In this document: piece by piece, positions 1-64,000 of the stretch
How positions within the stretch are numbered: the first letter of the stretch is position 1
How the letters are laid out: each line of letters opens with the position of its first letter
DNA from: Halorussus ruber
GTDB taxonomy: Archaea; Halobacteriota; Halobacteria; Halobacteriales; Haladaptataceae
Direction of reading: 5' to 3'
DNA length: 64,000 nt
NCBI RefSeq assembly: GCF_004765785.1
Contig: NZ_SBIT01000006.1
Span: 186,001 to 250,000, forward strand
Made by a program: the position numbers and the translations under genes
Notes under the pieces: generated by a model
Seen by the model: only the letters and a program-made list of their open reading frames with translations
Databases searched by the model: none
Told to the model about the DNA's origin: nothing

Positions 1-651
1 GAGATGGTCGAGGCCGCCCAATCGAGCGACCGAGTGACCGCTATCAACCTGCCCTTCCGCTACACGCCGGGGTTCGTGGAGATGCGCGAGCGCATCGCCG
101 AGGGCGACATCGGCGACCCCAAGCGCGTCACGCTCGACTTCCGATTCCCGCGCTGGCCCCGCGAGTGGCAGGACGTCGAGTGGCTGACCTCCCGCGAGCA
201 GGGCGGGCCGCTCCGCGAGGTCGGCACCCACTTCCTGTTCGGCGTGCAGGAGATTTTCGGCCCGATAGAGACTGTGAGCGCCCGCGTCTCCTACCGCGGC
301 CCCGACCTGTACGAGGAGTCCGTCGCGGGTCACTTCTCGGTCGGTGGACTATCCGGCACTATCGACCTCGTGACCGACCACGAGCAGGAAGAAGAGAACT
401 CGATTACCGTCCTCGGGTCGGAATCGAAACTGTCGCTGCTGGAGTGGTACCGACTGGTCGAGAACCGCGGCGAGGACGACGAGGCGGTGCTGAACGAGAC
501 CAGAGAGCAGACCACGCTCACACTCATCGACGAGTTCGTCGGCGAACTCGACGGTGAGGGCGGGGATTTGGTCTCTTTCGAAGAGGCGAATCGGGTCCAG
601 CGCGTGCTGGACGCGATTTTCGCGTCGGAGGGCGAGACGCTGAGGATTTGA
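1..651 (+). CDS. Gfo/Idh/MocA-family oxidoreductase, C-terminal part
   Basis: The reading frame is open from base 1, so the N-terminal Rossmann domain with the NAD(P) glycine motif lies outside the window. The visible 216 codons match the C-terminal substrate-binding and dimerisation domain of this dehydrogenase family: a strand with INLPFRYTPGF, a long first helix, and the GGPLREVGTHFL helix, where the family usually carries a conserved G-x-x-x-D/E-x-x-x-H pattern that helps to form the active site. These enzymes oxidise or reduce sugars and cyclitols with NAD(P). It is transcribed towards dgoD, which lies on the other strand, so sugar metabolism is a reasonable but inferred role. Confidence 0.85.
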   Translation, partial: EMVEAAQSSDRVTAINLPFRYTPGFVEMRERIAEGDIGDPKRVTLDFRFPRWPREWQDVEWLTSREQGGPLREVGTHFLFGVQEIFGPIETVSARVSYRGPDLYEESVAGHFSVGGLSGTIDLVTDHEQEEENSITVLGSESKLSLLEWYRLVENRGEDDEAVLNETREQTTLTLIDEFVGELDGEGGDLVSFEEANRVQRVLDAIFASEGETLRI

Positions 652-658
652 CGGCAGT

Positions 659-997
659 TCACTCCTTCGCCAGAATCATCGCCTCGTCCTCGCCTGCTTC
701 GTCCCCGACGCTCGCCGCGAACTGCGATTCGTGAATCTCCTTCAGCCTCTTCAACTCGTCCTCGCTCAAGCCCATTCGCTCGCCGAACTCGTCCCAGACG
801 TGCCCCCGGACCGAGAGGTAGTACGCCGTCTCGTCTTGGGTCACGAGGGGGTCCCGATGGAACTGCGTCCGGTACTCGTAGACCAGCCCATCGACTCCCG
901 TGCCTTCCCAGTCTCGGGCCGCCTCCTGATGGCGCTCCACGAGGGCGCGGTCGTCCTCGCCTTCCACGTCCGGAAACGCCGCGAGGAGGGCCGCCAT
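659..997 (-). CDS. conserved small acidic protein linked to dgoD
   Basis: A 112-residue soluble acidic protein with no signal peptide or membrane segment. I do not recognise its family. It is predicted mostly helical, and the middle (residues 40-75) is rich in Tyr, His and Asp. Its start lies one base after the dgoD stop on the same strand, so it is almost certainly cotranscribed with dgoD and probably serves the same sugar-acid pathway. It converges on the oxidoreductase at 1-651, with 7 bases between the stops. Confidence 0.6.
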   Translation of the reverse strand: MAALLAAFPDVEGEDDRALVERHQEAARDWEGTGVDGLVYEYRTQFHRDPLVTQDETAYYLSVRGHVWDEFGERMGLSEDELKRLKEIHESQFAASVGDEAGEDEAMILAKE

Positions 998-998
998 C

Positions 999-2147
999 TC
1001 ACCACTCCGCGACGCTCCCGTCGTCGTGTCGCCAGACGGGGTTGTGCCAGTTGACCTCGCCCGACCGGTCGCGGACCACCTCCTCGTCGATTTCCACGCC
1101 GAGGCCCGGCGAATCGGGAAGTTCGACGTAGCCGTCGTGGTACTCGAAGACCGAGGGGTCGGCGAGGTAGTCCAGCACGTCGCTGGTCTGGTTGTAGTGG
1201 ATGTCGAGGCTCTGCTCCTGAATCAGGGTGTTGGGGGTGCAGGCGTCGATTTGGACGCAGGAAGCCAGCGCGATGGGACCGAGGGGGCAGTGGGGCGCGA
1301 GCGCCACGTCGTAGGCCTCGGCCATCGAGGCGATTTTCTTGACCTCCGTGATGCCTCCGGCGTGGCTCAGGTCTGGCTGGATCACGTCCACCGCGCCGGA
1401 TTCGAACACCTGCTTGAAGTCCCACCGGGAGAACATCCGCTCGCCCGTGGCGATTGGAGTGGCGGTGTGGGCCGCGATTTCCGGGAGCGCGTCGTTGTGT
1501 TCGGGCAGGACCGGCTCCTCGATGAACATCGGCTCGTAGGGTTCGAGCGCCTCGGCGAGTCGCTTCGCCATCGGCTTAGCGACCCGACCGTGGAAGTCCA
1601 CGCCGACGTCCACGTCTTCGCCGACCGCCTCGCGGACCTCGGCGAGTCGCTGTTCGGCCTCTTGAACCTTGGCGGGCGACTCGACGCGCTCCATCTCGGG
1701 GGTGGCGTTCATCTTGAGCGCGGTGAATCCGGCCTCGACTTTCTCTCGGGCGGCCTCGCCGACCTCGGCGGGTCGGTCGCCGCCTATCCACTGGTAGACC
1801 CTGACGCGGTCGCGGGCCCTGCCGCCGAGCAGTTCGTAGACCGGCGCGCCGAAGTGCTTGCCCTTGATGTCCCAGAGGGCTTGGTCGATGCCCGCGATGG
1901 CCGACATCAGGACCGGGCCGCCCCGGTAGAACCCGCCGCGGTAGAGCGTCTGCCAGTGGTCCTCGATTCGGAGCGGGTCCTCGCCCAGCAGGTAGCCCTC
2001 CAGTAGCTCCTCGACCGCGGCGCGGACGGTGTGGGCGCGGCCCTCGACCACCGGTTCGCCCCACCCGACGAGACCATCGCTGGTTTCGAGGCGCAGGAAC
2101 AGCCACCTCGGTGGCACCTCGAACAGCTCGTAGTCGGTGATTTCCAT
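999..2147 (-). CDS. dgoD: D-galactonate dehydratase
   Basis: A 382-residue enolase-superfamily enzyme that dehydrates D-galactonate to 2-keto-3-deoxy-galactonate in the cytoplasm. The similarity to bacterial DgoD runs over the whole length: PPRWLFL near residue 12, RGGFYRGGP near 70, the Mg ligands in VDFHGRV (Asp), FIEEPVLP (Glu) and ATGERMFSR (Glu), the catalytic His of APHCPLGPIAL, QEQSLDIHYN, and the C-terminal WRHDDGSVAEW. The length equals that of E. coli DgoD. A TATA-like element (gatttagt on the minus strand, about 2172-2180) sits about 25 bases before the ATG, which suggests a leaderless transcript that continues into the small gene at 659-997. Confidence 0.9.
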   Translation of the reverse strand: MEITDYELFEVPPRWLFLRLETSDGLVGWGEPVVEGRAHTVRAAVEELLEGYLLGEDPLRIEDHWQTLYRGGFYRGGPVLMSAIAGIDQALWDIKGKHFGAPVYELLGGRARDRVRVYQWIGGDRPAEVGEAAREKVEAGFTALKMNATPEMERVESPAKVQEAEQRLAEVREAVGEDVDVGVDFHGRVAKPMAKRLAEALEPYEPMFIEEPVLPEHNDALPEIAAHTATPIATGERMFSRWDFKQVFESGAVDVIQPDLSHAGGITEVKKIASMAEAYDVALAPHCPLGPIALASCVQIDACTPNTLIQEQSLDIHYNQTSDVLDYLADPSVFEYHDGYVELPDSPGLGVEIDEEVVRDRSGEVNWHNPVWRHDDGSVAEW

Positions 2148-2247
2148 GTTCGCGGGCTACGCCGCCGACCGACTAAATCCTCCGGGACTTCCCTCGGAGA
2201 CTTAATCTCGCAAGAGTTAAAACACGGAAAAATGAAAATTCAAAGTG

Positions 2248-2673
2248 ATGGACAAGCTCGACGGCGTCCCGCTCTCCGCTCTGCAGGAGCAACTCGACGC
2301 GGCCGAGAGTTCGAAGGCGACCAAGCGCCTGATGGTCGCTATCGCCTACAAGGACGGCGTGGCGGTCTCGACGCTCTCGGAGCGGTACGACGTTCCGGAA
2401 TCGACGCTCTACTACTGGCTGGACCGCATCGCAGAGAAACCGCTCTCGGAGGCCATCGAGGACGACGAACGCCCCGGCCGCCCCTCGGAACTGGACGACG
2501 CCGAGCGCCGGTCGGTGTTCGACGCCCTCGCGGACTCCCCACAGGCCTACGGCTTCGAGGCCTCCTCGTGGACGCCCGAACTCGTCCAGGAGTTCATCGA
2601 GCGCGAGTACGGCGTCTCCTACTCGCTTGGCCACGTCCGCCGACTGATTCGGGACGCAGAAGCCTCGGTTTGA
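2248..2673 (+). CDS. orphan IS630-type helix-turn-helix protein
   Basis: A 141-residue protein made only of DNA-binding domains. Residues 10-60 form a first HTH (SKATKRLMVAIAYKDG, then YDVPESTLYYWLDRI), and residues 80-140 a second winged HTH (WTPELVQEFIEREYGVSYS, HVRRLIRDA). This is the two-HTH N-terminus of IS630/Tc1-type transposases, but no DDE catalytic domain follows: the frame stops and a cluster of hairpins begins. The ATG at 2248 is preferred because a TATA-like gagttaaaac lies about 30 bases upstream; a GTG lies one codon earlier. It may be a domesticated regulator or a transposase remnant. Confidence 0.7.
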   Translation: MDKLDGVPLSALQEQLDAAESSKATKRLMVAIAYKDGVAVSTLSERYDVPESTLYYWLDRIAEKPLSEAIEDDERPGRPSELDDAERRSVFDALADSPQAYGFEASSWTPELVQEFIEREYGVSYSLGHVRRLIRDAEASV

Positions 2674-2700
2674 CTCGATTCCGAATCGCTCGTCCCATTC

Positions 2701-2877
2701 GGTAGTGGTCAGATACGCACTGCTAGCCACCACTATCCATGCGCTTCGCTTGGTGACAGCGACCACGTCCTGGTGGACTGAAAGGGCGAGCGCGGTTCGC
2801 GCTCGGCTTGGTCATCTCAGCACGGCGACTATTTCGCGGGCGCAGTTCTGCGCCCGCGAAATATCCTGCTGAGTGAC
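2701..2877. repeat. cluster of strong hairpins (candidate structured RNA or MITE-like element)
   Basis: Three inverted repeats follow each other. The first has ggtagtggt (2701-2709) facing accactatcc (2729-2738). The second has cgagcgcg (2787-2794) facing cgcgctcg (2798-2805) with a 3-base loop. The third has a perfect 15-bp stem, 2830-2844 with 2849-2863, and a GTTC loop, extended outward by ctcagca/tgctgag (2816-2822, 2867-2873) and gtca/tgac. The cluster lies between the orphan HTH gene and the convergent NUP gene. It could be a structured ncRNA, the end of a transposon, or a bidirectional terminator; only the pairing is directly seen. Confidence 0.6.
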
Positions 2878-2924
2878 CGTGAACCGCGCGAGGGATTTCG
2901 AGGCCGACGTTCTTCTTTCGTCTG

Positions 2925-3860
2925 CTACTCCGAACACTCTCCCACGAGACGATTGACGACCGCCGAGGCGACCCGGAACGCGTTCTCTAATCCGAGGTCC
3001 AAGAACAGGCCGCCGTCGGCCAGACTCTCGCTGGCCGACCGGCCCGGCGCTGGCTGGTCGAAGTTGACCACGCCGCGGACGCTCAGGTAGCGGTCCAACT
3101 TCCCGAAGTTGGCGAGCGCGGTCGCCGTGCCGAAGTCCTCCATCTCCGAGGTGGCGTAGACTCCCGCGTCGTACTGCTCGACCAGCCACGCGGCTTGCTC
3201 GGAGAGGGGCGTGCCGTGCCAGAACTCGTCGCCGCAGACGGTCGCGCCGACGCCGACGAACGGTGATTCGTGGGCGGTCTCCTCGGCGTATCGCTCGCGG
3301 TATTCGGTAGCCTCCTCGGCGTCCGCCAGTTCGACCTCCTCGGCGACTTCGACGGCGGTGGCGACGAGGTCCTCGTCGAGTCGGTGGACGTAGTCGTGGG
3401 GTCGGTACTTCAGGAGGTCGATGGGACTCGCGCCGTCGCCCTCTTTCCGGCCGTCATCGTCGGCCCACCGGTGCTTGAGGTCCCAATCGACCACCGCGTC
3501 GGCGACGAAGACGCTCCCGACGGTGGCGACGCTCGGCGGTGCCCCGGCCACCCCGGCGGTGACGAAGTAGGCCTCGGAGAGGTCGATGTCGGGCGAGGCC
3601 AGCAGCGCGGTCACGGTGGTCGCGGCCGCTGTCTTGCCCATCCCGGTGGGCGTGATGCCCACGCCGTCGTCGGTGTACCAGACCGGCGCGTTCGCGCCGG
3701 GGACGCGAATTTCGTTTGCGAAATCGTAGGATTCGAGCCAGTAGTCGAGTTCGGTCGGCAAGCCCTCGGCGGACTCGTCGTGGTCGTCGGGAAGTCGGAA
3801 GTCCTCGGCCGCGAACGCTGGCAGGACGAGAACGTCGAGGGATGGCGAGGGGTTGTTCAT
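2925..3860 (-). CDS. NUP-family purine nucleoside permease/phosphorylase-like protein
   Basis: A 311-residue protein of the NUP family (named after the Candida purine nucleoside permease), whose fold is that of nucleoside phosphorylases. Family marks are LVLPAFAAEDF near the N-terminus, GITPTGMGKTAAATTVTALL (about residues 68-87), AYFVTAGVAGAPPSVATVGS, and the core EMEDFGTATAL followed by SVRGVVNFDQPAPG. No clear membrane segments are visible, so an enzymatic or nucleoside-binding role is as likely as transport. The upstream region carries an intergenic repeat copy. Together with the permease at 36575-38188 it hints at purine use. Confidence 0.8.
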   Translation of the reverse strand: MNNPSPSLDVLVLPAFAAEDFRLPDDHDESAEGLPTELDYWLESYDFANEIRVPGANAPVWYTDDGVGITPTGMGKTAAATTVTALLASPDIDLSEAYFVTAGVAGAPPSVATVGSVFVADAVVDWDLKHRWADDDGRKEGDGASPIDLLKYRPHDYVHRLDEDLVATAVEVAEEVELADAEEATEYRERYAEETAHESPFVGVGATVCGDEFWHGTPLSEQAAWLVEQYDAGVYATSEMEDFGTATALANFGKLDRYLSVRGVVNFDQPAPGRSASESLADGGLFLDLGLENAFRVASAVVNRLVGECSE

Positions 3861-3977
3861 ACGTTTTCTGTCGAGGGTTCGGTAAATTAGAATTCGGGTC
3901 TAGGCTTCGGAGTCGGGACCGATAGCTCTAGAGAATCGACCACCAACAACAGGACGAGCGCGGCGAAGACGGTTTAC

Positions 3978-4125
3978 GAAGCCCCCGGCCGCTCACGGAC
4001 GCTGGCCGGCATATCCGACGGACGTGGTTGCGACGGATAGGGGCCGACCAGCGACCGCGACCGGCCGGCCCCTTCATCCGCCCAAACCGCCGAGGAGAGT
4101 CACACCGAGCGCTCCCCGGTGGATT
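3978..4125 (+). repeat. modular palindromic repeat, copy R1
   Basis: This copy begins with gaagcccccggccgctca, has the centre catatccgacgga/cgacggatag, and ends with ggccccttcatccgccc, followed by caccgagcgc and ccggtgga. The copy at 48404-48540 matches it nearly base for base in the centre. The central tatccg/cggata arms and the outer GC-rich arms can pair. It fills most of the gene-free stretch 3861-4218 between the NUP start and the end of the giant gene; the rest (4140-4218) is an AT-rich tract next to the giant gene's stop. Confidence 0.7.
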
Positions 4126-4218
4126 GCTCCGACCGCTTTCGCTCGTGGAAAGATAGCTTCTTGATTGTTTAGAAAATGAAAAACAACTCCAAAGAAACAA
4201 AAACAATTCTCTACTGCG

Positions 4219-7200
4219 CTACCGCCGTCGTCGCATCACCAGCATCCCCGCGGCCGCCAGCCCCACTGTCGCGGTCGCGGCCTCGCCAGCGAGGAGGCCC
4301 GAGAGGTCCGAGAGACCGGAGAAGCCTGCACGGTCGCTAATCCCGCCGGAGGAGTTCTCCTCGCGGTTGGGCGTCTCCGGGTCGTAGCAGAACGCGAGTT
4401 CCTCGATGGGGAAGGGGTTGCCGCCGGGGTTGTCCGGCGCGCGGAGTTCGGCGCGCTCGGTGACGCCCTCGGGGAAGGCGTAGACGTTCGCGCCCGGCCC
4501 GCCGTAGACGATGACCGCGTCCACGCGGAGCGTCGAGTCGAAGGTCACCGCGACGGGTTCGCCGTCGTCGTCGCGCTCGACTTCGACCAACTCTAGCTCG
4601 AACGTCTCGCCCTCGACCGTGAACTCGTAGGTGTCCGGCCCGACTCGGGTGGCGTTCTCGCTGGTGAACTCGCCGTCCTCGTCGGTCAGGCTCACCGCCC
4701 GCTGGAGGCCGAGGTCCTCGCCGCACTGCGGGAACCCGGCGACCGGCCGCGGCGTGACCTCGGGTTCCGGAATCGTCGTCGTGGTGGTGGTAGTGGTCGG
4801 TTCTTCGGTGGTCGTCGTGGTCGGCTCCTCGGTCGTGGTAGTCGTCGGCTCTTCAGTCGTGGTGGTCGTCGGCTCCTCAGTAGTTGTCGTGGTCGTCGTA
4901 GTCGGTTCCTCAGTCGTGGTGGTCGTCGTAGTCGGTTCCTCAGTCGTGGTGGTCGTCGTAGTCGGTTCCTCCGTTGTGGTAGTCGTCGTGGTTGGCTCTT
5001 CCGTCGTGGTGGTCGTGGTAGTGGTCGGTTCTTCCGTCGTGGTAGTCGTCGTAGGCTCTTCTGTGGTGGTTGTCGTCGTGGTCGGCTCCTCAGTCGTGGT
5101 GGTCGTGGTCGTAGTCGGTTCCTCGGTGGTGGTTGTGGTAGTCGGCTCTTCCGTCGTCGTGGTCGTTTCCTCGGTCGTAGTCGTCGTAGTCGGCTCTTCT
5201 GTCGTCGTGGTCGTTTCCTCGGTCGTAGTCGTCGTAGTCGGCTCCTCGGTCGTGGTAGTCGTAGTGGTCGGCTCCTCGGTCGTGGTAGTCGTAGTGGTCG
5301 GCTCCTCGGTCGTGGTAGTCGTAGTGGTCGGCTCCTCGGTCGTCGTCGGTGTCTCGGTCGTCGTGGTCGGCGGCGGGCCGGGTTCTTCCGTGGTCGTGGT
5401 GGTCTCGGTGGTCGTCGTCTCAGTCGGCGTCGGTGCCGCCGCCACGCGCACCGTCACGTTCGGCCGGTCGTTGACGGTCGCCTTGCCCGGCTCCTCGCCG
5501 ACGAACCCGGTCCGCGCCTCGACCGAGTAGTTCCCCGGTGCCAACTCGTCGAGCGTGGTCTCGTTGTCGGGGGCCAACTCCAGCGTCCGGTCGAAGTCGT
5601 CCGGCCCGGTCACGTTGACCGTCATATTCAGGTCGGTCGGGTTCTCGACGCTCAGCGACTCCGGGGCCTCCGAGGAGACCCTGACGTTCGGACAGTCGGC
5701 CACGCGCAGGATGTCGATCTCGTTGCCGTTGACGGTCGCGTTCCGGCGCTGGTCGAGTTCCTCGCCCGCCAGCTTCTCGCCGCCGGGCACCCACGCCCGG
5801 ACCGAGTAATCGCCGGGCGTCAGGTTCGAGAGCGTCCGGTCCTCGCCCGGTTGGACTTCGAACTCCCGCGCGAAGTCGTCCGACCCGGTGACTTCGAACG
5901 TGACGTTCGCGTCGGTCGGATTCTCGACCGTCACCTCCTCGCAGACGTTCGACCGCGCCTCGACGTTCGGGGGTTCGGGCTCCTCGGCCGTGGTGGTCGT
6001 GAGAGTAGTTGTCGGCGTCGGAGTTTCCGTGGTCGTGAGGGTAGTGGCGGTCGTGGGAGTCGGCGTTTCGGTTGTCGTGATAGTCGTCGTGAGCGTCGTG
6101 GTTTCTATCGTCGTGGTCGCTGTCGGGGTGGTCGTCTCGGTCGTTGTTAGCGTCTCGGTCGTGGTCGGAGTGAGCGTTTCAGTCGTGGTCGTTGTCGTAG
6201 TCGTCGTCTCGGTTGTCGTCGGTTCTTCCGTGGTGGTCGTCGTCTCGGTCGGTGTCGTCGTAGTCGGCGTCGGACACGCCCCAATCGTGACGCTGGCTAT
6301 CTGGTCGCCGTTGACCGTCGCAGGCCGGGTCGGTTCGACGAGACCGCCAGCCTTCGCCTGCACCCGGTAGGTGCCGGGCGAAATCCCGAACGTCTCGCTC
6401 TCGCCCGGATTCAGGATGACGACTTCGGTCAGTCCCGACTCGGCGGTCACCGAGAACGTGATGCGCTCGGTGCTCGGGTTGGTGAGTCGCAGTCGCTCGC
6501 AGTCGGGACTCACCGCTCTGGCGTTCGGCGGCGGTCCGGGCTCCTCGGTCGTGGTGGTCGTGGTCGGCGTCTCGGTGGTGGTCGTGGTCGGGAGCGGGAG
6601 CGTCGTGGTCGTCGTGGTCGTCGTCGTGTCGCGCTCGACGCACTCCTCGAAGTCGGGGTTGCGCTGGCGGTCGGACTGGTCGCCGCGCTTGACGACGACG
6701 CGCTCGATAACTTCCCCGCGGTTGTCCCCGGTCCCGAAGAAGACGTTCCGGCCCCGGAAGTGCCCGCGGAAGGTCTGACTGTCGCCGTCCTCGAACACCA
6801 GTCGCACCGAGTCGTAACGGTGGGCGTCCACCGCGACCTTCTTGCAGGCGAAGTCGTATCTGGGGTCGAGCGGTCTCGGGGTCTCTGTCGTGGTGGTCGT
6901 CGTTTCGGTTGTAGTGGTCGTCTCCGGCTCTGCGCAGGCCTCGAAGTTCGGGTTCCTGCGCGTCACCGACTCGCCGTCGGGGCCGCTGACCGTGACGGAT
7001 TTCACGACTTTGCCCTGATTATCGCCGGTGCCGACGAACTGCCCGCGGTCCTCGAAGTCGCCGCGGAACACCTGCGTCTCGCCGTCGGCGAAGGTCAGCC
7101 TGACCGACCGGAACTGGTCGGCCTGCACGACCGCCTTCTCGCAACTCACGAAGAATATTCGCGGCAAGAACTGCTCTTCGTCGGGTTCCGGCGTCGCGGG

Positions 7201-9903
7201 TTCACAGCCGCTCACGTCGTTGCGCCGGACCTCGAAGGTGTCCGGCCCGTTGAACACCTTGACCTGCGTGACGACCTCGCCCTCGTTCTTGCCGGTGCCC
7301 GCGAAGGTGTTCGTCCCGCTGTAGATGCTCCGGAAGGTCTGGGTGTCGCCGTCCTCGAAGGTCAGGACGACGCGGGTGTACTGCTCGGCCGCGACCGTGA
7401 CCTTCCGGCAGTCGAACGCCACCCGGATGCGGAGGGGTTCCGGCGTCGGGGTCTCGGTCGTGGTGGTGGTCGTCGTCGTGGTCGTCTCGGTGTCCGGCGT
7501 CTTCGGTTCCGGACTCTCACAGATTTCCTGCGTGATGGAGTCGTAGATGCCGACGAGGTCGCCCGGCGACGGCGCGTCGTAGAAGTCCTCGCGCGAGGAG
7601 GCGACCGACCGAAGCAGGTCCTTGTTGGCCTCGTCGCCGAGCGCGATGGTGATGACGCGAGTGCCGTCCCGCTTGATTCGCCGCGCGACCGCTCTGGGGT
7701 CGCCCTCCTGGTTGTGGTCCCCGTCGGACAGCAGGACGATGACTGGCTGGGCGTTCTGGCGCTGTCTCGACTGGAGCGCGTCGTCCGCCGTGCTGAGCGC
7801 CTCGGCGATGTTCGTCTTACCGTCGGCGCTGAGCCGGTCTATCGCCCGAATCACTCGCTCGCGGTTACCTGTCAGTCGCTGGTCTACCCGGGCCGATTCG
7901 GAGAACGACACGAGTCCGAGTCGGTCGTCGGGTCGGTCCACGGCGCTCACCAGCCGACTCCCCGCTCGCTTGGCCGCCGTCAGCGGTTCGCCGTTCATCG
8001 ACCACGAGCGGTCCGTGACCAGCATCACGTCCACCGGCTTGCCCGGTTTGCATTCGGGGGTCGGCGGCACGGTGGTCGTCGTCTCTTTCTTCGCCGGTTC
8101 CTCCGGACAGCTACCCTTCACGACGTAGGCCGCGCCGGTGTTCTCGTTCTCGGGGGTCTCCTCGCCCAGCGCGGCGAACGGCGCGCCGACCAGCAGGTCA
8201 GCGGCGGAATCGTCGTCCACGTCGCCGCCCGAGAGCGCGTACCCCGCCAAATCGCCCTCGGACTTCCCGCTGAACTTGGCGTGCGCCCCGGAAAGGGAGT
8301 GTTGCTCGGCGATTTGCGAGCCGTAGAGCAGGTAGGCCGCGCCAGCGTTCGACGCGGTGCTGTTGTTGAAGGGCGCGCCAACCAGCAGGTCGGCGTGGTC
8401 GTCGCCGTTCACGTCGCCAGCGCCCGCCAGCGACCACCCGGCGAGGTCACCGCCCTCCTCGCCGGGGAGCGCGGCGTCGGCCTCGGTCGAGAGGTTGACC
8501 TCGCGCGAGAGGTCGCCGCCGTAGGCCACGTAGGCCGCCCCGGCGTCCTCGGCCTCCTCGGCGGGCACGTCGTGGAAGGGCGCGCCGATAGCCACGTCGT
8601 CTCTGCCGTCGTCGTTCAGGTCGCCAGCATTGGCGACTGCGAACCCGGCTTGGTCGCCCTCGCCAGCGCCGCGGAAGGTGACCGGCGAGTTCACCAGCAG
8701 GGAGGTTCCCGAGAGCTGAGGTCCGTACTGGAGGTAGGCCGCCCCGGCGTCCTCGCCGACCGAGTCGTTGCCCCGAGCGCCGATTAGCACGTCGCTCACG
8801 CTGTCGTTGTCGGCGTCGAGCGCCGCGACCGACGACCCGGCGTAGTCACGCCGGGCCGCGCCGAGGTAGGTCACGTTGGCGTTTCCGAGGTCGAAGGTCC
8901 CCACCCGGGGCATGTACGTCAGGTAGGCCGCGCCGGAGTCGGGGGCCACGCCGTCGTGCTGCGGCGCGCCGACGAGGAGGCCCGCGGTCCCGTTGCTCGC
9001 GTTCGCCATCGTCGCCAGCGACCACCCGGCGCGGTCGCCCGCCTCGGCCCCGCGGAAGGTCGCGGTGGCGAACTTCAGTCCCACCGTCTCGGGCAAGTCG
9101 TCGCTGCCGTAGACGACGTAGGCCGCGCCCGAGTCCCGGCCGTTGGCGTCAGCGAGGGGTGCGCCGACCACGATGTCGGCGTAGCCGTCGTCGTTCAGGT
9201 CGCCCAACTCGACGGCGAACCCGGCGCGCTCGCCGGACGAGCGCCCCCGGAAGGTGACGTCGGCCTCCGAAAGCTCGATTTCGCTCCGGTTGACCGGGCC
9301 GTAGAAGAGGTAGGCCGCCCCGGAGTCCTCGCCCGCCGAGTCGTTGGACGGCGCGCCAACCAGCAGGTCGGCCTCCCCGTCGCCGTTCACGTCGCCGACG
9401 TCGGTCGACCACCCGGCGCGGTCGTTGCTCGCCGCGCCCGAGAGTTTGGCGTCGGCGTCCGAGAGGTTCGCGGACCCGGCCGGTCCGCGCGGAATCGCGC
9501 TCTGACTGCATCTGGTCGCCTGACTCGCTTCGGCTTGGTTATTCTGATTCGATCTGACTCGGTTATTATTGCTTTTAGCCTCGCTATTATTTCCTTCCCT
9601 ATCTCCTCTATCGCTCTGGGACTGTGCCGCGTTTCCGTCGCTACCGCCGAGTTCGCCGACGGACGGCACCGCCGTTATCGGGGACGAGGAGGGAGCGGAC
9701 GAGAAGGAAGAATCCGCTGAGGGCGCGCCGGACGCGCTCGACGGGGGTGGTGCGCCGTCCGCGCCAGACCCCTGTATCTGAGAAGTACCCGCGGCCGCGA
9801 AAGGCATCCCGGCCGCGCCGACGATGCTACTGGCGACGAGGAGCCACGCGAAAACGAGTGCGCCTCTCCGGCGTTTCGAACCGCCACCCTCCCCGGATGT
9901 CAT
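4219..9903 (-). CDS. giant surface protein: FG-GAP propeller, VWA domain and Thr-rich stalks
   Basis: 1894 residues. The N-terminus has KRRR and a hydrophobic signal segment (residues 14-38). Residues about 140-600 hold seven FG-GAP units with Ca-binding loops such as DVNGDGEADLLVGAP, as in an integrin-type seven-bladed propeller; the third blade is degenerate. A von Willebrand A domain follows (about 617-795) with a MIDAS of DRSWS and LLSDGD. Then come three repeats of about 85 residues with paired Cys (about 820-1090), PEGA-like beta units (about 1125-1490), a (T)nEEP stalk (about 1490-1713), a last beta domain with two Cys, and a membrane anchor ending RRRR. It is probably an O-glycosylated adhesin or receptor stalk. 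No PGF-CTERM tail is present. Confidence 0.85.
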   Translation of the reverse strand: MTSGEGGGSKRRRGALVFAWLLVASSIVGAAGMPFAAAGTSQIQGSGADGAPPPSSASGAPSADSSFSSAPSSSPITAVPSVGELGGSDGNAAQSQSDRGDREGNNSEAKSNNNRVRSNQNNQAEASQATRCSQSAIPRGPAGSANLSDADAKLSGAASNDRAGWSTDVGDVNGDGEADLLVGAPSNDSAGEDSGAAYLFYGPVNRSEIELSEADVTFRGRSSGERAGFAVELGDLNDDGYADIVVGAPLADANGRDSGAAYVVYGSDDLPETVGLKFATATFRGAEAGDRAGWSLATMANASNGTAGLLVGAPQHDGVAPDSGAAYLTYMPRVGTFDLGNANVTYLGAARRDYAGSSVAALDADNDSVSDVLIGARGNDSVGEDAGAAYLQYGPQLSGTSLLVNSPVTFRGAGEGDQAGFAVANAGDLNDDGRDDVAIGAPFHDVPAEEAEDAGAAYVAYGGDLSREVNLSTEADAALPGEEGGDLAGWSLAGAGDVNGDDHADLLVGAPFNNSTASNAGAAYLLYGSQIAEQHSLSGAHAKFSGKSEGDLAGYALSGGDVDDDSAADLLVGAPFAALGEETPENENTGAAYVVKGSCPEEPAKKETTTTVPPTPECKPGKPVDVMLVTDRSWSMNGEPLTAAKRAGSRLVSAVDRPDDRLGLVSFSESARVDQRLTGNRERVIRAIDRLSADGKTNIAEALSTADDALQSRQRQNAQPVIVLLSDGDHNQEGDPRAVARRIKRDGTRVITIALGDEANKDLLRSVASSREDFYDAPSPGDLVGIYDSITQEICESPEPKTPDTETTTTTTTTTTETPTPEPLRIRVAFDCRKVTVAAEQYTRVVLTFEDGDTQTFRSIYSGTNTFAGTGKNEGEVVTQVKVFNGPDTFEVRRNDVSGCEPATPEPDEEQFLPRIFFVSCEKAVVQADQFRSVRLTFADGETQVFRGDFEDRGQFVGTGDNQGKVVKSVTVSGPDGESVTRRNPNFEACAEPETTTTTETTTTTTETPRPLDPRYDFACKKVAVDAHRYDSVRLVFEDGDSQTFRGHFRGRNVFFGTGDNRGEVIERVVVKRGDQSDRQRNPDFEECVERDTTTTTTTTTLPLPTTTTTETPTTTTTTEEPGPPPNARAVSPDCERLRLTNPSTERITFSVTAESGLTEVVILNPGESETFGISPGTYRVQAKAGGLVEPTRPATVNGDQIASVTIGACPTPTTTTPTETTTTTEEPTTTETTTTTTTTTETLTPTTTETLTTTETTTPTATTTIETTTLTTTITTTETPTPTTATTLTTTETPTPTTTLTTTTAEEPEPPNVEARSNVCEEVTVENPTDANVTFEVTGSDDFAREFEVQPGEDRTLSNLTPGDYSVRAWVPGGEKLAGEELDQRRNATVNGNEIDILRVADCPNVRVSSEAPESLSVENPTDLNMTVNVTGPDDFDRTLELAPDNETTLDELAPGNYSVEARTGFVGEEPGKATVNDRPNVTVRVAAAPTPTETTTTETTTTTEEPGPPPTTTTETPTTTEEPTTTTTTTEEPTTTTTTTEEPTTTTTTTEEPTTTTTTEETTTTTEEPTTTTTTEETTTTTEEPTTTTTTEEPTTTTTTTTEEPTTTTTTTEEPTTTTTTEEPTTTTTTTTEEPTTTTTTTEEPTTTTTTTEEPTTTTTTTEEPTTTTTTTTEEPTTTTTEEPTTTTTEEPTTTTTEEPTTTTTTTTIPEPEVTPRPVAGFPQCGEDLGLQRAVSLTDEDGEFTSENATRVGPDTYEFTVEGETFELELVEVERDDDGEPVAVTFDSTLRVDAVIVYGGPGANVYAFPEGVTERAELRAPDNPGGNPFPIEELAFCYDPETPNREENSSGGISDRAGFSGLSDLSGLLAGEAATATVGLAAAGMLVMRRRR
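4766..5440 (-). repeat. coding tandem array for the Thr-Glu-Pro stalk
   Basis: This DNA encodes about 30 units of (T)4-8-EEP or TTEE. Parts are perfectly repeated: a 30-bp unit occurs three times without change at 5251-5280, 5281-5310 and 5311-5340, a similar 30-bp unit is doubled near 4890-4960, and a longer block of about 48 bp is doubled near 5150-5245. Elsewhere the Thr codons vary (ACC, ACG, ACT, ACA), so old and recent expansion are both visible. The frame is kept throughout. Confidence 0.85.
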
Positions 9904-10056
9904 TGTGATTCTCTCACAGGATACCGTCGCTCCGTTCTTTGTTATGCGGAGGTCAGAGACAGCGTAACGTCGCGTTGCCTCCGCTTTCGGACGTATAAGC
10001 GCTGCCTACCGCCGGAGGGAGGCCGGGGAGCGCCGGTCTATCCCCGGAGTGGCGGT

Positions 10057-11550
10057 CTACCGTCGAAGCGCGAGGAGGGCCGCCGCGAGTGCGAGCAGGG
10101 CCGCGCCGACGCCGAACCCGGGGACCCCGCCGTCCGCCCCGGCGGTGCCCGTGGCGGTGTCACCCTCGATGGCTTCGTCGCCGGTCTCCTCGCTGTCGTT
10201 CGCCGATTCCCCTCCGGTTCCGCCTTCGTCGGGAGTTGTGGTACCCGGGCCGTCAGCGCGCTCGCCGATGCTGACCAGCCAACCGTCTTTGCCCTGCGCG
10301 CCGTCGCCGGAGGTCTGACCCGCGAGGACGTAGCCTCCTCGGTCGCGGATGGCGGGCCACGGCTTGTCCCAGCCGTCGGTGCCGTAGTACTTCGACCACT
10401 TCGTCCGGCCTTTCTCGTCGGTCTGCACGACGTAGCCGTCCACGCTCCCCTTCGGCCCGGCGTCGGACCCGCCCGTGACGAAGTAGCCCTGTTCGGTCCG
10501 CATCGCCGAGTCGAGCCACTGAGTGCCCTCGCCGCCGGGTCGGCGCTCCCACTCGACGCTTCCCTCCGGGCCGAACTTGACCAGCCAGCCGTCTCGCGGG
10601 CCGGTGCTGTCGCTCTCGGTCTCTCCGGCGAGGAGGAAGCCCGCGCTGGCGTCGCCGTCGGTCGAACCCGGCGCGGCCGCCCACACGTCGTCTCGGGCCG
10701 GGCCGCCCGCGGTGGTCTGCCACCGGAGGGTGCCGTCGTCGGCGACTCTGAGCGCCCACCCGTCGTCGCTGTCGCCCGCAATTTTCCCGGCGAGGTAGTA
10801 GCCCGAGTCGGTCGGCACGACCGCCCGGAGGTAGCCGTCGTCGTACTCCTCGGGGGTCTGGTAGCTCTTTTCCCACACCGTCGAGAGGTTGGCGGAGTCG
10901 GTAGAGTCGCCCGAGTCGGAGGAGTCGCCCGCGGAGCCGCCAGCGAGCTTGGCGGTCCAGCCAGCTTTTCCGTCCTCGCCGTGAGTCCACCCCGCGAGGA
11001 GGTACTCGGTTCCGGCGTCGGCATCGCGGCGCTCGACCGCGTAGAAGGCTCCCGACCCGAGGGTGCGCTGGTCGCGGACCTCGCCCGCGGCGTCGAGTTC
11101 GACGACCCACCCCTTCGCGCCGCCGTCGTCGGTCCGACCCGCGAGGAGGTAGCCCTGTTCGGTCCGGGCGAGGCCCCAGAACCGGTCGGTGCCCGGTCCG
11201 CCGAGGGTCTTGGACCACTGCTTCTGGCCCTTCGAGTCGGTCTTGAGAACCCACCCGTCGCGCTCCTCGTCCGTCTCGGTCCACCCGACGAGGAGGTAGC
11301 CCCCGTCGTCGGTCGCCACGAGGTCCGAAATCATGTCGTCGCCGCTCCCGCCGTAGGTCTGTCGCCACTGCTCGGGGAGGTCCGGGGGTGTGCGAGCGTC
11401 GATTTCTGCTTCGCTCGCGCTCTGCTCCTCCGAGGACTCGACCGCCGGTCCGCCGGTCGCCGCCGCGGGGACGACCCCCGCGAGGCCAGCGCCGACGACC
11501 AGCGCCGCCAGCGCGACCGCCCGCAGTCCGACTGCGCGTGCCGTTTCCAT
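10057..11550 (-). CDS. secreted beta-propeller protein with PGF-CTERM anchor
   Basis: The chosen ATG at 11550 gives 497 residues starting with a signal peptide (METARAVGLRAVALAALVV up to AAATGG); longer frames upstream lack sense, and a TATA-like attataac lies about 30 bases before this ATG. The body (about residues 60-430) has roughly seven repeats of about 50 residues with the pattern GGxGxD..A..A..DGGYLLVGxT...DGWVLKxDxxG, a blade type of secreted propellers. A Gly/Glu/Thr linker leads to PGFGVGAALLALAAALLAL-RR, the PGF-CTERM tail processed by archaeosortase A. The protein should end up lipid-linked on the cell surface. The divergent neighbour is the AT-rich island. Confidence 0.85.
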   Translation of the reverse strand: METARAVGLRAVALAALVVGAGLAGVVPAAATGGPAVESSEEQSASEAEIDARTPPDLPEQWRQTYGGSGDDMISDLVATDDGGYLLVGWTETDEERDGWVLKTDSKGQKQWSKTLGGPGTDRFWGLARTEQGYLLAGRTDDGGAKGWVVELDAAGEVRDQRTLGSGAFYAVERRDADAGTEYLLAGWTHGEDGKAGWTAKLAGGSAGDSSDSGDSTDSANLSTVWEKSYQTPEEYDDGYLRAVVPTDSGYYLAGKIAGDSDDGWALRVADDGTLRWQTTAGGPARDDVWAAAPGSTDGDASAGFLLAGETESDSTGPRDGWLVKFGPEGSVEWERRPGGEGTQWLDSAMRTEQGYFVTGGSDAGPKGSVDGYVVQTDEKGRTKWSKYYGTDGWDKPWPAIRDRGGYVLAGQTSGDGAQGKDGWLVSIGERADGPGTTTPDEGGTGGESANDSEETGDEAIEGDTATGTAGADGGVPGFGVGAALLALAAALLALRR

Positions 11551-11719
11551 GCGCGCTTGTCGGGGTCCGACGCGTTTTGTTATAATCCGTCTGTAATTCT
11601 TTACAGGGGGTCTGTCCGCCGGTAGGACGGGCATATTAAGCAATACCGGCAGATTCAGAAGAGGTTCAACAGTGCGCTGGTTAAGAAGTAATAAGAAGGG
11701 TGAATTCGGAACTATAGAA

Positions 11720-12361
11720 CTAAATATCTAATATTTCTTCTTCATGTTCGTCAATCCAGTTATAGCATTGAGATGAAACTGCTTGGTGCATAGCTCCAAT
11801 AGTTTGTTCGTCGTATTCAAGATGCTCCTTTCCATGGTCGCTTGCCCACCTTTCTGGATAAATATCTCTAGAATTAAAGTTTTCTGTATCTGCTTGTCCT
11901 TGAACAAGACCGCTTACTTTCTTCCGCCGATTGTTCTCATACAGTATTACGCCTTTCTCCCCTCTAGTATCTAGATTGCTTATCCAGTATGTAAATTCCG
12001 CCGTCACAGATGAGTTTTGCTCATAAGATGGATCAAATTTACCATCCTCAAATCTGTTCTCTAGTGGTTCCAACAAAATAAAGACTGCTCGGTCTGCTTC
12101 TTCTAGACATTGTCTGCTAGTTTTCCAAATAAATTCATCTTCTGAGTCTGAATTCTTCTTTATTATCTCTTTTTCATTCCGTTCTGAGCAGAGCCACGCT
12201 CTATAGCCATCTTCGCGGAGTTTTTCTGCGATTTCTTCTAAAATATATTCACAGCTCCCGCCATAGGGACCAAATATACCTATTGAAAGGCGTTTCTTGG
12301 CTCTCTCCAATCTTTGATTAACTGCCCCGTACTTTTCCTCAAAGCGGTCCCTGTTGCTCAT
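11720..12361 (-). CDS. nucleoside-deoxyribosyltransferase/TIR-like protein of an AT-rich island
   Basis: A 213-residue protein. After a helical start, residues 25-60 read RLSIGIFGPYGGS, then a helix (YILEEIAEKLREDGY) and a strand (RAWLCS). Residues 85-105 give a second unit, SRQCLEEADRAVFILLEP, and SSVTAEFTYWI follows near 120-130. This order (Rossmann-like strand with a G-rich loop, S..L..AD..V..L, then S-x-x-x-E) is what nucleoside 2-deoxyribosyltransferases and TIR-like NAD-cleaving domains show; the family assignment is my inference. The codons are AT-rich, unlike the flanking genes. It is transcribed away from the regulator at 12436 from a shared TATA element. Confidence 0.55.
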   Translation of the reverse strand: MSNRDRFEEKYGAVNQRLERAKKRLSIGIFGPYGGSCEYILEEIAEKLREDGYRAWLCSERNEKEIIKKNSDSEDEFIWKTSRQCLEEADRAVFILLEPLENRFEDGKFDPSYEQNSSVTAEFTYWISNLDTRGEKGVILYENNRRKKVSGLVQGQADTENFNSRDIYPERWASDHGKEHLEYDEQTIGAMHQAVSSQCYNWIDEHEEEILDI

Positions 12362-12392
12362 TATAGGGTACTTGCGAAATTATGCGGACAGA

Positions 12393-12402
12393 AGATTTAA
12401 AT
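12393..12402. promoter_or_regulatory. palindromic TATA box shared by divergent genes
   Basis: The ten bases gatttaaatc are a perfect palindrome. On the minus strand they lie 32 bases before the ATG at 12361, and on the plus strand 34 bases before the ATG at 12436. Both distances fit a haloarchaeal TATA box about 25 bases before a transcript start close to the start codon. A TFB/TBP complex could therefore load in either direction. Confidence 0.6.
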
Positions 12403-12435
12403 CCTCGGGGTCACAACATCTTGACCAACGAAACA

Positions 12436-12903
12436 ATGCCCCCTCAGTCGAGCCCCCCTGTTGAAAAGTACTCGGGAAGAATACCAGATGAGATTAAGAG
12501 AGCTATTGATGCAATAAATGGGGATGTTCAATATGCAATTGTTGTACTCTTAATCAAAGAGGAAGGTCTTGCATTCACTCAATTACAAGAGGAACTAGAT
12601 GTCCACCAGAATACTCTTTCAAGAAACTTAGACCGGCTTATGGATGGTGGTCTCTTAGACCGTGAAGAGTTTGGGGAGCACAGCGAGAAATACAAAGCGA
12701 AGTATACCATCACTTCGTTCGGCAAGCGATTCATTGACCATCTATTCGAAAGCATTGATCCCACTTGGCAAAGACAATCAGTCTATTCAAATCGAAATAT
12801 GGGTCGAACAAATGAAAGGTTTCAACAAGAACCAACTGATCGAAATCCTTCAATAGGGGATAATTCAGAAACTACTAAAAGCAAAATCAAGGTGAACTCT
12901 TAA
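12436..12903 (+). CDS. winged-helix regulator of the AT-rich island
   Basis: With the ATG at 12436 the protein has 155 residues. An upstream in-frame ATG at 12382 is rejected because the TATA element lies inside that extension. Residues about 15-95 form a winged HTH: DEIKRAIDAI, VQYAIVVLLIKEEG, LAFTQLQEELDVHQNTLSRNL (recognition helix), then the wing and YTITSFGKRFIDHLF. The C-terminal 55 residues are polar and low in complexity. Codons are AT-rich. It sits 3 bases before the next gene and probably controls the divergent NDT/TIR-like gene, with which it shares a promoter. Confidence 0.65.
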   Translation: MPPQSSPPVEKYSGRIPDEIKRAIDAINGDVQYAIVVLLIKEEGLAFTQLQEELDVHQNTLSRNLDRLMDGGLLDREEFGEHSEKYKAKYTITSFGKRFIDHLFESIDPTWQRQSVYSNRNMGRTNERFQQEPTDRNPSIGDNSETTKSKIKVNS

Positions 12904-12906
12904 CTA

Positions 12907-13497
12907 ATGCCCTCTGATCAAGAACTTTCCTTAGCAAAAGACACACTCTTAGATTACAGCCAGAAGCTAGGGGATGAAATCATTGAAAGGGAGGTCTTTG
13001 AACAGGATAGTAATGTTATAGGATTTACAGCGCTTGATGAGACATATTCTGCGTACTACAATGTTTACGGAACTCCTCAGTTCGAATTTTTCCAAGTGAT
13101 GTTTAGATTTTCCTTGTCTAGAACAATAGCAAATCGATTAGGTGAGGAAACAGTTACGGAATTGGTAGATAAAGAGGAGAATCCTCGTGATGTCGGAAAC
13201 GAAATAATAAATAAGCATGATGAAACTGAACTAGAATGGTTAGAATATCAGCTCAAACAGCGAGTCTTAAATTCTGATACCTTTTGCGAGATCGATACAA
13301 CCGAGAAGGGGAAAATGAATGGGTTTTCTGTGTTCAGTCTAGTCTTCCCATATGAGGACAACTTTTCTCTGTCTGACTACTATAGTAGTACAGAAGCAGT
13401 ATTAAATACTGGGGAGAAAGGTAGTGACTACCTTCATCACTCTGTCCAAGTTTCCGAAACAGACGATGAGGACATAGAATTAAATATCCGGATATAG
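12907..13497 (+). CDS. unknown protein of the AT-rich island
   Basis: A 196-residue acidic protein of no family I recognise. Visible traits are a helical N-terminus, an aromatic core GFTALDETYSAYYNVYGTPQFEFFQVMFRFSLS (read across residues 39-71), a charged middle with many Glu and Lys, and a beta-rich C-terminus (FSVFSLVFPYED, HHSVQVSE). It has no signal peptide and no transmembrane segment. The ATG follows the regulator's stop by 3 bases, so the two are cotranscribed. Base composition marks it as part of the same acquired unit. Confidence 0.6.
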   Translation: MPSDQELSLAKDTLLDYSQKLGDEIIEREVFEQDSNVIGFTALDETYSAYYNVYGTPQFEFFQVMFRFSLSRTIANRLGEETVTELVDKEENPRDVGNEIINKHDETELEWLEYQLKQRVLNSDTFCEIDTTEKGKMNGFSVFSLVFPYEDNFSLSDYYSSTEAVLNTGEKGSDYLHHSVQVSETDDEDIELNIRI

Positions 13498-13594
13498 ATT
13501 TAAACTCTGGCGTAAAAATCTCACTCTCCTTTCCGATTCCCAAACTATAGTTACGACCCGGCGATTTAACCGCCTCCCGCCCGACGACTCCCGC

Positions 13595-14656
13595 ATGAAA
13601 GCCGCCGTACTGAGAGACTACGCCGAACCCCTCGAAATCGAGGAGGTCCCCGACCCGGACCCCGACCCCCGCGGCGTCGTCGTCGAGACCGAGGCCTGCG
13701 GCATCTGCCGGAGCGACTGGCACGCGTGGCAGGGCCACGGCGAGTGGGCCGACGACCGCGTGCCGAAGGGCCAGATTCTCGGCCACGAACCCGCCGGAAC
13801 CGTGGTCGCGGTCGGCGAGGCAGTTGACCGAATCCGAGAGGGCGACCGCATCGCCGTCCCGTTCAACCTCGGCCGAGGAGACTGCGAGTACTGCCGGAAC
13901 GGCCACGGCAACGTCTGCGCGGACGGACTGGCGCTCGGGTTCGAGGCCGACGCGCCCGGCGCGTTCGCCCAGCAGGTCCACGTGCCTTACGCCGACTACA
14001 ACGCCGTCGAGTTGCCCGAGGGCGTCTCGCCGGTCGAGATGGCGGGTCTCGGCTGTCGGTTCGCCACCGCATACCACGGGCTGGCCCACCGCGCGGACCT
14101 CGCGCCCGGCGACTGGGTCGCGGTCCACGGCTGCGGCGGCGTCGGCCTCTCGGCGGTCCACGTCGCCGACGCCCTCGGCGCGAACGTCGTCGCGGTGGAT
14201 TTGGCCGACGAGAAGTTGGCGAAGGCCCGAGAACTGGGCGCGGACGAGGTCGTGGACGCCGAAACCGTGGTGGACGTGCCAGCCCACATCCGCGAGACGA
14301 CCGACTCTGGGGCGCACGTCTCGGTGGACGCGCTCGGGGTCGCCGAGACCTGCCGGAACTCCGTGGCCTGCCTGCGCAAGCGCGGCCAGCACCTCCAACT
14401 CGGCCTGACCACCGACGAGGAGCGCGGCGAGGTCTCGCTCCCGACCGACGCGATGACGATGAACGAGATTACCTTCCTCGGGTCGAGGGGGATGCCGCCG
14501 ACCAGATACGGCGAACTCCTCCGGATGATGGACCGGGGCACCGTCTCGCCCGCCGAACTGGTGACCCGCGAAGTCGCGCTCGAAGACGTGCCGAGTCGCC
14601 TTGCCGCGATGAGCGACTACGGCACGGTCGGTATCGAAGTCGTCACCGAGTTCTGA
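13595..14656 (+). CDS. zinc-dependent alcohol dehydrogenase (MDR family)
   Basis: A 353-residue medium-chain dehydrogenase/reductase that would oxidise an alcohol with NAD(P). The catalytic zinc site is present: Cys in ACGICRSDWHAW (about residue 35), His of GHEPAG, and Cys of LGCRFATAYHGL. The cofactor loop is HGCGGVGLSAVHVADALG (about residues 177-194). The structural zinc lobe reads PFNLGRGDCEYCRNGHGNVC: three of the usual four Cys are there, and Arg stands where the first Cys is expected. The gene is GC-rich and belongs to the core genome, directly after the AT-rich island. Confidence 0.85.
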   Translation: MKAAVLRDYAEPLEIEEVPDPDPDPRGVVVETEACGICRSDWHAWQGHGEWADDRVPKGQILGHEPAGTVVAVGEAVDRIREGDRIAVPFNLGRGDCEYCRNGHGNVCADGLALGFEADAPGAFAQQVHVPYADYNAVELPEGVSPVEMAGLGCRFATAYHGLAHRADLAPGDWVAVHGCGGVGLSAVHVADALGANVVAVDLADEKLAKARELGADEVVDAETVVDVPAHIRETTDSGAHVSVDALGVAETCRNSVACLRKRGQHLQLGLTTDEERGEVSLPTDAMTMNEITFLGSRGMPPTRYGELLRMMDRGTVSPAELVTREVALEDVPSRLAAMSDYGTVGIEVVTEF

Positions 14657-14830
14657 GCCGCGTTTGGGGTGGGTTTTGCTTTCGGAATTGTCTTTGTTTG
14701 TTAAGGATTGGCTTCGGTTGCTTTCGGGATTGTAATTCGTTCTCTTCGGCGCTATCACTCGTTTCGCTGTCTCGACGTAACTGTGACCGCGAATCGCGGA
14801 ATCGAGTCGAGAACGACAGCAGAAGATATG

Positions 14831-15020
14831 GAGATGAACGCCTCTTGAAGTCCCCGACTGCGACCGGACGGCCCCTTCATCCACCGGAAGACAACCCGCG
14901 TCTTCCGAGCCACTCGTTCGCTTCGCTCACGAGGACCACCCGTGGCGGTTGGTCAGTCGAGCGCATCCCGGTGGAATGGTACGCCGAGCGCATCCACGGT
15001 GGAAAATTCCACCGAGCACG
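14831..15020 (+). repeat. modular palindromic repeat, copy R2
   Basis: Modules in order: gatgaacgcctcttgaag then tcccc, ggccccttcatcc (module B, here preceded by gac), the hairpin cggaagac (14885-14892)/gtcttccg (14900-14907) with cgttcgcttcgctcac after it (module C), and cggtggaatgg...ggtggaaaattccacc with ccgagcac (module D). The same modules recur in other gene-free stretches of the window. It occupies the middle of the 477-base gap 14657-15133; around it I see only a likely promoter (cataattttc near 15098) for the gene at 15134. Confidence 0.7.
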
Positions 15021-15133
15021 TTCCGTCGGCCGACCCGCCCGAATCCAAAAACGTTCGGAAAAACCAACGTTAAGCCTTCGATACCACAAATACGCTGGAC
15101 ATAATTTTCATCTCTCTCCTCGTAGCTCTCGGT

Positions 15134-16387
15134 ATGGTGAGCGAGAACTCCCGACGGCGGTTCCTCAAGCGGGGGGTCGCCGCCGCTGGCGTCGCCCCGC
15201 TGGTCGGCCGCCCGGCCTCCTCCGCGCTGGCGCAGTCCAAGACACTCCGCATCGAGAGCGACGGCGGCGGGTTCGCGGCCTACGAGTTCACGGTGAGCGG
15301 CGACGTGAAACAGAGAGACAGCGGCGACCGAGTCAGCGGAAGTTGCGCCGCGGGCAACGTCGGCCCGGAGCGCGGTGCCGACACCTTCGAGTACTCGGGC
15401 GAAATCACCGGCCTCGTCCTCGCCGGTCCGGCGACCCTCTACCGCGACGGCGAAGCGGTCGAGGCCTCCGCTTTCCCGCGCCCGAAGGGGTCGCTCGTGG
15501 CCGACGATTTCGACGCCGAGTCGGGCACGAACCAACTCCGAATCGAGAGCGAGGGCGGCGGCATCGCGGCCTACGAGTTCGCGGTAGACAGCGCCCTCCG
15601 ACAGAAGGACAACGGCGACACCGTGGACGGCAATCGGGCGTTCGGCCACGTCGGCCCGGAGCGCGGTGCCGACGAGTTCGCGTTCGAGGGCGAGGTCACC
15701 GAGTTCGCGCTCGCCGGTCCCGCCAGCGTCTCGCTCAACGGGAGCGACGTGGCTCACTCCCGACCCGCGCCGACCGTCTCGCGCGGCAGTCCCGAGCAGG
15801 AAATCACGGTCCAACCCGACACCGCGGTCCTGTTCGAGACCGAGGTCAGCGACTACCCCGGCGACTACGTCAGGGCCGAGTGGTACGTCGACGGCGAGTG
15901 GCGACCCGGCCCGGACCTGTTCTACGGCCAGCTCGGCTCGCCCAGTCGCGCGACGTTCACCCACCGGTTCGACTCGGCGGGCACCCGCCGAGTCCGCTCG
16001 GAAATCTACCGCGAGGGCGACTCCTCCCGCGAGGGCGACGACCCCATCGACGCGGTGGAGTGGACGGTCGAGGTCGGTCCCGACGGGAACCGCGCGCCGG
16101 TCGTCGAGCGCCTGCAACCGCAGGCCCGGATTCTCAGGACCACGAGAGAATCCACCGAGGAGGTCGAGTTCGAGGTGTCCGCGACCGACTCCGACAGCGA
16201 CCTCGACCGCGTCGTCTGGTGGATAGCGCAGGGCAACTCGGTCCACGGCGTCTCGCAGGTCGAGGGCGACTACGACACCGCGAAAATCACTTACGACATC
16301 GACCCCGGCCTCCCCTTCGGCGCGTACGCCATCGACGAGTACGGTGCCGTCTCTCGCTGGCGCGGTTGGGAAATCAAAAGCGAATGA
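15134..16387 (+). CDS. Tat-exported protein with duplicated beta domain and PKD-like region
   Basis: 417 residues. The N-terminus has a Tat signal (SRRRFLKRGVAAAGVAPLVG) with cleavage expected near ALAQ. Residues about 35-120 and 130-215 are two copies of one domain: LRIES.GGG.AAYEF.V...(L)(K/R)Q.D.GD.V.G...GHVGPERGAD.F.(Y/F).GE(I/V)T. The second half (about 225-405) has two Ig/PKD-like units with YVRAEWYVDGEWRPG and DSDSDLDRVVWWI. The protein is probably extracellular and acts in binding; no catalytic motif is visible. The ATG is 25-40 bases after an AT-rich promoter stretch. Confidence 0.75.
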   Translation: MVSENSRRRFLKRGVAAAGVAPLVGRPASSALAQSKTLRIESDGGGFAAYEFTVSGDVKQRDSGDRVSGSCAAGNVGPERGADTFEYSGEITGLVLAGPATLYRDGEAVEASAFPRPKGSLVADDFDAESGTNQLRIESEGGGIAAYEFAVDSALRQKDNGDTVDGNRAFGHVGPERGADEFAFEGEVTEFALAGPASVSLNGSDVAHSRPAPTVSRGSPEQEITVQPDTAVLFETEVSDYPGDYVRAEWYVDGEWRPGPDLFYGQLGSPSRATFTHRFDSAGTRRVRSEIYREGDSSREGDDPIDAVEWTVEVGPDGNRAPVVERLQPQARILRTTRESTEEVEFEVSATDSDSDLDRVVWWIAQGNSVHGVSQVEGDYDTAKITYDIDPGLPFGAYAIDEYGAVSRWRGWEIKSE

Positions 16388-16453
16388 GGAAGCGAGAGCG
16401 CCGAGAGCGAGCGTTATTCACCGTAAACGGAAACGAAAACGGAATCGCAAACG

Positions 16454-16597
16454 CTACTGAGACCCCCAGTCGGAGATGCCGAGTACCGAGTCGCAATCGG
16501 GGCACGTCCAGACTTTCGGGGTACTCGCGCGGTCTGCCTGTTCTAATCGCTCGGCCCACTCGGTCACGTCGGACTCGCAGTGCGGACACTTTGCCAT
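16454..16597 (-). CDS. 47-residue zinc-ribbon microprotein
   Basis: The minus strand encodes MAKCPHCESDVTEWAERL followed by 29 more residues, with a second knuckle VWTCPDCDSVLG. Two CPxC pairs about 27 residues apart make a complete treble-clef/zinc-ribbon, typical of the very small zinc-finger proteins common in haloarchaea. Nothing else is in the protein, so it is probably a protein- or nucleic-acid-binding adaptor. It ends 66 bases from the stop of the convergent Tat protein, and its ATG lies 223 bases from the divergent regulator at 16821. Confidence 0.75.
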   Translation of the reverse strand: MAKCPHCESDVTEWAERLEQADRASTPKVWTCPDCDSVLGISDWGSQ

Positions 16598-16820
16598 GTT
16601 GGGGCGTACCATTGTTTTCGGTTTGTAGTTTGGGGCGAGACCAGCGTGCTAGGAGTAGCGTGAGTAACCACCTGCATCGCTCGGTGAATCAATTGGCCCC
16701 CTTGGCAACCACCGGTTCTAGTTCGAACCGACTTCTCTGGAAATCTTCTCGTCTCCACTCACCAATCCTGCCGACTCGACAGGGACAAAATTATAACTCG
16801 GCTGACCGCAACAAGCCGAT

Positions 16821-17759
16821 ATGGCCGACCTCCTGCCCTCCAGTCCCGACCCCTCCGCGGGCGACGGGGGCGAACCCCGGGTCATCGGCGTCGATAGCGA
16901 CGACGCCGACGACCTGCTCTCCGCCCTCCAGTCGGAGACCGCCCGCGACCTCCTCGGAACCCTCTACGAGGACCCCGCCACGCCCTCGGCGCTCGCCGAG
17001 GAGGCCGACACCTCCATCCAGAACGTCCGATACCACCTCGAACGACTCGACGACGCCGACCTCGTGGAAGTCGCCGACACCATCTACTCCGAGAAAGGCC
17101 GCGAGATGAAGGTCTACGCCCCGGCGGCGAAACCGCTGGTCGTGTTCGCCGGGGGCGAGGACGACGCGCCGGGTCTGGAATCCGCGCTCTCGAAACTGCT
17201 GGGCGCGCTCGGTATTCTGGGCCTGTCGAGCCTCCTCGTCCAGCGCGTCTTCGGCGGGCCGAACGCCCTCGGCGGGCCGCTCTCGGGCGTGGAGTTCAGT
17301 GGCGAAGACGGCGGCTACTCCGCCGCGACGACGCAGGACACGAATCTGAGCGCAGGCCCGTCCGGCCAGAACGCCGAGTCCACGACCGACTCGGCGGGAG
17401 CGGGGTCGGGGCAGGAACTCACCACCGCCGAGGAGCAGACGACTGCGACCGACGCCCAGACGACTGCGACCGACGCCAAGACGACCGCCGAGAAGGTGGG
17501 CGATTCCGGAGCGACGACAGAGGAGCCCCGAGAAACCGTGACCGAGTCGGCCGAGACGGTTCGAACAGTCGCCGAGACGACCCGAACCGCCGGGGAGCGC
17601 GCCGCAGAGGCGACGACCACCGTCGTCGAGTCGGGCGGCGCGGCGGGCGGACCGGGAGACGTTTTGGCGGGCGGCTTCCCGCCGGGTCTCGTCTTCTTCG
17701 CTGGCGGACTCGTCGTCCTGCTCTCGCTGGGGGCGGCGTGGTATCTGCGCGCCCGGTGA
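16821..17759 (+). CDS. membrane-anchored winged-helix regulator
   Basis: 312 residues. Residues about 30-105 form an ArsR-like winged helix: LLSALQSETARDLLGTLYED, then a helix pair with PSALAEEADTSIQNVRYHLERL and the wing VADTIYSEKGREMKVYA. A first hydrophobic segment follows (about 132-152, LLGALGILGLSSLLV), then about 120 residues rich in Thr, Ala and Glu with no predicted fold, and a second membrane segment (about 288-308, PPGLVFFAGGLVVLL) before LRAR. The DNA-binding part should be cytoplasmic and the Thr-rich loop outside. It may relay an envelope signal directly to a promoter; its targets are unknown. Confidence 0.75.
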   Translation: MADLLPSSPDPSAGDGGEPRVIGVDSDDADDLLSALQSETARDLLGTLYEDPATPSALAEEADTSIQNVRYHLERLDDADLVEVADTIYSEKGREMKVYAPAAKPLVVFAGGEDDAPGLESALSKLLGALGILGLSSLLVQRVFGGPNALGGPLSGVEFSGEDGGYSAATTQDTNLSAGPSGQNAESTTDSAGAGSGQELTTAEEQTTATDAQTTATDAKTTAEKVGDSGATTEEPRETVTESAETVRTVAETTRTAGERAAEATTTVVESGGAAGGPGDVLAGGFPPGLVFFAGGLVVLLSLGAAWYLRAR

Positions 17760-17840
17760 GGGCGCTCCGTCTTTCGATTCCAACCTTCGAGTGCTAAATT
17801 TTCGGAGACGGTTCCCGAACGTGTGGAAAAACGGTGGGTC

Positions 17841-17850
17841 TTTTATATTA
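17841..17850 (+). promoter_or_regulatory. TATA element of the gene at 17870
   Basis: The sequence ttttatatta lies 20-29 bases before the ATG at 17870. This spacing fits a leaderless transcript starting at or near the ATG, and it speaks against the in-frame upstream start at 17834. Confidence 0.55.
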
Positions 17851-17869
17851 TGCCGGAGAATATTACCAC

Positions 17870-18100
17870 ATGGAACAACTGCTTGAGAGTCGGGAGACCG
17901 ACGCTAACGACGTAGACCTTTCGCGCGGCGCAGACGACTTCGACTCGCTCCTGTTTTGTGGCCGATGTGGGGAGCGATTTCAGGCCTCCGAGGCCACCGA
18001 CGACGGGTGGTACTATCGATGCCCGAACGACGACTGCGACGCAGAAGGGATTCACGAGGACCTCTATCCCGTGAAAGACGTGCTTCCATCGACACACTGA
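17870..18100 (+). CDS. small zinc-finger protein
   Basis: 76 residues from the ATG at 17870. The centre carries LLFCGRCGERFQ and, 20 residues on, YRCPNDDCDAEG, so four Cys in CxxC and CxxxxC spacing form one zinc ribbon; the rest is acidic. It has no enzyme motif. The stop codon ends on the base directly before the stop of the convergent cyclase gene (18101), so the two transcripts must overlap at their 3' ends. Confidence 0.7.
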   Translation: MEQLLESRETDANDVDLSRGADDFDSLLFCGRCGERFQASEATDDGWYYRCPNDDCDAEGIHEDLYPVKDVLPSTH

Positions 18101-18808
18101 CTACCAGACCGCAATCGCCCTGACGGGCGACCCGTCGGCCTCGGCCAGCGCGAGTGGATACGCTCGGAGTTCGAACCGCTCGGGCAGGTCGGCCAGCGCG
18201 GTCAGGTTTTCAAGGACGAATCGGTCGGCTCCGAGCAGTTGATGGTGGGCGGGGACGCCGGTCGGCTCTTGTTCCATTTCGGTCTCGCTCTCTCCGTTCT
18301 CGCTTTCCCCGTTCTCGCTTTCTCCGTTCTCGCTTCCGGTTTTGCTCGGCGAGGGGTCGGGACTCAGCGCGTCGAGGCCGACGTGCAGTCCGCGCTCCGC
18401 GCAGGCTTTTGCGGCCTCCTCGGTCAGATACGGGTGGTCGAAGTACCGGTCAGTGCCCCAGTAGTCGTCCCAGCCGGTCCGGAAAACCAGTAGCTCTGTG
18501 TCGGAGATTTCGGCAGGCTCGGGTATCTCCTCGGGACCAATCGGCTCGCGCGGCCCGAACTCCGAGCAGTCCACGACTCGCGCGTCGAAGGTGAACTCGC
18601 CGACCGCGAAGTCGTCCAGATTCCTTCCGCCGGGTTCGGTGTGACTCGGCGCGTCGACGTGGGTCCCGGCGTGGGTCCCGAGCCGAACCTCGGTCACGCG
18701 ATAGCCGTCCGTCTCGTGGGTCGCCGACGGGGAGACCTCGACTTCCGGGTCGCCGGGATAGACCACCGTGTCGGCGTCGAGCGAGTGGGAGAGGTCACGG
18801 GTAGGCAT
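18101..18808 (-). CDS. cyclase/kynurenine-formamidase-like metal hydrolase
   Basis: 235 residues from the ATG at 18808; the open frame runs further upstream but without similarity. The family mark (PF04199 type) is LGTHAGTHVDAPSH (about residues 44-57), whose His and Asp bind the metal, with YPGDPEVEV and the later GTDRYFDHPYLTEEAA. The usual family reaction is amide or lactone hydrolysis, as in formylkynurenine formamidase; the substrate here is unknown. A slippage-type insertion of three GESEN units sits near residues 165-180, between the metal-site half and VPAHHQLLG. The divergent neighbour is a membrane protein at 18935. Confidence 0.8.
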   Translation of the reverse strand: MPTRDLSHSLDADTVVYPGDPEVEVSPSATHETDGYRVTEVRLGTHAGTHVDAPSHTEPGGRNLDDFAVGEFTFDARVVDCSEFGPREPIGPEEIPEPAEISDTELLVFRTGWDDYWGTDRYFDHPYLTEEAAKACAERGLHVGLDALSPDPSPSKTGSENGESENGESENGESETEMEQEPTGVPAHHQLLGADRFVLENLTALADLPERFELRAYPLALAEADGSPVRAIAVW

Positions 18809-18934
18809 GGGTCGGCCTTCGAGGCCGGAGTCCGAGGGTCTTTCGTCGGCGTCCTCGTCGGACTCGTTTCCCTTTCTGTGTGTTACGAAAGGACACGATA
18901 CTCCTTTATTCCCCCGCGACATACGACCCAATCC

Positions 18935-19645
18935 ATGATGGCGACAACTCACGCCCTGTTCGGCGTCGTCCTCGCTACCGCGACGATGGGCGTCGCACCC
19001 GAATTTGCGCCCGTCGCGCTCGTCGCTGGCGTCGCCGGGAGCGTGTTCCCCGACCTCGACCTCTACGCGGGCCACCGCCGGACCCTCCACTATCCGGTGT
19101 ACTACGCGGTCGGCGCGGTCGGCGCGGTCGGTCTCGCAGTCGCGGTCCCCATCGCCGAGACCGTCGGGTTCGCGGTCTTCCTCGCTGGCGCGGCGGCCCA
19201 CTCGCTGATGGACGTGTTCGGCGGGGGCCTCGAACTCCGGCCGTGGGAGGCTCAGTCCGACCGCGCAGTCTACGACCACTACCGCGGCGAGTGGGTCCCG
19301 CCCCGGCGCTGGATTCGCTACGACGGCGCGCCAGAGGACCTGCTGGTCGCCGCGGTCTTCGGTGCCCCCGCGTTCGTGGTCTGGACCGCCCCGACACAGA
19401 CGTTCGTCGCCGCGGTGCTGGCGGTGTCGGCGGGGTACGCCCTCCTGCGCAAGCCCCTCGCCGCGCTGGTCGAGCGCCTCGTTCCGCACGTCCCCCCGAG
19501 CGTCCGGGTTCACCTTCCCGAGCGGTTCCGCGAGGAGAGTAGTGGCGAAATGAGCAGGAACGAAGCGGGCGGCGATGCGAGCGCGTCAGCTGCCGACGTG
19601 TCCGAGTCGAGCGTGCCCGCACCGCGGGCCGAGAGCGGCGACTAA
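18935..19645 (+). CDS. YdjM-family membrane-bound hydrolase (DUF457)
   Basis: 236 residues from the first of two ATGs (18935 and 18938). The start THALFGVVLATATMG with a following PDLDLYAGHRRTLHYPVYY and HSLMDVFGGGLELRPW is the layout of the YdjM/LexA-regulated membrane-bound metal-dependent hydrolases: the His and Asp residues could hold a metal at the membrane face. About five hydrophobic segments cover residues 5-185; the last 45 residues are hydrophilic. The substrate is not known. It is divergent from the cyclase gene, with 126 bases between the starts. Confidence 0.75.
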   Translation: MMATTHALFGVVLATATMGVAPEFAPVALVAGVAGSVFPDLDLYAGHRRTLHYPVYYAVGAVGAVGLAVAVPIAETVGFAVFLAGAAAHSLMDVFGGGLELRPWEAQSDRAVYDHYRGEWVPPRRWIRYDGAPEDLLVAAVFGAPAFVVWTAPTQTFVAAVLAVSAGYALLRKPLAALVERLVPHVPPSVRVHLPERFREESSGEMSRNEAGGDASASAADVSESSVPAPRAESGD

Positions 19646-19668
19646 CCGCCGGAGTCGCTGGCCGATTT

Positions 19669-20259
19669 TTACATCAGAGCGCCAGCGACCCACGCGATAG
19701 CCCCGAGCGCGAGGAGGATGAGGCCGACCGTGGACGTGAGCGGTTCGGGGAAGAGAAACAGGAGGAGACCCACGACCAGCAAGGTCCCGACGAGTCTGAG
19801 GCTCCACCACGTGTTGTCGTCCTCGCCGCTGGTCGTGTCGGTCTCTGCGTCGCTGTACACGTTGCCGCTCTGGTCGTCGTACGCGGTTTCTTTGTACATC
19901 TCGTGACCGCCGACGTCGCTGACGCCGTCGTCCTCTTCGGCGTCGGCTTCGAGTTCGGCCTCGGTCTGTTCGAACTCGGCCTCGGCGCGTTCGGCCTCGG
20001 CGGCCTCTTCGCGCTTGTCCTCAGCGAACTCGTCTTGGGCCGAATCGGTCCGCTCCTCGGTGGCCGCTGGCGACTCCTCGGTGGCTTCTTCCGGTTCTCC
20101 GGTGGCTTCTTTCACTTCGGTGGTTTCTTCCGGCTCTCCGGTGGCTTCTCCCGCTTCGGTTTCGGCGACTTCCTCCTCGGGTGCTTCGGCGTCCCGCTCG
20201 CGGTCGGTCTGGTCCGCGCCGTCGGACGGTTCTGCGACGGAGTCTGTGTCGTCGGGCAT
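19669..20259 (-). CDS. acidic-coil protein with C-terminal double membrane segment
   Basis: 196 residues from the ATG at 20259. Residues 1-115 are extremely acidic and built of Glu-, Ala- and Thr-rich repeats (GEPEETTEVKEATGEPEEATEE and similar), likely a coiled coil or disordered. After GHEMYKETAYDDQSGNVYSD come two hydrophobic segments (about 145-165 and 172-192) that end with the protein. I do not recognise a family. It may be a membrane-tethered spacer. It converges on the gene at 18935-19645, with 23 bases between the stops. Confidence 0.6.
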   Translation of the reverse strand: MPDDTDSVAEPSDGADQTDRERDAEAPEEEVAETEAGEATGEPEETTEVKEATGEPEEATEESPAATEERTDSAQDEFAEDKREEAAEAERAEAEFEQTEAELEADAEEDDGVSDVGGHEMYKETAYDDQSGNVYSDAETDTTSGEDDNTWWSLRLVGTLLVVGLLLFLFPEPLTSTVGLILLALGAIAWVAGALM

Positions 20260-20321
20260 GCACTTTCGAAGCGTCGCCACGCGATTAGGACTTGGAGCTA
20301 ATTCTGCTCGGACGGCGGGAG

Positions 20322-20933
20322 CTATCCGCCTTTCTCGGCGGCCTCGCGGTACTGCTCCCGAGAAATCGTGTAGCGGTGGAGGTCCCGAACCTCGTCGCCT
20401 CTCGGGACGAAGTTGCGGAGGACGCCGTCGTGTTGCCCGCCGAATCGCTCGACGTACTTCTCGATGGCCCGGCGAGAGTTGGCGTTGCCGACCTGATGGG
20501 AGGCTCCGACGAGTTCGAGGTCGAGGCGGTCGAACGCGAGTTCCAGCACTGCGGCGGCGCGCTCGCCGGAGTAGCCTCGACCCCAGAAGGGCTTGCGAAG
20601 CCAGATGCCCATCTCGGCCGACCGGCGGTCCCAGTCGAGGTGGAGGTTGGTCGTGCCCGCGAGTTCGCCGCTCTTTTGCTCCTCGCTGGACTCCTCCCGG
20701 GGAAAAATAGCGTAGGTCGCTTGCTCGCGGTCGTCCCACTGGGCTTCGACGTTGGTGAGGTACTCGTGGGTCTCCTTCGGCGTCTCGTGGGGGTCCCACA
20801 TGACGTACTCGCTGACCTCGCCCATGTGCGGTGCCCCGGCGCGCATGTACCGGTAGAGTCGCATCGTCGGGACGTTCTCCCGGCAGAGACGGACGAGTCG
20901 CAGGCGCTCGGTCTCGATTTCCTCGGGGAACAC
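20322..20933 (-). CDS. GNAT acetyltransferase, RimJ/RimL type
   Basis: A 203-residue single-domain GNAT enzyme that would move acetyl from acetyl-CoA to an amino group. It starts with ETERLRLVRL, carries the central strand ELAGTTNLHLDWDRRSAEMGIWL, and has the acetyl-CoA loop KPFWGRGYSGERAAAVL (about residues 115-131), followed by LDLELVGASHQVGNANSRRAIEKY, typical of the RimJ/RimL subfamily (ribosomal or antibiotic-like substrates). It lies 62 bases upstream of the acidic-coil gene on the same strand and may be cotranscribed. Confidence 0.85.
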   Translation of the reverse strand: MFPEEIETERLRLVRLCRENVPTMRLYRYMRAGAPHMGEVSEYVMWDPHETPKETHEYLTNVEAQWDDREQATYAIFPREESSEEQKSGELAGTTNLHLDWDRRSAEMGIWLRKPFWGRGYSGERAAAVLELAFDRLDLELVGASHQVGNANSRRAIEKYVERFGGQHDGVLRNFVPRGDEVRDLHRYTISREQYREAAEKGG

Positions 20934-20990
20934 GAACGAACTACGGCTTCAGGAAGGATGTGTGCTTCGGCCTGCGACAGAATCGGCTTC

Positions 20991-21049
20991 GAGCGATAGC
21001 TACGAGCGGTGGCTACCAGCGATGGCTACGAGTGACGGCTACGAGCGAG
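20991..21049 (+). repeat. 13-bp tandem repeat
   Basis: Four imperfect copies of a 13-mer follow each other (gagcgatagctac, gagcggtggctac, cagcgatggctac, gagtgacggctac) and part of a fifth. The array lies in the 370-base gap 20934-21303 between the GNAT gene and the gene at 21304, just upstream of the GNAT start on its promoter side. It could be a set of protein-binding sites; the rest of the gap shows only an AT-rich stretch near 21170. Confidence 0.6.
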
Positions 21050-21303
21050 GTCCGAGTGACGAACAGGGCGAGGTACTGGCGGAAATCCAGTTTGGGAGTA
21101 GTGGTGTCGGGGTACTAGCCCGCAGATACTGACTTCGGTCGGCCCCGCGTACCTACCTAATCTTCGACATATATCAATCTATGGTTTCGGGCAATCGTAG
21201 TTCGCTACCGTCCGAAATACCGGACTGCGCTCCGTCTCTGGACCACTTTCAGTTTCACCGCGGTTGGCTCACGCCTTTAGTGTTCGCCCGCGTGACTCCT
21301 CGT

Positions 21304-21654
21304 ATGGCCAGTTCAGTCGCGCCGTCCGGAAACACCGAGGTCTTCGACCAACTCTGCGAGGCCATCGCCCGCGAGCAGGGCGGAGCGGACGTGTACCTCA
21401 AGGCCGCTCACGTCGTGCGCCGGTCGAACGGGGCCTACGCGCTGGCCGGACTGGAGGCGGGCGGCGAGCGCGTGGTCTACCACTACGAGGGCGTCTTCGT
21501 GTCGGCCATGCCCTTCGACGAGGAGGGCGTCCGACGCGACGAGGCCGAGACGTTGGCCCGCAACGAGGACGTGCGGGAGGGGCTGCACGAAGTCGAGTAC
21601 TCGTGGGTCCATCCGGAGTATCGAGGCGAACTCGACGCCGTGGACTCCGAGTGA
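21304..21654 (+). CDS. conserved haloarchaeal protein of unknown function
   Basis: 116 residues from the ATG at 21304, which has a TATA-like tttagt about 25 bases upstream; an earlier in-frame ATG at 21181 lies before that promoter. The protein is acidic and soluble, with a helical first half (EVFDQLCEAIAREQGG), a beta core (ERVVYHYEGVFVSAMPF) and a final EVEYSWVHPEYRGEL. I do not recognise a family. It is followed after 50 bases by a zinc-ribbon microgene on the same strand. Confidence 0.55.
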   Translation: MASSVAPSGNTEVFDQLCEAIAREQGGADVYLKAAHVVRRSNGAYALAGLEAGGERVVYHYEGVFVSAMPFDEEGVRRDEAETLARNEDVREGLHEVEYSWVHPEYRGELDAVDSE

Positions 21655-21704
21655 GTCGGTGCATCTTCCCTAGGTTTTTCTGTCTGACCTGACGACACCT
21701 GGAC

Positions 21705-21824
21705 GTGAGCGAGGAGACAGTCCTCTGTCCCGACTGCCGGTGGACCGGCCAGAAATCGGACCTCGACGCCAGCGGCGGGAGTCACTCGTGCCCGGTGTGC
21801 CGCACCGACATTCGACTCGACTGA
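21705..21824 (+). CDS. 39-residue zinc-ribbon microprotein
   Basis: A GTG start gives a 39-residue protein with VLCPDCRWTGQKSDL and SCPVCRTDIRLD. Two CPxC pairs 18 residues apart form one zinc ribbon; there is no room for another domain. The frame begins 50 bases after the gene at 21304 and may be read from the same transcript. The base pattern (G/C at the third codon position) supports coding. Confidence 0.6.
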   Translation: MSEETVLCPDCRWTGQKSDLDASGGSHSCPVCRTDIRLD

Positions 21825-22042
21825 GTTCGCGCGAGTGGTGGTAATCCATCCCGAAGAAATGTTTCTATATCTTTAACACAACCAGATATATGTCTAATGG
21901 TTGAATAAGTTGTTCCTCGACCGCGCTTGGCGTCCGCCGGTGGTCTGGTCGGCCCGCCATCGCATCGTTGACCATCGTCGTCGCTCCCCCTCATGCCAAT
22001 TGTCACAAAAAAGCCGCCAGAACCGATTTCTGCGCTACCGAC

Positions 22043-23011
22043 CTACTCCAGCGGGTCGAGGCCCGCCTCGGCGCGGAGCGCGTCGATGTACTCGCGGAAG
22101 CCCGTTTCGAGGTCGTACTCGGGTTCGTAGCCGAGGTCTTCCTGTGCGTCGGTCATGTCGAGCTTCTGGGTCCACGGGAGTTCGCCCTCGTCGCTGACCT
22201 CGATGTCGGCGTCGGGCACGATGGACTCGACCGCCTCGGCGGCCTCGCGGATGGTTGCGACCTCGCCCCGGACGTTGTAGATGCGCTGGCTCAGGTCCTC
22301 CTCGGGCGCGAACGCCGCCTTGCGGAAGGCCTGTGCGATGTCCTTGACGTACTGCCAGTCGATGACTTGGTCGCCGTACTCCACCGAGAAGGACTCTCCG
22401 ACCGCCGGTTTCTCCACGATGTTGGCGAGGAAGGCCGACCCGCCGGTCTCCCGATAGGGGCCGTAGGCCACCGTCGGGCGCAGGCCGACGTGGGAGACGT
22501 CGTGGTCCTCGAAGTAGACCCGGGCCTGATGCTCGTTGTACTCCTTGGTCGCGCCGTAGAGCGTGTCGGGGTAGACGAGGTCCTCCTCGTCCACCCAGTC
22601 GCCCTCGTAGTTCTCCGGCGGGGCGTAGACCGCGGCGGAGGAGGCCCACGCCACGCGCTCGACTTGGTCGTCGAGGGTCCGCGCGGCCTCGAAGACGTTG
22701 TTCGTGCCCATGATGTTGACCTCGGCCGCTCCTCGGGGGTTGTCCCGCGCGAGGTTGGTCAGGAGTGCGGCGAGGTGGACGATTCGGGTCGCGCCCGACT
22801 CGCGGACCGCCCGAATCACGCTGGTCGGGTCGGTGATGTCCCCGCGGACGACTTCCACGTCCTCGGCGATGTCGAGTTTCTCCAGAATCCGCGTGTCGGT
22901 CGAGAGGTCGTAGGCCACCACGTCGTGGCCCTCCTCGACGAGGTCCTGCGCGACGTAGGAGCCGATGAATCCGGTGCCGCCTGTGACGAGTACGGTTTCG
23001 CTTTCGGTCAT
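22043..23011 (-). CDS. NAD-dependent epimerase/dehydratase
   Basis: 322 residues from the ATG at 23011 (an upstream extension lacks homology). It is an extended short-chain dehydrogenase acting on a nucleotide sugar or related substrate. VLVTGGTGFIGSYVAQDL is the NAD glycine motif, ASSAAVYAPP holds the catalytic Ser, and YGATKEYNE the Tyr-x-x-x-Lys. The LRPTVAYGPYRETGG stretch marks the substrate loop. It is divergent from the MFS gene at 23141, with 129 bases between. Confidence 0.85.
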   Translation of the reverse strand: MTESETVLVTGGTGFIGSYVAQDLVEEGHDVVAYDLSTDTRILEKLDIAEDVEVVRGDITDPTSVIRAVRESGATRIVHLAALLTNLARDNPRGAAEVNIMGTNNVFEAARTLDDQVERVAWASSAAVYAPPENYEGDWVDEEDLVYPDTLYGATKEYNEHQARVYFEDHDVSHVGLRPTVAYGPYRETGGSAFLANIVEKPAVGESFSVEYGDQVIDWQYVKDIAQAFRKAAFAPEEDLSQRIYNVRGEVATIREAAEAVESIVPDADIEVSDEGELPWTQKLDMTDAQEDLGYEPEYDLETGFREYIDALRAEAGLDPLE

Positions 23012-23140
23012 CGCTCGCAAATCTGTCCGGCAACGTAAAAAAAGTGCAGTAACGCGATTTCGAAATTCCCCCGGCAATCTCTCCCTTTCCGCGACCCCAG
23101 CATACTTCCCCGCGCTCCTACCATTCCGAAACGAAACACC

Positions 23141-24478
23141 GTGCGCCCCGCCTCGCTCACCGACCGACTCCCGGACCTCTCGCGCGAAACCCTCCTCGTC
23201 GTCTCGCTGGTCGGCGGCGCGGAGTTCGTCAACCACACGTATCTCGTCCTCTTCCCGCCGATTCTGGGCATCCTCTCGCAGGAGTTCGGCGTCTCGCTCG
23301 CTATGCTCGGCGTGGCGATGGGCGTGCAGGGCGCGGCCAACACCTTGTTTCAGCTCCCCTTCGGCTACCTCTCGGACAACTACGACCGCAGGCTCACCCT
23401 CGGCCTCTCGCTGGGTCTCAGCACCGCGAGTGTCTTTCTGATAGCTTTCGCTCCTACCTTCGAGATTCTGCTGGTCGGCCAAGCCCTGCTGGGCATCGGC
23501 ATCGCGGGCCACCACCCCGCGCACTTTCCCCTCCTCGCGGATGCTACACCTGAAAACCTTCGCGCGCGAGCCTTCAGCGTCCGGGGGTTCTTGGGGAGCC
23601 TCGGGTTCGGCTTCCCGCCGGTGTTCTTCGCGGCGATTCTGGGCTTCCGAGGACTGACGTGGCGAGGAGCAGTCGCGCTCATCGGCGCGTTCGGCGCGCT
23701 CTACGCCGTCGTCACCCTCTTCGCGTTCCAGCGGTACGTCGGCGAGGGCGTGACCGCGCCGGAGGTCGGAGACTCGACAGACGCCGACGAGACCGACTCT
23801 CGCTCCCGACTCGCCGCGGCCCGCCGGGAACTCCGGGCCATTCTGGCCTCGCCCGGCGTCCTCGCGCTGGCGCTCCTCGCGCTGGTGGCCTCGACAGCGA
23901 GTTGGGGCCTGACCTCCTACGCGGTGGTCTTGCTCCAGAACGGCTACGGACTGGCGCTCGACGCCGCCAACCTCACCCTCTCGGCGATGTTCGTCGTCGG
24001 CGCGGTGGCGGTCCTCGTCGGCGGCGACCTCTCGGACCGGTTCTCGGCCGGGCCGCTTATCGTCGTGAGCTACGCCTCGGTCGTGGTGCTGGTGGGGCTG
24101 TTGGCCTCGCTGTCGATTCCCGCCCTCGCGGCGGTAGCCTGCCTCCTCGTGGTCGGCGGGACGCGGGCGCTTGCCGGGCCTGCTCGGTCGAAGTTGGCCG
24201 ACGGCCTCTCGGCGCGCTCGGACCTCGGTCGGAACTTCGCCATCATCACGGTCGGGACCATGACCGGGAGCGCGCTCGCCCCGCCCCTGTTCGGCGCGCT
24301 CATCGAGGGACCGGGACTTCAGGTCGCGTTCGCCGCCATCGCGGGCATCTCGGTGCTGGCGGTGCTGGTGACGCTGTTCGTCCTCTCGCGGCAGAGTGGA
24401 GGGGGTCGGGAGTCGGCGACTGCCGCCGCGGAGGAGAGTAGTAGGGAGGGTGTCGGTGCGGAGACCGAATCAGAGTGA
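23141..24478 (+). CDS. major facilitator superfamily transporter
   Basis: 445 residues from a GTG start. Twelve hydrophobic segments can be counted. The loop between segments 2 and 3 reads GYLSDNYDRRLTLG, the classic MFS motif, and it is repeated weakly as GGDLSDRFSAGP in the second half. The central loop (about residues 205-235) is acidic. GIGIAGHHPAHFPLL suggests a sugar-phosphate- or fosmidomycin-resistance-like branch, but the substrate cannot be told. It converges on the P450 gene, with 25 bases between the stops. Confidence 0.85.
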   Translation: MRPASLTDRLPDLSRETLLVVSLVGGAEFVNHTYLVLFPPILGILSQEFGVSLAMLGVAMGVQGAANTLFQLPFGYLSDNYDRRLTLGLSLGLSTASVFLIAFAPTFEILLVGQALLGIGIAGHHPAHFPLLADATPENLRARAFSVRGFLGSLGFGFPPVFFAAILGFRGLTWRGAVALIGAFGALYAVVTLFAFQRYVGEGVTAPEVGDSTDADETDSRSRLAAARRELRAILASPGVLALALLALVASTASWGLTSYAVVLLQNGYGLALDAANLTLSAMFVVGAVAVLVGGDLSDRFSAGPLIVVSYASVVVLVGLLASLSIPALAAVACLLVVGGTRALAGPARSKLADGLSARSDLGRNFAIITVGTMTGSALAPPLFGALIEGPGLQVAFAAIAGISVLAVLVTLFVLSRQSGGGRESATAAAEESSREGVGAETESE

Positions 24479-24503
24479 CCGCCTTCTCTCCTCTCCATCC
24501 TTT

Positions 24504-25745
24504 CTATTCTCTCTCCGAGTACCGAATCGGAAGCGACTCGACGCCGTAGATGAACGAACTCCGGGTCGGCTGAAGCTCGGTCTCGGCGATTCGAACGTCC
24601 TCGACGCGGACCAGCAGCTCCGTGAGTGCGATTTTGGCTTCGAGGCGGGCCAGCGGCGCGCCCAGACAGTAGTGGGTCCCGTGTCCGAAGCCGAGGTGCT
24701 GGTTGGGCGAGCGGTCGGGCTTGAAGGTGTCTGCGTCCTCGAACTGTCGCTCGTCGCGGTTGGCCGACCCGAGCCAGACGATGACGCGGTCGCCCTCCTC
24801 GATGGTCTCGCCGCGCATCGTCACGTCCTCGGCCGCGATGCGGCTCATCGCCTGCACGGGCGACCGGTAGCGCAGGGTCTCTTCCAGCGCGTTCGTGAGT
24901 GCCTGTTCGTCTCCTCGGAGGCGGTCGAACAGGTCGCCGTCCGCGTCGGCGAAGCACCTGACCGCGTTCGTGACGAGGTTCGTGGTCGTGATGTTGCCCG
25001 CGATGAGGAGCAGGATGCACATGCCAAGCGCCTCCTCTTGCGAGAGGTGGCTCCCGTCGCTCAGTTCGGCGGTGACGATTTGGGACATCAGGTCGTCCCG
25101 CGGGTTCTCCCGCCGGTCTTCTATCATCTCCATGAAGTACTGGGCCATCTCCATCTGGGTCTGCTGTTGGCGCTCGGCGAACTCCTCGCCGCCCTCGTCG
25201 TCGCTCGCGGCCGAGACGAGCGTGTCGGACCACTCCTTGAACTGGTCGCGCTCCTCGGCAGGCACGCCCAGAAGCTCCGCGATGACCGTCACCGGAAGCG
25301 GGTACGCGAGGTCCGCGACGACTTCCATCTCGTCGCCGTCGTCTGCGATGGCCGACTCCAACATCTCGGTGGCCAGTTCGCGGAAGTGGGGTTCGCGCTC
25401 GCGGAGCGTCCGGGGTTGGAACTCGTCGTCCACGACGCTCCGGAGTTCGTCGTGGCGGGGCGGGTCCTGAAACAGCATCGTGTCGAAGATTAGCCCCTCG
25501 CCCGGATTGTCGGGTTCCACGAAGTCGCTCGCGAGTCGGGGATTCACCGAGAACGCCTCGTCGTCGTCCAGAATCGCCTTCACGTCGTCGTACCGGAACA
25601 CGTCCCACGTCTGTCGGTCGGGGTCGTACCTGACGGGGTCGTCCTCGCGCATCTCCCGGTACCAGTCGAACGGTTCGAGCCACGACTCGCGGTCCTGTAG
25701 CTCCTCGGGGAACGCCTGTAGCCCCTGCGGGTTGGCGGAACTCAT
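24504..25745 (-). CDS. cytochrome P450
   Basis: A 413-residue soluble haem monooxygenase of the bacterial class. The haem-binding loop is FGHGTHYCLGAPLARLEA (Cys about residue 361), the ExxR helix is ETLRYRSPV, and the I-helix is LLIAGNITTTNLVTNAV, where Asn replaces the usual Asp/Glu before the Thr. It needs a ferredoxin or similar donor, none of which is next to it. It is divergent from the luciferase-like oxidoreductase at 25881, which may supply or use related substrates; this link is inference. Confidence 0.9.
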   Translation of the reverse strand: MSSANPQGLQAFPEELQDRESWLEPFDWYREMREDDPVRYDPDRQTWDVFRYDDVKAILDDDEAFSVNPRLASDFVEPDNPGEGLIFDTMLFQDPPRHDELRSVVDDEFQPRTLREREPHFRELATEMLESAIADDGDEMEVVADLAYPLPVTVIAELLGVPAEERDQFKEWSDTLVSAASDDEGGEEFAERQQQTQMEMAQYFMEMIEDRRENPRDDLMSQIVTAELSDGSHLSQEEALGMCILLLIAGNITTTNLVTNAVRCFADADGDLFDRLRGDEQALTNALEETLRYRSPVQAMSRIAAEDVTMRGETIEEGDRVIVWLGSANRDERQFEDADTFKPDRSPNQHLGFGHGTHYCLGAPLARLEAKIALTELLVRVEDVRIAETELQPTRSSFIYGVESLPIRYSERE

Positions 25746-25880
25746 GCCCTTGCCTTACGTGCTTGCGCCGCTAAACTGTCAGGATAGCTCTGGCGGGAGA
25801 CACTTTCGGGTCGCTCCTCGTCGGAAGCGTCCCTTTCCGGAATCGCCCCTTTCTCGTGTCTCGCGCTCCTGTCTTCGCCC

Positions 25881-26912
25881 ATGACCGACCACGAGAACCG
25901 GGGATTCCGGCGGCTGTTCGGCGACAATCGCACTGGCGGCGACGACCGTCCTGTCGGCGACGCCCCCACGAGCAGCGGCGTCGACGACGACCTCTCGGTG
26001 GGTCTGTTCTTCCCCATCACGACCGCTACCGACGACGTTCCTACTGCCGACGCGCCCACCGACGACGCGACTACATCCGACGGCGTGCCGGAGTTGGCCG
26101 ACCAGATGGAGTTGGCCCAGTACGCCGAGGAGTTGGGCTTCGACGCCCTCTGGGTTCGGGACGTGCCGACTTACTGGCCGAAGTTCGGCGACGCGGGCCA
26201 AGTCTACGACCCGTGGGTCTACCTCGGGCAGGTCGCGGCCCATACCGACGAGATTGCGCTCGGAACGGGGAGTATCGTCCTGCCGCTCCGCCATCCTCTC
26301 CACGTGGCCAAGTCGGCGGCGTCGGTGGACAGACTGTCGGACGGCCGCCTCGTGATGGGAATCGCCACGGGCGACCGGTCGCCGGAGTTTCCGGCCTTCG
26401 GCGTGGACGCGGAATCGCGCGGCGAGCGATTCCGCGAGAGCGTCCGAGTGATGCGGACGGTCTGGTCCGAGGAGTTCCCCGAAAGCGAGTCGTCCTTCGG
26501 GACGCTCGACGGCACTCTCGACGTGGTTCCCAAGCCCACGACCGAGACCATCCCCCTGCTCGTGACCGGCAACTCCCGCCAGTCGCTCGACTGGATTGCC
26601 GACGAGGGTGACGGCTGGCTCCACTACCAGATGCCGCTGAACACGGTCGAGAGCGTCGTCGCCGACTGGCGCGACGCGGCGGGGGACAAGCCCTTCGCGC
26701 AGGCGACGACGGTCAACCTGAAGGCCGACCCGTCGGCCGGGATGGACCACGTCCATCAGGGGTTCGCCGCGGGGAGCGAGTGGTTCGTCGAACACTTCCG
26801 GAAACTGGCCGAACGGGGCGTGGACCACATCGCAATCGGCATTCGGGGGAGCGAGCGGGACGCCCGGGCGGTGCTGGAGCAGTTCGCCGACGAGGTTCTG
26901 GCCGAGTTGTGA
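25881..26912 (+). CDS. LLM-class flavin-dependent oxidoreductase
   Basis: 343 residues with a bacterial-luciferase-like TIM barrel that binds FMN or F420. After a low-complexity acidic N-terminus (1-40) come LSVGLFFPITT, AQYAEELGFDALWVRDVPTY, IALGTGSIVLPLRHPLHVAK, GRLVMGIATGDRSPEFPAFG and a C-terminal GVDHIAIGIRG. The set resembles the TIGR03571-type subgroup. A variable acidic insertion of about 25 residues sits between the first strand and helix. Haloarchaea often use F420 in this family, but the cofactor is not shown by the sequence. Confidence 0.8.
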   Translation: MTDHENRGFRRLFGDNRTGGDDRPVGDAPTSSGVDDDLSVGLFFPITTATDDVPTADAPTDDATTSDGVPELADQMELAQYAEELGFDALWVRDVPTYWPKFGDAGQVYDPWVYLGQVAAHTDEIALGTGSIVLPLRHPLHVAKSAASVDRLSDGRLVMGIATGDRSPEFPAFGVDAESRGERFRESVRVMRTVWSEEFPESESSFGTLDGTLDVVPKPTTETIPLLVTGNSRQSLDWIADEGDGWLHYQMPLNTVESVVADWRDAAGDKPFAQATTVNLKADPSAGMDHVHQGFAAGSEWFVEHFRKLAERGVDHIAIGIRGSERDARAVLEQFADEVLAEL

Positions 26913-27083
26913 GTCGGACTAGAGGAAGGTAATTATACTTTAACAAAAGACAGATATTTCCTTAACAACGGACTACAATTCTCTACTCGGCCAGCGTCCG
27001 CTTTCCGCTCCCCGCCCGAGACCGCTCTCGGAGTTCTCGCGGAAGCGACAAACCAAAGTCACGCGCCCGAGTCTCTTCGGCCA

Positions 27084-28781
27084 ATGACCGAGACTAACGA
27101 GGCGGTCGTCGCCACCCTCGAAGAACTGGGCGTCGAGTACGTCTTCGGCTACCCCGGCGGGCGCGTCATCGAACTGCTGGACGAACTCCCCGAGTCGGAC
27201 ATCGACGTGGTCCGGCCGCGCGACGAGCGAGAGGGAAGCGTCATGGCCGAGATGTACGGTCGGCTGACACAGAAGCCCGGCGTCCTCGCCGGGCAGGGGC
27301 CGTGGGTCGGCAGTCTGGGCACCATCGGCCAGATGGAGGCCCGCCTGTCCTCGTCGCCGATGGTCGCGCTGACCGAGGCCAGCGAGCGCGGCGACTACTC
27401 GACGCTCGCGCCCTACCAGCAGTCCAGAGGAGACTACGGCGGCCTCGAACTCCCCAAGATTCTGGACGCCGTGACCAAGGAGTACTGGTTCCCGCGCTCG
27501 CCGACCGAGACGCTCCGGAGCGTCCAGTTGGCGTTCAAGCACGCCACCGCGGGCCGCCCCGGCCCGACCGCGGTCATCTTCGACGGCGACGCAATCACCG
27601 AGGAGATGCCCGAGGACCCGACGCCGCCGGTCTGGGACGCCGACGAGCAGGTCCGCAACTGGGACTCCGCGCCGACCCAGAAGGACGTTGAGCAAGCGGC
27701 CGCGGAGTTCGCCGAGGCCGAGCGCCCAGTCATCGTCGCCGGGAACGGCGTCCACGCCGCCCAAGCCTACGACGAGTTGCGGGAAGTCGCCGAGGCCTAC
27801 AACGCGGTGGTCGTGACCTCCTATCTGGGCAAGTCCACGATTCCGGAGACCCACGACCTCGCGGGCGGCGTCATCGGGTCGTTCGGCCACGAGGGCGCGA
27901 ATCAGGTCGTGAGCGAGGCCGACGCGCTCCTCGTCGCGGGCTGTCGGATGAACCCGATGGACACCAACTGGCAGGCCCCGAGCTTCATCCGCCCCGACGA
28001 GCAGACCATCGTACACGCCGACATCGACACCCGGAACGCCGGATGGGTCTACCCCGCCGACGTGGGCCTGATTGGGGACGCGAAAGAGAGTCTACAGGCT
28101 TTGGTTGACGCAGGTGAGGGAAGCAACGACTGGGCGCGAGACCGCGCCGCGGAGGCCCGCGACTCGTTCTCGGACCCCAAGTGCGAGTCGGACGACGCCC
28201 CCATCAAGCCCCAGCGCGCGGTCAAGGAAATCGAGGCCGTCGTGGACGAGGAGACCATCGTCACCGCCGACTCGGGCAACAACCGCTTCTGGTTGCTGAA
28301 CTACCTCCAGACGCCCGGCATCCGGACCTACTTCGGGTCCGGCGGCGTCGGCGGCATGGGCTGGGCCACTCCCGCCGCGGTCTCGGCCGCGCTCACCACC
28401 GACAAGGACGTTATCGGCGTCGCCGGAGACGGCGGGTTCACCATGACGATGACCAGCGTCGAAATCGCGGTCGAGCAGGGCGTCGCGCCCACCTTCGTCG
28501 TGCTGAACGACACCAGCCTCGGGATGGTCCGCCAGATGCAAGAGGAGGACGGCGACATCGCGGGCGTCGAGTTCCACGACACCGACTTCGTGAAAGTCGC
28601 CGAGGGCTTCGGCGCTGAGGGTATTCGGGCGACCACCCCGGACGAGCTTGCTGAGGCGCTCCGCGAAGGGCGGGACAACGACGTGCCGACGGTCATCGAC
28701 GCCAGAATCGACCGCGAGGAGGACATGGCCGACCAGTTGCAGTCGTCGTTCTACGCCGAGGTCGGCGGGCTTCACGAGTAG
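27084..28781 (+). CDS. ThDP-dependent enzyme, acetolactate-synthase-like
   Basis: A 565-residue three-domain ThDP enzyme. The Pyr domain starts VVATLEELGVEYVFGYPGGRV and has the activating Glu in DEREGSVMAEMYGR (about residue 50). The central domain is AERPVIVAGNGVHAAQAYDEL, and the PP domain has IGVAGDGGFTMTMTSVE and VVLNDTSLGMV, the Mg/ThDP motif. It is a relative of acetolactate synthase large subunits, but GPWVGSLGTIGQMEARLSS departs from their usual GPGATN. No small subunit is adjacent. A decarboxylase or carboligase role in the cytoplasm is likely; the substrate is open. Confidence 0.8.
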   Translation: MTETNEAVVATLEELGVEYVFGYPGGRVIELLDELPESDIDVVRPRDEREGSVMAEMYGRLTQKPGVLAGQGPWVGSLGTIGQMEARLSSSPMVALTEASERGDYSTLAPYQQSRGDYGGLELPKILDAVTKEYWFPRSPTETLRSVQLAFKHATAGRPGPTAVIFDGDAITEEMPEDPTPPVWDADEQVRNWDSAPTQKDVEQAAAEFAEAERPVIVAGNGVHAAQAYDELREVAEAYNAVVVTSYLGKSTIPETHDLAGGVIGSFGHEGANQVVSEADALLVAGCRMNPMDTNWQAPSFIRPDEQTIVHADIDTRNAGWVYPADVGLIGDAKESLQALVDAGEGSNDWARDRAAEARDSFSDPKCESDDAPIKPQRAVKEIEAVVDEETIVTADSGNNRFWLLNYLQTPGIRTYFGSGGVGGMGWATPAAVSAALTTDKDVIGVAGDGGFTMTMTSVEIAVEQGVAPTFVVLNDTSLGMVRQMQEEDGDIAGVEFHDTDFVKVAEGFGAEGIRATTPDELAEALREGRDNDVPTVIDARIDREEDMADQLQSSFYAEVGGLHE

Positions 28782-28868
28782 GGACAAACGACTCAGCGAA
28801 CGAACGAATCTGACGGACGGGGAATCGCCCGCCGACCGAGCGCGACCGACGACTGCCGGTCGCCGCCC

Positions 28869-30419
28869 TCAGTCCTCCCACGGCACGATGTTCAACTCCT
28901 GCTCGACCGCATCGACCTGCCCGTCGTCGCCGCGTACCCGGAGGGTGACGAACTCGTCGTCGCGCTCTGGGAAGGTGTATTCGACGCGCTGGCCGCGGGC
29001 GTCGATGCCCTCCTCCGGGGTGATGTCCCACTCGTACTCCGCGATGGGGCCGCGCGAGGTCAGCGCCTCCAACTCGACCGGTTCCCCCATCTGGAAGGTG
29101 TTGTCCTCGTCGGCGCTGTACTGGTCGGCCTCGAACGCCGCCGTGACCGAGTCGTCGCCGTCCTCGCCGAGCGCGAGCAGGCCCTCGCTCCCGACGTAGA
29201 GAGTCTCTCGGTGGACGACCGGCGCGACGAAGAGCGGGGACTCCTGCCCGAAGGCGTAGGACCACCGCTGGTCGCCGGTCTCGGCGTCGAGCGCGTAGAC
29301 GACTGCGTCGTATCCACCGACGTAGACCGTGCCGTCGGCCACGGCGGGCGGCTCGTTGCTGTGGTAGAAGTCCTTGTCTACCGCCCCTTCGGTGTCGAAG
29401 CGCCACTCCAACTCGCCCGTCTCGGCGTCCACCGCGCGGAGCCACCCGCCGGTGTGGACGTAGAGCGTCCCGTCTGCGAACGCGGGTTCGGTGTCTACCA
29501 TCTGGTCGGTCTGGAACCGCCACTTTTCCTCGCCGGTCTCGTCGTCGATTGCGGTCAGATACCCGCGCTCCTCGCCGGGCAGGCCCCACCCGGCGTAGAC
29601 GGTGCCGTCCGCGACGGTCATCGCTTCCACCCACTGGTCGTCGGGGCCGGAGTTTTGCCACCGGGGGTCTCCGGTGCCGACCTCGACCGCCCGGAGCTTC
29701 GACCGGTCGGCGTACCCCAGATAGAGGCTCCCGTCGGCGACGACTGGCGTCGAGGGGAGCGTGACGTGGTGGTAGTACTCCCAGCGCTCGCGGCCGGTTT
29801 CGGCGTCCACCGCGAACACCCGGTCGGCGTCGTCGGTCGCGTAGACGGCGTCGGCGTCGGCCGCGAGGATGCGACCGCCCCAGTCGTCTTCGAGGCCGTA
29901 CTCCCAGCGCGTCTCGCCGGTCTCGGCGTCGAGCGCGTAGAGCGTCTCGGCGAACGTGCTGGCGAAGACCCGACCGTCGGCGACTGCGGGCGGCCAGACG
30001 AGATTCTGGCTGGTCGCGTTGTCGCAGACCGTGGTTCGCCAGACCTCCTCGCCGGTCTCGGCGTCGAACGCGACCACGTCGCGTTCGGTGTTGGCGTAGA
30101 GGAGGCCGTCCGCCGCGACGAGGCCGTCTACCTTCTCGTCGCGCCGCCACCGCTTTCGGGCGCGGTCGGTGGGACCGGTCAGGTCGGGGTGGTGGCTCGC
30201 GTTCGTCCGGTCGAACCCCTTCATCCGCCAGTCCGGCGGGTTGCGATTGTCGGACTCCGACTCCGGGTCTGCTGACTCGGAGTGGTCGTCGTCGGTCCGG
30301 GAGTCGTCGCTGTCGGCCCGTTTCTGGTCGCCGCGAGAGGCGGCGACACCAGTCGCGGGGAGGGCGCTTCCGACCGCGGCCAGAAACCGGCGGCGGTCGA
30401 GCGAGGTCGCATCGAACAT
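28869..30419 (-). CDS. Tat-exported PQQ-type beta-propeller protein
   Basis: 516 residues from the ATG at 30419, with a Tat signal LDRRRFLAAVGSALPATG. An acidic linker is followed by about eight PQQ-like blades (residues 90-435) with the repeated ending VYALDAETGExxWxxxxxx (for example VFAVDAETGRERWEY and LYALDAETGETRWEY). A last PKD-like beta domain (about 440-516) reads AEYEWDITPEEGIDARG. It is a secreted or surface scaffold; no enzyme residues of quinoprotein dehydrogenases are evident. It converges on the ThDP gene, with 87 bases between. Confidence 0.8.
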   Translation of the reverse strand: MFDATSLDRRRFLAAVGSALPATGVAASRGDQKRADSDDSRTDDDHSESADPESESDNRNPPDWRMKGFDRTNASHHPDLTGPTDRARKRWRRDEKVDGLVAADGLLYANTERDVVAFDAETGEEVWRTTVCDNATSQNLVWPPAVADGRVFASTFAETLYALDAETGETRWEYGLEDDWGGRILAADADAVYATDDADRVFAVDAETGRERWEYYHHVTLPSTPVVADGSLYLGYADRSKLRAVEVGTGDPRWQNSGPDDQWVEAMTVADGTVYAGWGLPGEERGYLTAIDDETGEEKWRFQTDQMVDTEPAFADGTLYVHTGGWLRAVDAETGELEWRFDTEGAVDKDFYHSNEPPAVADGTVYVGGYDAVVYALDAETGDQRWSYAFGQESPLFVAPVVHRETLYVGSEGLLALGEDGDDSVTAAFEADQYSADEDNTFQMGEPVELEALTSRGPIAEYEWDITPEEGIDARGQRVEYTFPERDDEFVTLRVRGDDGQVDAVEQELNIVPWED

Positions 30420-30609
30420 AGCTGTCACGAAGCAAATTCACGTTCTCTCCGTGACAGTATTGTTATCGCGTGCTTAGCCTCGCCGGTGGCTGACTCACGA
30501 ATCTGAAATCCGGCTAAGACCGGTCTGAGACGGGTTAGGAACGACAGAATCGGACGCGAAGAATCGGGTTGGACTGAGCTTAATGGATTCGAGAGTTCGA
30601 TTCGCCTCT

Positions 30610-30685
30610 CTGGTCGGACCAACCCCTTCTGGTCGGGCCAGCTCCTTCCGGTCAGGCCAACTCCTTCCGGTCAGGCCAACTCCTC
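30610..30685. repeat. 19-bp tandem repeat covering a stop codon
   Basis: Four copies of a 19-mer (ctggtcggaccaacccctt, then variants ending ccggtcaggccaactcctt) run from 30610 to 30685. The last copy contains the final codons and the TGA of the epimerase gene at 30671-31600, so the array looks like repeated duplication of that gene's 3' end. Copies 3 and 4 are identical over 18 bases and thus recent. Confidence 0.7.
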
Positions 30686-31600
30686 GTACAACTGCTCAGC
30701 CGCGGTTCGGACCGCTTGGGCGCTCTCTCGCTCGGGCGACCAGCCGATTGCGCTGGCCTTCTCGATGGAGAGGCGCATCTTGGGCACGTCGCCGGTCCAA
30801 CCCCGGTCGCCGCCGGTGTACTCGAACTCGGGGTCACAGCCGACCACGTCGCTGACCAGTTCGGCGATGCGAGTCACCGAGATGGTGGTTCTGGTCCCGA
30901 GGTTGTAGAGGTTGGTCGGCTCGTCGGTGTTCTCTACGACGTGTTGCATTCCGGCCACGCAGTCCTCGACGTGGAGGTAGGACTTCTCTTGGCGACCGTT
31001 GCCCAGAATCGTGAGGCTCTCGGGGTCCTCCAGCAGTTTCTCGATGAAGTCCGAGATGACGTTGTTTCGCTGGTGGGGCCCCACGACGTTCGAGAAGCGG
31101 AACATCCACGTCGTGAAGTCGTGGGAGTGAGCGTACGTCGAGAGGAGGCCCTCGCCCGCCAACTTGCTCGCGCCGTAGGTGCTGACTGGTTCGAGCGGCG
31201 CGAAGTCCTCGGGGGTCGGGCGCGGGGCCTCGCCGTAGACCGCCGACGAGGACGCGAAGGCGATTTTCGAGAGGCCGACCTCGTCCATGCGCTCCAGCAG
31301 GTTGTACAGCATCGCGTTGTTCTCCTCGAACACCCGGCGGTGGTCGCCCCGGTTCACGTCCGAGAGCGCCCCGAGGTGGAAGATGATGTCGAGGTCCTCG
31401 GTGACGACCTCGGCCACGTCGTCCTCGTCGGTGAGGTCGCACTCGGCGAACTCGACCGACTCGGGGACCCACTCGCGGTTCCCCTTCGAGCAGTTGTCGG
31501 CGACCAGCACGTCGTTCTCCTCGGCGAGCGACTCGCTGAGATGGGTTCCGATGAGACCCGCCCCGCCGGTGACGAGGACGGATTTTCCTGCGAGTTCCAT
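30671..31600 (-). CDS. UDP-glucose 4-epimerase-like NAD-dependent epimerase
   Basis: A 309-residue extended short-chain dehydrogenase for nucleotide sugars. VLVTGGAGLIGTHLSESL binds NAD, FASSSAVYGEAPRPTPED carries the catalytic Ser, and YGASKLAGE the Tyr-x-x-x-Lys. RFSNVVGPHQRNNVISDFI and RQEKSYLHVEDCVAG are typical of GalE-like and dTDP-sugar enzymes. It probably supplies sugars for surface glycans, fitting the glycoprotein-like genes in this window. The 3' end lies in a 19-bp tandem repeat. Confidence 0.85.
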   Translation of the reverse strand: MELAGKSVLVTGGAGLIGTHLSESLAEENDVLVADNCSKGNREWVPESVEFAECDLTDEDDVAEVVTEDLDIIFHLGALSDVNRGDHRRVFEENNAMLYNLLERMDEVGLSKIAFASSSAVYGEAPRPTPEDFAPLEPVSTYGASKLAGEGLLSTYAHSHDFTTWMFRFSNVVGPHQRNNVISDFIEKLLEDPESLTILGNGRQEKSYLHVEDCVAGMQHVVENTDEPTNLYNLGTRTTISVTRIAELVSDVVGCDPEFEYTGGDRGWTGDVPKMRLSIEKASAIGWSPERESAQAVRTAAEQLYEELA

Positions 31601-31744
31601 GCCGGGATTAGCGACGGAGCGACGGATATATCTTTACGTTCGCGGTTCGAGCCGTGGGATTCGGGACCACATTCTGGTTTCGAGAGTTCGGTCTTCTGAA
31701 GTCCCGGTCCAGTTACTCCGCGTCGAGACCGATTCGACAGCAAC

Positions 31745-32190
31745 TGAGGCCGTGAACGTCTATTGAAGCCCCCGCCCGCTCGCGGTCGCTCCTCGGCATA
31801 TCCTCAGACTCTCCGCACCGCCCGACTTCGGATAACGGCCGAGGAGCGACCACGGCCTTCGGCCGCGAGCGGGCACCGGAAGACATTCCTGCTCGGCCTT
31901 CGGCCTGCGCGGGCCGTGACTTCCGAGGTCACACTCGCACCGGAAGACAAACCGCGTCTTCCGAGCCATTGCTTCGCTTCGCTCAGCAAGACTTCGCTCG
32001 CGTGACCGGCCCCTTCATCCACCCAAACGCGGGGTACGAGTCGCCGGGCGTTTGCCGGTGGAAAGCTCCACCGAGCACGGGCCTCACGCCTCCCCAACCT
32101 CCTCCCTCGTTCGCTTCGCTCACTCGGTCGTCCCTCGCGCGGTTCGGCGCGCTCATGAAAGAGCGCGCCAGTACGCGCCGGACGTGGGAA
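31745..32190 (+). repeat. modular palindromic repeat, compound copy R3
   Basis: This long copy fills most of the gap 31601-32257. It opens with attgaagcccccgcccg, and its arms pair in two tiers: gcccgctcgcgg (31774-31785) with ccgcgagcgggc (31863-31874), and tcgctcctcgg (31786-31796) with ccgaggagcga (31839-31849). It continues with the cggaagac/gtcttccg hairpin (31941-31948, 31956-31963), ggccccttcatccaccc, the ggtggaaagctccacc hairpin, and ctccccaacc plus ccctcgcgcggttcggcgcg (about 32090-32145). All five module types of the family occur here. The remaining 32190-32257 is AT-rich. Confidence 0.75.
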
Positions 32191-32257
32191 GTAAATTACT
32201 AATCGTGTTTAGAAAACAAAAGTACGTTCAAAAGACAGCAAAACAATCCTATATCTG

Positions 32258-33844
32258 CTACTGCGTTATCCCGTCGCTATCGACCTCGCTGTCGGCGTGG
32301 GCCAGCGCCAACCGGACGCCAGCGTCGCCAGTGCGGTCGAGGTCTTCGAACTGCGCTGGCGTGAGTTCCACGTCCGGTTCGAAGACGCTCCCATCCTCGG
32401 CGTCGGGGCAGAACTCGACGTGGCGGAACGACACCCAGTAGTCGAGTCCCGTGTTGGGCAGTTCGTCCCGGAGCAGGTCGCGGGGCTTGTTGGGTGCCTG
32501 AAGCGAGGGGACGCCGACGACCGACGCGCCGAGTTTCGAGAGCAGGAAGGCGGGTTCGGTCCCCGCGGAGGCCGTCGCGGCCGACGTGACCACGACCACG
32601 TTCTCGGGGGCGAAGTACCCCTCGTGGTCGCCGGACTCGAACTCCTCGCGGAAGGTCGCCGAGAGTCGGGCCTTCTCGCGGAGTTGCTCGACCTGTCGGT
32701 CGGCGTCCCCCCGCGCGAAGTACGACTCGAAGTCGAACCCGGCCGGATTGTCGGTCTCGCCCACCGCTCCCTCCTCGCCGTATCGCTGGCGGTACAACTC
32801 CGAATCCTTCGGTACTGCGACGTGGTCGGCGACGGCCTCGCCGATGCCGTCCCACCCGTGGAGGAGGTAGGTCAGGATGTAGGTCAGCGCCGAGTTCCCG
32901 CCGCCGTTGTCCCGGGTATCGACCACCAGCGTCTCGGTCCCGGCGTCTGCCATCTCCTCGACCAGTTCCGTGAGGACCTCGGTCGCCGAGGGAATCCCCG
33001 CCAGCACGTCGTCCCTATCGTCGGGCACCGGTTCGCCGACCGTCTCGCGGTACACGTCGCGGGCCATCTCGTCGGCGCGTTCGTGGCCCATTCCCGCCAT
33101 CATCTCGACGTTCTCCCGGTAGAGCTGCATGTCCGGAAGCACGAGGAGCGCAGTCGAACGCGCGTCGTCGAGGAACCGATAGGCCGGTTCGCCCGCGGTC
33201 TCCGGTCGCTCGACGCTCGTCGCCAGCGTCTCGACCGGGCCGTCGCTTTCTTCCAACTCGACTGGCTCCAATTTACGCTCGACGCGCTCGCCGCCCTCCA
33301 CCTCGACCACCACCGTCGGCGCGGTGGGGGCCGAGTCCAGCAGGTACCGGAGCGGCGCAACGTCTTCGAGCATCTTCCCGACGTTCCGGCGGTCGCCGTA
33401 CTCGTTTTCGGCGCTCTCGACGCTCGCTGCACGCGATTCGAGGTCCGCGGTCGGCACGCCTTCGACGGATACGACTCGGCCTCCGAGGAGGTCCGTGTGG
33501 GCCTCGTCGTACACTTCGTCCACGTAGAGGTCGCGCCCGACGACGCGGACCCCGACCGGAAGCCGACCGTCGGGGCCGTCACCGGTCGAATCCGGCGCGC
33601 TGACGCCGGTGTGTACGTCTCTGACCGTCGCTACGAACTCGGCGGCGCGTTCGTAGAACGCTTCGACCGGTTCGCCATCGTCCGGAATCGCCCGGACGAG
33701 CGCTTCGAGGTTCCGGTGGAAGGCCACCCGGCCGCCGTGTCCCGCGTAGGGGTCCGGGTGGGTGTCCTCCAGCGTCGTCGCCAGCGAGCGGGCGTCTTCG
33801 ACCAGTTCCGAGTGAGGGTACTGCGAATCCGAATCGTCCGTCAT
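32258..33844 (-). CDS. S41-family serine peptidase-like protein
   Basis: 528 residues, with no signal peptide, so cytoplasmic as read. The N-terminal half is a helical domain with FYERAAEFVATVRDVHTGV, a typical tricorn-core/S41 N-domain. The core has LVVDTRDNGGGNSALTYIL (about residues 320-338) and VVVVTSAATASAGTEPAFLLSKLG, where S41 enzymes place the nucleophile Ser and the oxyanion loop, and later LGASVVGVPSLQAPN. The Ser-Glu pair of C-terminal processing peptidases is not clear, so activity is uncertain. The divergent neighbour is the XdhC-like gene at 33962. Confidence 0.75.
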   Translation of the reverse strand: MTDDSDSQYPHSELVEDARSLATTLEDTHPDPYAGHGGRVAFHRNLEALVRAIPDDGEPVEAFYERAAEFVATVRDVHTGVSAPDSTGDGPDGRLPVGVRVVGRDLYVDEVYDEAHTDLLGGRVVSVEGVPTADLESRAASVESAENEYGDRRNVGKMLEDVAPLRYLLDSAPTAPTVVVEVEGGERVERKLEPVELEESDGPVETLATSVERPETAGEPAYRFLDDARSTALLVLPDMQLYRENVEMMAGMGHERADEMARDVYRETVGEPVPDDRDDVLAGIPSATEVLTELVEEMADAGTETLVVDTRDNGGGNSALTYILTYLLHGWDGIGEAVADHVAVPKDSELYRQRYGEEGAVGETDNPAGFDFESYFARGDADRQVEQLREKARLSATFREEFESGDHEGYFAPENVVVVTSAATASAGTEPAFLLSKLGASVVGVPSLQAPNKPRDLLRDELPNTGLDYWVSFRHVEFCPDAEDGSVFEPDVELTPAQFEDLDRTGDAGVRLALAHADSEVDSDGITQ

Positions 33845-33961
33845 GACGAAACCTGTCGGACCGATGGGTGATAACGACTTGGAGAAGCGGGTTTCTATTG
33901 GAGAGTTTACATTAATTCCCCCACGCCAACACCTAAATACGCAGATTCGCCACCACTAGCC

Positions 33962-35107
33962 ATGACCGACGAGACCGACGAATGGAGCGCAAGCGCGCTG
34001 TCGGTCCGCGAGACCCTCCGAGACGCCATCGACGCCGGTTCCGCGCCCGACTCACAGGCCCGCCTCGCGGTCGCCACCGTCGCGGGCGTCGAGGGGTCGG
34101 CCTACCGACGCCCCGGCGCGAAGCGACTCCTCGACCCCGCCGCTGACTCTCGTGACGACCCGCTCGCGGCCCTCGCCGAGCGCGCGCTGGCCGACGGCCC
34201 GGTCTGCGAGACTTTCGACCTCACGGGACAGGACGAGTCGTTGGGCCTCGGCCTCGGCTACAACGGCGTCGTGGACGTGCTGGTCGAACCCGCCGACGAG
34301 AGCTTTCGGCCCGCGCTGGAGCGCCTCGCCGAGGGCGAGCGCGTGGCCCTCCTCACGGTGGTCGGCGGCGGCCACCCCGACGCGGAAATCGGCGTGCGCG
34401 CCGTGGTCTGCGAGGACGGCGCTTCTGTTCCCGCCACGGACGCCCGCCCCGCGCTCCCCGACGACCTCCTCGCCGAGATTCGGGAGCGGGCCAGCGAGTT
34501 CGCCGCGGCGGGGCGCTCAGAAGTCCTCCGCGTCGAGACCGAGCGCGGAACCGCCGAGATATCTGTGGACGGCCTCGAACCGGTTCCGGAACTGCTGGTC
34601 TTCGGGGGCGACGGCGACGTGCGACCGGTCGCTCGGTTCGCCAGCGAGGCCGGATTTCGCGTGACGGTGGCCGTCCCGCAGGACGGGCGGGACGGCCCCG
34701 AGGAGGTCCCGTCGGCGCACGAAGTCGTCGCCACGCGCCCGCCCGAACTCGCCGAGGTCGTCTCGCGCTCGGCCGACACCTACGCCGTCCTGATGAGCCA
34801 CGATTTCGCGGCCGACAGACTGGCGCTCACGTCGCTGCTGGCGACCGACGTGCCTTACGTCGGCGTGATGGGGCCGCGCAAGCGATTCGAGGAGATGCGC
34901 GCCGACCTCGCCGAGGCGGGCGTGCAACTTACGGGCGAGGACGCCGAGCGCATCGCCACCCCGGTCGGCCTCGACCTCGGCGGGGGCGACCCGACCCAAA
35001 TCGCGCTCTCGGTCGTGGCCGAGGCGCTGGCGGTGTCGAACGGTCGGAAGGGCGGCCGGTTGGTCCACGGCGAGGAGCCGATTCACCCCCGCTCGGAGTT
35101 AGAATAG
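33962..35107 (+). CDS. XdhC/CoxI-family protein lacking the usual cysteines
   Basis: 381 residues. Family parts are VATVAGVEGSAYRRPGAKRLL (XdhC N-domain, about residues 38-58), LGLGLGYNGVVDVLVEP, and the Rossmann C-domain ELLVFGGDGDVRPVARFASEAGFRVTVA with LMSHDFAADRLALTSLL and YVGVMGPRKRFEEM. XdhC sulfurates and inserts the molybdenum cofactor of xanthine-dehydrogenase-type enzymes. Here the segment that normally carries SGGC after the first strand is missing, and Tyr replaces the Cys in the GLGC motif. It may be an altered paralogue. No molybdenum hydroxylase gene is in the window. Confidence 0.8.
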   Translation: MTDETDEWSASALSVRETLRDAIDAGSAPDSQARLAVATVAGVEGSAYRRPGAKRLLDPAADSRDDPLAALAERALADGPVCETFDLTGQDESLGLGLGYNGVVDVLVEPADESFRPALERLAEGERVALLTVVGGGHPDAEIGVRAVVCEDGASVPATDARPALPDDLLAEIRERASEFAAAGRSEVLRVETERGTAEISVDGLEPVPELLVFGGDGDVRPVARFASEAGFRVTVAVPQDGRDGPEEVPSAHEVVATRPPELAEVVSRSADTYAVLMSHDFAADRLALTSLLATDVPYVGVMGPRKRFEEMRADLAEAGVQLTGEDAERIATPVGLDLGGGDPTQIALSVVAEALAVSNGRKGGRLVHGEEPIHPRSELE

Positions 35108-35151
35108 CTCTCGGGTTTCGCGGCGGACTCATAGATGCGGTAGCGAGGATA

Positions 35152-35171
35152 CCCCGCCGTTTACGGCGGGG
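35152..35171. mobile_element. IS200/IS605-type right-end hairpin (solo remnant)
   Basis: The bases accccgccgt and acggcggggagg form a 9-bp stem with a TT loop. Such a GC hairpin followed by aggaatcgc is what marks the right end of IS200/IS605 (TnpB-bearing) elements in haloarchaea. No tnpA or intact tnpB gene is next to it, so this would be a remnant; the call rests on pattern memory. It stands just after the XdhC-like stop in the gap 35108-35607, which otherwise holds gene fragments. Confidence 0.45.
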
Positions 35172-35303
35172 AGGAATCGCGTTCGCTCAATCTTTCGATG
35201 CGTGTTTTGGTAGGCCGTCTGTCCTACTCTAATGGTTCCTCGGTGTCGAGTGCTTTCGCCCCTTGTAGCACGAGTCCGCGCCACGTTAGGCCGTGTGCGT
35301 CTT

Positions 35304-35426
35304 TCACCAGACCACGTCGAAGTCGCTGTCGAGGATGAACGTGCCGACCTCCGAGGTGTCCAACACGTCGGTCAGGAGAGCGCCGCGGTCGTCTCGGCCG
35401 CGTTTTCTGTCGTCACCGTCGTCCAT
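35304..35426 (-). pseudogene. PAS-domain gene fragment
   Basis: The minus strand from the ATG at 35426 reads about 16 acidic and basic residues and then LLTDVLDTSEVGTFILDSDF followed by DVVW and a stop. This is the start of a PAS sensor domain as found in haloarchaeal histidine kinases and multi-sensor proteins, which would go on with VN.A...YFG. It breaks exactly after the second beta strand. The sequence beyond the break (35230-35303) encodes an unrelated short frame ending ALDTEEPLE, and then comes the IS605-type hairpin, so a mobile-element insertion or deletion probably cut the gene. Confidence 0.55.
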
Positions 35427-35607
35427 TGCCTACTCTTTGACGCTCACGCCCAAAGTAGCTTTGCCGAGACTTCTGCCGGAACTGCTTCGCCGTCGCAGTC
35501 GGGGCGCGACCACGCCGTGTCAGTCTGGGTTCGGTCGTGAACTGCGCTCTCGTTTCGACCGGGAGACTGCCACGACACCCATGTAGGTCGGTCCCGTTGT
35601 GCCGTGT

Positions 35608-35931
35608 ATGGTGGCAGACAGCGATTCACCGAGTACCGAGGACATCGAGGGACGGATAGAGCAGGTCGGTCGCTACTCTCGGTTCGTCAAGGTGGGACTC
35701 GGCGTCATCGTCTCGGCGTTCGCCATCGCCGTAGTCGGACGGTTGCCCTACAACCTCGATTCGGTGGCGAGCGCCGTCGATGCTATCCTTCTACCCCTGA
35801 TTTTCGTCGGGATGGGGCTGTTGCTGTTCGGCATCGGGATGCATCTCCATCTCATGCACCTCAACCTCGTCAAACAGTTACGCAAGAGCCCCGTTTCGGA
35901 TTCTCAGTCAGAGGAACAGGCGAAGTCGTAA
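35608..35931 (+). CDS. small two-span membrane protein
   Basis: 107 residues from the ATG at 35608. After a charged start (EDIEGRIEQVGRY) there are two hydrophobic segments, about residues 30-48 (VGLGVIVSAFAIAVVG) and 62-86 (LLPLIFVGMGLLLFGIGMHL), followed by a His-rich HLHLMHLNLVKQL and a polar tail. No family is recognised. It converges on the gene at 36062-36535, and the 130-base space between them holds an unusual AT microsatellite. Confidence 0.55.
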   Translation: MVADSDSPSTEDIEGRIEQVGRYSRFVKVGLGVIVSAFAIAVVGRLPYNLDSVASAVDAILLPLIFVGMGLLLFGIGMHLHLMHLNLVKQLRKSPVSDSQSEEQAKS

Positions 35932-35941
35932 CGCGAACTCG

Positions 35942-36013
35942 CATACATACATATGTATATACATACATACATACATATATATACATACATACATACATAT
36001 ATATATATATATT
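35942..36013. repeat. (CATA)n/(TA)n microsatellite between convergent genes
   Basis: About 72 bases consist only of cata/tata units: blocks of acatacatac separated by short tatata runs, ending in a pure (at)9 run. Nothing like it occurs elsewhere in this GC-rich window. It is followed by tagataaaaattataaaag. Alternating TA and CATA DNA melts easily and can form cruciforms. It lies between the stops of two convergent genes, where transcription should end. Confidence 0.85.
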
Positions 36014-36061
36014 TAGATAAAAATTATAAAAGGGTCTTAGACAAACACATTTGTTTCCTTC

Positions 36062-36535
36062 TCACTCGGAATTGGTTTCTTCGTTCGTCCCGTCCACCTC
36101 GCTTCCTCCGTTCACTTCGTTCTCGGTTCCCGCCTCGGCCCGGAGCGGTTCCAGGGCGTCCGCGAACGCCTCGGTGTCGGCCGGGAACACCGAAATCGGC
36201 TTCGGGCGGTCGGCCACCGCGATGCGGGCCTTGCCGCGCTTGCGGTAAGTCCAGTAGAGGCTTCCCGCGCCGAAGGCCGCGAACGCGACCCCGAGGAGCG
36301 CGTTCCTCGGAATCGAGTAGAGGCCGTAGCCCACCAGCAGGACGCTCAGGACCGCGAGGAACCAGTCGAAGGCCTCGATGGTGACCTCGGCCACGTCGTC
36401 GAGCGCGATTCTGGTGACTTCGTCGTCGGCGGCGACCAGCAGGTGGTCGTCGGTCAGCGCGACGGCCCCGCCGGTTCTGAGCGGCAGGCGCTCGCGGATT
36501 TCGTCGTCGCCGACCGCCTCGGAGAGCGCAGTCAT
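36062..36535 (-). CDS. PH-like membrane protein of unknown function
   Basis: 157 residues. Residues 1-50 form a beta-rich unit (LPLRTGGAVALTDDHLLVAADDEVTRIALDDVAEVTI) like the first half of a bacterial PH domain, then two membrane segments (about 55-73 and 78-97), then the second beta part with GKARIAVADRPKPISVFPADTEAFADAL. The last 25 residues are acidic and low in complexity. It lies 39 bases downstream of the permease gene on the same strand, so it may be cotranscribed. Confidence 0.6.
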   Translation of the reverse strand: MTALSEAVGDDEIRERLPLRTGGAVALTDDHLLVAADDEVTRIALDDVAEVTIEAFDWFLAVLSVLLVGYGLYSIPRNALLGVAFAAFGAGSLYWTYRKRGKARIAVADRPKPISVFPADTEAFADALEPLRAEAGTENEVNGGSEVDGTNEETNSE

Positions 36536-36574
36536 CGCTCGGTGGTTGGAATCGCGGGGTGGAAAAAGAGTCGG

Positions 36575-38188
36575 TTAGTCCGCGCCGGGTGCGCGCTCCT
36601 CGGCGTCTGAGGACCGATACCGGTCGAAGAACGACTGGAAGTCGCTCTCGTCCTCGGACATCTCCGCGAGTTCGGTCACGCCGCGCTCCTCGGCCGTGCC
36701 CTCGATGGTGTTGTCGAGGAAGAACGCGATGATGCCGCCGACCGCCATCCCGGTCGAACCGATGACGAAGAGGGTTGTGGCGACGACTTCGCTCCCGAGG
36801 ACGGCCCCCAGAATCGGGACCTGGGCCATCCCCTGCTGGAACCCGGCCGCGCCGTCGGCGACGTTGCCCATGTAGGTCGGGATTGCGAGGCCCGCGAACA
36901 GCGCGAACCCGACGACGAAGACGTTCCGGTTGCTGTCGAGGTCAACGAACTTGAGTTGCGAGAGGCCGACGGCCGCGATTTGGCCGAACATGGCGATGTA
37001 GAGGCCGCCGACGATTGGCGCGGGGATGGTGGCGAACAGTTGGCCGACGTAGCCCACGTAGCCCGCCACAATCATCACGCCAGCGCCGATTTGGACCACG
37101 TAGCGCGAGGCGACGCCCGTGATGCCGATCGCGCCGACGTTCTCCGTGTAGGAGGTCGAGCCGTTCCCGGTGCCCATAACCGCCGCGAAGACGTTGCCGA
37201 GGCCCTCCATCCCGATGCCGTGGTTGATGCGCTTCTTGCTCGGCGCGCCCTTGCCCGCCATCCGGGCGACGGCGTGGTAGTCGCCGAAGCTCTCGATGGC
37301 CGAGGCCAGCATCCCGGCGATCATGCCGACGACGAACGCGGGCGTGAACTCGGGCATCCCCCACTGGAGGGGGTAGATTGGCTGAACCGCTGGCGCGCTG
37401 GCGACCGAACCGAGGTCGACGTAGCTGACCGAACTCGGTCCGTAGACGCCCGTCACCGAGAGGGCCGCGGCGATAATCCACGCGGTCGCCATGCCCAGCA
37501 GGACGGGATAGAGTCGAAACGTCCGGTGGTACTTGTCGAGGTACTGGGAGAAGCCGACGATGAGGACCAGCGTCAGGCCCAACAGCCACCAGTTCTGGCC
37601 GGTTCCGGCCCCGCCGAAGTTCGGGTTGACGATTTGGGGCGCGTTGAACAGCGACAGGCCGATGAGCGCGATGGTCGGCGCGATGACGACCGGACTCACG
37701 TACCGCTTGAGCGCACCCATCACGCCGAAGTAGCCGATGAGAACCTCGACCAGTCCGGCGACGATGACCGCGCCGGTGAGTTCGCGTATCATCAGGTTCC
37801 ATCCGGCCCCGTTGGACGCGAGGACGCCGATGATGGCCAGCGCCGGGGCGAGCATCGAGAACGTCCCGCCTTGCACGATGGGATAGCGGTTCCCGATGGT
37901 GGTCTGGGCGAGGGTAGTGATGCCCGAAACCACGAAGAACGTCCCGATAAGTCGGCCGACCTGCTGGCCGGGCATCCCCATCGCGGTCGCCAGCGCCAGC
38001 GGAATGGCGACGGACGCGCCGATCATCGTCAGGTAGTGCTGGAAGCCCAACAGCGCGGACTCGCCGAGCGGCGGCTTGTCCTCGATGCCGTACTCCACGA
38101 AGTCCGACGCCTCGGCGTCGGGGTCCACGGCCGGTCCCTCGGGGGCGATGTCCTTCTCGACCTCCTCGAAGTCGTCGTCCCCGCTCAC
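36575..38188 (-). CDS. NCS2-family uracil/xanthine permease
   Basis: A 537-residue membrane carrier for nucleobases, probably driven by H+ or Na+. After a 40-residue acidic cytoplasmic tail there are about 12-14 hydrophobic segments. The substrate-site helix is AIESFGDYHAVARM, and the nucleobase signature appears as SYTENVGAIGITGVASRY. GFQHYLTMIGASVAIPL in the first helix is also typical. Specificity (uracil, xanthine or urate) cannot be read off. A hairpin precedes it in the presumed leader (38244-38262). Confidence 0.9.
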   Translation of the reverse strand: MSGDDDFEEVEKDIAPEGPAVDPDAEASDFVEYGIEDKPPLGESALLGFQHYLTMIGASVAIPLALATAMGMPGQQVGRLIGTFFVVSGITTLAQTTIGNRYPIVQGGTFSMLAPALAIIGVLASNGAGWNLMIRELTGAVIVAGLVEVLIGYFGVMGALKRYVSPVVIAPTIALIGLSLFNAPQIVNPNFGGAGTGQNWWLLGLTLVLIVGFSQYLDKYHRTFRLYPVLLGMATAWIIAAALSVTGVYGPSSVSYVDLGSVASAPAVQPIYPLQWGMPEFTPAFVVGMIAGMLASAIESFGDYHAVARMAGKGAPSKKRINHGIGMEGLGNVFAAVMGTGNGSTSYTENVGAIGITGVASRYVVQIGAGVMIVAGYVGYVGQLFATIPAPIVGGLYIAMFGQIAAVGLSQLKFVDLDSNRNVFVVGFALFAGLAIPTYMGNVADGAAGFQQGMAQVPILGAVLGSEVVATTLFVIGSTGMAVGGIIAFFLDNTIEGTAEERGVTELAEMSEDESDFQSFFDRYRSSDAEERAPGAD

Positions 38189-38614
38189 GACGACTCACCT
38201 CCGGAATCGCTCTCGGACGGGGTGCGTGGCTCGATACCATCGTGTAGACGCTGCGCGTCTACTTTTGTAGAACGAATTGTCGTAAACATCCCTGTGATTC
38301 TTTCCTGAAACCGTCTCGGCGGTGGCGAATCAAAATCCTGGCGGTCCAGAGCCGAAGTCTCGGCAGTCGAACGTCGAGTCGAGATGTAAACAGTCGGAAC
38401 GTCAACTCGTCCGGGATGTTTCGCACGATACGAGCTTAATATAATACTTTGCGCGCGTATCTTCACCAACTCTTCGTCCGTGCCGAACTGACGCGATTGT
38501 GAGACTGCGTTCCTCTCGGAAAATCCCGAAATCCGAGCGCTTACTATCAGAGAATATTATTATTTCTACTGTAATTCTCGGCAGTTTAAGTCCCCAGGGA
38601 TTGTACAGCAACCA
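38189..38614. other. 426-base leader/promoter region
   Basis: Divergent promoter space between the permease and the 44-residue gene. It holds the hairpin noted at 38244-38262 and two AT-rich stretches: one near 38283 (tgtttacg on the minus strand), and one near 38548-38575 (aatattattatttctact), about 45 bases before the small gene. I see no gene and none of the palindromic repeat modules here. Confidence 0.5.
38244..38262 (-). promoter_or_regulatory. perfect hairpin upstream of the permease
   Basis: The arms gtagacgc (38244-38251) and gcgtctac (38255-38262) pair perfectly around a 3-base loop, and tttt follows on the plus strand. On the permease strand the hairpin would sit about 55-75 bases before the ATG, near the start of the transcript if the TATA-like element near 38283 is used. 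It could be an operator or a leader element; on the plus strand it looks like a terminator but has no gene to end. Confidence 0.4.
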
Positions 38615-38749
38615 ATGACTGACTCGAGTGACGCGTCGGAAGTGCGGCAGGGAGCGGTCGAACATCTCCATACTGCTCTCGCGGCCGAGGAGGCCGACGA
38701 AGTCAAGTTTCACATCCGGCAGGCGCTCCAACTGCTCGAAGTCGAGTGA
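38615..38749 (+). CDS. 44-residue conserved-looking microprotein
   Basis: The frame reads MTDSSDASEVRQGAVEHL followed by 26 residues with EEADEVKFHIRQALQLLEVE. It is a single amphipathic helical hairpin, acidic at both ends, with no Cys. Codon third positions are GC-rich, and an AT-rich promoter-like stretch lies about 45-65 bases upstream. The stop is 79 bases before the Tat protein gene at 38829. It may be a small helical adaptor; no family is recognised. Confidence 0.55.
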   Translation: MTDSSDASEVRQGAVEHLHTALAAEEADEVKFHIRQALQLLEVE

Positions 38750-38828
38750 CTGAAGACCGAGGCGACGTTGAAGACTGACGAGATAACAAGACATTTCTTC
38801 GCGCCCCGAGCATTCTCGACCGCTTCCC

Positions 38829-40136
38829 ATGCCCTCCCTCACTCGCAGGCGACTCCTCGGGGGCCTCGCGGTCGGCGGCACCGCGACCCTCGCAGGCTAC
38901 CAGTTCCTCCCCGCGACGTTCGTCCCCGCCCCGGTTCTCGAACAGCGCACCAAGTGGCGGTCGATTCCGACGGTGGACTCCTCGCTCCCGGTCGCGCCCG
39001 AGGCGGTCGCCGAATCCCGCCAGCACCTCCGGACGACCATCGACCGGGCCGAGGAGGCTTGGAGCGAGGTGGACGAGTCGGACGTGGACTCCGAGCAGGA
39101 GGAGTTCGACATGACCCTCCAAAACAGCGTCGAGGTCGCCCGCGACCAACTCTCGGAGGCCGAGGGTGCCGACCCGACCACCGACGCGCTCGACACGCTC
39201 CGGTACGGGGTCGGCCGCGCGGCGTGGTCGCTGGCCGCGGCGAAGGCGATTTCGGAGGACTACGACATCGACGCGCTCCGGGAGCGTTCCGAGGTCCTCT
39301 CCGAGGAAATCGAGAGCTTCGTCTCCTCGATTTCCTACGAGGTCGCCGACCCCCGGCGCGGTCTGGCCTCCTTCTACCGAACCGAGCGCAAAATTATGTT
39401 CGCCCGGCTGAAGGCCGACAACGTGCCCGGCGAGGACGCTGACGAGAACGATTTCGACCATGACGTGGTCGTGAACGCCATCCGGAGCCTCATCGAAGGA
39501 CAGCGATGGCTCGGCGACGCCCGGTCCGTCTACGAGGCTCACGGCTCGACCATCGACGGTGCGGAAGAGACGACCGATCTCGAAGGCCACCTCGACCGGA
39601 CGTGGCGGGGCCTCGCCGCGCGCATCGACGACCTCCTTCCCGACCGCGAGACGGCCATCGAGCGGTACTTCACCGACGACGAGGGGCCGCGAGAGCGGGC
39701 CGTCAACGAGTTGTTCAACAACGGCTATTCGGCGGCCACCGACGCCTACCCGCCGTCGTTCGGGACCCGGAAGGGCCTGCTGGCGTTCGTCGCTGTCGAA
39801 CACGCGATGGCGCTCCAGCACGCCCGGGGGTTCCAGTCGGCGATGGCGGATTTGGACCGCGAGTTCTCCGACGGGGCGGTCGGCATGGCGCTGGTCGCCC
39901 GGACGAAACGGCGGGCGCTCGGCGAACTTCGGGACCTGCTGGCCGAGTCCGACGACCCGATTACGCGGGAACTGGCGAACCGACCGCGCGAAGAAATCGC
40001 CATCGGCGACTGGTCGCTCGGCGCGAACCCGAAATTCGAGTCCGAACACCCCTACGCCGAGGCCTGCGCGATGTTCCGGCTCGCGGAGGCGAATCTGGCG
40101 ACCACGGCGGCGGTGCGAGACCTGCTACTGCCGTGA
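38829..40136 (+). CDS. Tat-exported alpha-helical protein of unknown function
   Basis: 435 residues. The N-terminus TRRRLLGGLAVGGTATLAGY is a Tat signal; there is no lipobox Cys. The mature part is almost all helical (ESRQHLRTTIDRAEEAWSE, VEVARDQLSEAEG, NELFNNGYSAATDAYPPSFG and so on), with two halves of similar look, and it lacks Cys. I do not recognise a family. The C-terminus (EACAMFRLAEANLATTAAVRDLLLP) ends 6 bases before the stop of the convergent regulator. Confidence 0.65.
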   Translation: MPSLTRRRLLGGLAVGGTATLAGYQFLPATFVPAPVLEQRTKWRSIPTVDSSLPVAPEAVAESRQHLRTTIDRAEEAWSEVDESDVDSEQEEFDMTLQNSVEVARDQLSEAEGADPTTDALDTLRYGVGRAAWSLAAAKAISEDYDIDALRERSEVLSEEIESFVSSISYEVADPRRGLASFYRTERKIMFARLKADNVPGEDADENDFDHDVVVNAIRSLIEGQRWLGDARSVYEAHGSTIDGAEETTDLEGHLDRTWRGLAARIDDLLPDRETAIERYFTDDEGPRERAVNELFNNGYSAATDAYPPSFGTRKGLLAFVAVEHAMALQHARGFQSAMADLDREFSDGAVGMALVARTKRRALGELRDLLAESDDPITRELANRPREEIAIGDWSLGANPKFESEHPYAEACAMFRLAEANLATTAAVRDLLLP

Positions 40137-40142
40137 CGACGC

Positions 40143-40856
40143 TTATCCCTGCGCCGACCGGGCGTTCCGCGGCGGCGAGAGGTGCTTGCCCAACTCGGTC
40201 ATCACCTTCGACTCGGCGCGCATCAGGTGTTCCCACGCCGTCGTCGGGGCGATTCCGACCGCGTCGGCTATCTCCTCGATGGTCGTCTCGCGCTTCGGCT
40301 GGTAGTAGCCCAGTCCGATGGCGGTGGCCAGCACCTCGCGCTGGCGGTCGGTGAGTTCGCTCAGGACCCGCGAGAGTTGGAGTTGCTCGCTCCCGTCGAG
40401 TTCGCCCAGCGACACGTCCCGCACGAGGTCGGTCTCGTTGCCCGCCCGCTCCAGCGAGGCGATGATGTCGCTCAGGTCGTCCGAATCGTCGAGGTAGAGC
40501 GTCCAGCGCTCCCACCCGGCCGTGATGGTCGTCCCGGTCCGGTAGTGGATGCCCATGTCGGTCAACCGCTGGGCGATGCTGTCCCACCGGTAGCTGTCGA
40601 AGGTAATCGCCACGAGGGCCCGGGGCACCGAAAGCGGCGTCAGGCGGTCTACCTCCAGCACCGCGTCGGCGGCCTCGAAGTCCTCGAGGAAGGAGCCGAT
40701 TTGGTCGGCCGGGCCGGTCATGCCGATGATTCGCTTGCGCTCGGCGGCGCTCCCCGTCATCGAGGAGACCGATTCGATTGTCACGTCCGGGTGGGCCGCG
40801 CTCACGTCGCTCTCGGGTTCGCCGTGGTGGCGAATCCGCAGCGTAACTTCCCGCAT
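40143..40856 (-). CDS. bacterio-opsin-activator-type HTH regulator
   Basis: 237 residues from the ATG at 40856. The C-terminal third (about 165-225) is the HTH-10 domain of Bat-like regulators: LTDRQREVLATAIGLGYYQPKRETTIEEIADAVGIAPTTAWEHL (read across residues 167-210). The N-terminal part is a beta-alpha sensor region (VTLRIRHHGEP, IESVSSMTG, AITFDSYRWDSIAQRL) of the kind joined to this HTH in haloarchaea. It binds DNA in the cytoplasm. No adjacent target is evident, since the next gene on its promoter side is the P450 at 41360. Confidence 0.8.
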   Translation of the reverse strand: MREVTLRIRHHGEPESDVSAAHPDVTIESVSSMTGSAAERKRIIGMTGPADQIGSFLEDFEAADAVLEVDRLTPLSVPRALVAITFDSYRWDSIAQRLTDMGIHYRTGTTITAGWERWTLYLDDSDDLSDIIASLERAGNETDLVRDVSLGELDGSEQLQLSRVLSELTDRQREVLATAIGLGYYQPKRETTIEEIADAVGIAPTTAWEHLMRAESKVMTELGKHLSPPRNARSAQG

Positions 40857-41359
40857 TGCCGGCAAGGTAAGTACTGGTCGGGGTTGAACCTTCGGAGTTC
40901 CGACGCGGAGCCGTCGCTGTCGGACGCGCCTCGGACTTCTTCTGTTGCCCTTAGAATAGTAATATATATTTTAGAAATAGATGATGAATTCTAAAAGACA
41001 ACAGAAGTTGTCCGAAAGGTTCCCTGTCGGTATCGAACAGACGGAACGTCGATTCGGTCCCGGCGGAGCGTCCCGCGCTCCCGCCTCGACTCCGCCGGGT
41101 CGGTTGGTCAGGTCACGCCGAGGGTTCGTCCCGGCTTCGTACTTGAATTCTCGGCTCATATTCAGTCGCGCGACAGTCCGCTGGACAAACCACCGAGGCG
41201 CTCGCTCGACCATCCGCCGCCGGGTGGCTGACGGGCTTCGAGAAATCGTCACAGTCTCCGTTTCCGTCGAAGTTGTAGCGATACAACGCGAATCGCACTC
41301 ATCGGTTCACGAGCGAAACCACCGCTGGATTCATCCTTTTCGCGCCCAACAGTACTGTG
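40857..41359. other. 503-base gap without a recognised gene
   Basis: Between the Bat-type regulator and the second P450. It holds an AT-rich stretch at about 40957-40990 (agtaatatatattttagaa) that may be a promoter, and otherwise ordinary GC-rich sequence. Open frames here are antisense-like and lack any family motif. I see no repeat module or RNA gene. Confidence 0.5.
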
Positions 41360-42697
41360 ATGAGTTCGTCACCACCCGGACCGAAGGGGGAACCGCTGTT
41401 CGGCAGTAGCCGACGGTACGCCCGCGACCCGTTCCGCTTCCTGTCGGCCTGCGAGGAGGCCTACGGCGACGTGGTCAACTTCGACCTCGGCCCGCTGGAG
41501 ACCTATCTGCTGACCGACCCCGCCGACGTCGAGCGCGTGCTGGTCTCGGAGGCCGACCTGTACCGCAAGCCCGACTTCCAGAGCGACGCGCTCGGCGACC
41601 TGCTCGGGAAGGGCCTGCTCCTCAGCGAGGGCCAGACGTGGCGACAACAGCGCGAACTCGCCAATCCCGCGTTCGACGTGGGCCGACTGATGGACTTCGC
41701 CGACGATATCGTGGACCACAACGACGACCTGCTGGCCGACTGGGCCGACGGCGCGGAGGTCAACGTCGAACTCGACATGACGGAGGTCACGCTCGCGGTC
41801 ATCGTGGACCTGATGCTCGGCACCGATTTGAACGACCGGCGCGTCCGAACCATCCGCGAGGCGCTGGTGCCGCTGGGCGCGCGCTTCGAACCCGACCCGG
41901 TCCGGTTCGCCGCGCCCCAGTGGTTGCCCATGCCCGGCGACAGCGAGTACCGCCAAGCGGTCGAGACGATGGAGGGCGTCATCGACGACATCGTGGCCGA
42001 GCGCCGGGGCACCCACGGCGACCCGACGACCGACGAGGGGCCGGACGACCTCCTCTCGATTCTCCTCCGGGCGCAGGACCGCGGCGAGCAATCGGACCGC
42101 CAAATCCGCGACGAGGTCATGACGATGCTGCTGGCGGGCCACGACACGACTGCGCTCACGCTGACCTACACGTGGTATCTCCTCTCCCAGCACCCCGAGG
42201 CCGAGCGCCGCGTCCACGAGGAGATCGAGGAGGTCGTCGGCGACGACCGGCCGACGATGGCCGACGTGCGACAGTTCGACTACCTCGAACGCGTCATCGA
42301 CGAGGCGATGCGCCTCTACCCGCCGGTCTACACTATGTTCCGCGAGGCGAAGGAGGACGTGGAACTCGGCGGCTATCAGATTCCGGAAGGCTCGGCCATC
42401 ATGCTCTCCCAGTGGGCGATGCACCGCTCGGCGCGCTACTGGGACCGCCCCGGCGAGTTCGACCCCGACAGGTGGACCCGCGACGCCGACCGCCCGCGGT
42501 TCACCTACTTCCCGTTCGGCGGCGGCCCGCGCCACTGCATCGGCAAGCACCTCGCCAAACTGGAGGCCAAACTCATCCTCGCCCGGACCGCACAGCGGTA
42601 CCGCCTCGAATACACCCGCGAGGGCGACCTCGACCTGCTTCCCTCGCTGACGATGCACCCCCGCAACGGGATGCCGATGCGGGTCCACGAGCGCTGA
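41360..42697 (+). CDS. cytochrome P450 (class-II-like)
   Basis: 445 residues from the ATG at 41360; a GTG one codon upstream is the alternative. It starts PPGPKGEPLFGSSRRYARDPF like eukaryotic-type microsomal P450s but has no membrane anchor. The I-helix is LLAGHDTTALTLTYTWYLL, the K-helix EAMRLYPP, and the haem loop FGGGPRHCIGKHLAKLEAKL with Cys at about residue 392. It is clearly a different subfamily from the P450 at 24504. The OsmC-type gene follows after 97 bases on the same strand. Confidence 0.9.
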   Translation: MSSSPPGPKGEPLFGSSRRYARDPFRFLSACEEAYGDVVNFDLGPLETYLLTDPADVERVLVSEADLYRKPDFQSDALGDLLGKGLLLSEGQTWRQQRELANPAFDVGRLMDFADDIVDHNDDLLADWADGAEVNVELDMTEVTLAVIVDLMLGTDLNDRRVRTIREALVPLGARFEPDPVRFAAPQWLPMPGDSEYRQAVETMEGVIDDIVAERRGTHGDPTTDEGPDDLLSILLRAQDRGEQSDRQIRDEVMTMLLAGHDTTALTLTYTWYLLSQHPEAERRVHEEIEEVVGDDRPTMADVRQFDYLERVIDEAMRLYPPVYTMFREAKEDVELGGYQIPEGSAIMLSQWAMHRSARYWDRPGEFDPDRWTRDADRPRFTYFPFGGGPRHCIGKHLAKLEAKLILARTAQRYRLEYTREGDLDLLPSLTMHPRNGMPMRVHER

Positions 42698-42794
42698 GGA
42701 GTTCTGCGCATCGCTCCCCCGCCGACCTCGCCACCAGTCGCCGACTCCCGCCGCCAGTATTTCCTTATGCACGTCGATTGTACCCTGAGGGGCA

Positions 42795-43223
42795 ATGCCC
42801 ACGAGACAAGCAGAAACGACTTGGCAAGGCGGAAAAGACGGTAGCGGCGACTTCGAGACCGAGAGCGGCCGAATCGAGGGGACCTTCCGGTTTCCGACCC
42901 GGTTCGAGGACGAGGAGGGGACGAACCCCGAGGAGCTAATCGGCGCGGCCCACTCCGGGTGCTTCTCGATGCAGTTGACCGCCTTCCTCGAAGAGGAGGG
43001 CTACACCGCCGACAGCCTCCACACCTCGGCGGACGTCCACCTCGAGCAGGCCGACGGTGGCGGGTTCGAGATTCCGCGCATCGAGTTGACGCTGGACGCG
43101 CAGGTTCCCGACATCGACCGGGACACCTTCGACGAACTCGCAAACCGGGCGAAAGAGAACTGTCCGGTCTCGAAGGCGCTCGCCGGACCGGAAATCACGC
43201 TGGACGCGACGCTGGAGAGCTAA
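42795..43223 (+). CDS. OsmC-family peroxiredoxin
   Basis: A 142-residue cytoplasmic thiol peroxidase that reduces organic hydroperoxides. Both redox Cys are present: AHSGCFSMQLTAFLEEEG (about residue 56) and ENCPVSKALAGP (about residue 125), with the conserved N-terminal TWQGG and the basic-to-acidic linker GTFRFPTRFEDEEGTNPEELIGA carrying the usual SPEEL-like turn (here NPEEL). The length is typical. A TATA-like tttccttatg lies about 30 bases upstream. Confidence 0.9.
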   Translation: MPTRQAETTWQGGKDGSGDFETESGRIEGTFRFPTRFEDEEGTNPEELIGAAHSGCFSMQLTAFLEEEGYTADSLHTSADVHLEQADGGGFEIPRIELTLDAQVPDIDRDTFDELANRAKENCPVSKALAGPEITLDATLES

Positions 43224-43318
43224 TCAACTCGACCGCCTTTTCCGAGCGGTCCCGCGAGAAGTCCTTCGTATCTACCCGTTGTCGCCAGAACTACTTAAAG
43301 AAAAATCAGGGTCGAAAC

Positions 43319-44134
43319 TCAGTAGTCTCCCAGAACGCCGAGTCGCCGCGCCCGCCGCGTCGAGTACTGGAAGACGAGATAGCCGAACGCCACGTAGGCG
43401 ACCGCGACACCGACGAGAATCGCCAACTCCGCGAGGGGGAACTCCCAGAGCCGAGTCCCGTCTATCATCGCCCGCTGGAGCATCGAACTCCCGAGCGCCA
43501 GCGGCAGGAACTTCGTCCAGCCCAAATCGAAGGCGGGCGCGGAGATGAGGACGATGAAACCGAACTGGAGGAGGTTCAGCCAGTTGCCGACGCGCTTGTA
43601 GAGGACGGTAATCCCGCCCGCCGCGAACCCCAGTCCCAGCACCGACGCGATGCTCAGGACCGAGATTGCGACGATGGTCCCGACGTTGAGTCGGAGCGTC
43701 GTCCCGGTCACGACCAGCATCACGCCGAGGATGACCGCGGAGGTCACGAACGTCCGGACCACCTTGGCGACCCCCTTGAGGAGGGCGACCGGCGCGAACC
43801 CGAATGGGGTCATGACGTGGCGTTCGAGCGTGCCCCACTGGACCTCGCTCCCGATGTCGTTCGAGATGGCGCTGTAGGCCCCGACCGAGAGCGTCCAGAG
43901 GAAGTAGCCGACGACGATGCCCTCGATGGAGTCGGTCAGCGCCTGCCCGGCGAGCATCCGACCGCCGTAGAACAGCAGGCCGAAGAAGAACACCGAGATG
44001 ACGATGCCTCCGATTGCGTTGGCCGGATAGCGCACGAAGACCAGATACTCCCGGTAGAGGACCGCCTTGGCGAGTTGGGCGTAGCCCGCGCTCCGGCGTC
44101 CTCCGGGGTCGCTCGGTGAGTCGGCCGTCGTCAT
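43319..44134 (-). CDS. ABC-2 type exporter permease
   Basis: A 271-residue membrane protein with six hydrophobic segments, in the ABC-2 fold. It starts AKAVLYREYLVFVRYPANAIGGIV, has a periplasm-facing loop, and includes FGFAPVALLKGVAKVVRTFV and FGFIVLISAPAFDLG. Its ATG overlaps the stop of the ATPase gene upstream (44131-44134) by 4 bases, so the two are translated together. It would export a drug, lipid or glycan precursor together with that ATPase. Confidence 0.85.
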   Translation of the reverse strand: MTTADSPSDPGGRRSAGYAQLAKAVLYREYLVFVRYPANAIGGIVISVFFFGLLFYGGRMLAGQALTDSIEGIVVGYFLWTLSVGAYSAISNDIGSEVQWGTLERHVMTPFGFAPVALLKGVAKVVRTFVTSAVILGVMLVVTGTTLRLNVGTIVAISVLSIASVLGLGFAAGGITVLYKRVGNWLNLLQFGFIVLISAPAFDLGWTKFLPLALGSSMLQRAMIDGTRLWEFPLAELAILVGVAVAYVAFGYLVFQYSTRRARRLGVLGDY

Positions 44135-45231
44135 TCCGCGCCTCCCGACGGTTCCACGTCGTTACCTCCCGTCAGCTCCACGAACACGTCCTCCAAGTCG
44201 GCTTCGACCGTGTTGACGGCGTCGAGGGTCACGTCGCGGCTCCGGAGATAGGCGATTAGCGCGTAGAACCCGTCGCTGTCGGTCGCCACCTCGACGCGGG
44301 TCTGGTCTCCCAACTCCTCGACGTCGGTGACCTCGAACCGGTCGCGCAACTCGGCCAGCAGTCGCTCGCCGAACTCCTCGCTGGTGATTCGGTACCCCCG
44401 CGCGCTGAAGCTCTGGCGGAGGGCCGCGACGGTGTCGTCGGCGATGATTCGCCCCTCGCGCATGATGACGACCCGGTCGCAGACGTCCTCGATGACGTCC
44501 ATGTCGTGACTGCTGACGACGACGGTGAGGTTGCGCTCCGCGACGATTCGCCGGAGTTCTCGCCGGAGCGTCAGCGAACTCTCCACGTCGAGGCCCAGCG
44601 TCGGTTCGTCCAGGAAGACCACGTCTGACTCGCTGGCGAGGACGCTGGCGAGCGAGACTTTCTGTTTCATCCCGCGGGAGAGGCTCCGAACCGGAACGTC
44701 GGCCTTCTCGGCGAGGTCGAGTTTCTCCAGCAGTCGGTCGTGGCGGTCGGCAATCGAGTCGGGGTGGACGCCGCTGATGGTGGCGAAGTACCGGAGGTTC
44801 TCGCGGACGGTCAGCCGCCAGTAGTCGTTTCGCGCGCCCTCCAGCATCGCATCGACGTGGGCGTAGGCCGCCCGGGGATTCCGATACACGTCGTCGCCGT
44901 GAATCCGGACGCTCCCCTCGTCGGGCAGTACCATCCCGAGAATCGACTTGATGGTCGTCGTCTTCCCCGCGCCGTTGGGTCCCAGCAGGCCGACGACCGA
45001 CCCCGTCTCGATTTCGAGCGAGACGTTATCGACCGCCGTGACCGCGTCGGGACCGCTCCCGAACCGCTTTCGGAGGCCCTCGACGGCGATGGCTGGCGGC
45101 GGCTCGTCCGCGTCGTCGGCCGCGGCGTGTGCCGTCTTGCTGGCCGCAGTGCGCGCTGTCTCGCTGTCCGAGGCGTGCGCCGCCTCGTCGGACTTCCGCG
45201 GCTCCCCCTCCTGTGTCCCCTGTTGGACCAT
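44131..45231 (-). CDS. ABC exporter ATPase
   Basis: 366 residues from the ATG at 45231, with an acidic Ala-rich lead of about 50 residues. The nucleotide-binding domain has Walker A GLLGPNGAGKTTTIKSILG, the signature LSRGMKQKVSLASVLAS, and Walker B VVFLDEPTLGLD with the switch His in VVSSHDMD. The C-terminal 80 residues form the extra domain typical of DrrA/CcmA-like exporters. It powers the permease encoded by the overlapping gene at 43319-44134. Confidence 0.9.
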   Translation of the reverse strand: MVQQGTQEGEPRKSDEAAHASDSETARTAASKTAHAAADDADEPPPAIAVEGLRKRFGSGPDAVTAVDNVSLEIETGSVVGLLGPNGAGKTTTIKSILGMVLPDEGSVRIHGDDVYRNPRAAYAHVDAMLEGARNDYWRLTVRENLRYFATISGVHPDSIADRHDRLLEKLDLAEKADVPVRSLSRGMKQKVSLASVLASESDVVFLDEPTLGLDVESSLTLRRELRRIVAERNLTVVVSSHDMDVIEDVCDRVVIMREGRIIADDTVAALRQSFSARGYRITSEEFGERLLAELRDRFEVTDVEELGDQTRVEVATDSDGFYALIAYLRSRDVTLDAVNTVEADLEDVFVELTGGNDVEPSGGAE

Positions 45232-45274
45232 TACGATTGGTAGGGCCTCGACAAGGAAAAGCATCTCAGTCGGT

Positions 45275-45944
45275 TCAGTCGAAGATTCGACCCTTCGAGT
45301 TCTCGCTGAAGCCCTCGCTGGCCTCTCTGGCGGCCTCGTAGACCTGCCGAAGCTCCGCGATTGGCTCGTCGTGGTAGTCCACCCGGAGGTCGTGGTAGGC
45401 CTCGGTCTTCGGGGCCTTGACCCGGACCGCGGCCGAGGAGTGGCCCCGCTCGTCGCCGCCAGCCTCCTTTCCGGCCGCGAGGGCGTCGATGAGTCGTGCG
45501 ACCACGTTCCCCTTCCGCGTCCTCGAATCCGGCAATCGACGCGCTCAGGGTCTCCTCGCCCGTGAGCATGTTCTCGGCGGCGGTGATTCCGGAGTCCTCG
45601 CGGACGCGGTGGCCGAACAGCCGTCGCAGTTCTCGCCCGAGAAGGCGAAGGCGTTGCCTCTGGCGTCGAGGACGTGGACCTGCCGGTTCTGGGCGTGGTC
45701 GTCCACGGCCAGCAGCCCCTCCAGCGCGTGGTCGATGGGCACGTCTTCGAGGAGTTCGATGCCGCGCCTGCCGAGGCGGACGTTGACGAAGCTCTGAGTG
45801 CCGACGACTCCCTCGTGGCTGACGGAGGGCGCTAACTCCGACCGCTGGCGCGTCGGTTGCGACGCCGACGCCGAAGACGTGGCCGTCGTCTTCGTCGGAC
45901 GACTGCCCGTCGGTCTCTTCGCGGACGCAAATCGAGACCGTCAT
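45275..45944 (-). pseudogene. DUF1028 gene with three frameshifts
   Basis: Read in three frames in turn, the minus strand gives a complete DUF1028 (Ntn-hydrolase-like) protein of about 223 codons: MTVSICVREETDGQS to ATDAPAVG; then SVSHEGVVGTQSFVNVRLG and NAFAFSGENCDGC; then GHRVREDSGITAAENMLTG; then VVARLIDALAAGKEAGGDE to the stop at 45275. The breaks are near 45830 (one C short), 45619 (one T short) and 45512 (one G too many), each in a short homopolymer. It is divergent from the gamma-glutamyltransferase at 46032. It is either a decaying gene or a local sequence error. Confidence 0.8.
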
Positions 45945-46031
45945 GTCGGACCCGCGACGGCCACCGGCAAAGGCGGGGACCCAAATATATTCGGTGGATT
46001 GTTTTAGACGGCGTTCTGAGAAGCACGGACG

Positions 46032-47705
46032 ATGGAACCTAACCCCGACAGATTCGCGTCTCGACGCTCGACCGTCTACGCGCCCAACGGACTCGTCGCC
46101 ACGAGCCAACCGCTCGCGGCCGAGGCCGGGGTCGAAATTCTGCGCGAGGGCGGCAACGCCTTCGACGCCGCGGTAGCGACCGCCGCCGCGCTCAACGTCG
46201 TGGAACCGACCAGTACCGGCCTCGGCGGCGACGTGTTCGCGCTCTACCGGACCGCCGAGGGCGAGGTCGGCGCGATGCGCTCCTGCGGCGGCGCGCCCGC
46301 CGACGCGACCATCGAGAACGTCGAGGCGGCCCTCGAATCGGACGAGAACTCCTCGGAGTACTATCCGGAATCGCGGGGCTACGCGACCGACGCCGACGCT
46401 GACGCCGGAATGCCCTTCCTCGGTCCCCACGCGGTCACGGTCCCCGGCACGGCCCGCGGGTGGGAGGCCACCGTCGAGAAACTGGGCGACCTCTCGCTCG
46501 CTGACGCGCTCGGCCCGGCCATCGAGTACGCGACCGAGGGCTACCCCGTCTCGGAGATTATCGCTGGTCACTGGACCGGCGCGGAGGACCTGTTCACCGA
46601 CGACCACGCCCGCGAGGCCTACCTGAAGGACGGCCGCGCCCCGGAGGTCGGCGAGACGATGGCCCTGCCGCGACTCGGCGAGTCGATGCGGGCGATTGCC
46701 GAACAGGGCGCTGACGTGGTCTACGAGGGCGAGATTGCCGAGCAAATCGCCGAGGAGATTCAGGACAAGGGCGGGTTCATGACCGTCGAAGACCTCGCGG
46801 CCCACGAACCGGAGTTCGTAGAGCCGGTCTCGACCACCTACAACGGCGCGGAAATCTACGAACTCCCGCCGAACAATCAGGGTCTCATCGCCTTGGAGGC
46901 GCTCAACATCGCCGAGGAGGTCGGCGCGGGCGACCATCCGCTCGACTCGCCCGAGCGCATCCACTACTTCGCGGAGGCGATGAAGCGGGCCTTCCACGAC
47001 GGCCACCGGTACATCACCGACCCCGAGTACGAGGAGATTCCGCCGCTGGCCTCCGAGTCGTGGGCCGAAAAACGGGCGGAGGGAATCGGCGAGACGGCCG
47101 ACTCGGACGTGACCTTCGGCGTGCCGGACTCGCACGCCGAGGACGCCGACACGGTCCTGCTCACCGTCGCCGACGACGAGGGCAATCTGGTCTCGTTCAT
47201 CAACTCGCGGTTCGCCGGGTTCGGGTCGGGCCTCGTCGCGGGCGACACCGGCATCGCGCTCCAGAACCGCGGGGCGTCGTTCTCGCTCGACCCCGAGCAT
47301 CCCAACAGCCTCGAACCGGGCAAGCGCCCCTTCCACACCCTGATTCCGGGGCTCGCCAAGTTCGGCGAGGACGACTGGGCCGCCTTCGGCGTGATGGGCG
47401 GGTTCATGCAACCGCAGGGCCACGTGCAGGTCGTCTCGAACGTCGTGGACTACGATATGCCCTTGCAGGCCGCGCTCGACCAACCGCGGTGGCGCTACCG
47501 CGAATCCGGCGAGCTCGCGGTCGAGGGCCGCCTCGACGGCGAAGTCCAGTCGCAACTCGCCCGGAAGGGCCACGACGTGCGCGTCCTCCCGCCGGTCATG
47601 TTCGGCGGCGCGCAGATTACACGACTGGAGGGTCTGGAGTCCGGAGAGCCGGTCATCTCGGGCGCGACCGAACCCCGGAAGGACGGGAACGCGACGGGGT
47701 ACTGA
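46032..47705 (+). CDS. ggt: gamma-glutamyltransferase
   Basis: A 557-residue self-cleaving Ntn-hydrolase that transfers or hydrolyses gamma-glutamyl groups. The N-terminus matches the family: GLVATSQPLAAEAGVEILREGGNAFDAAVATAAALNVVEP (residues about 15-54) and STGLGGDVFALY. The cleavage site is DADTVLLTVADDEGNLVSFI, where Thr would be the nucleophile, and GKRPFHTLIPG and GVMGGFMQPQGHVQV follow. No signal peptide is visible, so it may act inside the cell. It is divergent from the broken DUF1028 gene. Confidence 0.85.
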   Translation: MEPNPDRFASRRSTVYAPNGLVATSQPLAAEAGVEILREGGNAFDAAVATAAALNVVEPTSTGLGGDVFALYRTAEGEVGAMRSCGGAPADATIENVEAALESDENSSEYYPESRGYATDADADAGMPFLGPHAVTVPGTARGWEATVEKLGDLSLADALGPAIEYATEGYPVSEIIAGHWTGAEDLFTDDHAREAYLKDGRAPEVGETMALPRLGESMRAIAEQGADVVYEGEIAEQIAEEIQDKGGFMTVEDLAAHEPEFVEPVSTTYNGAEIYELPPNNQGLIALEALNIAEEVGAGDHPLDSPERIHYFAEAMKRAFHDGHRYITDPEYEEIPPLASESWAEKRAEGIGETADSDVTFGVPDSHAEDADTVLLTVADDEGNLVSFINSRFAGFGSGLVAGDTGIALQNRGASFSLDPEHPNSLEPGKRPFHTLIPGLAKFGEDDWAAFGVMGGFMQPQGHVQVVSNVVDYDMPLQAALDQPRWRYRESGELAVEGRLDGEVQSQLARKGHDVRVLPPVMFGGAQITRLEGLESGEPVISGATEPRKDGNATGY

Positions 47706-47772
47706 GCCTCGGAGCGTTCGGAGGCCGCCCCTCGGTCACGCCGCGCGAATCTTCCCAGACCACGGGACGCGC

Positions 47773-47873
47773 CGGAAGACGACCCGCGTCTTCCGAGCCT
47801 CATCTCGCTCCGCTCGGTGAGACGCCGCGGTCGCGTTCGGCCGTATCGGTGCTGCCGCGGCCGAACGCGACCG
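47773..47873 (+). repeat. modular palindromic repeat, copy R4, with a 15-bp hairpin
   Basis: Module C stands at 47773-47795 (cggaagac/gtcttccg) with the ctcgctccgctcggtgag tail. A perfect 15-bp inverted repeat follows: the left arm at 47828-47842 (cggtcgcgttcggcc) and the right arm at 47859-47873, around a 16-base loop. It lies downstream of the gamma-glutamyltransferase stop and could act as its terminator. The rest of the 394-base gap 47706-48099 has an AT-rich tract (47955-48010) and no gene. Confidence 0.7.
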
Positions 47874-48099
47874 GAGCGGCGGCACGGGGCGCGGTGGCGG
47901 TGCCGTGCGGTCGCGGTCACGACTCCGCTCACGGCCGTCGCTCGCTCACCGAAGCATATCTAAGGATATTCAAGACAATTAAAATTATTTCTAAAAGACT
48001 TATATAGTTTCCTGGTGGTCTTCTGTATGGCCCGCTTTCGTCGATGGTCCTCTCGCCCTCGCTTCCATCTCCCCTCCCACCTTCCCCTCTCCGCAATCG

Positions 48100-48279
48100 C
48101 TACTCTTCGTCCTCGTCGCCGTCGATAGTGATTTCGGTCGGTTCCTTCTGGACGTCCTCCCACTCCTCGGACCTGCCGCCGCGCTGGGACCCGAGGAGGT
48201 AGCCGACCGCGAACGTGAGCGCGAGGAGAACGAGTCGTCCGACCGGCGACCGCCCGCCGTCTGTCTGGGTTCGAGCCAT
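48100..48279 (-). CDS. small single-span membrane protein
   Basis: 59 residues from the ATG at 48279. After MARTQTDGGRSPVGR there is one hydrophobic segment (about 18-34, LVLLALTFAVGYLLG), then SQRGGRSEEWEDVQ and an acidic tail. I do not recognise a family. Nothing nearby suggests a partner, and it is flanked by two gaps that hold repeat elements. Confidence 0.5.
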   Translation of the reverse strand: MARTQTDGGRSPVGRLVLLALTFAVGYLLGSQRGGRSEEWEDVQKEPTEITIDGDEDEE

Positions 48280-48403
48280 GTTACGTCTCACGTGCGAGAG
48301 TGACTTTGGGGTTGCGGCGCGAAAAGTCGATAGCTGCCATTTGAATTACGATGCACTCCGGTTCGACGTGACTACGAGTACAAACCGCAGAATCGAGGTG
48401 GCG

Positions 48404-48540
48404 ATGTTCTCTTGAAGCCCCCGCCCGCTCGCGGCCGCTGAGCGACATATCCGACGGACGTAGTTGCGTCGGATAGTGGTCCCTCAGCGACCCCGACCGG
48501 TCGGCCCCTTCACCCCACCCTGACGGGCGTTCCACCGAGC
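48404..48540 (+). repeat. modular palindromic repeat, copy R5
   Basis: This copy opens with tcttgaagcccccgcccg, has the centre catatccgacggacgtagt and gcgtcggatag, whose tatccgac and gtcggata arms pair, and closes with ggtcggccccttcacccc and ttccaccgagc. It matches R1 at 3978-4125 closely over the whole centre. It lies in the gap 48280-48667, where more pieces of module D (ccggtgg, tccaccgagcgc) occur up to about 48650. Confidence 0.75.
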
Positions 48541-48667
48541 CTTCGCTGGTAGTTTGTTTGTCCGAGCATTCGCTGACTGTTCGTTCGGCCGGGCGTTTCC
48601 GGTGGTATACTCAGCCGAGGATCTGCCGGTGGTCTGGTCCACCGAGCGCCCGTCCGAAAAAGCCGTC

Positions 48668-49036
48668 TCACCCCTCGTGTCGGCGAATCTTGTCGAGGAA
48701 GCCTTCGAGGAGTTCGTCCATGGTGATTTCGGTCACCTTCCCCTCGTCGGTGTCGTAGGTGATGATACCGGCCTCCTCCAGTTTCGGCAGGTGCGTGTGG
48801 TGGAGCGCCGTGGCGATTTGGGTCCGCTTTATCATCGACACCTTGTCCGGCGGTTGTTGGAACTCCCGGCCCGCGACCTGGTCGGTGAGTCCTTCGAGGG
48901 TGACCGGCGCGGGGAGGCCGTCGAGGCACGCCAAGACGTGGCGTCGGTATCGGTCGCTGAGAAGCGTCAGGACCTCGTCTACGCCGGGTGACCCGCCGCG
49001 GTCGTCGTCGTCGCTCGCGGCGGCGTCGTCGGTCAT
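48668..49036 (-). CDS. winged-helix protein (DUF7344-like)
   Basis: 122 residues from the ATG at 49036. After an acidic lead come VDEVLTLLSDRYRRHVLACL, then a helix pair and the wing with TQIATALHHTHLPKLEEAGIITYDTDEGKVTEI, the make-up of the haloarchaeal DUF7344-type winged helix. It probably represses or senses a small set of genes. It lies 113 bases after the sufB stop on the same strand, so read-through is possible. Confidence 0.75.
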   Translation of the reverse strand: MTDDAAASDDDDRGGSPGVDEVLTLLSDRYRRHVLACLDGLPAPVTLEGLTDQVAGREFQQPPDKVSMIKRTQIATALHHTHLPKLEEAGIITYDTDEGKVTEITMDELLEGFLDKIRRHEG

Positions 49037-49149
49037 ACGCGACAATTTTCCTTCTCACTTAAACGGCTATCGCATTCCGACGAGTGGAAACTCGCCGACG
49101 GAATCGCGGGAGGGCGAGCGAAGAACGCCGAAAAAACTCCGAGAGGCGT

Positions 49150-50574
49150 TTATCCCAGACTGCCTTCCATCTCCAACTCGATGAGCCGGTTCAACTCGAC
49201 GGCGTACTCGATGGGCAACTCCTCGGTGAGCGGTTCGATGAACCCGGAGACGATCATCTGCTTGGCGTCGTCGTCGTCCAAGCCCCGGCTCTGGAGGTAG
49301 AACACGTCCTCGTCGCCGATTTTGCCGACGGTCGCCTCGTGGGCCACGTCCACTTTCGACTCGTCGATCTCCATGTAGGGCATCGTGTCGGAGGTGGACT
49401 CGTTGTCGAACATCAGCGCGTCGCACTCCACGCTGGTCGAGGAGTCGGTCGCGCCCTCCGAAATCTGGACCAGTCCGCGGTAGTTGGTCCGACCGCCGTC
49501 CTTCGAGATGGACTTGGACTCGATGGTCGAGTTGGTCTCCGGCGCGTTGTGGTAGACCTTCGCGCCCGTGTCGATGTCCTGTCCTTCGCCCGCGAAGGCG
49601 ATGGAGATGTGGTTGGCCGAGGCCCCGCGACCCTTCAGGACGGAACAGGGGTAGAGCATCGTCGCCTTCGACCCCATCGACCCCGAAACCCACTCCATCC
49701 GGCCACCGGCGTCTACGAGGGCGCGCTTGGTGTTGAGGTTGAAGGTGTTCTTCGACCAGTTCTGCACGGTCGAGTACTGGACGTGAGCGTCCTCTTTGAC
49801 GAAGACCTCGACGCCGCCCGAGTGGAGGTTGTGCGTGCCGTATTTGGGCGCGGAACAGCCCTCGATGTAGTGAACCTCGCTGCCGGGCTCGGCGATGATG
49901 AGCGTATGCTCGAACTGGCCCATCCCCTCGGAGTTCATCCGGAAGTACGCCTGTACCGGCATCTCGACGGTGACGTCCTCGGGCACGTAGACGAAGCTCC
50001 CGCCCGACCAGACCGCGCCGTGGAGCGCCGCGAACTTGTTGTCCGACGGCGGGACGCAGGAGGTCATGAAGTACTCCTTCACGAGGTCGGGATGCTCCTG
50101 GACGGCCTCGTCCATGTTCATGAAGACGACGCCTTTCTCCTCCCACTGCTCCTGCATGTTCTGGTAGACGACCTCGGACTCGTACTGCGCGCCGACGCCC
50201 GACAGCGCCTTGCGCTCGGCTTCCGGAATGCCGAGCTTCTCGAAGGTGTCTTGGATGTCCTCCGGCAGGTCGTCCCAGCTGTCGGCCCCCTCGCGCTTGT
50301 CTACGTCGGGCCGAATGTACGGGACGATCTCCTCGACGTCGAGTTCCGAGAGGTCCGGCTGGCCGGGCCAGTCGGTCGGCATCGGCATGTTCTGCCAGTG
50401 CTCCAGCGCGCGGAGCCGCCGCTCCAGCATCCAGTCGGGTTCGTCCTTGTCCTCGCTGATGAGGCGGACGATTTCCTCGGTCAGCCCCTTGTCGGACCTG
50501 AGCGCCGCGCTCTCTTCCTTTTTGAACTCGAAGCGCTCCTCGGTGTTTGTTTCCTGAAGTTCTTCGCTACTCAT
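49150..50574 (-). CDS. sufB: Fe-S cluster assembly scaffold SufB
   Basis: A 474-residue cytoplasmic protein of the SUF system, which builds and hands over iron-sulfur clusters with SufC and SufD. SufB marks are YFMTSCVPPSDNKFAALHGAVW, GGSFVYVPEDVTVEMPVQAYFRMN, HYIEGCSAPKY (a conserved Cys), CSVLKGRGASANHISIAFAG, and the C-terminal beta helix ending VGKIGDEDVFYLQSRG. The length is standard. No sufC or sufD is beside it, although haloarchaea usually keep sufC, sufB and sufD together. Confidence 0.95.
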   Translation of the reverse strand: MSSEELQETNTEERFEFKKEESAALRSDKGLTEEIVRLISEDKDEPDWMLERRLRALEHWQNMPMPTDWPGQPDLSELDVEEIVPYIRPDVDKREGADSWDDLPEDIQDTFEKLGIPEAERKALSGVGAQYESEVVYQNMQEQWEEKGVVFMNMDEAVQEHPDLVKEYFMTSCVPPSDNKFAALHGAVWSGGSFVYVPEDVTVEMPVQAYFRMNSEGMGQFEHTLIIAEPGSEVHYIEGCSAPKYGTHNLHSGGVEVFVKEDAHVQYSTVQNWSKNTFNLNTKRALVDAGGRMEWVSGSMGSKATMLYPCSVLKGRGASANHISIAFAGEGQDIDTGAKVYHNAPETNSTIESKSISKDGGRTNYRGLVQISEGATDSSTSVECDALMFDNESTSDTMPYMEIDESKVDVAHEATVGKIGDEDVFYLQSRGLDDDDAKQMIVSGFIEPLTEELPIEYAVELNRLIELEMEGSLG

Positions 50575-50676
50575 GTACCAGTAACTGGGTACCGAAGCCT
50601 CTTAACCTCGGGGTCGATGCCGGCGGCTACGTAAGGGAATCTGGTTACGAGCGCCGAGAAAAGTCAGTCGCCGTCG

Positions 50677-50934
50677 TTACGCTTCCGAAGTATCCGTGTT
50701 GGTGTCCGTCTCGCTGACGGTGTCGGTGTCGGTCGAAGTGACCTCGTCCTGCGCTTCCTGCAGTTCTTCTTCGATTTCTTGTCGACCCTTCTTGAACTCG
50801 CCCATCGCCTCGCCGGTCGAGCGGGCGAGTTTCGGAATCTTGTTCGCGCCGAACAGCAGGACGGCGATGAGGAGGATGACCATCATCTCCATCCCGCCGG
50901 GAATCGGCCCGAATAGCGGAATCATTTGTTCCAT
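50677..50934 (-). CDS. tatA: twin-arginine translocase subunit TatA
   Basis: 85 residues from the ATG at 50934; upstream frame is not coding. The N-terminal membrane helix is MEMMVILLIAVLLFGANKIP, followed by KLARSTGEAMGEFKKGRQEIEEELQ, the amphipathic helix with the FGANKIPKLAR hinge typical of TatA, and a Thr/Asp-rich tail. TatA lines the pore that exports the Tat substrates, of which this window encodes several. It lies 102 bases upstream of sufB on the same strand; tatC is not in the window. Confidence 0.9.
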   Translation of the reverse strand: MEQMIPLFGPIPGGMEMMVILLIAVLLFGANKIPKLARSTGEAMGEFKKGRQEIEEELQEAQDEVTSTDTDTVSETDTNTDTSEA

Positions 50935-51001
50935 CTCTATCTCATCCGTTCGGCCCCTCACTTGTAGGCTTTTCCCCCGAGGTTTATGTTTCGCCCCTCG
51001 A

Positions 51002-51538
51002 ATGAGGGGTGTATCCGTGACCGACAGCGCCCGCGACTCCACCGATAGGGACCGCGACCCCGCCGAAAGCGTCCGAAATCACGCCGACAGCGACCGAAAT
51101 CCCGCCGCCAGCGACCGAAATCCCGCCGCCAGCGCCCGCAACCACGTCCTCGAATCCAACGCAGAAACCGTCGAGGCCGTCCTCGAATGCGCCGACAGCG
51201 TGGCCGAGGAGTGGGACGGAGAGGCCGCCACGGGCCGAGATGCAGTTGCCGACTCCCTCCGCGCGCAACTCGAAGCCGAGGAGGTCTGGTCGCAGTTGCC
51301 CGACGTGCTCGCTGGCGCGGTCCGGGCCGCCGGAGGCTCGCTGTCGGCGACGCCCGTCGCGGCCCCGCCCTACGTCGTCGCCACGAGCCGCGGCCCGATG
51401 CTCCGCGCGACCCTCGACGGAGGTCGGCTTGTCGTCCTCTTTCACGTCTTCGACGTGGCTGACGGCGACGAGGCGGCGATTCGCTACACCCGAGGGGCGA
51501 CCACGCCCGCCGAGGCAGTCCGAGCGAAATTCAAGTGA
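51002..51538 (+). CDS. haloarchaeal protein with degenerate N-terminal repeats
   Basis: 178 residues from the ATG at 51002; a GTG at 51017 is the alternative, both about 20-35 bases after a TATA-like tttatg. Residues 15-50 repeat DSDRNPAASDRNPAAS-type units, and then comes a soluble alpha/beta domain: NAETVEAVLECADSVAEEW, PDVLAGAVRAAGGSL, PPYVVATSRGPMLRATLDGGRLVVLFHVF, and RGATTPAEAV. I do not assign a family. It overlaps the CPBP protease gene by 4 bases if that starts at 51535. Confidence 0.6.
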   Translation: MRGVSVTDSARDSTDRDRDPAESVRNHADSDRNPAASDRNPAASARNHVLESNAETVEAVLECADSVAEEWDGEAATGRDAVADSLRAQLEAEEVWSQLPDVLAGAVRAAGGSLSATPVAAPPYVVATSRGPMLRATLDGGRLVVLFHVFDVADGDEAAIRYTRGATTPAEAVRAKFK

Positions 51539-52320
51539 CTCCGGATCGTAGTCCGAAGGGACCGATGGAACAAGTCAACGTCGAGGGCGTCACGCCCTCC
51601 GCTTCGCCGGGCCGGAGCCTCCTCGCGGCGGCCCTGCTCGGCCTCGGCGGCTACGGATTCGCAATCGTGGTCGTCGGCCTGACCGCGCTCGTACTGATAC
51701 AGGCGGGGATTCCGCTGATGGACCAGCCGACGCTCCTGCTTGCGATTTCGGTCGTGATGGGGCAGGGAGTCGCGTTCGGCGCATTCGCGCTCGGCTACCT
51801 GACCTACACCGACCGAGGACTGGGATTCATTCGCGCCCGGTTCCCGACGCTTCGGGACGTGGGCTGGTCGGTCGGTGGACTGGTCGCGCTGTTCGCGGGA
51901 CTCATCGCGCTCTCGGCGCTGTTCTCGGCGTTCGGCGTCCAGTCGGCGTCGAACACGGTCGAGCAGTTCGGCGAGCAGGACCCGACCGTCTTCCTCCTGC
52001 TGGTTCCGCTCTCCTTCCTGTTCATCGGGCCGGGCGAGGAGTTGCTCTACCGGGGCGTCGTGCAAGGTCGGCTTCGGGAGGCGTTCGGCCCGTGGGTCGC
52101 CATCGGCGCGGCGAGTTTCATCTTCGCGGTGGTCCACATCTTCTCGCTTCAGGGACAGGGAAAACTCGCGTACCTCGCCATCCTGCTGGTTCTCTCGCCG
52201 ATTCTGGGGTTGGCGTACGAGCGGACGGAGAACCTGGTCGTCCCGTCGCTGATTCACGGCGGGTTCAACGCGGTCCAGTTCTACGTGGCCTATCTCGGTG
52301 CGACCGGCGGCCTCTCCTGA
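51535..52320 (+). CDS. CPBP-family intramembrane metalloprotease
   Basis: 261 residues from the GTG at 51535, which overlaps the upstream stop (gtga); an ATG at 51565 is an alternative start. Eight hydrophobic segments. The catalytic motifs of CAAX-protease/bacteriocin-processing (CPBP, Abi) enzymes are GPGEELLYRGVVQG (Glu-Glu-x-x-x-Arg), VVHIFSLQGQ, and the C-terminal PSLIHGGFNAVQFYV. It should cleave peptides within the membrane; the substrate is unknown. The overlap ties it to the gene at 51002. Confidence 0.85.
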   Translation: MTPDRSPKGPMEQVNVEGVTPSASPGRSLLAAALLGLGGYGFAIVVVGLTALVLIQAGIPLMDQPTLLLAISVVMGQGVAFGAFALGYLTYTDRGLGFIRARFPTLRDVGWSVGGLVALFAGLIALSALFSAFGVQSASNTVEQFGEQDPTVFLLLVPLSFLFIGPGEELLYRGVVQGRLREAFGPWVAIGAASFIFAVVHIFSLQGQGKLAYLAILLVLSPILGLAYERTENLVVPSLIHGGFNAVQFYVAYLGATGGLS

Positions 52321-52362
52321 GTCGCTCGCTCGGCGCTACGCTTACCCCGGCTGTCCGGCCCA

Positions 52363-52635
52363 TCACAGGACCCGAAACCTGTCGTACCCTCCATAGGCGA
52401 GTTCTAACGCACCCATCCACCAGTTCCACTTTTCGGGGAGCGCGAGGCTCTCGGGAGCGTCTCTGAGGTTCTCCACGACGACTGCGACCGTCAGTTTCCG
52501 GTCCATGTCGGTCTCGAACTGGCCCGAGTCGGCGAGGTCGCGCGCCTGCCGAGCCACCACCCGTCTGGTCCCGGCGTTCCCCTCGAACGCTTCCTCGAGT
52601 CGGCTCTCGAATCGCTGGTCGATTTCCATTTCCAT
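52363..52635 (-). CDS. small conserved haloarchaeal protein
   Basis: 90 residues. Sequence traits are QRFESRLEEAFEGNAGTRRVVARQARDLADSG, a helix, and then LTVAVVVENLRDAPESLALPEKWNWWMGALELAYGGYDRF. It is acidic and lacks Cys. No family is assigned; the KWNWWMGALELAYG end is striking and may be a recognisable signature in a search. The ATG at 52635 is followed by another at 52629. It sits 47 bases downstream of the TFB stop and may share its transcript. Confidence 0.55.
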   Translation of the reverse strand: MEMEIDQRFESRLEEAFEGNAGTRRVVARQARDLADSGQFETDMDRKLTVAVVVENLRDAPESLALPEKWNWWMGALELAYGGYDRFRVL

Positions 52636-52682
52636 TGTCGTCTCCGGTGGCCGATTCGAATGCAGTCTCTACTACGTGCTTC

Positions 52683-53645
52683 TCAGTTGTAAAGTCCGAT
52701 GGCCTTGATCTGCTCTTGGTACCGATTTCGAATCGTAACTTCGGTGACTTGGGCCACGTCGGCGACCTCGCGCTGGGTCTTCTTCTCGTTGCAGAGCAGC
52801 GAGGCGGCGTAAATCGCGGCCGCCGCGTATCCAGTCGGCGACTTGCCCGACAGCAGGCCCTTCTCTGAGGTCACGTCGATGATTTCGTTGGCCTTGCTCT
52901 CGACCTCCTCGGAGAGGTCCAGTTCCGAGCAGAACCGCGGCACGTACTTCTTGGGGTCTACAGGCTCCATCCCGAGTTCCAACTCCTGAGAGACGTACCG
53001 ATAGGTCCGGCCGATTTCCTTGCGGTCCACCCGCGCGACTTCGGACACTTCTTCCAAACTTCGCGGGATGCCCTCCTTCCGGCAGGCGGCGTAGAGCGCG
53101 CTCGTGGCGACCCCCTCGATTGAGCGCCCGCGAATCAGGTCCTCCTTGAGCGCGCGCCGGTAGATGACGGAGGCGACCTCCTGTACCGACCGCGGGACGC
53201 CCAGCGCCGAGGACATCCGGTTGAGTTCGCTCAGCGCGAACTGGAGGTTGCGCTCGCCCGCGTCCTTGGTCCGGATGCGCTCCTGCCACTTGCGCAGGCG
53301 GTGCATCTGGCTCCGCTTCTCCGACGAGAGCGACCGGCCGTAGGCGTCCTTGTTCTTCCAGTCGATGGTGGTCGTCAGCCCCTTGTCGTGCATCGTGTTC
53401 GTCGTCGGTGCCCCCACGCGGCTCTTCGATTGGCGCTCCTGATGGTTGAACGCGCGCCACTCCGGGCCCCGGTCCACGTTTCGCTCCTCGACGACGAGAC
53501 CGCAGTCCTCACAGACGAGTTCGCTTCCGCCAGCGTCCGCGACCAGCGTCCCGGCTTCGCACTCCGGACAGGTTTCGGTATCTTCGGATTGCTCCTCGGT
53601 TTCGGTCTCCTGCACTTGCTCTCGCTGGCGGATGGGCCCACTCAT
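52683..53645 (-). CDS. tfb: transcription initiation factor B (TFB)
   Basis: A 320-residue archaeal TFIIB homologue that binds TBP-DNA and recruits RNA polymerase. The start at 53645 gives an N-terminal zinc ribbon ([17 protein letters not shown] and [19 protein letters not shown]), then the B-finger stretch [20 protein letters not shown], and two cyclin repeats (about 125-210 and 220-305). The C-terminal repeat has the DNA-binding helix [19 protein letters not shown]. Haloarchaea carry several TFBs; which paralogue this is cannot be told. A gatttaaatac element (about 53800) implies a leader of about 130 bases. Confidence 0.95.
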
Positions 53646-53865
53646 GAGTCTGTTAGTAAGGGGGTGTGGTAGATAAACCCTGCGTGGCCCTCGGCAGTCG
53701 TTTCCGAAGGGAACGCCGAGAAATTTTGCCGGAAACAAACGTCTACCGCGATTCCTGATTCCGGGCTATTGACACTCTACCCAAGAAGAACGCGGACTAG
53801 TATTTAAATCCGCGACGGCGGGCCGACCGACTGACGGCACGCGCTCGGCAGGTCGATCCACCGGA

Positions 53866-53962
53866 ATACGCCCGGTGGGTCAAACTTCGGGATGGATGAA
53901 GGGCCGCCCGCTCGCGTGACCGCGAGCGGGCTGGGGCTTCGAGAAGCGTTCATCTCCGTCTC
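53866..53962 (-). repeat. modular palindromic repeat, copy R6 (reverse orientation)
   Basis: Read on the minus strand: gatgaacgcttctcgaag, then ccccagcccgctcgcggtc, acgcgagcgggc, and ggcccttcatccatccc. It is the shortest member, a plain hairpin of the outer module A arms between the gaag and cttc ends, and it is inverted relative to the other copies. The ccaccgg...ccggtgg of module D lies beside it (53857-53878). It stands in the gap 53646-54105, which also has an AT-rich stretch at 54000-54070 and the TFB promoter. Confidence 0.7.
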
Positions 53963-54105
53963 CTCTGCTGGCGAGCCCGTGGCAAGACAGAATGACTGAA
54001 AGAAAATACAGGGCGAGTGGAAAAATTACAAAACAGTCTAAGAGCGATACATAGTTATCCGGGAGTCCTAACGAAATCACGTCGGTTCCTCTAAAACCGC
54101 TAGCC

Positions 54106-54393
54106 TCACTCGACGTACAGCGAGTACGTGATGACGCCGAATCCGACCACGGTCAGCGCGCTCTCGGTGACGAGGACGATGGTATCGCCGAGCGCGAGAA
54201 TCTGGTCCGCGAGCCCGGCCAGAAACGCGCCGAGGGTGACGACGCCGAACCCGAGCGCCAGCGAGGCCAGCGCGGGCGACTCGGTCCGGCGGTAGGCCTT
54301 GTACGCGAAGAAGGTGATGAGTCCGCCGAGGACGAGCGTGAGCGTCTTCAGCGCGACCACGAGCGTCGTGATGCGTGTGAGTTCTCCGGGCAT
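54106..54393 (-). CDS. three-span membrane protein, DUF7521-like
   Basis: 95 residues from the ATG at 54393. Three hydrophobic segments (about 10-28, 40-60 and 70-92), TLVVALKTLTLVLGGLITFFAYKAYRRTESPAL at the start, and a short C-terminus. It lies 2 bases after the stop of the winged-helix gene, and this regulator-plus-membrane-protein pair is frequent in haloarchaea. It may be a membrane sensor that works with the regulator. Confidence 0.7.
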   Translation of the reverse strand: MPGELTRITTLVVALKTLTLVLGGLITFFAYKAYRRTESPALASLALGFGVVTLGAFLAGLADQILALGDTIVLVTESALTVVGFGVITYSLYVE

Positions 54394-54395
54394 GA

Positions 54396-54773
54396 TTACG
54401 TTTCCTTTCGCACTTCCGACCACATGTCCGCGAGGCGCTCCTCGGCCGTGCGGGCGGGGCGCGAGACGGTCACGTCGAACTCGTTCTCCTCGGTCAGGGT
54501 GAGCGATACCTCGTCGAAGTCCAGATTGTAGCGCGTGGTGTGGTGGCCGTCGCTCCGGACCTCGGTGAGTTCCGAGAGGAGCGAGGCGTCGGTCAGCGCG
54601 TCGAGTTTCCGGTAGACCGTCGAGAGCGGGATGTCGGTCGCGTCCGAGATTTCGCTCGCGGTCATGGGTTCGTCTAAGTGGGTGACGATGGCCCGGCAGT
54701 CCGGGTCGTCCAGCGCGTCGAGAAGCACCTGCAGGTCGGGGTCGTCCTCGACTCCCGCCGGGTCTCGAACCAT
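54396..54773 (-). CDS. ArsR-like winged-helix regulator
   Basis: 125 residues. A winged-helix domain covers residues 15-90: LLDALDDPDCRAIVTHL, TASEISDATDIPLSTVYRKLDALTDASLL, and a wing with HHTTRYNLDFDEVSL. The tail (RPARTAEERLADMWSEVRKET) is helical. It lies 2 bases before the membrane-protein gene, and both are probably made from one transcript. A cytoplasmic regulator that may be controlled by its membrane partner. Confidence 0.8.
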   Translation of the reverse strand: MVRDPAGVEDDPDLQVLLDALDDPDCRAIVTHLDEPMTASEISDATDIPLSTVYRKLDALTDASLLSELTEVRSDGHHTTRYNLDFDEVSLTLTEENEFDVTVSRPARTAEERLADMWSEVRKET

Positions 54774-55120
54774 CTACCGGACATTCCGACAGGCGACACA
54801 TAACTCGTTCGACTCCAGCGTCGTACGGCGCTTCGACTACGGCGACAGAGTGGCGTAAACACGTTTCACTCCGAACACGTTCGGTCCTCGTCTCACCGAA
54901 TAGGAACCACCGTCGGCGCTCTTTAAGTGGCCCTCCGAAGGTGCAAGTGTAACAACGAGTCAGGTTGGTGCCCACGGAGACGGCCTGTCACGGCGATGAC
55001 GGAACAAAGAGTGAATCAGAGTTTGACGAAGGCCATAACTTCGAATCAAGGTCCGGCCAGAAAAGCTAGCTATTTCCGACTCCAAAGCGTCACCGCACCG
55101 CCACAGCACCGCACCCGCGG

Positions 55121-55263
55121 GCCACACTCTCCCCAACCGACTGCGTTGCTCACTTCGTTGTCTCCAGAAATGATATATTTCTTAGATGGCGAAAATCAAA
55201 GATTTTCGAGCCACACTACTCATCCCTCGCGCGGTTCGGCGCGGTAGAGACCGCGCCAAGAAA
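55121..55263 (+). repeat. repeat module E, split by an AT-rich insert
   Basis: Module E of the repeat family (ctccccaacc then ccctcgcgcggttcggcgcg, as near 32090-32145) is present, but its halves are separated by an AT-rich insert that carries the perfect hairpin cgaaaatc/gattttcg (55190-55197, 55201-55208). An 8-base direct repeat, gccacact, stands at 55121-55128 and 55210-55217, which could be a target duplication. It lies in the gap 54774-55366, which otherwise holds only the promoters of its two neighbours. Confidence 0.6.
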
Positions 55264-55366
55264 CGAAGGTCCCTATTTCACTCAAAGAAGGATGAAACAG
55301 CAGCGAACCCATGAGACAGTACCGGACCACCGATTTTATCCGTATACTAGAGAAGAAGACAATACG

Positions 55367-55861
55367 ATGAATCGCCGAACCCTTCTCACCAGCCTCTCCG
55401 TGGCAGGCGCGACCTCACTCGCTGGCTGCGCAGCCCTCCAACCCCAATCCACCCAAGGAACTGTCTTAGGACGAATCGAAGTCATCAACTTTTCTCAAAG
55501 CCCCAACCGAATCCGACTGCTCGTACAACGAGGTGATGAAACCGTATTCGATCAACAACTCGAACTCACTGCAGCCGGTTCCAAAGACGATGGCTGGTGG
55601 GAGCTCATCCCGCCCGCCTGGAATAAGGCACAGGGACTATACCAAATCACAGCCACCCACTATAATTCCGCAAACAAACGCGAGTCTGCCAAATGGACAT
55701 ATAAATTCAGCAACACAGACTATCAAACATACTACCAAGATGAGAGCGACGACCCAGGCTGCATCGGGGCTATTGTCAAAATCGGCAGCCACGGCACCAC
55801 TAGAAATGAACCCATCAGCATCAGCCCAGCACGCCTCACCAACCCCTGTGGCTCCCCATAA
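55367..55861 (+). CDS. Tat lipoprotein of the accessory region
   Basis: 164 residues from the ATG at 55367 (an earlier in-frame ATG at 55292 is before the TATA-like tttttatc near 55333). The signal NRRTLLTSLSVAGATSLAGC is a Tat lipoprotein signal with the lipobox LAGC. The mature part is beta-rich (IEVINFSQSPNRIRLLVQRG, YQITATHYNSANKRESAKW) with two more Cys near the C-terminus. Composition is less GC-rich than the core genes. No family recognised; probably surface bound. Confidence 0.7.
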   Translation: MNRRTLLTSLSVAGATSLAGCAALQPQSTQGTVLGRIEVINFSQSPNRIRLLVQRGDETVFDQQLELTAAGSKDDGWWELIPPAWNKAQGLYQITATHYNSANKRESAKWTYKFSNTDYQTYYQDESDDPGCIGAIVKIGSHGTTRNEPISISPARLTNPCGSP

Positions 55862-55947
55862 CAACACCGACTACCTGGAACCTCCGTAATCCCGTCCGCA
55901 TCGAAAATATAGTGTAGTCCGCCTCGACTTACTCGCCGATTGTCGTC

Positions 55948-56676
55948 TCAGAGGTCGTCGATGTCGTATTCGTAGAAGAAGTTGAATAGACTTGAGCCCG
56001 GTGATTGCGTCAGGTTGCCATCTTGCTCCGTCGGACAGCCATCGCGGTTGTAACAATCCCATTCAGGCCCATCGAAACTCCCGTACATATACGTCGGTGC
56101 GACCTTGTCATTCGAATCTGGTCGCGCCGACGTAAATGCTGTCACCGTCCCTAACTGGACGTCCTCATCTGAAGCGTCCAATCGGAGCTCCCAGTAATCA
56201 CGGAAGTCATACGTCGCTGTCAACTTATTATTCTCCAGGTCTGACTGAATGACTAGATTGGGATGGTCGACTGATACGCTGACACCCACGGATTTTGGCG
56301 CGGACACACCGTATGAGGTATTCACGCTCGTCTGGGTTTCGTCAGAGTATGAGGGCTCGTAGTTCCAGATACCGAGGTCATTAAGCTCACTTCGGTCCCA
56401 GTTCTGGGTTAATTCAGCCTCGGAGTTGTGCCAGCATCGCCACTGGTCCCCAAAGTAGCTTTCGTAGAAGTCAAATTCGTCGTGATTGTCTGTGAGGGGC
56501 CACATGAACCCTTTCTGCTTCATCGCCCACTCAGACTTCGGGTCGCCACTATCTTCTTCGATATAGTCCGACCGCTTGAGCTTGGTGGCTAATCGGTACT
56601 CACCAACCTTTTCGCTGCAATCCCCGTTATCATGGTATACCGATTGGTTGTCCTCGAATCGGACTTCATCTGGCAT
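55948..56676 (-). CDS. unknown Cys-containing protein, second gene of a secreted-protein operon
   Basis: 242 residues with no signal peptide. Aromatic- and Asp-rich, with Cys at about 20 (NGDCSEK), 82 (WRCWHNS), 216 and 221 (WDCYNRDGCPTE), an uncommon number for a halophile cytoplasmic protein. The core has NTSYGVSAPKSVGVSVSVDHP, then beta strands KLTATYDFRDYWELRLDA and PTYMYGSFDGPEW. Start and stop overlap by one base with the Tat gene upstream, so it is translated in coupling. It may be a cargo that rides along with the Tat protein. Family not recognised; codon use is less GC-rich. Confidence 0.55.
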   Translation of the reverse strand: MPDEVRFEDNQSVYHDNGDCSEKVGEYRLATKLKRSDYIEEDSGDPKSEWAMKQKGFMWPLTDNHDEFDFYESYFGDQWRCWHNSEAELTQNWDRSELNDLGIWNYEPSYSDETQTSVNTSYGVSAPKSVGVSVSVDHPNLVIQSDLENNKLTATYDFRDYWELRLDASDEDVQLGTVTAFTSARPDSNDKVAPTYMYGSFDGPEWDCYNRDGCPTEQDGNLTQSPGSSLFNFFYEYDIDDL

Positions 56677-57203
56677 TAGTTCCCACCCCCGTTACCGGTA
56701 GCGGCGTTGTCTTTTGCTTCTTTGACCTTGTGATCGACCTTTTGGTGAGCTCGTGCTTCTGCCTGCTTTCGCAGTTCAGGCGACGGTGATTCAAGCCCGG
56801 CCGGTTCTCTTTGAACCGATATATCTACCGCGTCGCCGGTGACTGAGACGACCACGCCGAACACCGAGTTCGGCGTTCCGTGCACGTCTTCGTCACGAGT
56901 GGGCTTGGGTAAGGCGAGCCTGTCCGAGGAAACGTTGTCGCCGATGACTTTGGAGTATAATTTGTCGATAGTGGCCTCAGTTACCGGGGTGTTGAATCCG
57001 CCTTTTGCGGCTCCAATTTGGCCCTTGGCGGCAAATTCGGGGACGTTTTGTTTTGCTTCAGAAACCCAGTGGTCTTCGGCTTGACTAGGCTGATGGTTTG
57101 CAGCGGCGGTAGTAGCGCTGACTCCCGAGAAGGATGCGAGCCCGAGGGCACTCATTTGGAGGACATTTCTTCGGTTGAATCGATTTGAGAGATTATCTCT
57201 CAT
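56676..57203 (-). CDS. Tat-exported protein, first gene of the operon
   Basis: 175 residues. The N-terminus NRFNRRNVLQMSALGLASFS is a Tat signal with an expected cleavage near ATTAAA. The mature part has a helical stretch (SQAEDHWVSEAKQNVPEFAA), KGGFNTPVTEATIDKLYSK, a beta unit SVFGVVVSVTGDAVDISVQ, and a basic, coiled C-terminus that ends GNGGGN. No Cys. I do not recognise a family. It lies next to the truncated gene at 57263-57484 and is transcribed away from it. Confidence 0.6.
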   Translation of the reverse strand: MRDNLSNRFNRRNVLQMSALGLASFSGVSATTAAANHQPSQAEDHWVSEAKQNVPEFAAKGQIGAAKGGFNTPVTEATIDKLYSKVIGDNVSSDRLALPKPTRDEDVHGTPNSVFGVVVSVTGDAVDISVQREPAGLESPSPELRKQAEARAHQKVDHKVKEAKDNAATGNGGGN

Positions 57204-57262
57204 GCAAAATTTACTTTATCCTTATACTATTTAATTCTAACTATTTCTTTAAACAAAAATAA

Positions 57263-57484
57263 CTAGTTCCATATATTCATCATCGAAATATTATCAAGAA
57301 ATACGAACTTGCGCATGACCTCAACTTGGAATTCGATGCCAAAAATGAGTTGCTGGCTTCCGAAGAAAAGCAGGCGACTTTAGAAAATATCGAGAAAATA
57401 GGTGGGAAGATGATTTTTGCGGAACCAAAGGTGTTCACCGGAGGACCTAGAAGTAGATTAGTCAACTGCGGAAAGGGAAAATGA
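57263..57484 (+). pseudogene. 3' end of a truncated gene
   Basis: A plus-strand frame of 73 codons, open from just after a TAA and without a start codon, reads ...IKKYELAHDLNLEFDAKNEL, then EEKQATLENIEKIGGKMIFA and EPKVFTGGPRSRLVNCGKGK before its TGA. The codon pattern and sense on this strand suggest the tail of a once-longer protein. It is AT-rich, unlike the M48 gene next to it. The family is not recognised; the conserved look of GGPRSRLVNCGKG makes it searchable. Confidence 0.45.
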
Positions 57485-57496
57485 ACGCACCGTGAT

Positions 57497-58723
57497 TTAA
57501 TACATTTCTTCCCGCTCCGAGGCCAACGCCCGTAACCGCGAGATTCGCTCCTCGGTCGCCGGATGAGTCGCCACGTCGAGGGGCAGGCCCGCGAGCGGGT
57601 CGTCGCCGATGCCCTTCTCGCCTCCGCTACCGTCCTCCTCCCCGCGAACGATGCCGTGCGGGAGGAGGCAGAGTTCTCGGACCCCACTCGCTCGAACGTC
57701 CGCGGTCGGCCGCGAGGAGGCATCGGCATCCAGTTTCTCCAGCGCGCTCGCCAGCGCGGCGGGGTTCCCGGCCAGCACGGCCCCGGCGCGGTCGGCGGCG
57801 AACTCCCGGTAGCGCGAGAGGTGGCCGCTCAGGATTGCGACCGGGAGCGCCAGCAGGCCGAGCGCGACCCCGCCGAACAGGACCGAGAAGGCGACGAACG
57901 CGCCGAACGCGAGGAGGGACGCGACGCTGAACGGCGGCGCGGCGACCAGCGCGGTGCTGGCGGCGTAGCCTACGACCGCCGCGAGACCGAGCGCGAGTGT
58001 CCGGGCAGAGCCGGAGAGATTCCGAAACAGCGAGTAGTCGTCGTTCGCCAGCGCCGGGAGGAAGGTCGCAAGCGTCATGACCGCGGCGTCTCTGTTCCGG
58101 AGGTGCGCGAGTTCGTGGGCCAGCACGGCGTCGAGTTCGTCCGCGGAAAGCGCCTCCAACAGGCCGGTCGAGACCACCACGGTCCCGCCGCGCACGTCGC
58201 CGACCGTGAAGCAGTTGGCCGTCTCGGTCTCCGCGACAGCGAGGTCCGGCGGCGTCATCTCGGCCGTCTGGGCGAGTCGCCGGAGGCGCGACTGGAGATT
58301 CGGGTACTCGTCGGACGAAACTCGCCGGGCGTCCGCGGTGCCGAGCGCCTCTCGGCGCGTGTATTCAAGTTGAACCCACGCGAGCGCGAGGGTGGCAACC
58401 GCGACGAGCGCGACCCACGCCGCGGTACCGACGAGACCGGCGTCTCCGGCCGCGCTACCGACGAGACCGGTCGCATCTCCGGCCGCGCCGCCGACTGTGC
58501 CGCCGACCAGCGCGACCAGCCACGGCCGGAACAGGTACGCCAGAACCGCGACGAACGCCGCGTCGGCGGCCAGCACGAGGACGAGAACCGCGACGATGCG
58601 TCGAGTTAGCTCGGAGTCCGAGTCCGACGCTGGTCGCCCGGAGCGCGACGCTCGCGGCCTCGCGCCGTCTGACCGGCCGTCGTTCGAGGAGTGGGCGTCG
58701 TTCGAGGAGGGAGTCGGTGACAT
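57497..58723 (-). CDS. M48-family membrane metalloprotease (HtpX-like)
   Basis: 408 residues from the ATG at 58723; upstream in-frame sequence is not coding. Two membrane segments lie at about residues 50-75 and 100-120. The catalytic site is LAHELAHLRNRDAA (HExxH, about residue 208), with the third ligand in EFAADRAGAVLAGN. Further hydrophobic segments follow at 235-320. It should degrade or process membrane proteins. GLVGSAAGDAGLVGTAA shows a duplicated piece. It is divergent from the DUF4129 operon at 58793, with 69 bases between. Confidence 0.9.
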   Translation of the reverse strand: MSPTPSSNDAHSSNDGRSDGARPRASRSGRPASDSDSELTRRIVAVLVLVLAADAAFVAVLAYLFRPWLVALVGGTVGGAAGDATGLVGSAAGDAGLVGTAAWVALVAVATLALAWVQLEYTRREALGTADARRVSSDEYPNLQSRLRRLAQTAEMTPPDLAVAETETANCFTVGDVRGGTVVVSTGLLEALSADELDAVLAHELAHLRNRDAAVMTLATFLPALANDDYSLFRNLSGSARTLALGLAAVVGYAASTALVAAPPFSVASLLAFGAFVAFSVLFGGVALGLLALPVAILSGHLSRYREFAADRAGAVLAGNPAALASALEKLDADASSRPTADVRASGVRELCLLPHGIVRGEEDGSGGEKGIGDDPLAGLPLDVATHPATEERISRLRALASEREEMY

Positions 58724-58756
58724 GGAGGGCGGAGTACGTACACCTATACTGGAGAG

Positions 58757-58775
58757 GGAAGATATATTTGACTGA
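58757..58775. promoter_or_regulatory. AT-rich element shared by divergent genes
   Basis: The bases agatatatttgactgaaag contain atatat, palindromic and TATA-like, 35-45 bases before the protease ATG and about 25-30 bases before the GTG at 58793. It is the only AT-rich piece in the 69-base space, so both divergent genes probably use it. Confidence 0.45.
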
Positions 58776-58792
58776 AAGTTATCCTCCCAGTC

Positions 58793-59902
58793 GTGGCACA
58801 CGAACGTCGCCGCGCCGCCCTCGCCGCCCTCTGCGTCTTCGCCGTCGCCTTCGCCGCCACCCTCCTGCCCGCCAGCGGTTTCGGGAGCCAACCCGCTGGC
58901 GTCGGCATCGGCGACGACGGCCCGGACGCCCCGCCGGGCGGCGACACCGGCCCCGAAGACCCCGGTAGCGCCCCCGAACAAGACCCCCAGACCTCGACGC
59001 CCCCCGCGACGCCGACGACCGCGGCCGGTTCCGGCGGGAGTTCCGGGGATGGCTCCCCGACGACTACGACAACGACGACAACGACGACCGCGGCCGGTTC
59101 CGGCGATTCCGGCGGGAGCGCCGGTCTCCGAGAGGCCTTCGCCAGCGTCGTCCTCACCGCGCTCGGCGTCGTCGGCGTCCTCGCCCTCGTCGGGTTCTGG
59201 ACCGGCGCGCTGGCGATTAGCGCCGGTGCTGGCGCGGCCGCCGCCGGACCCCTCCCGTTCACCCTCGTCGTCGGCGGGCGACCCGTCGGCGAACTCGTCG
59301 GCGCGATTCCGACCTGGACGATGGGACTCGTGGTCGGCCTCTCGGCGTCGGTCCCCCGACTGCTCGACGACGCCGCGACCCTGACCGGCGAGGTCGGCCG
59401 GAGCGCCGGGACCCTCCTCGGCGGTCTCGCAAGGGGAACCGGCCGAGCCTTCCGCGTCGGTGCGAAGGGCCTCGCCGTGACCGTCACCGCGGTTCCGCGC
59501 GCCCTCGCCGGTCTCGGAGCGGGCGCAGGTGTCCTCTCCAGTCTCGGCAACGTGAGCGTCCCGCGCATCGGTCGCGGCGGAGACGACCGCGAGAGTGGGC
59601 GAACCCGGTCGAGCGCCGGGAGCGCAGACCCCGAGGAGACCGCCCCGCCCTCCGTCGAGGAGGCGTGGGAGTCGATGCGCAATCGCGTGCCGGTCAGCAA
59701 CCGCGAGGCCCGGACGCCCGGCGAAGTCGCCCGCGCGGCGGCTCGGCGGGGCTACCCCGACGAGGCTGTCCGGCAGCTCACCGACGCCTTCCGCGAGGTC
59801 AGGTACGGCGGCCTCCCCCGCGAGGACCGAACCGACTCGGCGCGCTCGGCGCTCTCTCGACTCAGGGACTACTGGCGAGACGAGCGGGGAGGCGAGAAAT
59901 GA
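58793..59902 (+). CDS. DUF4129-containing membrane protein
   Basis: 369 residues from a GTG start. A signal or first membrane segment (RRRAALAALCVFAVAFAATL) is followed by a Pro/Thr/Gly-rich stretch with T10, a second hydrophobic region (about 115-190), and a soluble C-terminus. That C-terminus (about residues 290-365) has AWESMRNRVPVSNREARTPGEVARAA, AARRGYPDEAVRQLTDAFRE and VRYGG, the DUF4129 domain found beside transglutaminase and DUF58 genes. It opens a four-gene operon: its stop overlaps the next ATG by 4 bases. Confidence 0.75.
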   Translation: MAHERRRAALAALCVFAVAFAATLLPASGFGSQPAGVGIGDDGPDAPPGGDTGPEDPGSAPEQDPQTSTPPATPTTAAGSGGSSGDGSPTTTTTTTTTTAAGSGDSGGSAGLREAFASVVLTALGVVGVLALVGFWTGALAISAGAGAAAAGPLPFTLVVGGRPVGELVGAIPTWTMGLVVGLSASVPRLLDDAATLTGEVGRSAGTLLGGLARGTGRAFRVGAKGLAVTVTAVPRALAGLGAGAGVLSSLGNVSVPRIGRGGDDRESGRTRSSAGSADPEETAPPSVEEAWESMRNRVPVSNREARTPGEVARAAARRGYPDEAVRQLTDAFREVRYGGLPREDRTDSARSALSRLRDYWRDERGGEK

Positions 59903-60633
59903 TACGACCGCTCTTCCGACTCCTCGGACGCGCCAGCGCCAAGATTCTCCAGCCGCGGACGCTCGCGGTTATCGGCGGGTCGTCGCTGGCGCTCGCGGTC
60001 GGCGTGGCCGTCCTGCCGCGGCTGTTCCCGGCCGCGGTCTTCCGGCCGATTTCGGGGGTCGTCGCCTCTCCCCTCGCAATCGTCCTCTTCAGCGTCGCCG
60101 CGGGCCTGCTGGGCGCGCAGGCGCTCCGCCAGACCGCGAGCGACGCGGCGGACTTCGAGGACGAAAAAAGGAACCGAGACGCGAGCCCGGACCGCTGGAC
60201 GCCCGAACGAGCGCCCGAGAAGGCCTACTACGACGAGTACCGGACCACCGGCAGTCAAATCGACTCGGTGTTCGAGTTGAATCCCGGCGAGTCGAGCGAC
60301 CTCCGGGCGCGCGAGCGGACGGCCCGAAAGCGAATCCGAGAAATCGCCGTCTCGGTCGTCGCGGCCGACGAAAACGTTAGCGAGGAGGCCGCGGCCGAGC
60401 GAATCGCCGACGGGTCGTGGACCGACGACCCGCGGGCGGCGGCGCTGGTCGGCGGGCACCACCTCGCGCCGCTCCGGACCCGCATCCGCGACTGGGCCAG
60501 CGGCGAGCGATTCGAGCGGTGGGCGACCCGCGCGCTCGCCGAAATCGAAGCGCGAGAGCGCGGCGAGACAAATACAGAGAATTCCGAGAGCAATAATTTG
60601 GAAGGTAAGAAAAATAAGGAGGTGGCTCGATGA
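59899..60633 (+). CDS. membrane protein, DUF7269-like, of the DUF58 operon
   Basis: 244 residues. Two N-terminal membrane segments (about 18-42 and 52-75) are followed by a soluble, charged domain: SQIDSVFELNPGESSDLRARERTARKRIREIAVSVV and ERIADGSWTDDPRAAALVGG. The start overlaps the DUF4129 stop, and its own stop overlaps the DUF58 start, so it is translated in coupling. I infer a role in an envelope complex from context; the family name is from memory. Confidence 0.65.
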   Translation: MIRPLFRLLGRASAKILQPRTLAVIGGSSLALAVGVAVLPRLFPAAVFRPISGVVASPLAIVLFSVAAGLLGAQALRQTASDAADFEDEKRNRDASPDRWTPERAPEKAYYDEYRTTGSQIDSVFELNPGESSDLRARERTARKRIREIAVSVVAADENVSEEAAAERIADGSWTDDPRAAALVGGHHLAPLRTRIRDWASGERFERWATRALAEIEARERGETNTENSESNNLEGKKNKEVAR

Positions 60634-62153
60634 TGGACACCAGATTCGTCGTCACCGCGCTTACGGTGGGCGTTCTCGGGGTCGTCTACTTCGCGGCCTT
60701 CCGCGTCACGAGCGCCAAGCGAGGCTACCGGAGTCGAGACAGCGACGGCGAGCGCGGTACTGTCGAAAAAGTCCTCGACGCCAGCCAGAGCGACGACTCC
60801 GGCCAGAGCGACGACTCCGGCCAGAGCGACGACTCGGCGACCGATTCCGCCGCGGCGGAATCAGTCGTCGGACCGCCGGTCCACCGGAACGGCCCCCGAT
60901 GGAACCCCGGCACGACGGTCGCCCTGCTGGCTGGTGCGGGCGGCATCCTGACGAAGAACACGACGATGTTCCTCGCCGGAGTCGTCGGGTTCGCCTACGC
61001 GGCCTACCAGTACGGCACCCGACCGCCCGCGTTCTCGGTGTCGGTCGAGCGCGACATCGACGAGCGCTCGCCCCTGCCGAGCAGGGACGTGGAAGTCACG
61101 CTGACCGTCCGAAACGACGGCGAGGAGCCAATCGCGGACCTGCGAATCGTGGACGGCGTGCCCGAGAAACTCGGCGTCGTGTCGGGGTCGCCGCGCCACT
61201 GCACCAGTCTCCGGGCCGGTGAGGAGGCCACCTTCTCCTACGCGGTCCGGGCGCACCGCGGTACCCACGAGTTCGGCCCGACCAGTCTGGTCGCCCGGAA
61301 CGTCAGCGGGAGCGCAGAGCGCCGGTTCGAGCGCGAGGACGAGGGCCGGATTACCTGCCAGACCAGAGCCGACGACGTGCCCCTCCCGGCCGATACCTCC
61401 TCGCACCCCGGCCACATCACGACCGACTCGGGCGGCGAGGGCGTGGAGTTCTACGCGACCCGCGAGTACCACTCCTCCGACTCGATGAGCCGAATCGACT
61501 GGAAGCGATACGCCAAGACCAACGAGCTGACCACCGTCGAGTTCCGCGAGACCCGGGCCGCGACCGTGATGGTGGTCGTGGACGCCCGGACGCCCTGCCG
61601 GGTCGCGCGCCGGGAGGGCGAACCCGACGCGGTGGAGTTGAGCGAGTACGCCGCCGAGCGACTGGTCGAGGCGTTCGTCCGGCGCAACGACAGGGTCGGC
61701 CTCGCCGTCTTCGGCCCGGCCGAGCGCTACCTCGACCCCGCGGGCGGCGACGAGCAGGTCGCTCGCATCCGGGCCGAACTCGAAGCCAGTTCGGCAGGGA
61801 ACGAATCGGTGACGGGTATCTTCGGCGACGAGCGCCGGAACCGAGCCGACGAGTCCAGATTCGAGACACTCCGCAAGCGGATGCCCGACGCCGCGCAGGT
61901 GGTCTTCCTCTCGCCGATGGCCGACGACTACGCCGCGGAGGTCGCCGAGCGGTTCCGGGCCTACGGCCACGCCGTGACGGTCGTGAGTCCCGACGTGACC
62001 GGGACCGGCACGCCCGGCGGCGGGGTCGAGCGAATCGAGCGCGGTCGCCGACTCGCCGAGGTCCGCGGCGGGAAGATCCGCGTCGCGGACTGGTCGCCCG
62101 ACGACCCGATACGCGTCGCCGTCTCGAAGGCGACCGCGAGGTGGTCCGGATGA
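60630..62153 (+). CDS. DUF58-domain protein
   Basis: 507 residues from the ATG at 60630 (a second ATG follows directly). Two membrane segments (about 4-24 and 100-125) flank an acidic linker with the repeat SDDSGQSDDSGQ. A beta domain (about 145-260) is followed by the DUF58 core with GVEFYATREYHSSDSMSRIDWKRYAKTNEL (read across residues 271-300) and a VWA-like fold: VMVVVDARTPCRVAR, RNDRVGLAVFG, AAQVVFLSPMAD. DUF58 proteins work with MoxR ATPases in metal-dependent activation; no MoxR gene is in this window. Confidence 0.85.
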   Translation: MMDTRFVVTALTVGVLGVVYFAAFRVTSAKRGYRSRDSDGERGTVEKVLDASQSDDSGQSDDSGQSDDSATDSAAAESVVGPPVHRNGPRWNPGTTVALLAGAGGILTKNTTMFLAGVVGFAYAAYQYGTRPPAFSVSVERDIDERSPLPSRDVEVTLTVRNDGEEPIADLRIVDGVPEKLGVVSGSPRHCTSLRAGEEATFSYAVRAHRGTHEFGPTSLVARNVSGSAERRFEREDEGRITCQTRADDVPLPADTSSHPGHITTDSGGEGVEFYATREYHSSDSMSRIDWKRYAKTNELTTVEFRETRAATVMVVVDARTPCRVARREGEPDAVELSEYAAERLVEAFVRRNDRVGLAVFGPAERYLDPAGGDEQVARIRAELEASSAGNESVTGIFGDERRNRADESRFETLRKRMPDAAQVVFLSPMADDYAAEVAERFRAYGHAVTVVSPDVTGTGTPGGGVERIERGRRLAEVRGGKIRVADWSPDDPIRVAVSKATARWSG

Positions 62154-63634
62154 GCGGACGAGCGATTTCGGCGTCCCCGGAACGAGGAGCGACGAGTTTC
62201 GGCGGGACCGTCGCGGTCCTCGTGACCGCGGCGGTGGGCCTCGCGCTCGGCGTCGCCAGCGGGAGCCTCTGGCCCACGCTCGGCGGACTGGCGGGCGCGG
62301 TAATCGCGGCGCTGGGCATCCGAGCGATTCAGTTCGAGACCAACGCCCGGCGCGCGGTCGGAAGCGTCGCCCTCGTCTCCGGCGCGGCGGCGTTCGCTGG
62401 CGTGGCGCTGGCAGGCGACCCCGTCGCGCTGCTCGTCGGGACCGCGGTGGTTGCCGCCGCGGTCAACGCCGTCGTCTCCTTCGACGCGACCGTCGAGCGC
62501 CCGGCGGTCTCGTCGGTCTGGCGGTCGGCGACCGTCCTCACGCTCGGGGCAGTCCTCGCGGTCGGCCTCCACCTCGGGATGGTCGGCGCGTTCGGGCAAC
62601 TGCTCGGCGTCGGCGTCTCGGGGTTCTCCTCGACCAGCGCGCTCGCCCTGCTGGTGGTCCTACAGGTCCAACTCTTCGTCTTCGCCGAACTGCTGCACCT
62701 CGTGGTGCCGATACTCGACCGGTGGCTCCCCGACGAGCGGGACGTGCGGGCCGCGACCGTCGAGCGGTTCGACTTCCGGGCCGAGGACGCCCCGCGGGCC
62801 TACTGGGTCGCGTTCGTCCTGCAGACCGGCCTCGCGCTGAGTTCGTGGGGGCCGCGGTGGTTCGCGGCCTTCCTCGACCTGCTGTCGGTCCTCGGGCGAG
62901 CGATAGAACTGGTGCTGACGACGGGCGTTCTGCACCTCCCGCTCTCGGTCGCAATCCTCGGTCTGTTCGGCGTCCTGCTGGCGCGGGGCGTGCAGGCGCT
63001 GTTCGTCAGTTGGGCCGGGAGCGACCCGCCGCGGGCGATGGCCCACGCCGCGGGCGGGTTCGTGACGCTCGGGGTGGCCGTCTTGCTGGCGCTCTCGCCC
63101 GCCGGGGACGCGCTCCTCGCCGCCGCGGGGCCGGGGTGGACCGCGACGATACACGACGTCGGCCTGACGGCGGCGCTCGCTGGCGCGGTCGCAACCGCGC
63201 TGTTCGCCGTCGCGGCCGCCCGGCGAGGTCTCGCCGTCTTGGTCGCGCCGTGGGTCGCCACGGAGTCGGCCACCGGGTTCGCGGTCGCTGGCGGCGCGCT
63301 CTTCGCGGCCGCGCTGGTCGTCGCCGAGGGCGGCGGGTCCGCGCTTGCCGCGCTGGCAGGGGTCGCCGGGGCGCTCGTGGTCCACGACCTCGGGAGCAAC
63401 GCCGTGGACCTCGGCGTGCAGGTCGGCCGCGAGGCCGAGACGCGGACCGGCGAGGCCGCCCATGCGGTCGGAAGCCTGCTGGTCGGGGCCGGAGCCGTCG
63501 CGCTGGCCGGTGCGACCGCCTTCGTCATGGGCGCGGTCGAGTTCTCGGTCGCGGCGTGGCGGGCCAGACTCGCCGTCGCGCTCCTGCTGGTCGCGGTGCT
63601 GTGCTTCGTGGTGCTGTTCGAGCGCGAGGAGTAG
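62150..63634 (+). CDS. polytopic membrane protein ending the DUF58 operon (DUF7519-like)
   Basis: 494 residues from the ATG at 62150, which overlaps the DUF58 stop. About 12 hydrophobic segments, rich in Ala, Val and Gly, with a central soluble loop WLPDERDVRAATVERFDFRAEDAPRAYW (about residues 190-220). No transporter motif is visible. It would be the membrane base of the complex encoded by the operon. The family name is from memory. After its stop the gap of 73 bases leads to the convergent NikR-like gene. Confidence 0.65.
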   Translation: MSGRAISASPERGATSFGGTVAVLVTAAVGLALGVASGSLWPTLGGLAGAVIAALGIRAIQFETNARRAVGSVALVSGAAAFAGVALAGDPVALLVGTAVVAAAVNAVVSFDATVERPAVSSVWRSATVLTLGAVLAVGLHLGMVGAFGQLLGVGVSGFSSTSALALLVVLQVQLFVFAELLHLVVPILDRWLPDERDVRAATVERFDFRAEDAPRAYWVAFVLQTGLALSSWGPRWFAAFLDLLSVLGRAIELVLTTGVLHLPLSVAILGLFGVLLARGVQALFVSWAGSDPPRAMAHAAGGFVTLGVAVLLALSPAGDALLAAAGPGWTATIHDVGLTAALAGAVATALFAVAAARRGLAVLVAPWVATESATGFAVAGGALFAAALVVAEGGGSALAALAGVAGALVVHDLGSNAVDLGVQVGREAETRTGEAAHAVGSLLVGAGAVALAGATAFVMGAVEFSVAAWRARLAVALLLVAVLCFVVLFEREE

Positions 63635-63707
63635 CGGAATAATTTTGTCTGTTTGAGACTTAGACCTGTTTTGAAAATGGTTGTGTAGTTGGTTAGCGTC
63701 GGCGAAA

Positions 63708-64000
63708 TTACTCCCGGTCGGTTCCTAGCACCATCACTTTCACTCGCGCCACCGAGTCGAAGTCCCGCAGTCGGTAGACCAGATTCCGGACCTCCTCGGC
63801 CGGACCCTCGCAGAAGGCGGTCTCCATGCACCACTCGCCCTTGTGGACGTGGTTGGTCGAGGTAATCACGTCGCCGAACTCGTGTTGAATCGCGTGGAGG
63901 TCGTGGATGACGGGGTCGTGTTCGTAGTCGTAGGCCAGCACGGCCGTCACGGTGCCCTCGGCCGCTTCGAGTTCGGCGTGCGATTCGACGTACTCGCGCA
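63708..64000 (-). CDS. NikR-like nickel-responsive regulator, partial
   Basis: The right edge cuts the gene: the frame is open to base 64000, so the ribbon-helix-helix DNA-binding domain at the N-terminus is outside. Visible is the C-terminal metal-sensing ACT-like domain: TVTAVLAYDYEHDPVIHDLHAIQHEFGD, STNHVHKGEWCMETAFCEG, with the His-x-His and Cys pattern that binds Ni in NikR (the His-to-Cys spacing is one residue shorter than in E. coli NikR), and VRNLVYRLRDFDSVARVKVM. It represses nickel uptake when Ni is bound. It converges on the DUF58 operon. Confidence 0.8.
   Translation of the reverse strand, partial: REYVESHAELEAAEGTVTAVLAYDYEHDPVIHDLHAIQHEFGDVITSTNHVHKGEWCMETAFCEGPAEEVRNLVYRLRDFDSVARVKVMVLGTDRE

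Follow-up and report, generated by a model that had tools for sequence, protein, structure and literature searches.

What kind of genetic unit is formed by three AT-rich genes that lie together among GC-rich neighbors in Halorussus ruber, and what might their products do? The genes are found in a 64,000-nucleotide stretch of DNA (the window) and encode the proteins P1, P2 and P3 (Table 1). An earlier note on the same sequence had suggested a small defence or toxin module, in which a nucleoside-deoxyribosyltransferase (NDT)-like or TIR-like enzyme is encoded divergently from a winged-helix (wHTH) regulator and accompanied by a third protein. We asked how this suggestion fares when the composition of the locus, its relatives in other genomes, its intergenic region and the families of its products are examined.

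Table 1 Features of the three-gene locus (positions in the window)
Feature	Position	Strand	Remarks
AT-rich acquired island	11590..13547	.	Approximate edges; GC profile and comparison with congeners
P1, 213 aa, putative protein of the NDT/ADP-ribosyl-cyclase superfamily (DrHyd-like)	12361-11720	-	Weak profile matches
Candidate shared TATA element, palindrome GATTTAAATC	12394..12403	.	Between the two divergent promoters, ~33 bp from each of the two start codons; putative promoter role
Predicted operator GGTCACAACATCTTGACC, one mismatch to GGTCAA-N6-TTGACC	12409..12426	.	9 bp ahead of the P2 start and 47 bp ahead of that of P1
P2, wHTH regulator of 155 aa, cognate partner of P1	12436-12903	+	Domain match; wHTH tree
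P3, 196 aa, family without known fold	12907-13497	+	3 bp after P2, same operon

The three genes form a recently acquired island

The GC profile drops to 0.37–0.46 over positions 11500–13500, compared to 0.69–0.73 in the flanking genes, which bears out the sharp fall that had been described for this locus. On the left, the fall begins at around position 11590, and this edge is set by composition alone. The right edge, at around 13547, is the point where likeness to the alcohol dehydrogenase (ADH) promoter of congeners (GACCCR-CGATTTAA) restarts. The neighbors of the island are a gene for a 528-aa secreted-type protein on one side and the ADH gene on the other. The three open reading frames in 11720–13497 are AT-rich (37–45% GC), intact, open and non-overlapping.

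The AT-rich insert is absent upstream of the orthologous ADH gene in 17 congeners. The gene at this position is not constant among the congeners inspected, and the insertion place looks variable among them. Neither convincing terminal repeats nor a convincing target-site duplication was found at the two ends of the island, and a search for tRNA genes within the 64-kb window returned none. The three-gene cassette is recently acquired and moves horizontally. Defence islands had been named as a context to look for; the window locus lies outside any such island.

Elsewhere in the window, positions 4219–9903 (minus strand) encode a 1,894-aa surface protein. By eye, it has repeats of the FG-GAP/integrin-alpha type, a region similar to von Willebrand A, long repeats rich in Thr/Glu-Pro and a hydrophobic anchor at the C terminus.

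P1 shows a faint resemblance to nucleoside deoxyribosyltransferases

P1 has no credible family match in Pfam, NCBIfam, PHROGs or PADLOC. Its close relatives conserve the residues G31-P32, D90 and N116-x-S118-x3-E122-x3-W126, and the last of these motifs is a candidate active-site segment. The S118-x3-E122 element is kept in five of the six aligned members, the glutamate being out of register in the protein from genome G239, and its spacing is unlike that of the catalytic glutamate motif of NDTs.

For comparison, an NDT profile was built from archaeal PF05014 proteins, and 150 column-shuffled profiles served as decoys. Aligning the P1 and NDT profiles with hhalign gave a score of 21.5 over 83 columns (E = 0.014) at a probability of only 3%. 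None of the 150 decoys reached this score, which lies below Pfam thresholds. It is the only long co-linear profile match of P1, and the only one above decoys. In the alignment, the IFGPY segment of P1 is placed over the YLAGPL loop of the NDTs, and LEEADRAVFILLE over IDRADLIIAILDG. The two families thereby share a co-linear β1-GP loop and an ...AD-x-AVF strand. In contrast, the SGTAxE motif of NDTs is replaced by N-x-S-x3-E-x3-W in P1, which in addition contains long inserts. The evidence for the NDT-like layout proposed earlier is suggestive only.

The second fold proposed earlier, that of the TIR NADase effectors of Thoeris and TIR-pAgo systems, was rejected, because the signal of P1 was no better than that of decoys: only 14 columns aligned to the TIR_2 profile, and 9 of the 150 decoys scored as high. 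The positive control, NDT versus TIR, scored 49. PADLOC detected none of the partner genes of these TIR defence systems at the trio. A set of haloarchaeal TIR proteins (L115–L122 and L124) was also set aside as possible relatives of P1 because of its different conserved context. These proteins are about 201–228 aa long, have a Cys-rich C-terminal part and are found in conserved chromosomal surroundings in several genera of haloarchaea.

The sole PDB family matched by the P1 profile was CD38, at a non-significant E of 0.62–0.74. An FWxxxSxxFxExA region aligns between the two, but HMMER leaves the catalytic glutamate unaligned, and the ADP-ribosyl cyclase Pfam family does not match P1. The resemblance is striking by eye, yet at E ~0.6 and with the glutamate unaligned we rejected it as homology and retained it as a lead only. 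NDTs belong to the DrHyd superfamily. The ADP-ribosyl cyclase (ARC) clade, which contains CD38, has been assigned to the same superfamily (PMC9503650), and the weak NDT and CD38 signals are therefore mutually consistent, neither of them being proof.

Structure models were computed for two P1 sequences (from the window and from locus L070) and for one P3 sequence. For P1, the model was of low quality (pLDDT 53, pTM 0.57). Searching with it, Foldseek returned no match at E ≤ 0.001; TIR and DNPH1 proteins turned up only at E ~0.6–1.1. The P3 model, with a pLDDT of 40, was too poor for a fold search.

The trio recurs in distant haloarchaeal relatives

P1 is known at seven loci. Profile searches found it in 5 of 394 Halobacteriales genomes, namely that of the window, G002, G012, G207 and G119. 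A sixth copy, in G239, was recognized beside a P3 relative, in part from this location; at 22–23% identity, it is the most weakly supported family member. The seventh is located on plasmid unnamed3 of Halomarina sp. BND7 (NKI68_RS22305-22315), where it adjoins PIN/AbrB toxin–antitoxin-type genes. Six of the seven loci have P1 and a wHTH gene in divergent orientation, with the third gene directly after the wHTH gene. The exception is G002, which has no wHTH gene; there, 55 bp separate P1 from the divergent third gene, and P2 may thus be dispensable. The recurrence of the trio in other haloarchaeal genomes, on which the earlier suggestion depended, is thus observed: every P1 homolog found has a divergent companion, which differs from the picture of homologs that always occur separately in GC-rich core surroundings.

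G207 and BND7 form the closest pair of loci (70–76% identity), and their dN/dS ratios are 0.087–0.091 for all three genes, all of which are under purifying selection. Because the layout recurs in other genera and this pair has a dN/dS of ~0.09, the association of the three genes goes beyond chance; they are inherited together. Relatives of P1 and P3 were also searched for in viral contigs, where none was found. At the G239 locus (L030, 6646–7203), the P1-like gene is overlapped at its end by a co-directional gene whose 185-aa product has a single TM segment and is a possible membrane effector.

The third gene is exchangeable

Like P1, P3 lacks a credible match in Pfam, NCBIfam, PHROGs and PADLOC. 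The third gene is of P3 type at two of the P1 loci (the window and G239) and belongs to an unrelated family, SB, at the other five (G002, G012, G207, G119 and BND7). The third gene of the P1 cassette is therefore exchangeable. P3-type genes are present in 31 of the 394 Halobacteriales genomes and SB-type genes in seven. Each of 13 P3 genes examined is directly preceded by a wHTH gene. The divergent gene at these loci mostly encodes a protein of ~100 aa rather than P1; seven such proteins fall into one linked group (S1) and two into another (S2). The partners of P3-type genes thus extend to further wHTH clades and further divergent genes.

Members of both third-gene families were also seen in other surroundings. 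Four congeneric genomes (L066, L067, L068 and L069) have a lone gene for an SB relative of ~158 aa next to a dapA-like gene, so the SB family also exists in a resident form outside the cassette. Lone P3 relatives in another haloarchaeal family (L012, L015 and L017) are located by acyl-CoA dehydrogenase-like and/or biotin carboxylase-like genes and possibly represent a resident form of P3. At L074 (7437–8355 and 9166–10527), a P3/wHTH/S1 cassette is found ~0.8 kb from a terminase-like gene and may sit in a provirus.

A cognate regulator and a conserved operator

P2 is a wHTH protein of the MarR/HTH_20 type (HTH_20, E = 1.7e-7; MarR_2, 3.4e-6), and these matches, together with its placement in a cognate clade, support the regulator that had been proposed to diverge from the 213-aa gene. 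It shares the wHTH domain with MarR/HTH_20-type haloarchaeal repressors and with Csa3. In contrast to Csa3/MarR-type proteins, a CARF or other ligand domain was not found in P2, and the cassette has a specific predicted operator. An upstream ATG at 12382 would extend P2; the start at 12436 is preferred because starting at 12382 would put the operator inside the gene.

To relate the regulators to their gene partners, we compared 17 wHTH proteins in a tree: six paired with P1, seven with S1 and four others. The P1-paired proteins form one clade (100/100), although two of them precede P3 and four precede SB. The S1-paired proteins likewise form one clade (99/100), and the remaining four group less certainly. 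The wHTH type tracks the divergent gene and not the third gene.

Each of the seven P1 loci has the inverted repeat GGTCAA-N6-TTGACC, with zero to two mismatches, in its divergent region. The mismatches sum to 7, whereas 3,000 simulations averaged 34.7 and never gave fewer than 26. An unbiased scan for 5+5 inverted repeats with spacers of 0–10 found GTCAA-N6-TTGAC as an exact match at five of the seven loci, and no rival repeat at more than two. At all six loci with a wHTH gene, an operator copy (≤3 mismatches) either overlaps the first wHTH codons or stops no more than 10 bp short of them; G012, G207 and BND7 contain extra copies closer to P1. A genome-wide regulon was considered and rejected, since site counts across related genomes are near those of a reversed-pattern control. 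This suggests that control by the operator is local.

Haloarchaeal mRNAs are often leaderless. On such a transcript, a repressor bound at the operator would cover the start site, which would make P2 a likely autorepressor that, through the predicted binding, also controls P1. At a locus of the S1 class (L006, 846–930), the region that separates S1 from its wHTH gene contains a perfect palindrome of 20 bp, GTGCCAATCTAGATTGGCAC, and partly similar GTGCCAA repeats are present at L078 and L079. These sequences suggest that the S1 class uses an operator different from that of the P1 class.

A possible mechanism and its alternatives

PADLOC matched wHTH domains at the trio but none of its system models, and keyword searches of open-access literature found no description of it. 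Together with the library searches above, this supports the earlier view that no described system combines these three parts.

Our preferred reading, which we put forward tentatively and consider possible rather than probable, is that the trio is a mobile effector–repressor–partner module with a defence or toxin–antitoxin-like function. P2 would bind GGTCAA-N6-TTGACC overlapping its own start site, and by occupying this one site it would both repress the P2-P3 operon and control the divergent P1. The effector would be P1, which most likely belongs to the NDT/ADP-ribosyl-cyclase (DrHyd) superfamily of enzymes and has a nucleotide or NAD+ as its substrate. P3, or its unrelated substitute at other loci, would restrain P1 or couple it to a trigger, for example a virus or plasmid. 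Loss of control by P2 and P3 would free P1 and halt growth or infection. Mobility, the toxin–antitoxin genes beside the plasmid copy and the divergent effector–repressor layout make a defence or toxin role plausible.

The trio could instead be an ordinary acquired metabolic or stress operon, with P1 as a nucleoside-salvage or housekeeping glycosidase that is under its own repressor and confers a conditional benefit. NDT family members are metabolic enzymes, divergent repressor–enzyme pairs are common in metabolism, and both the low dN/dS and the position outside a defence island would fit. We nevertheless regard this as somewhat unlikely: the spread is sporadic (5 of 394 genomes), the composition AT-rich and the context one of plasmids and mobile elements, and exchange of the third gene, with alternative divergent genes on the P3 chassis, is unlike salvage operons. 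Mobility, the plasmid copy by PIN/AbrB genes and the swapping of parts lead us to favor defence or toxin–antitoxin function over metabolism.

A signalling role is unlikely, if not implausible. In such a scheme, P1 would make or bind a signal derived from NAD or a nucleotide, and the effector would be another protein, such as the single-TM protein of G239 or the membrane proteins encoded next to P3 at other loci. DrHyd, TIR and ARC enzymes often produce signals (PMC9503650), genes for predicted membrane proteins are neighbors of the module in G239, G092, G244, G252 and G356, and the P1 of G239 looks catalytically degenerate. However, the island in the window encodes no membrane protein, and neither do most P1 loci.

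That the genes are the leftover of an integrated virus or plasmid and have no joint function is improbable: P3-related loci are indeed found near integrases, ParA or a terminase-like gene, but the trio layout, the operator and the cognate wHTH clade are retained in different genera, and the genes are under purifying selection.

The nearest three-part analog in make-up is CmdTAC, which consists of an NAD-using toxin, an antitoxin and a SecB-like chaperone (PMC11618068), and a small NAD-using toxin is plausible here, too. CmdTAC and other TAC systems are encoded in one operon, in contrast to the divergent cassette, and have an Xre- or CmdA-type antitoxin instead of a wHTH protein. It is highly improbable that the third protein is a SecB-like or YbjN/T3SC-like chaperone stabilizing a wHTH antitoxin, despite the three-part make-up and the long, poorly conserved C-terminal tails of the cassette wHTH proteins, given that profile comparisons of SB with SecB (a likeness guessed by eye from the C-terminus) and of P3 with YbjN/type-III chaperones gave no signal above decoys and that PF02556 had no match in 148 genomes of the phylum.

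Implications

Haloarchaeal antiviral and toxin–antitoxin modules are poorly catalogued. The P1 and P3 families have no profile in any library searched, and the operator and the cognate wHTH clade can be used to find more cassettes. An unlikely but broader possibility is that the trio exemplifies a chassis for modular immunity in archaea. A cognate wHTH protein and an exchangeable third subunit (P3 or SB) would then control swappable divergent effectors, either P1 as a DrHyd/ARC-class NAD or nucleotide enzyme or the ~100-aa families, each wHTH clade having its own effector type. If P1 is indeed an NAD or nucleotide hydrolase or cyclase, the TIR/DrHyd/ARC effector class would extend to a minimal archaeal version of three genes, whose partners can be exchanged.
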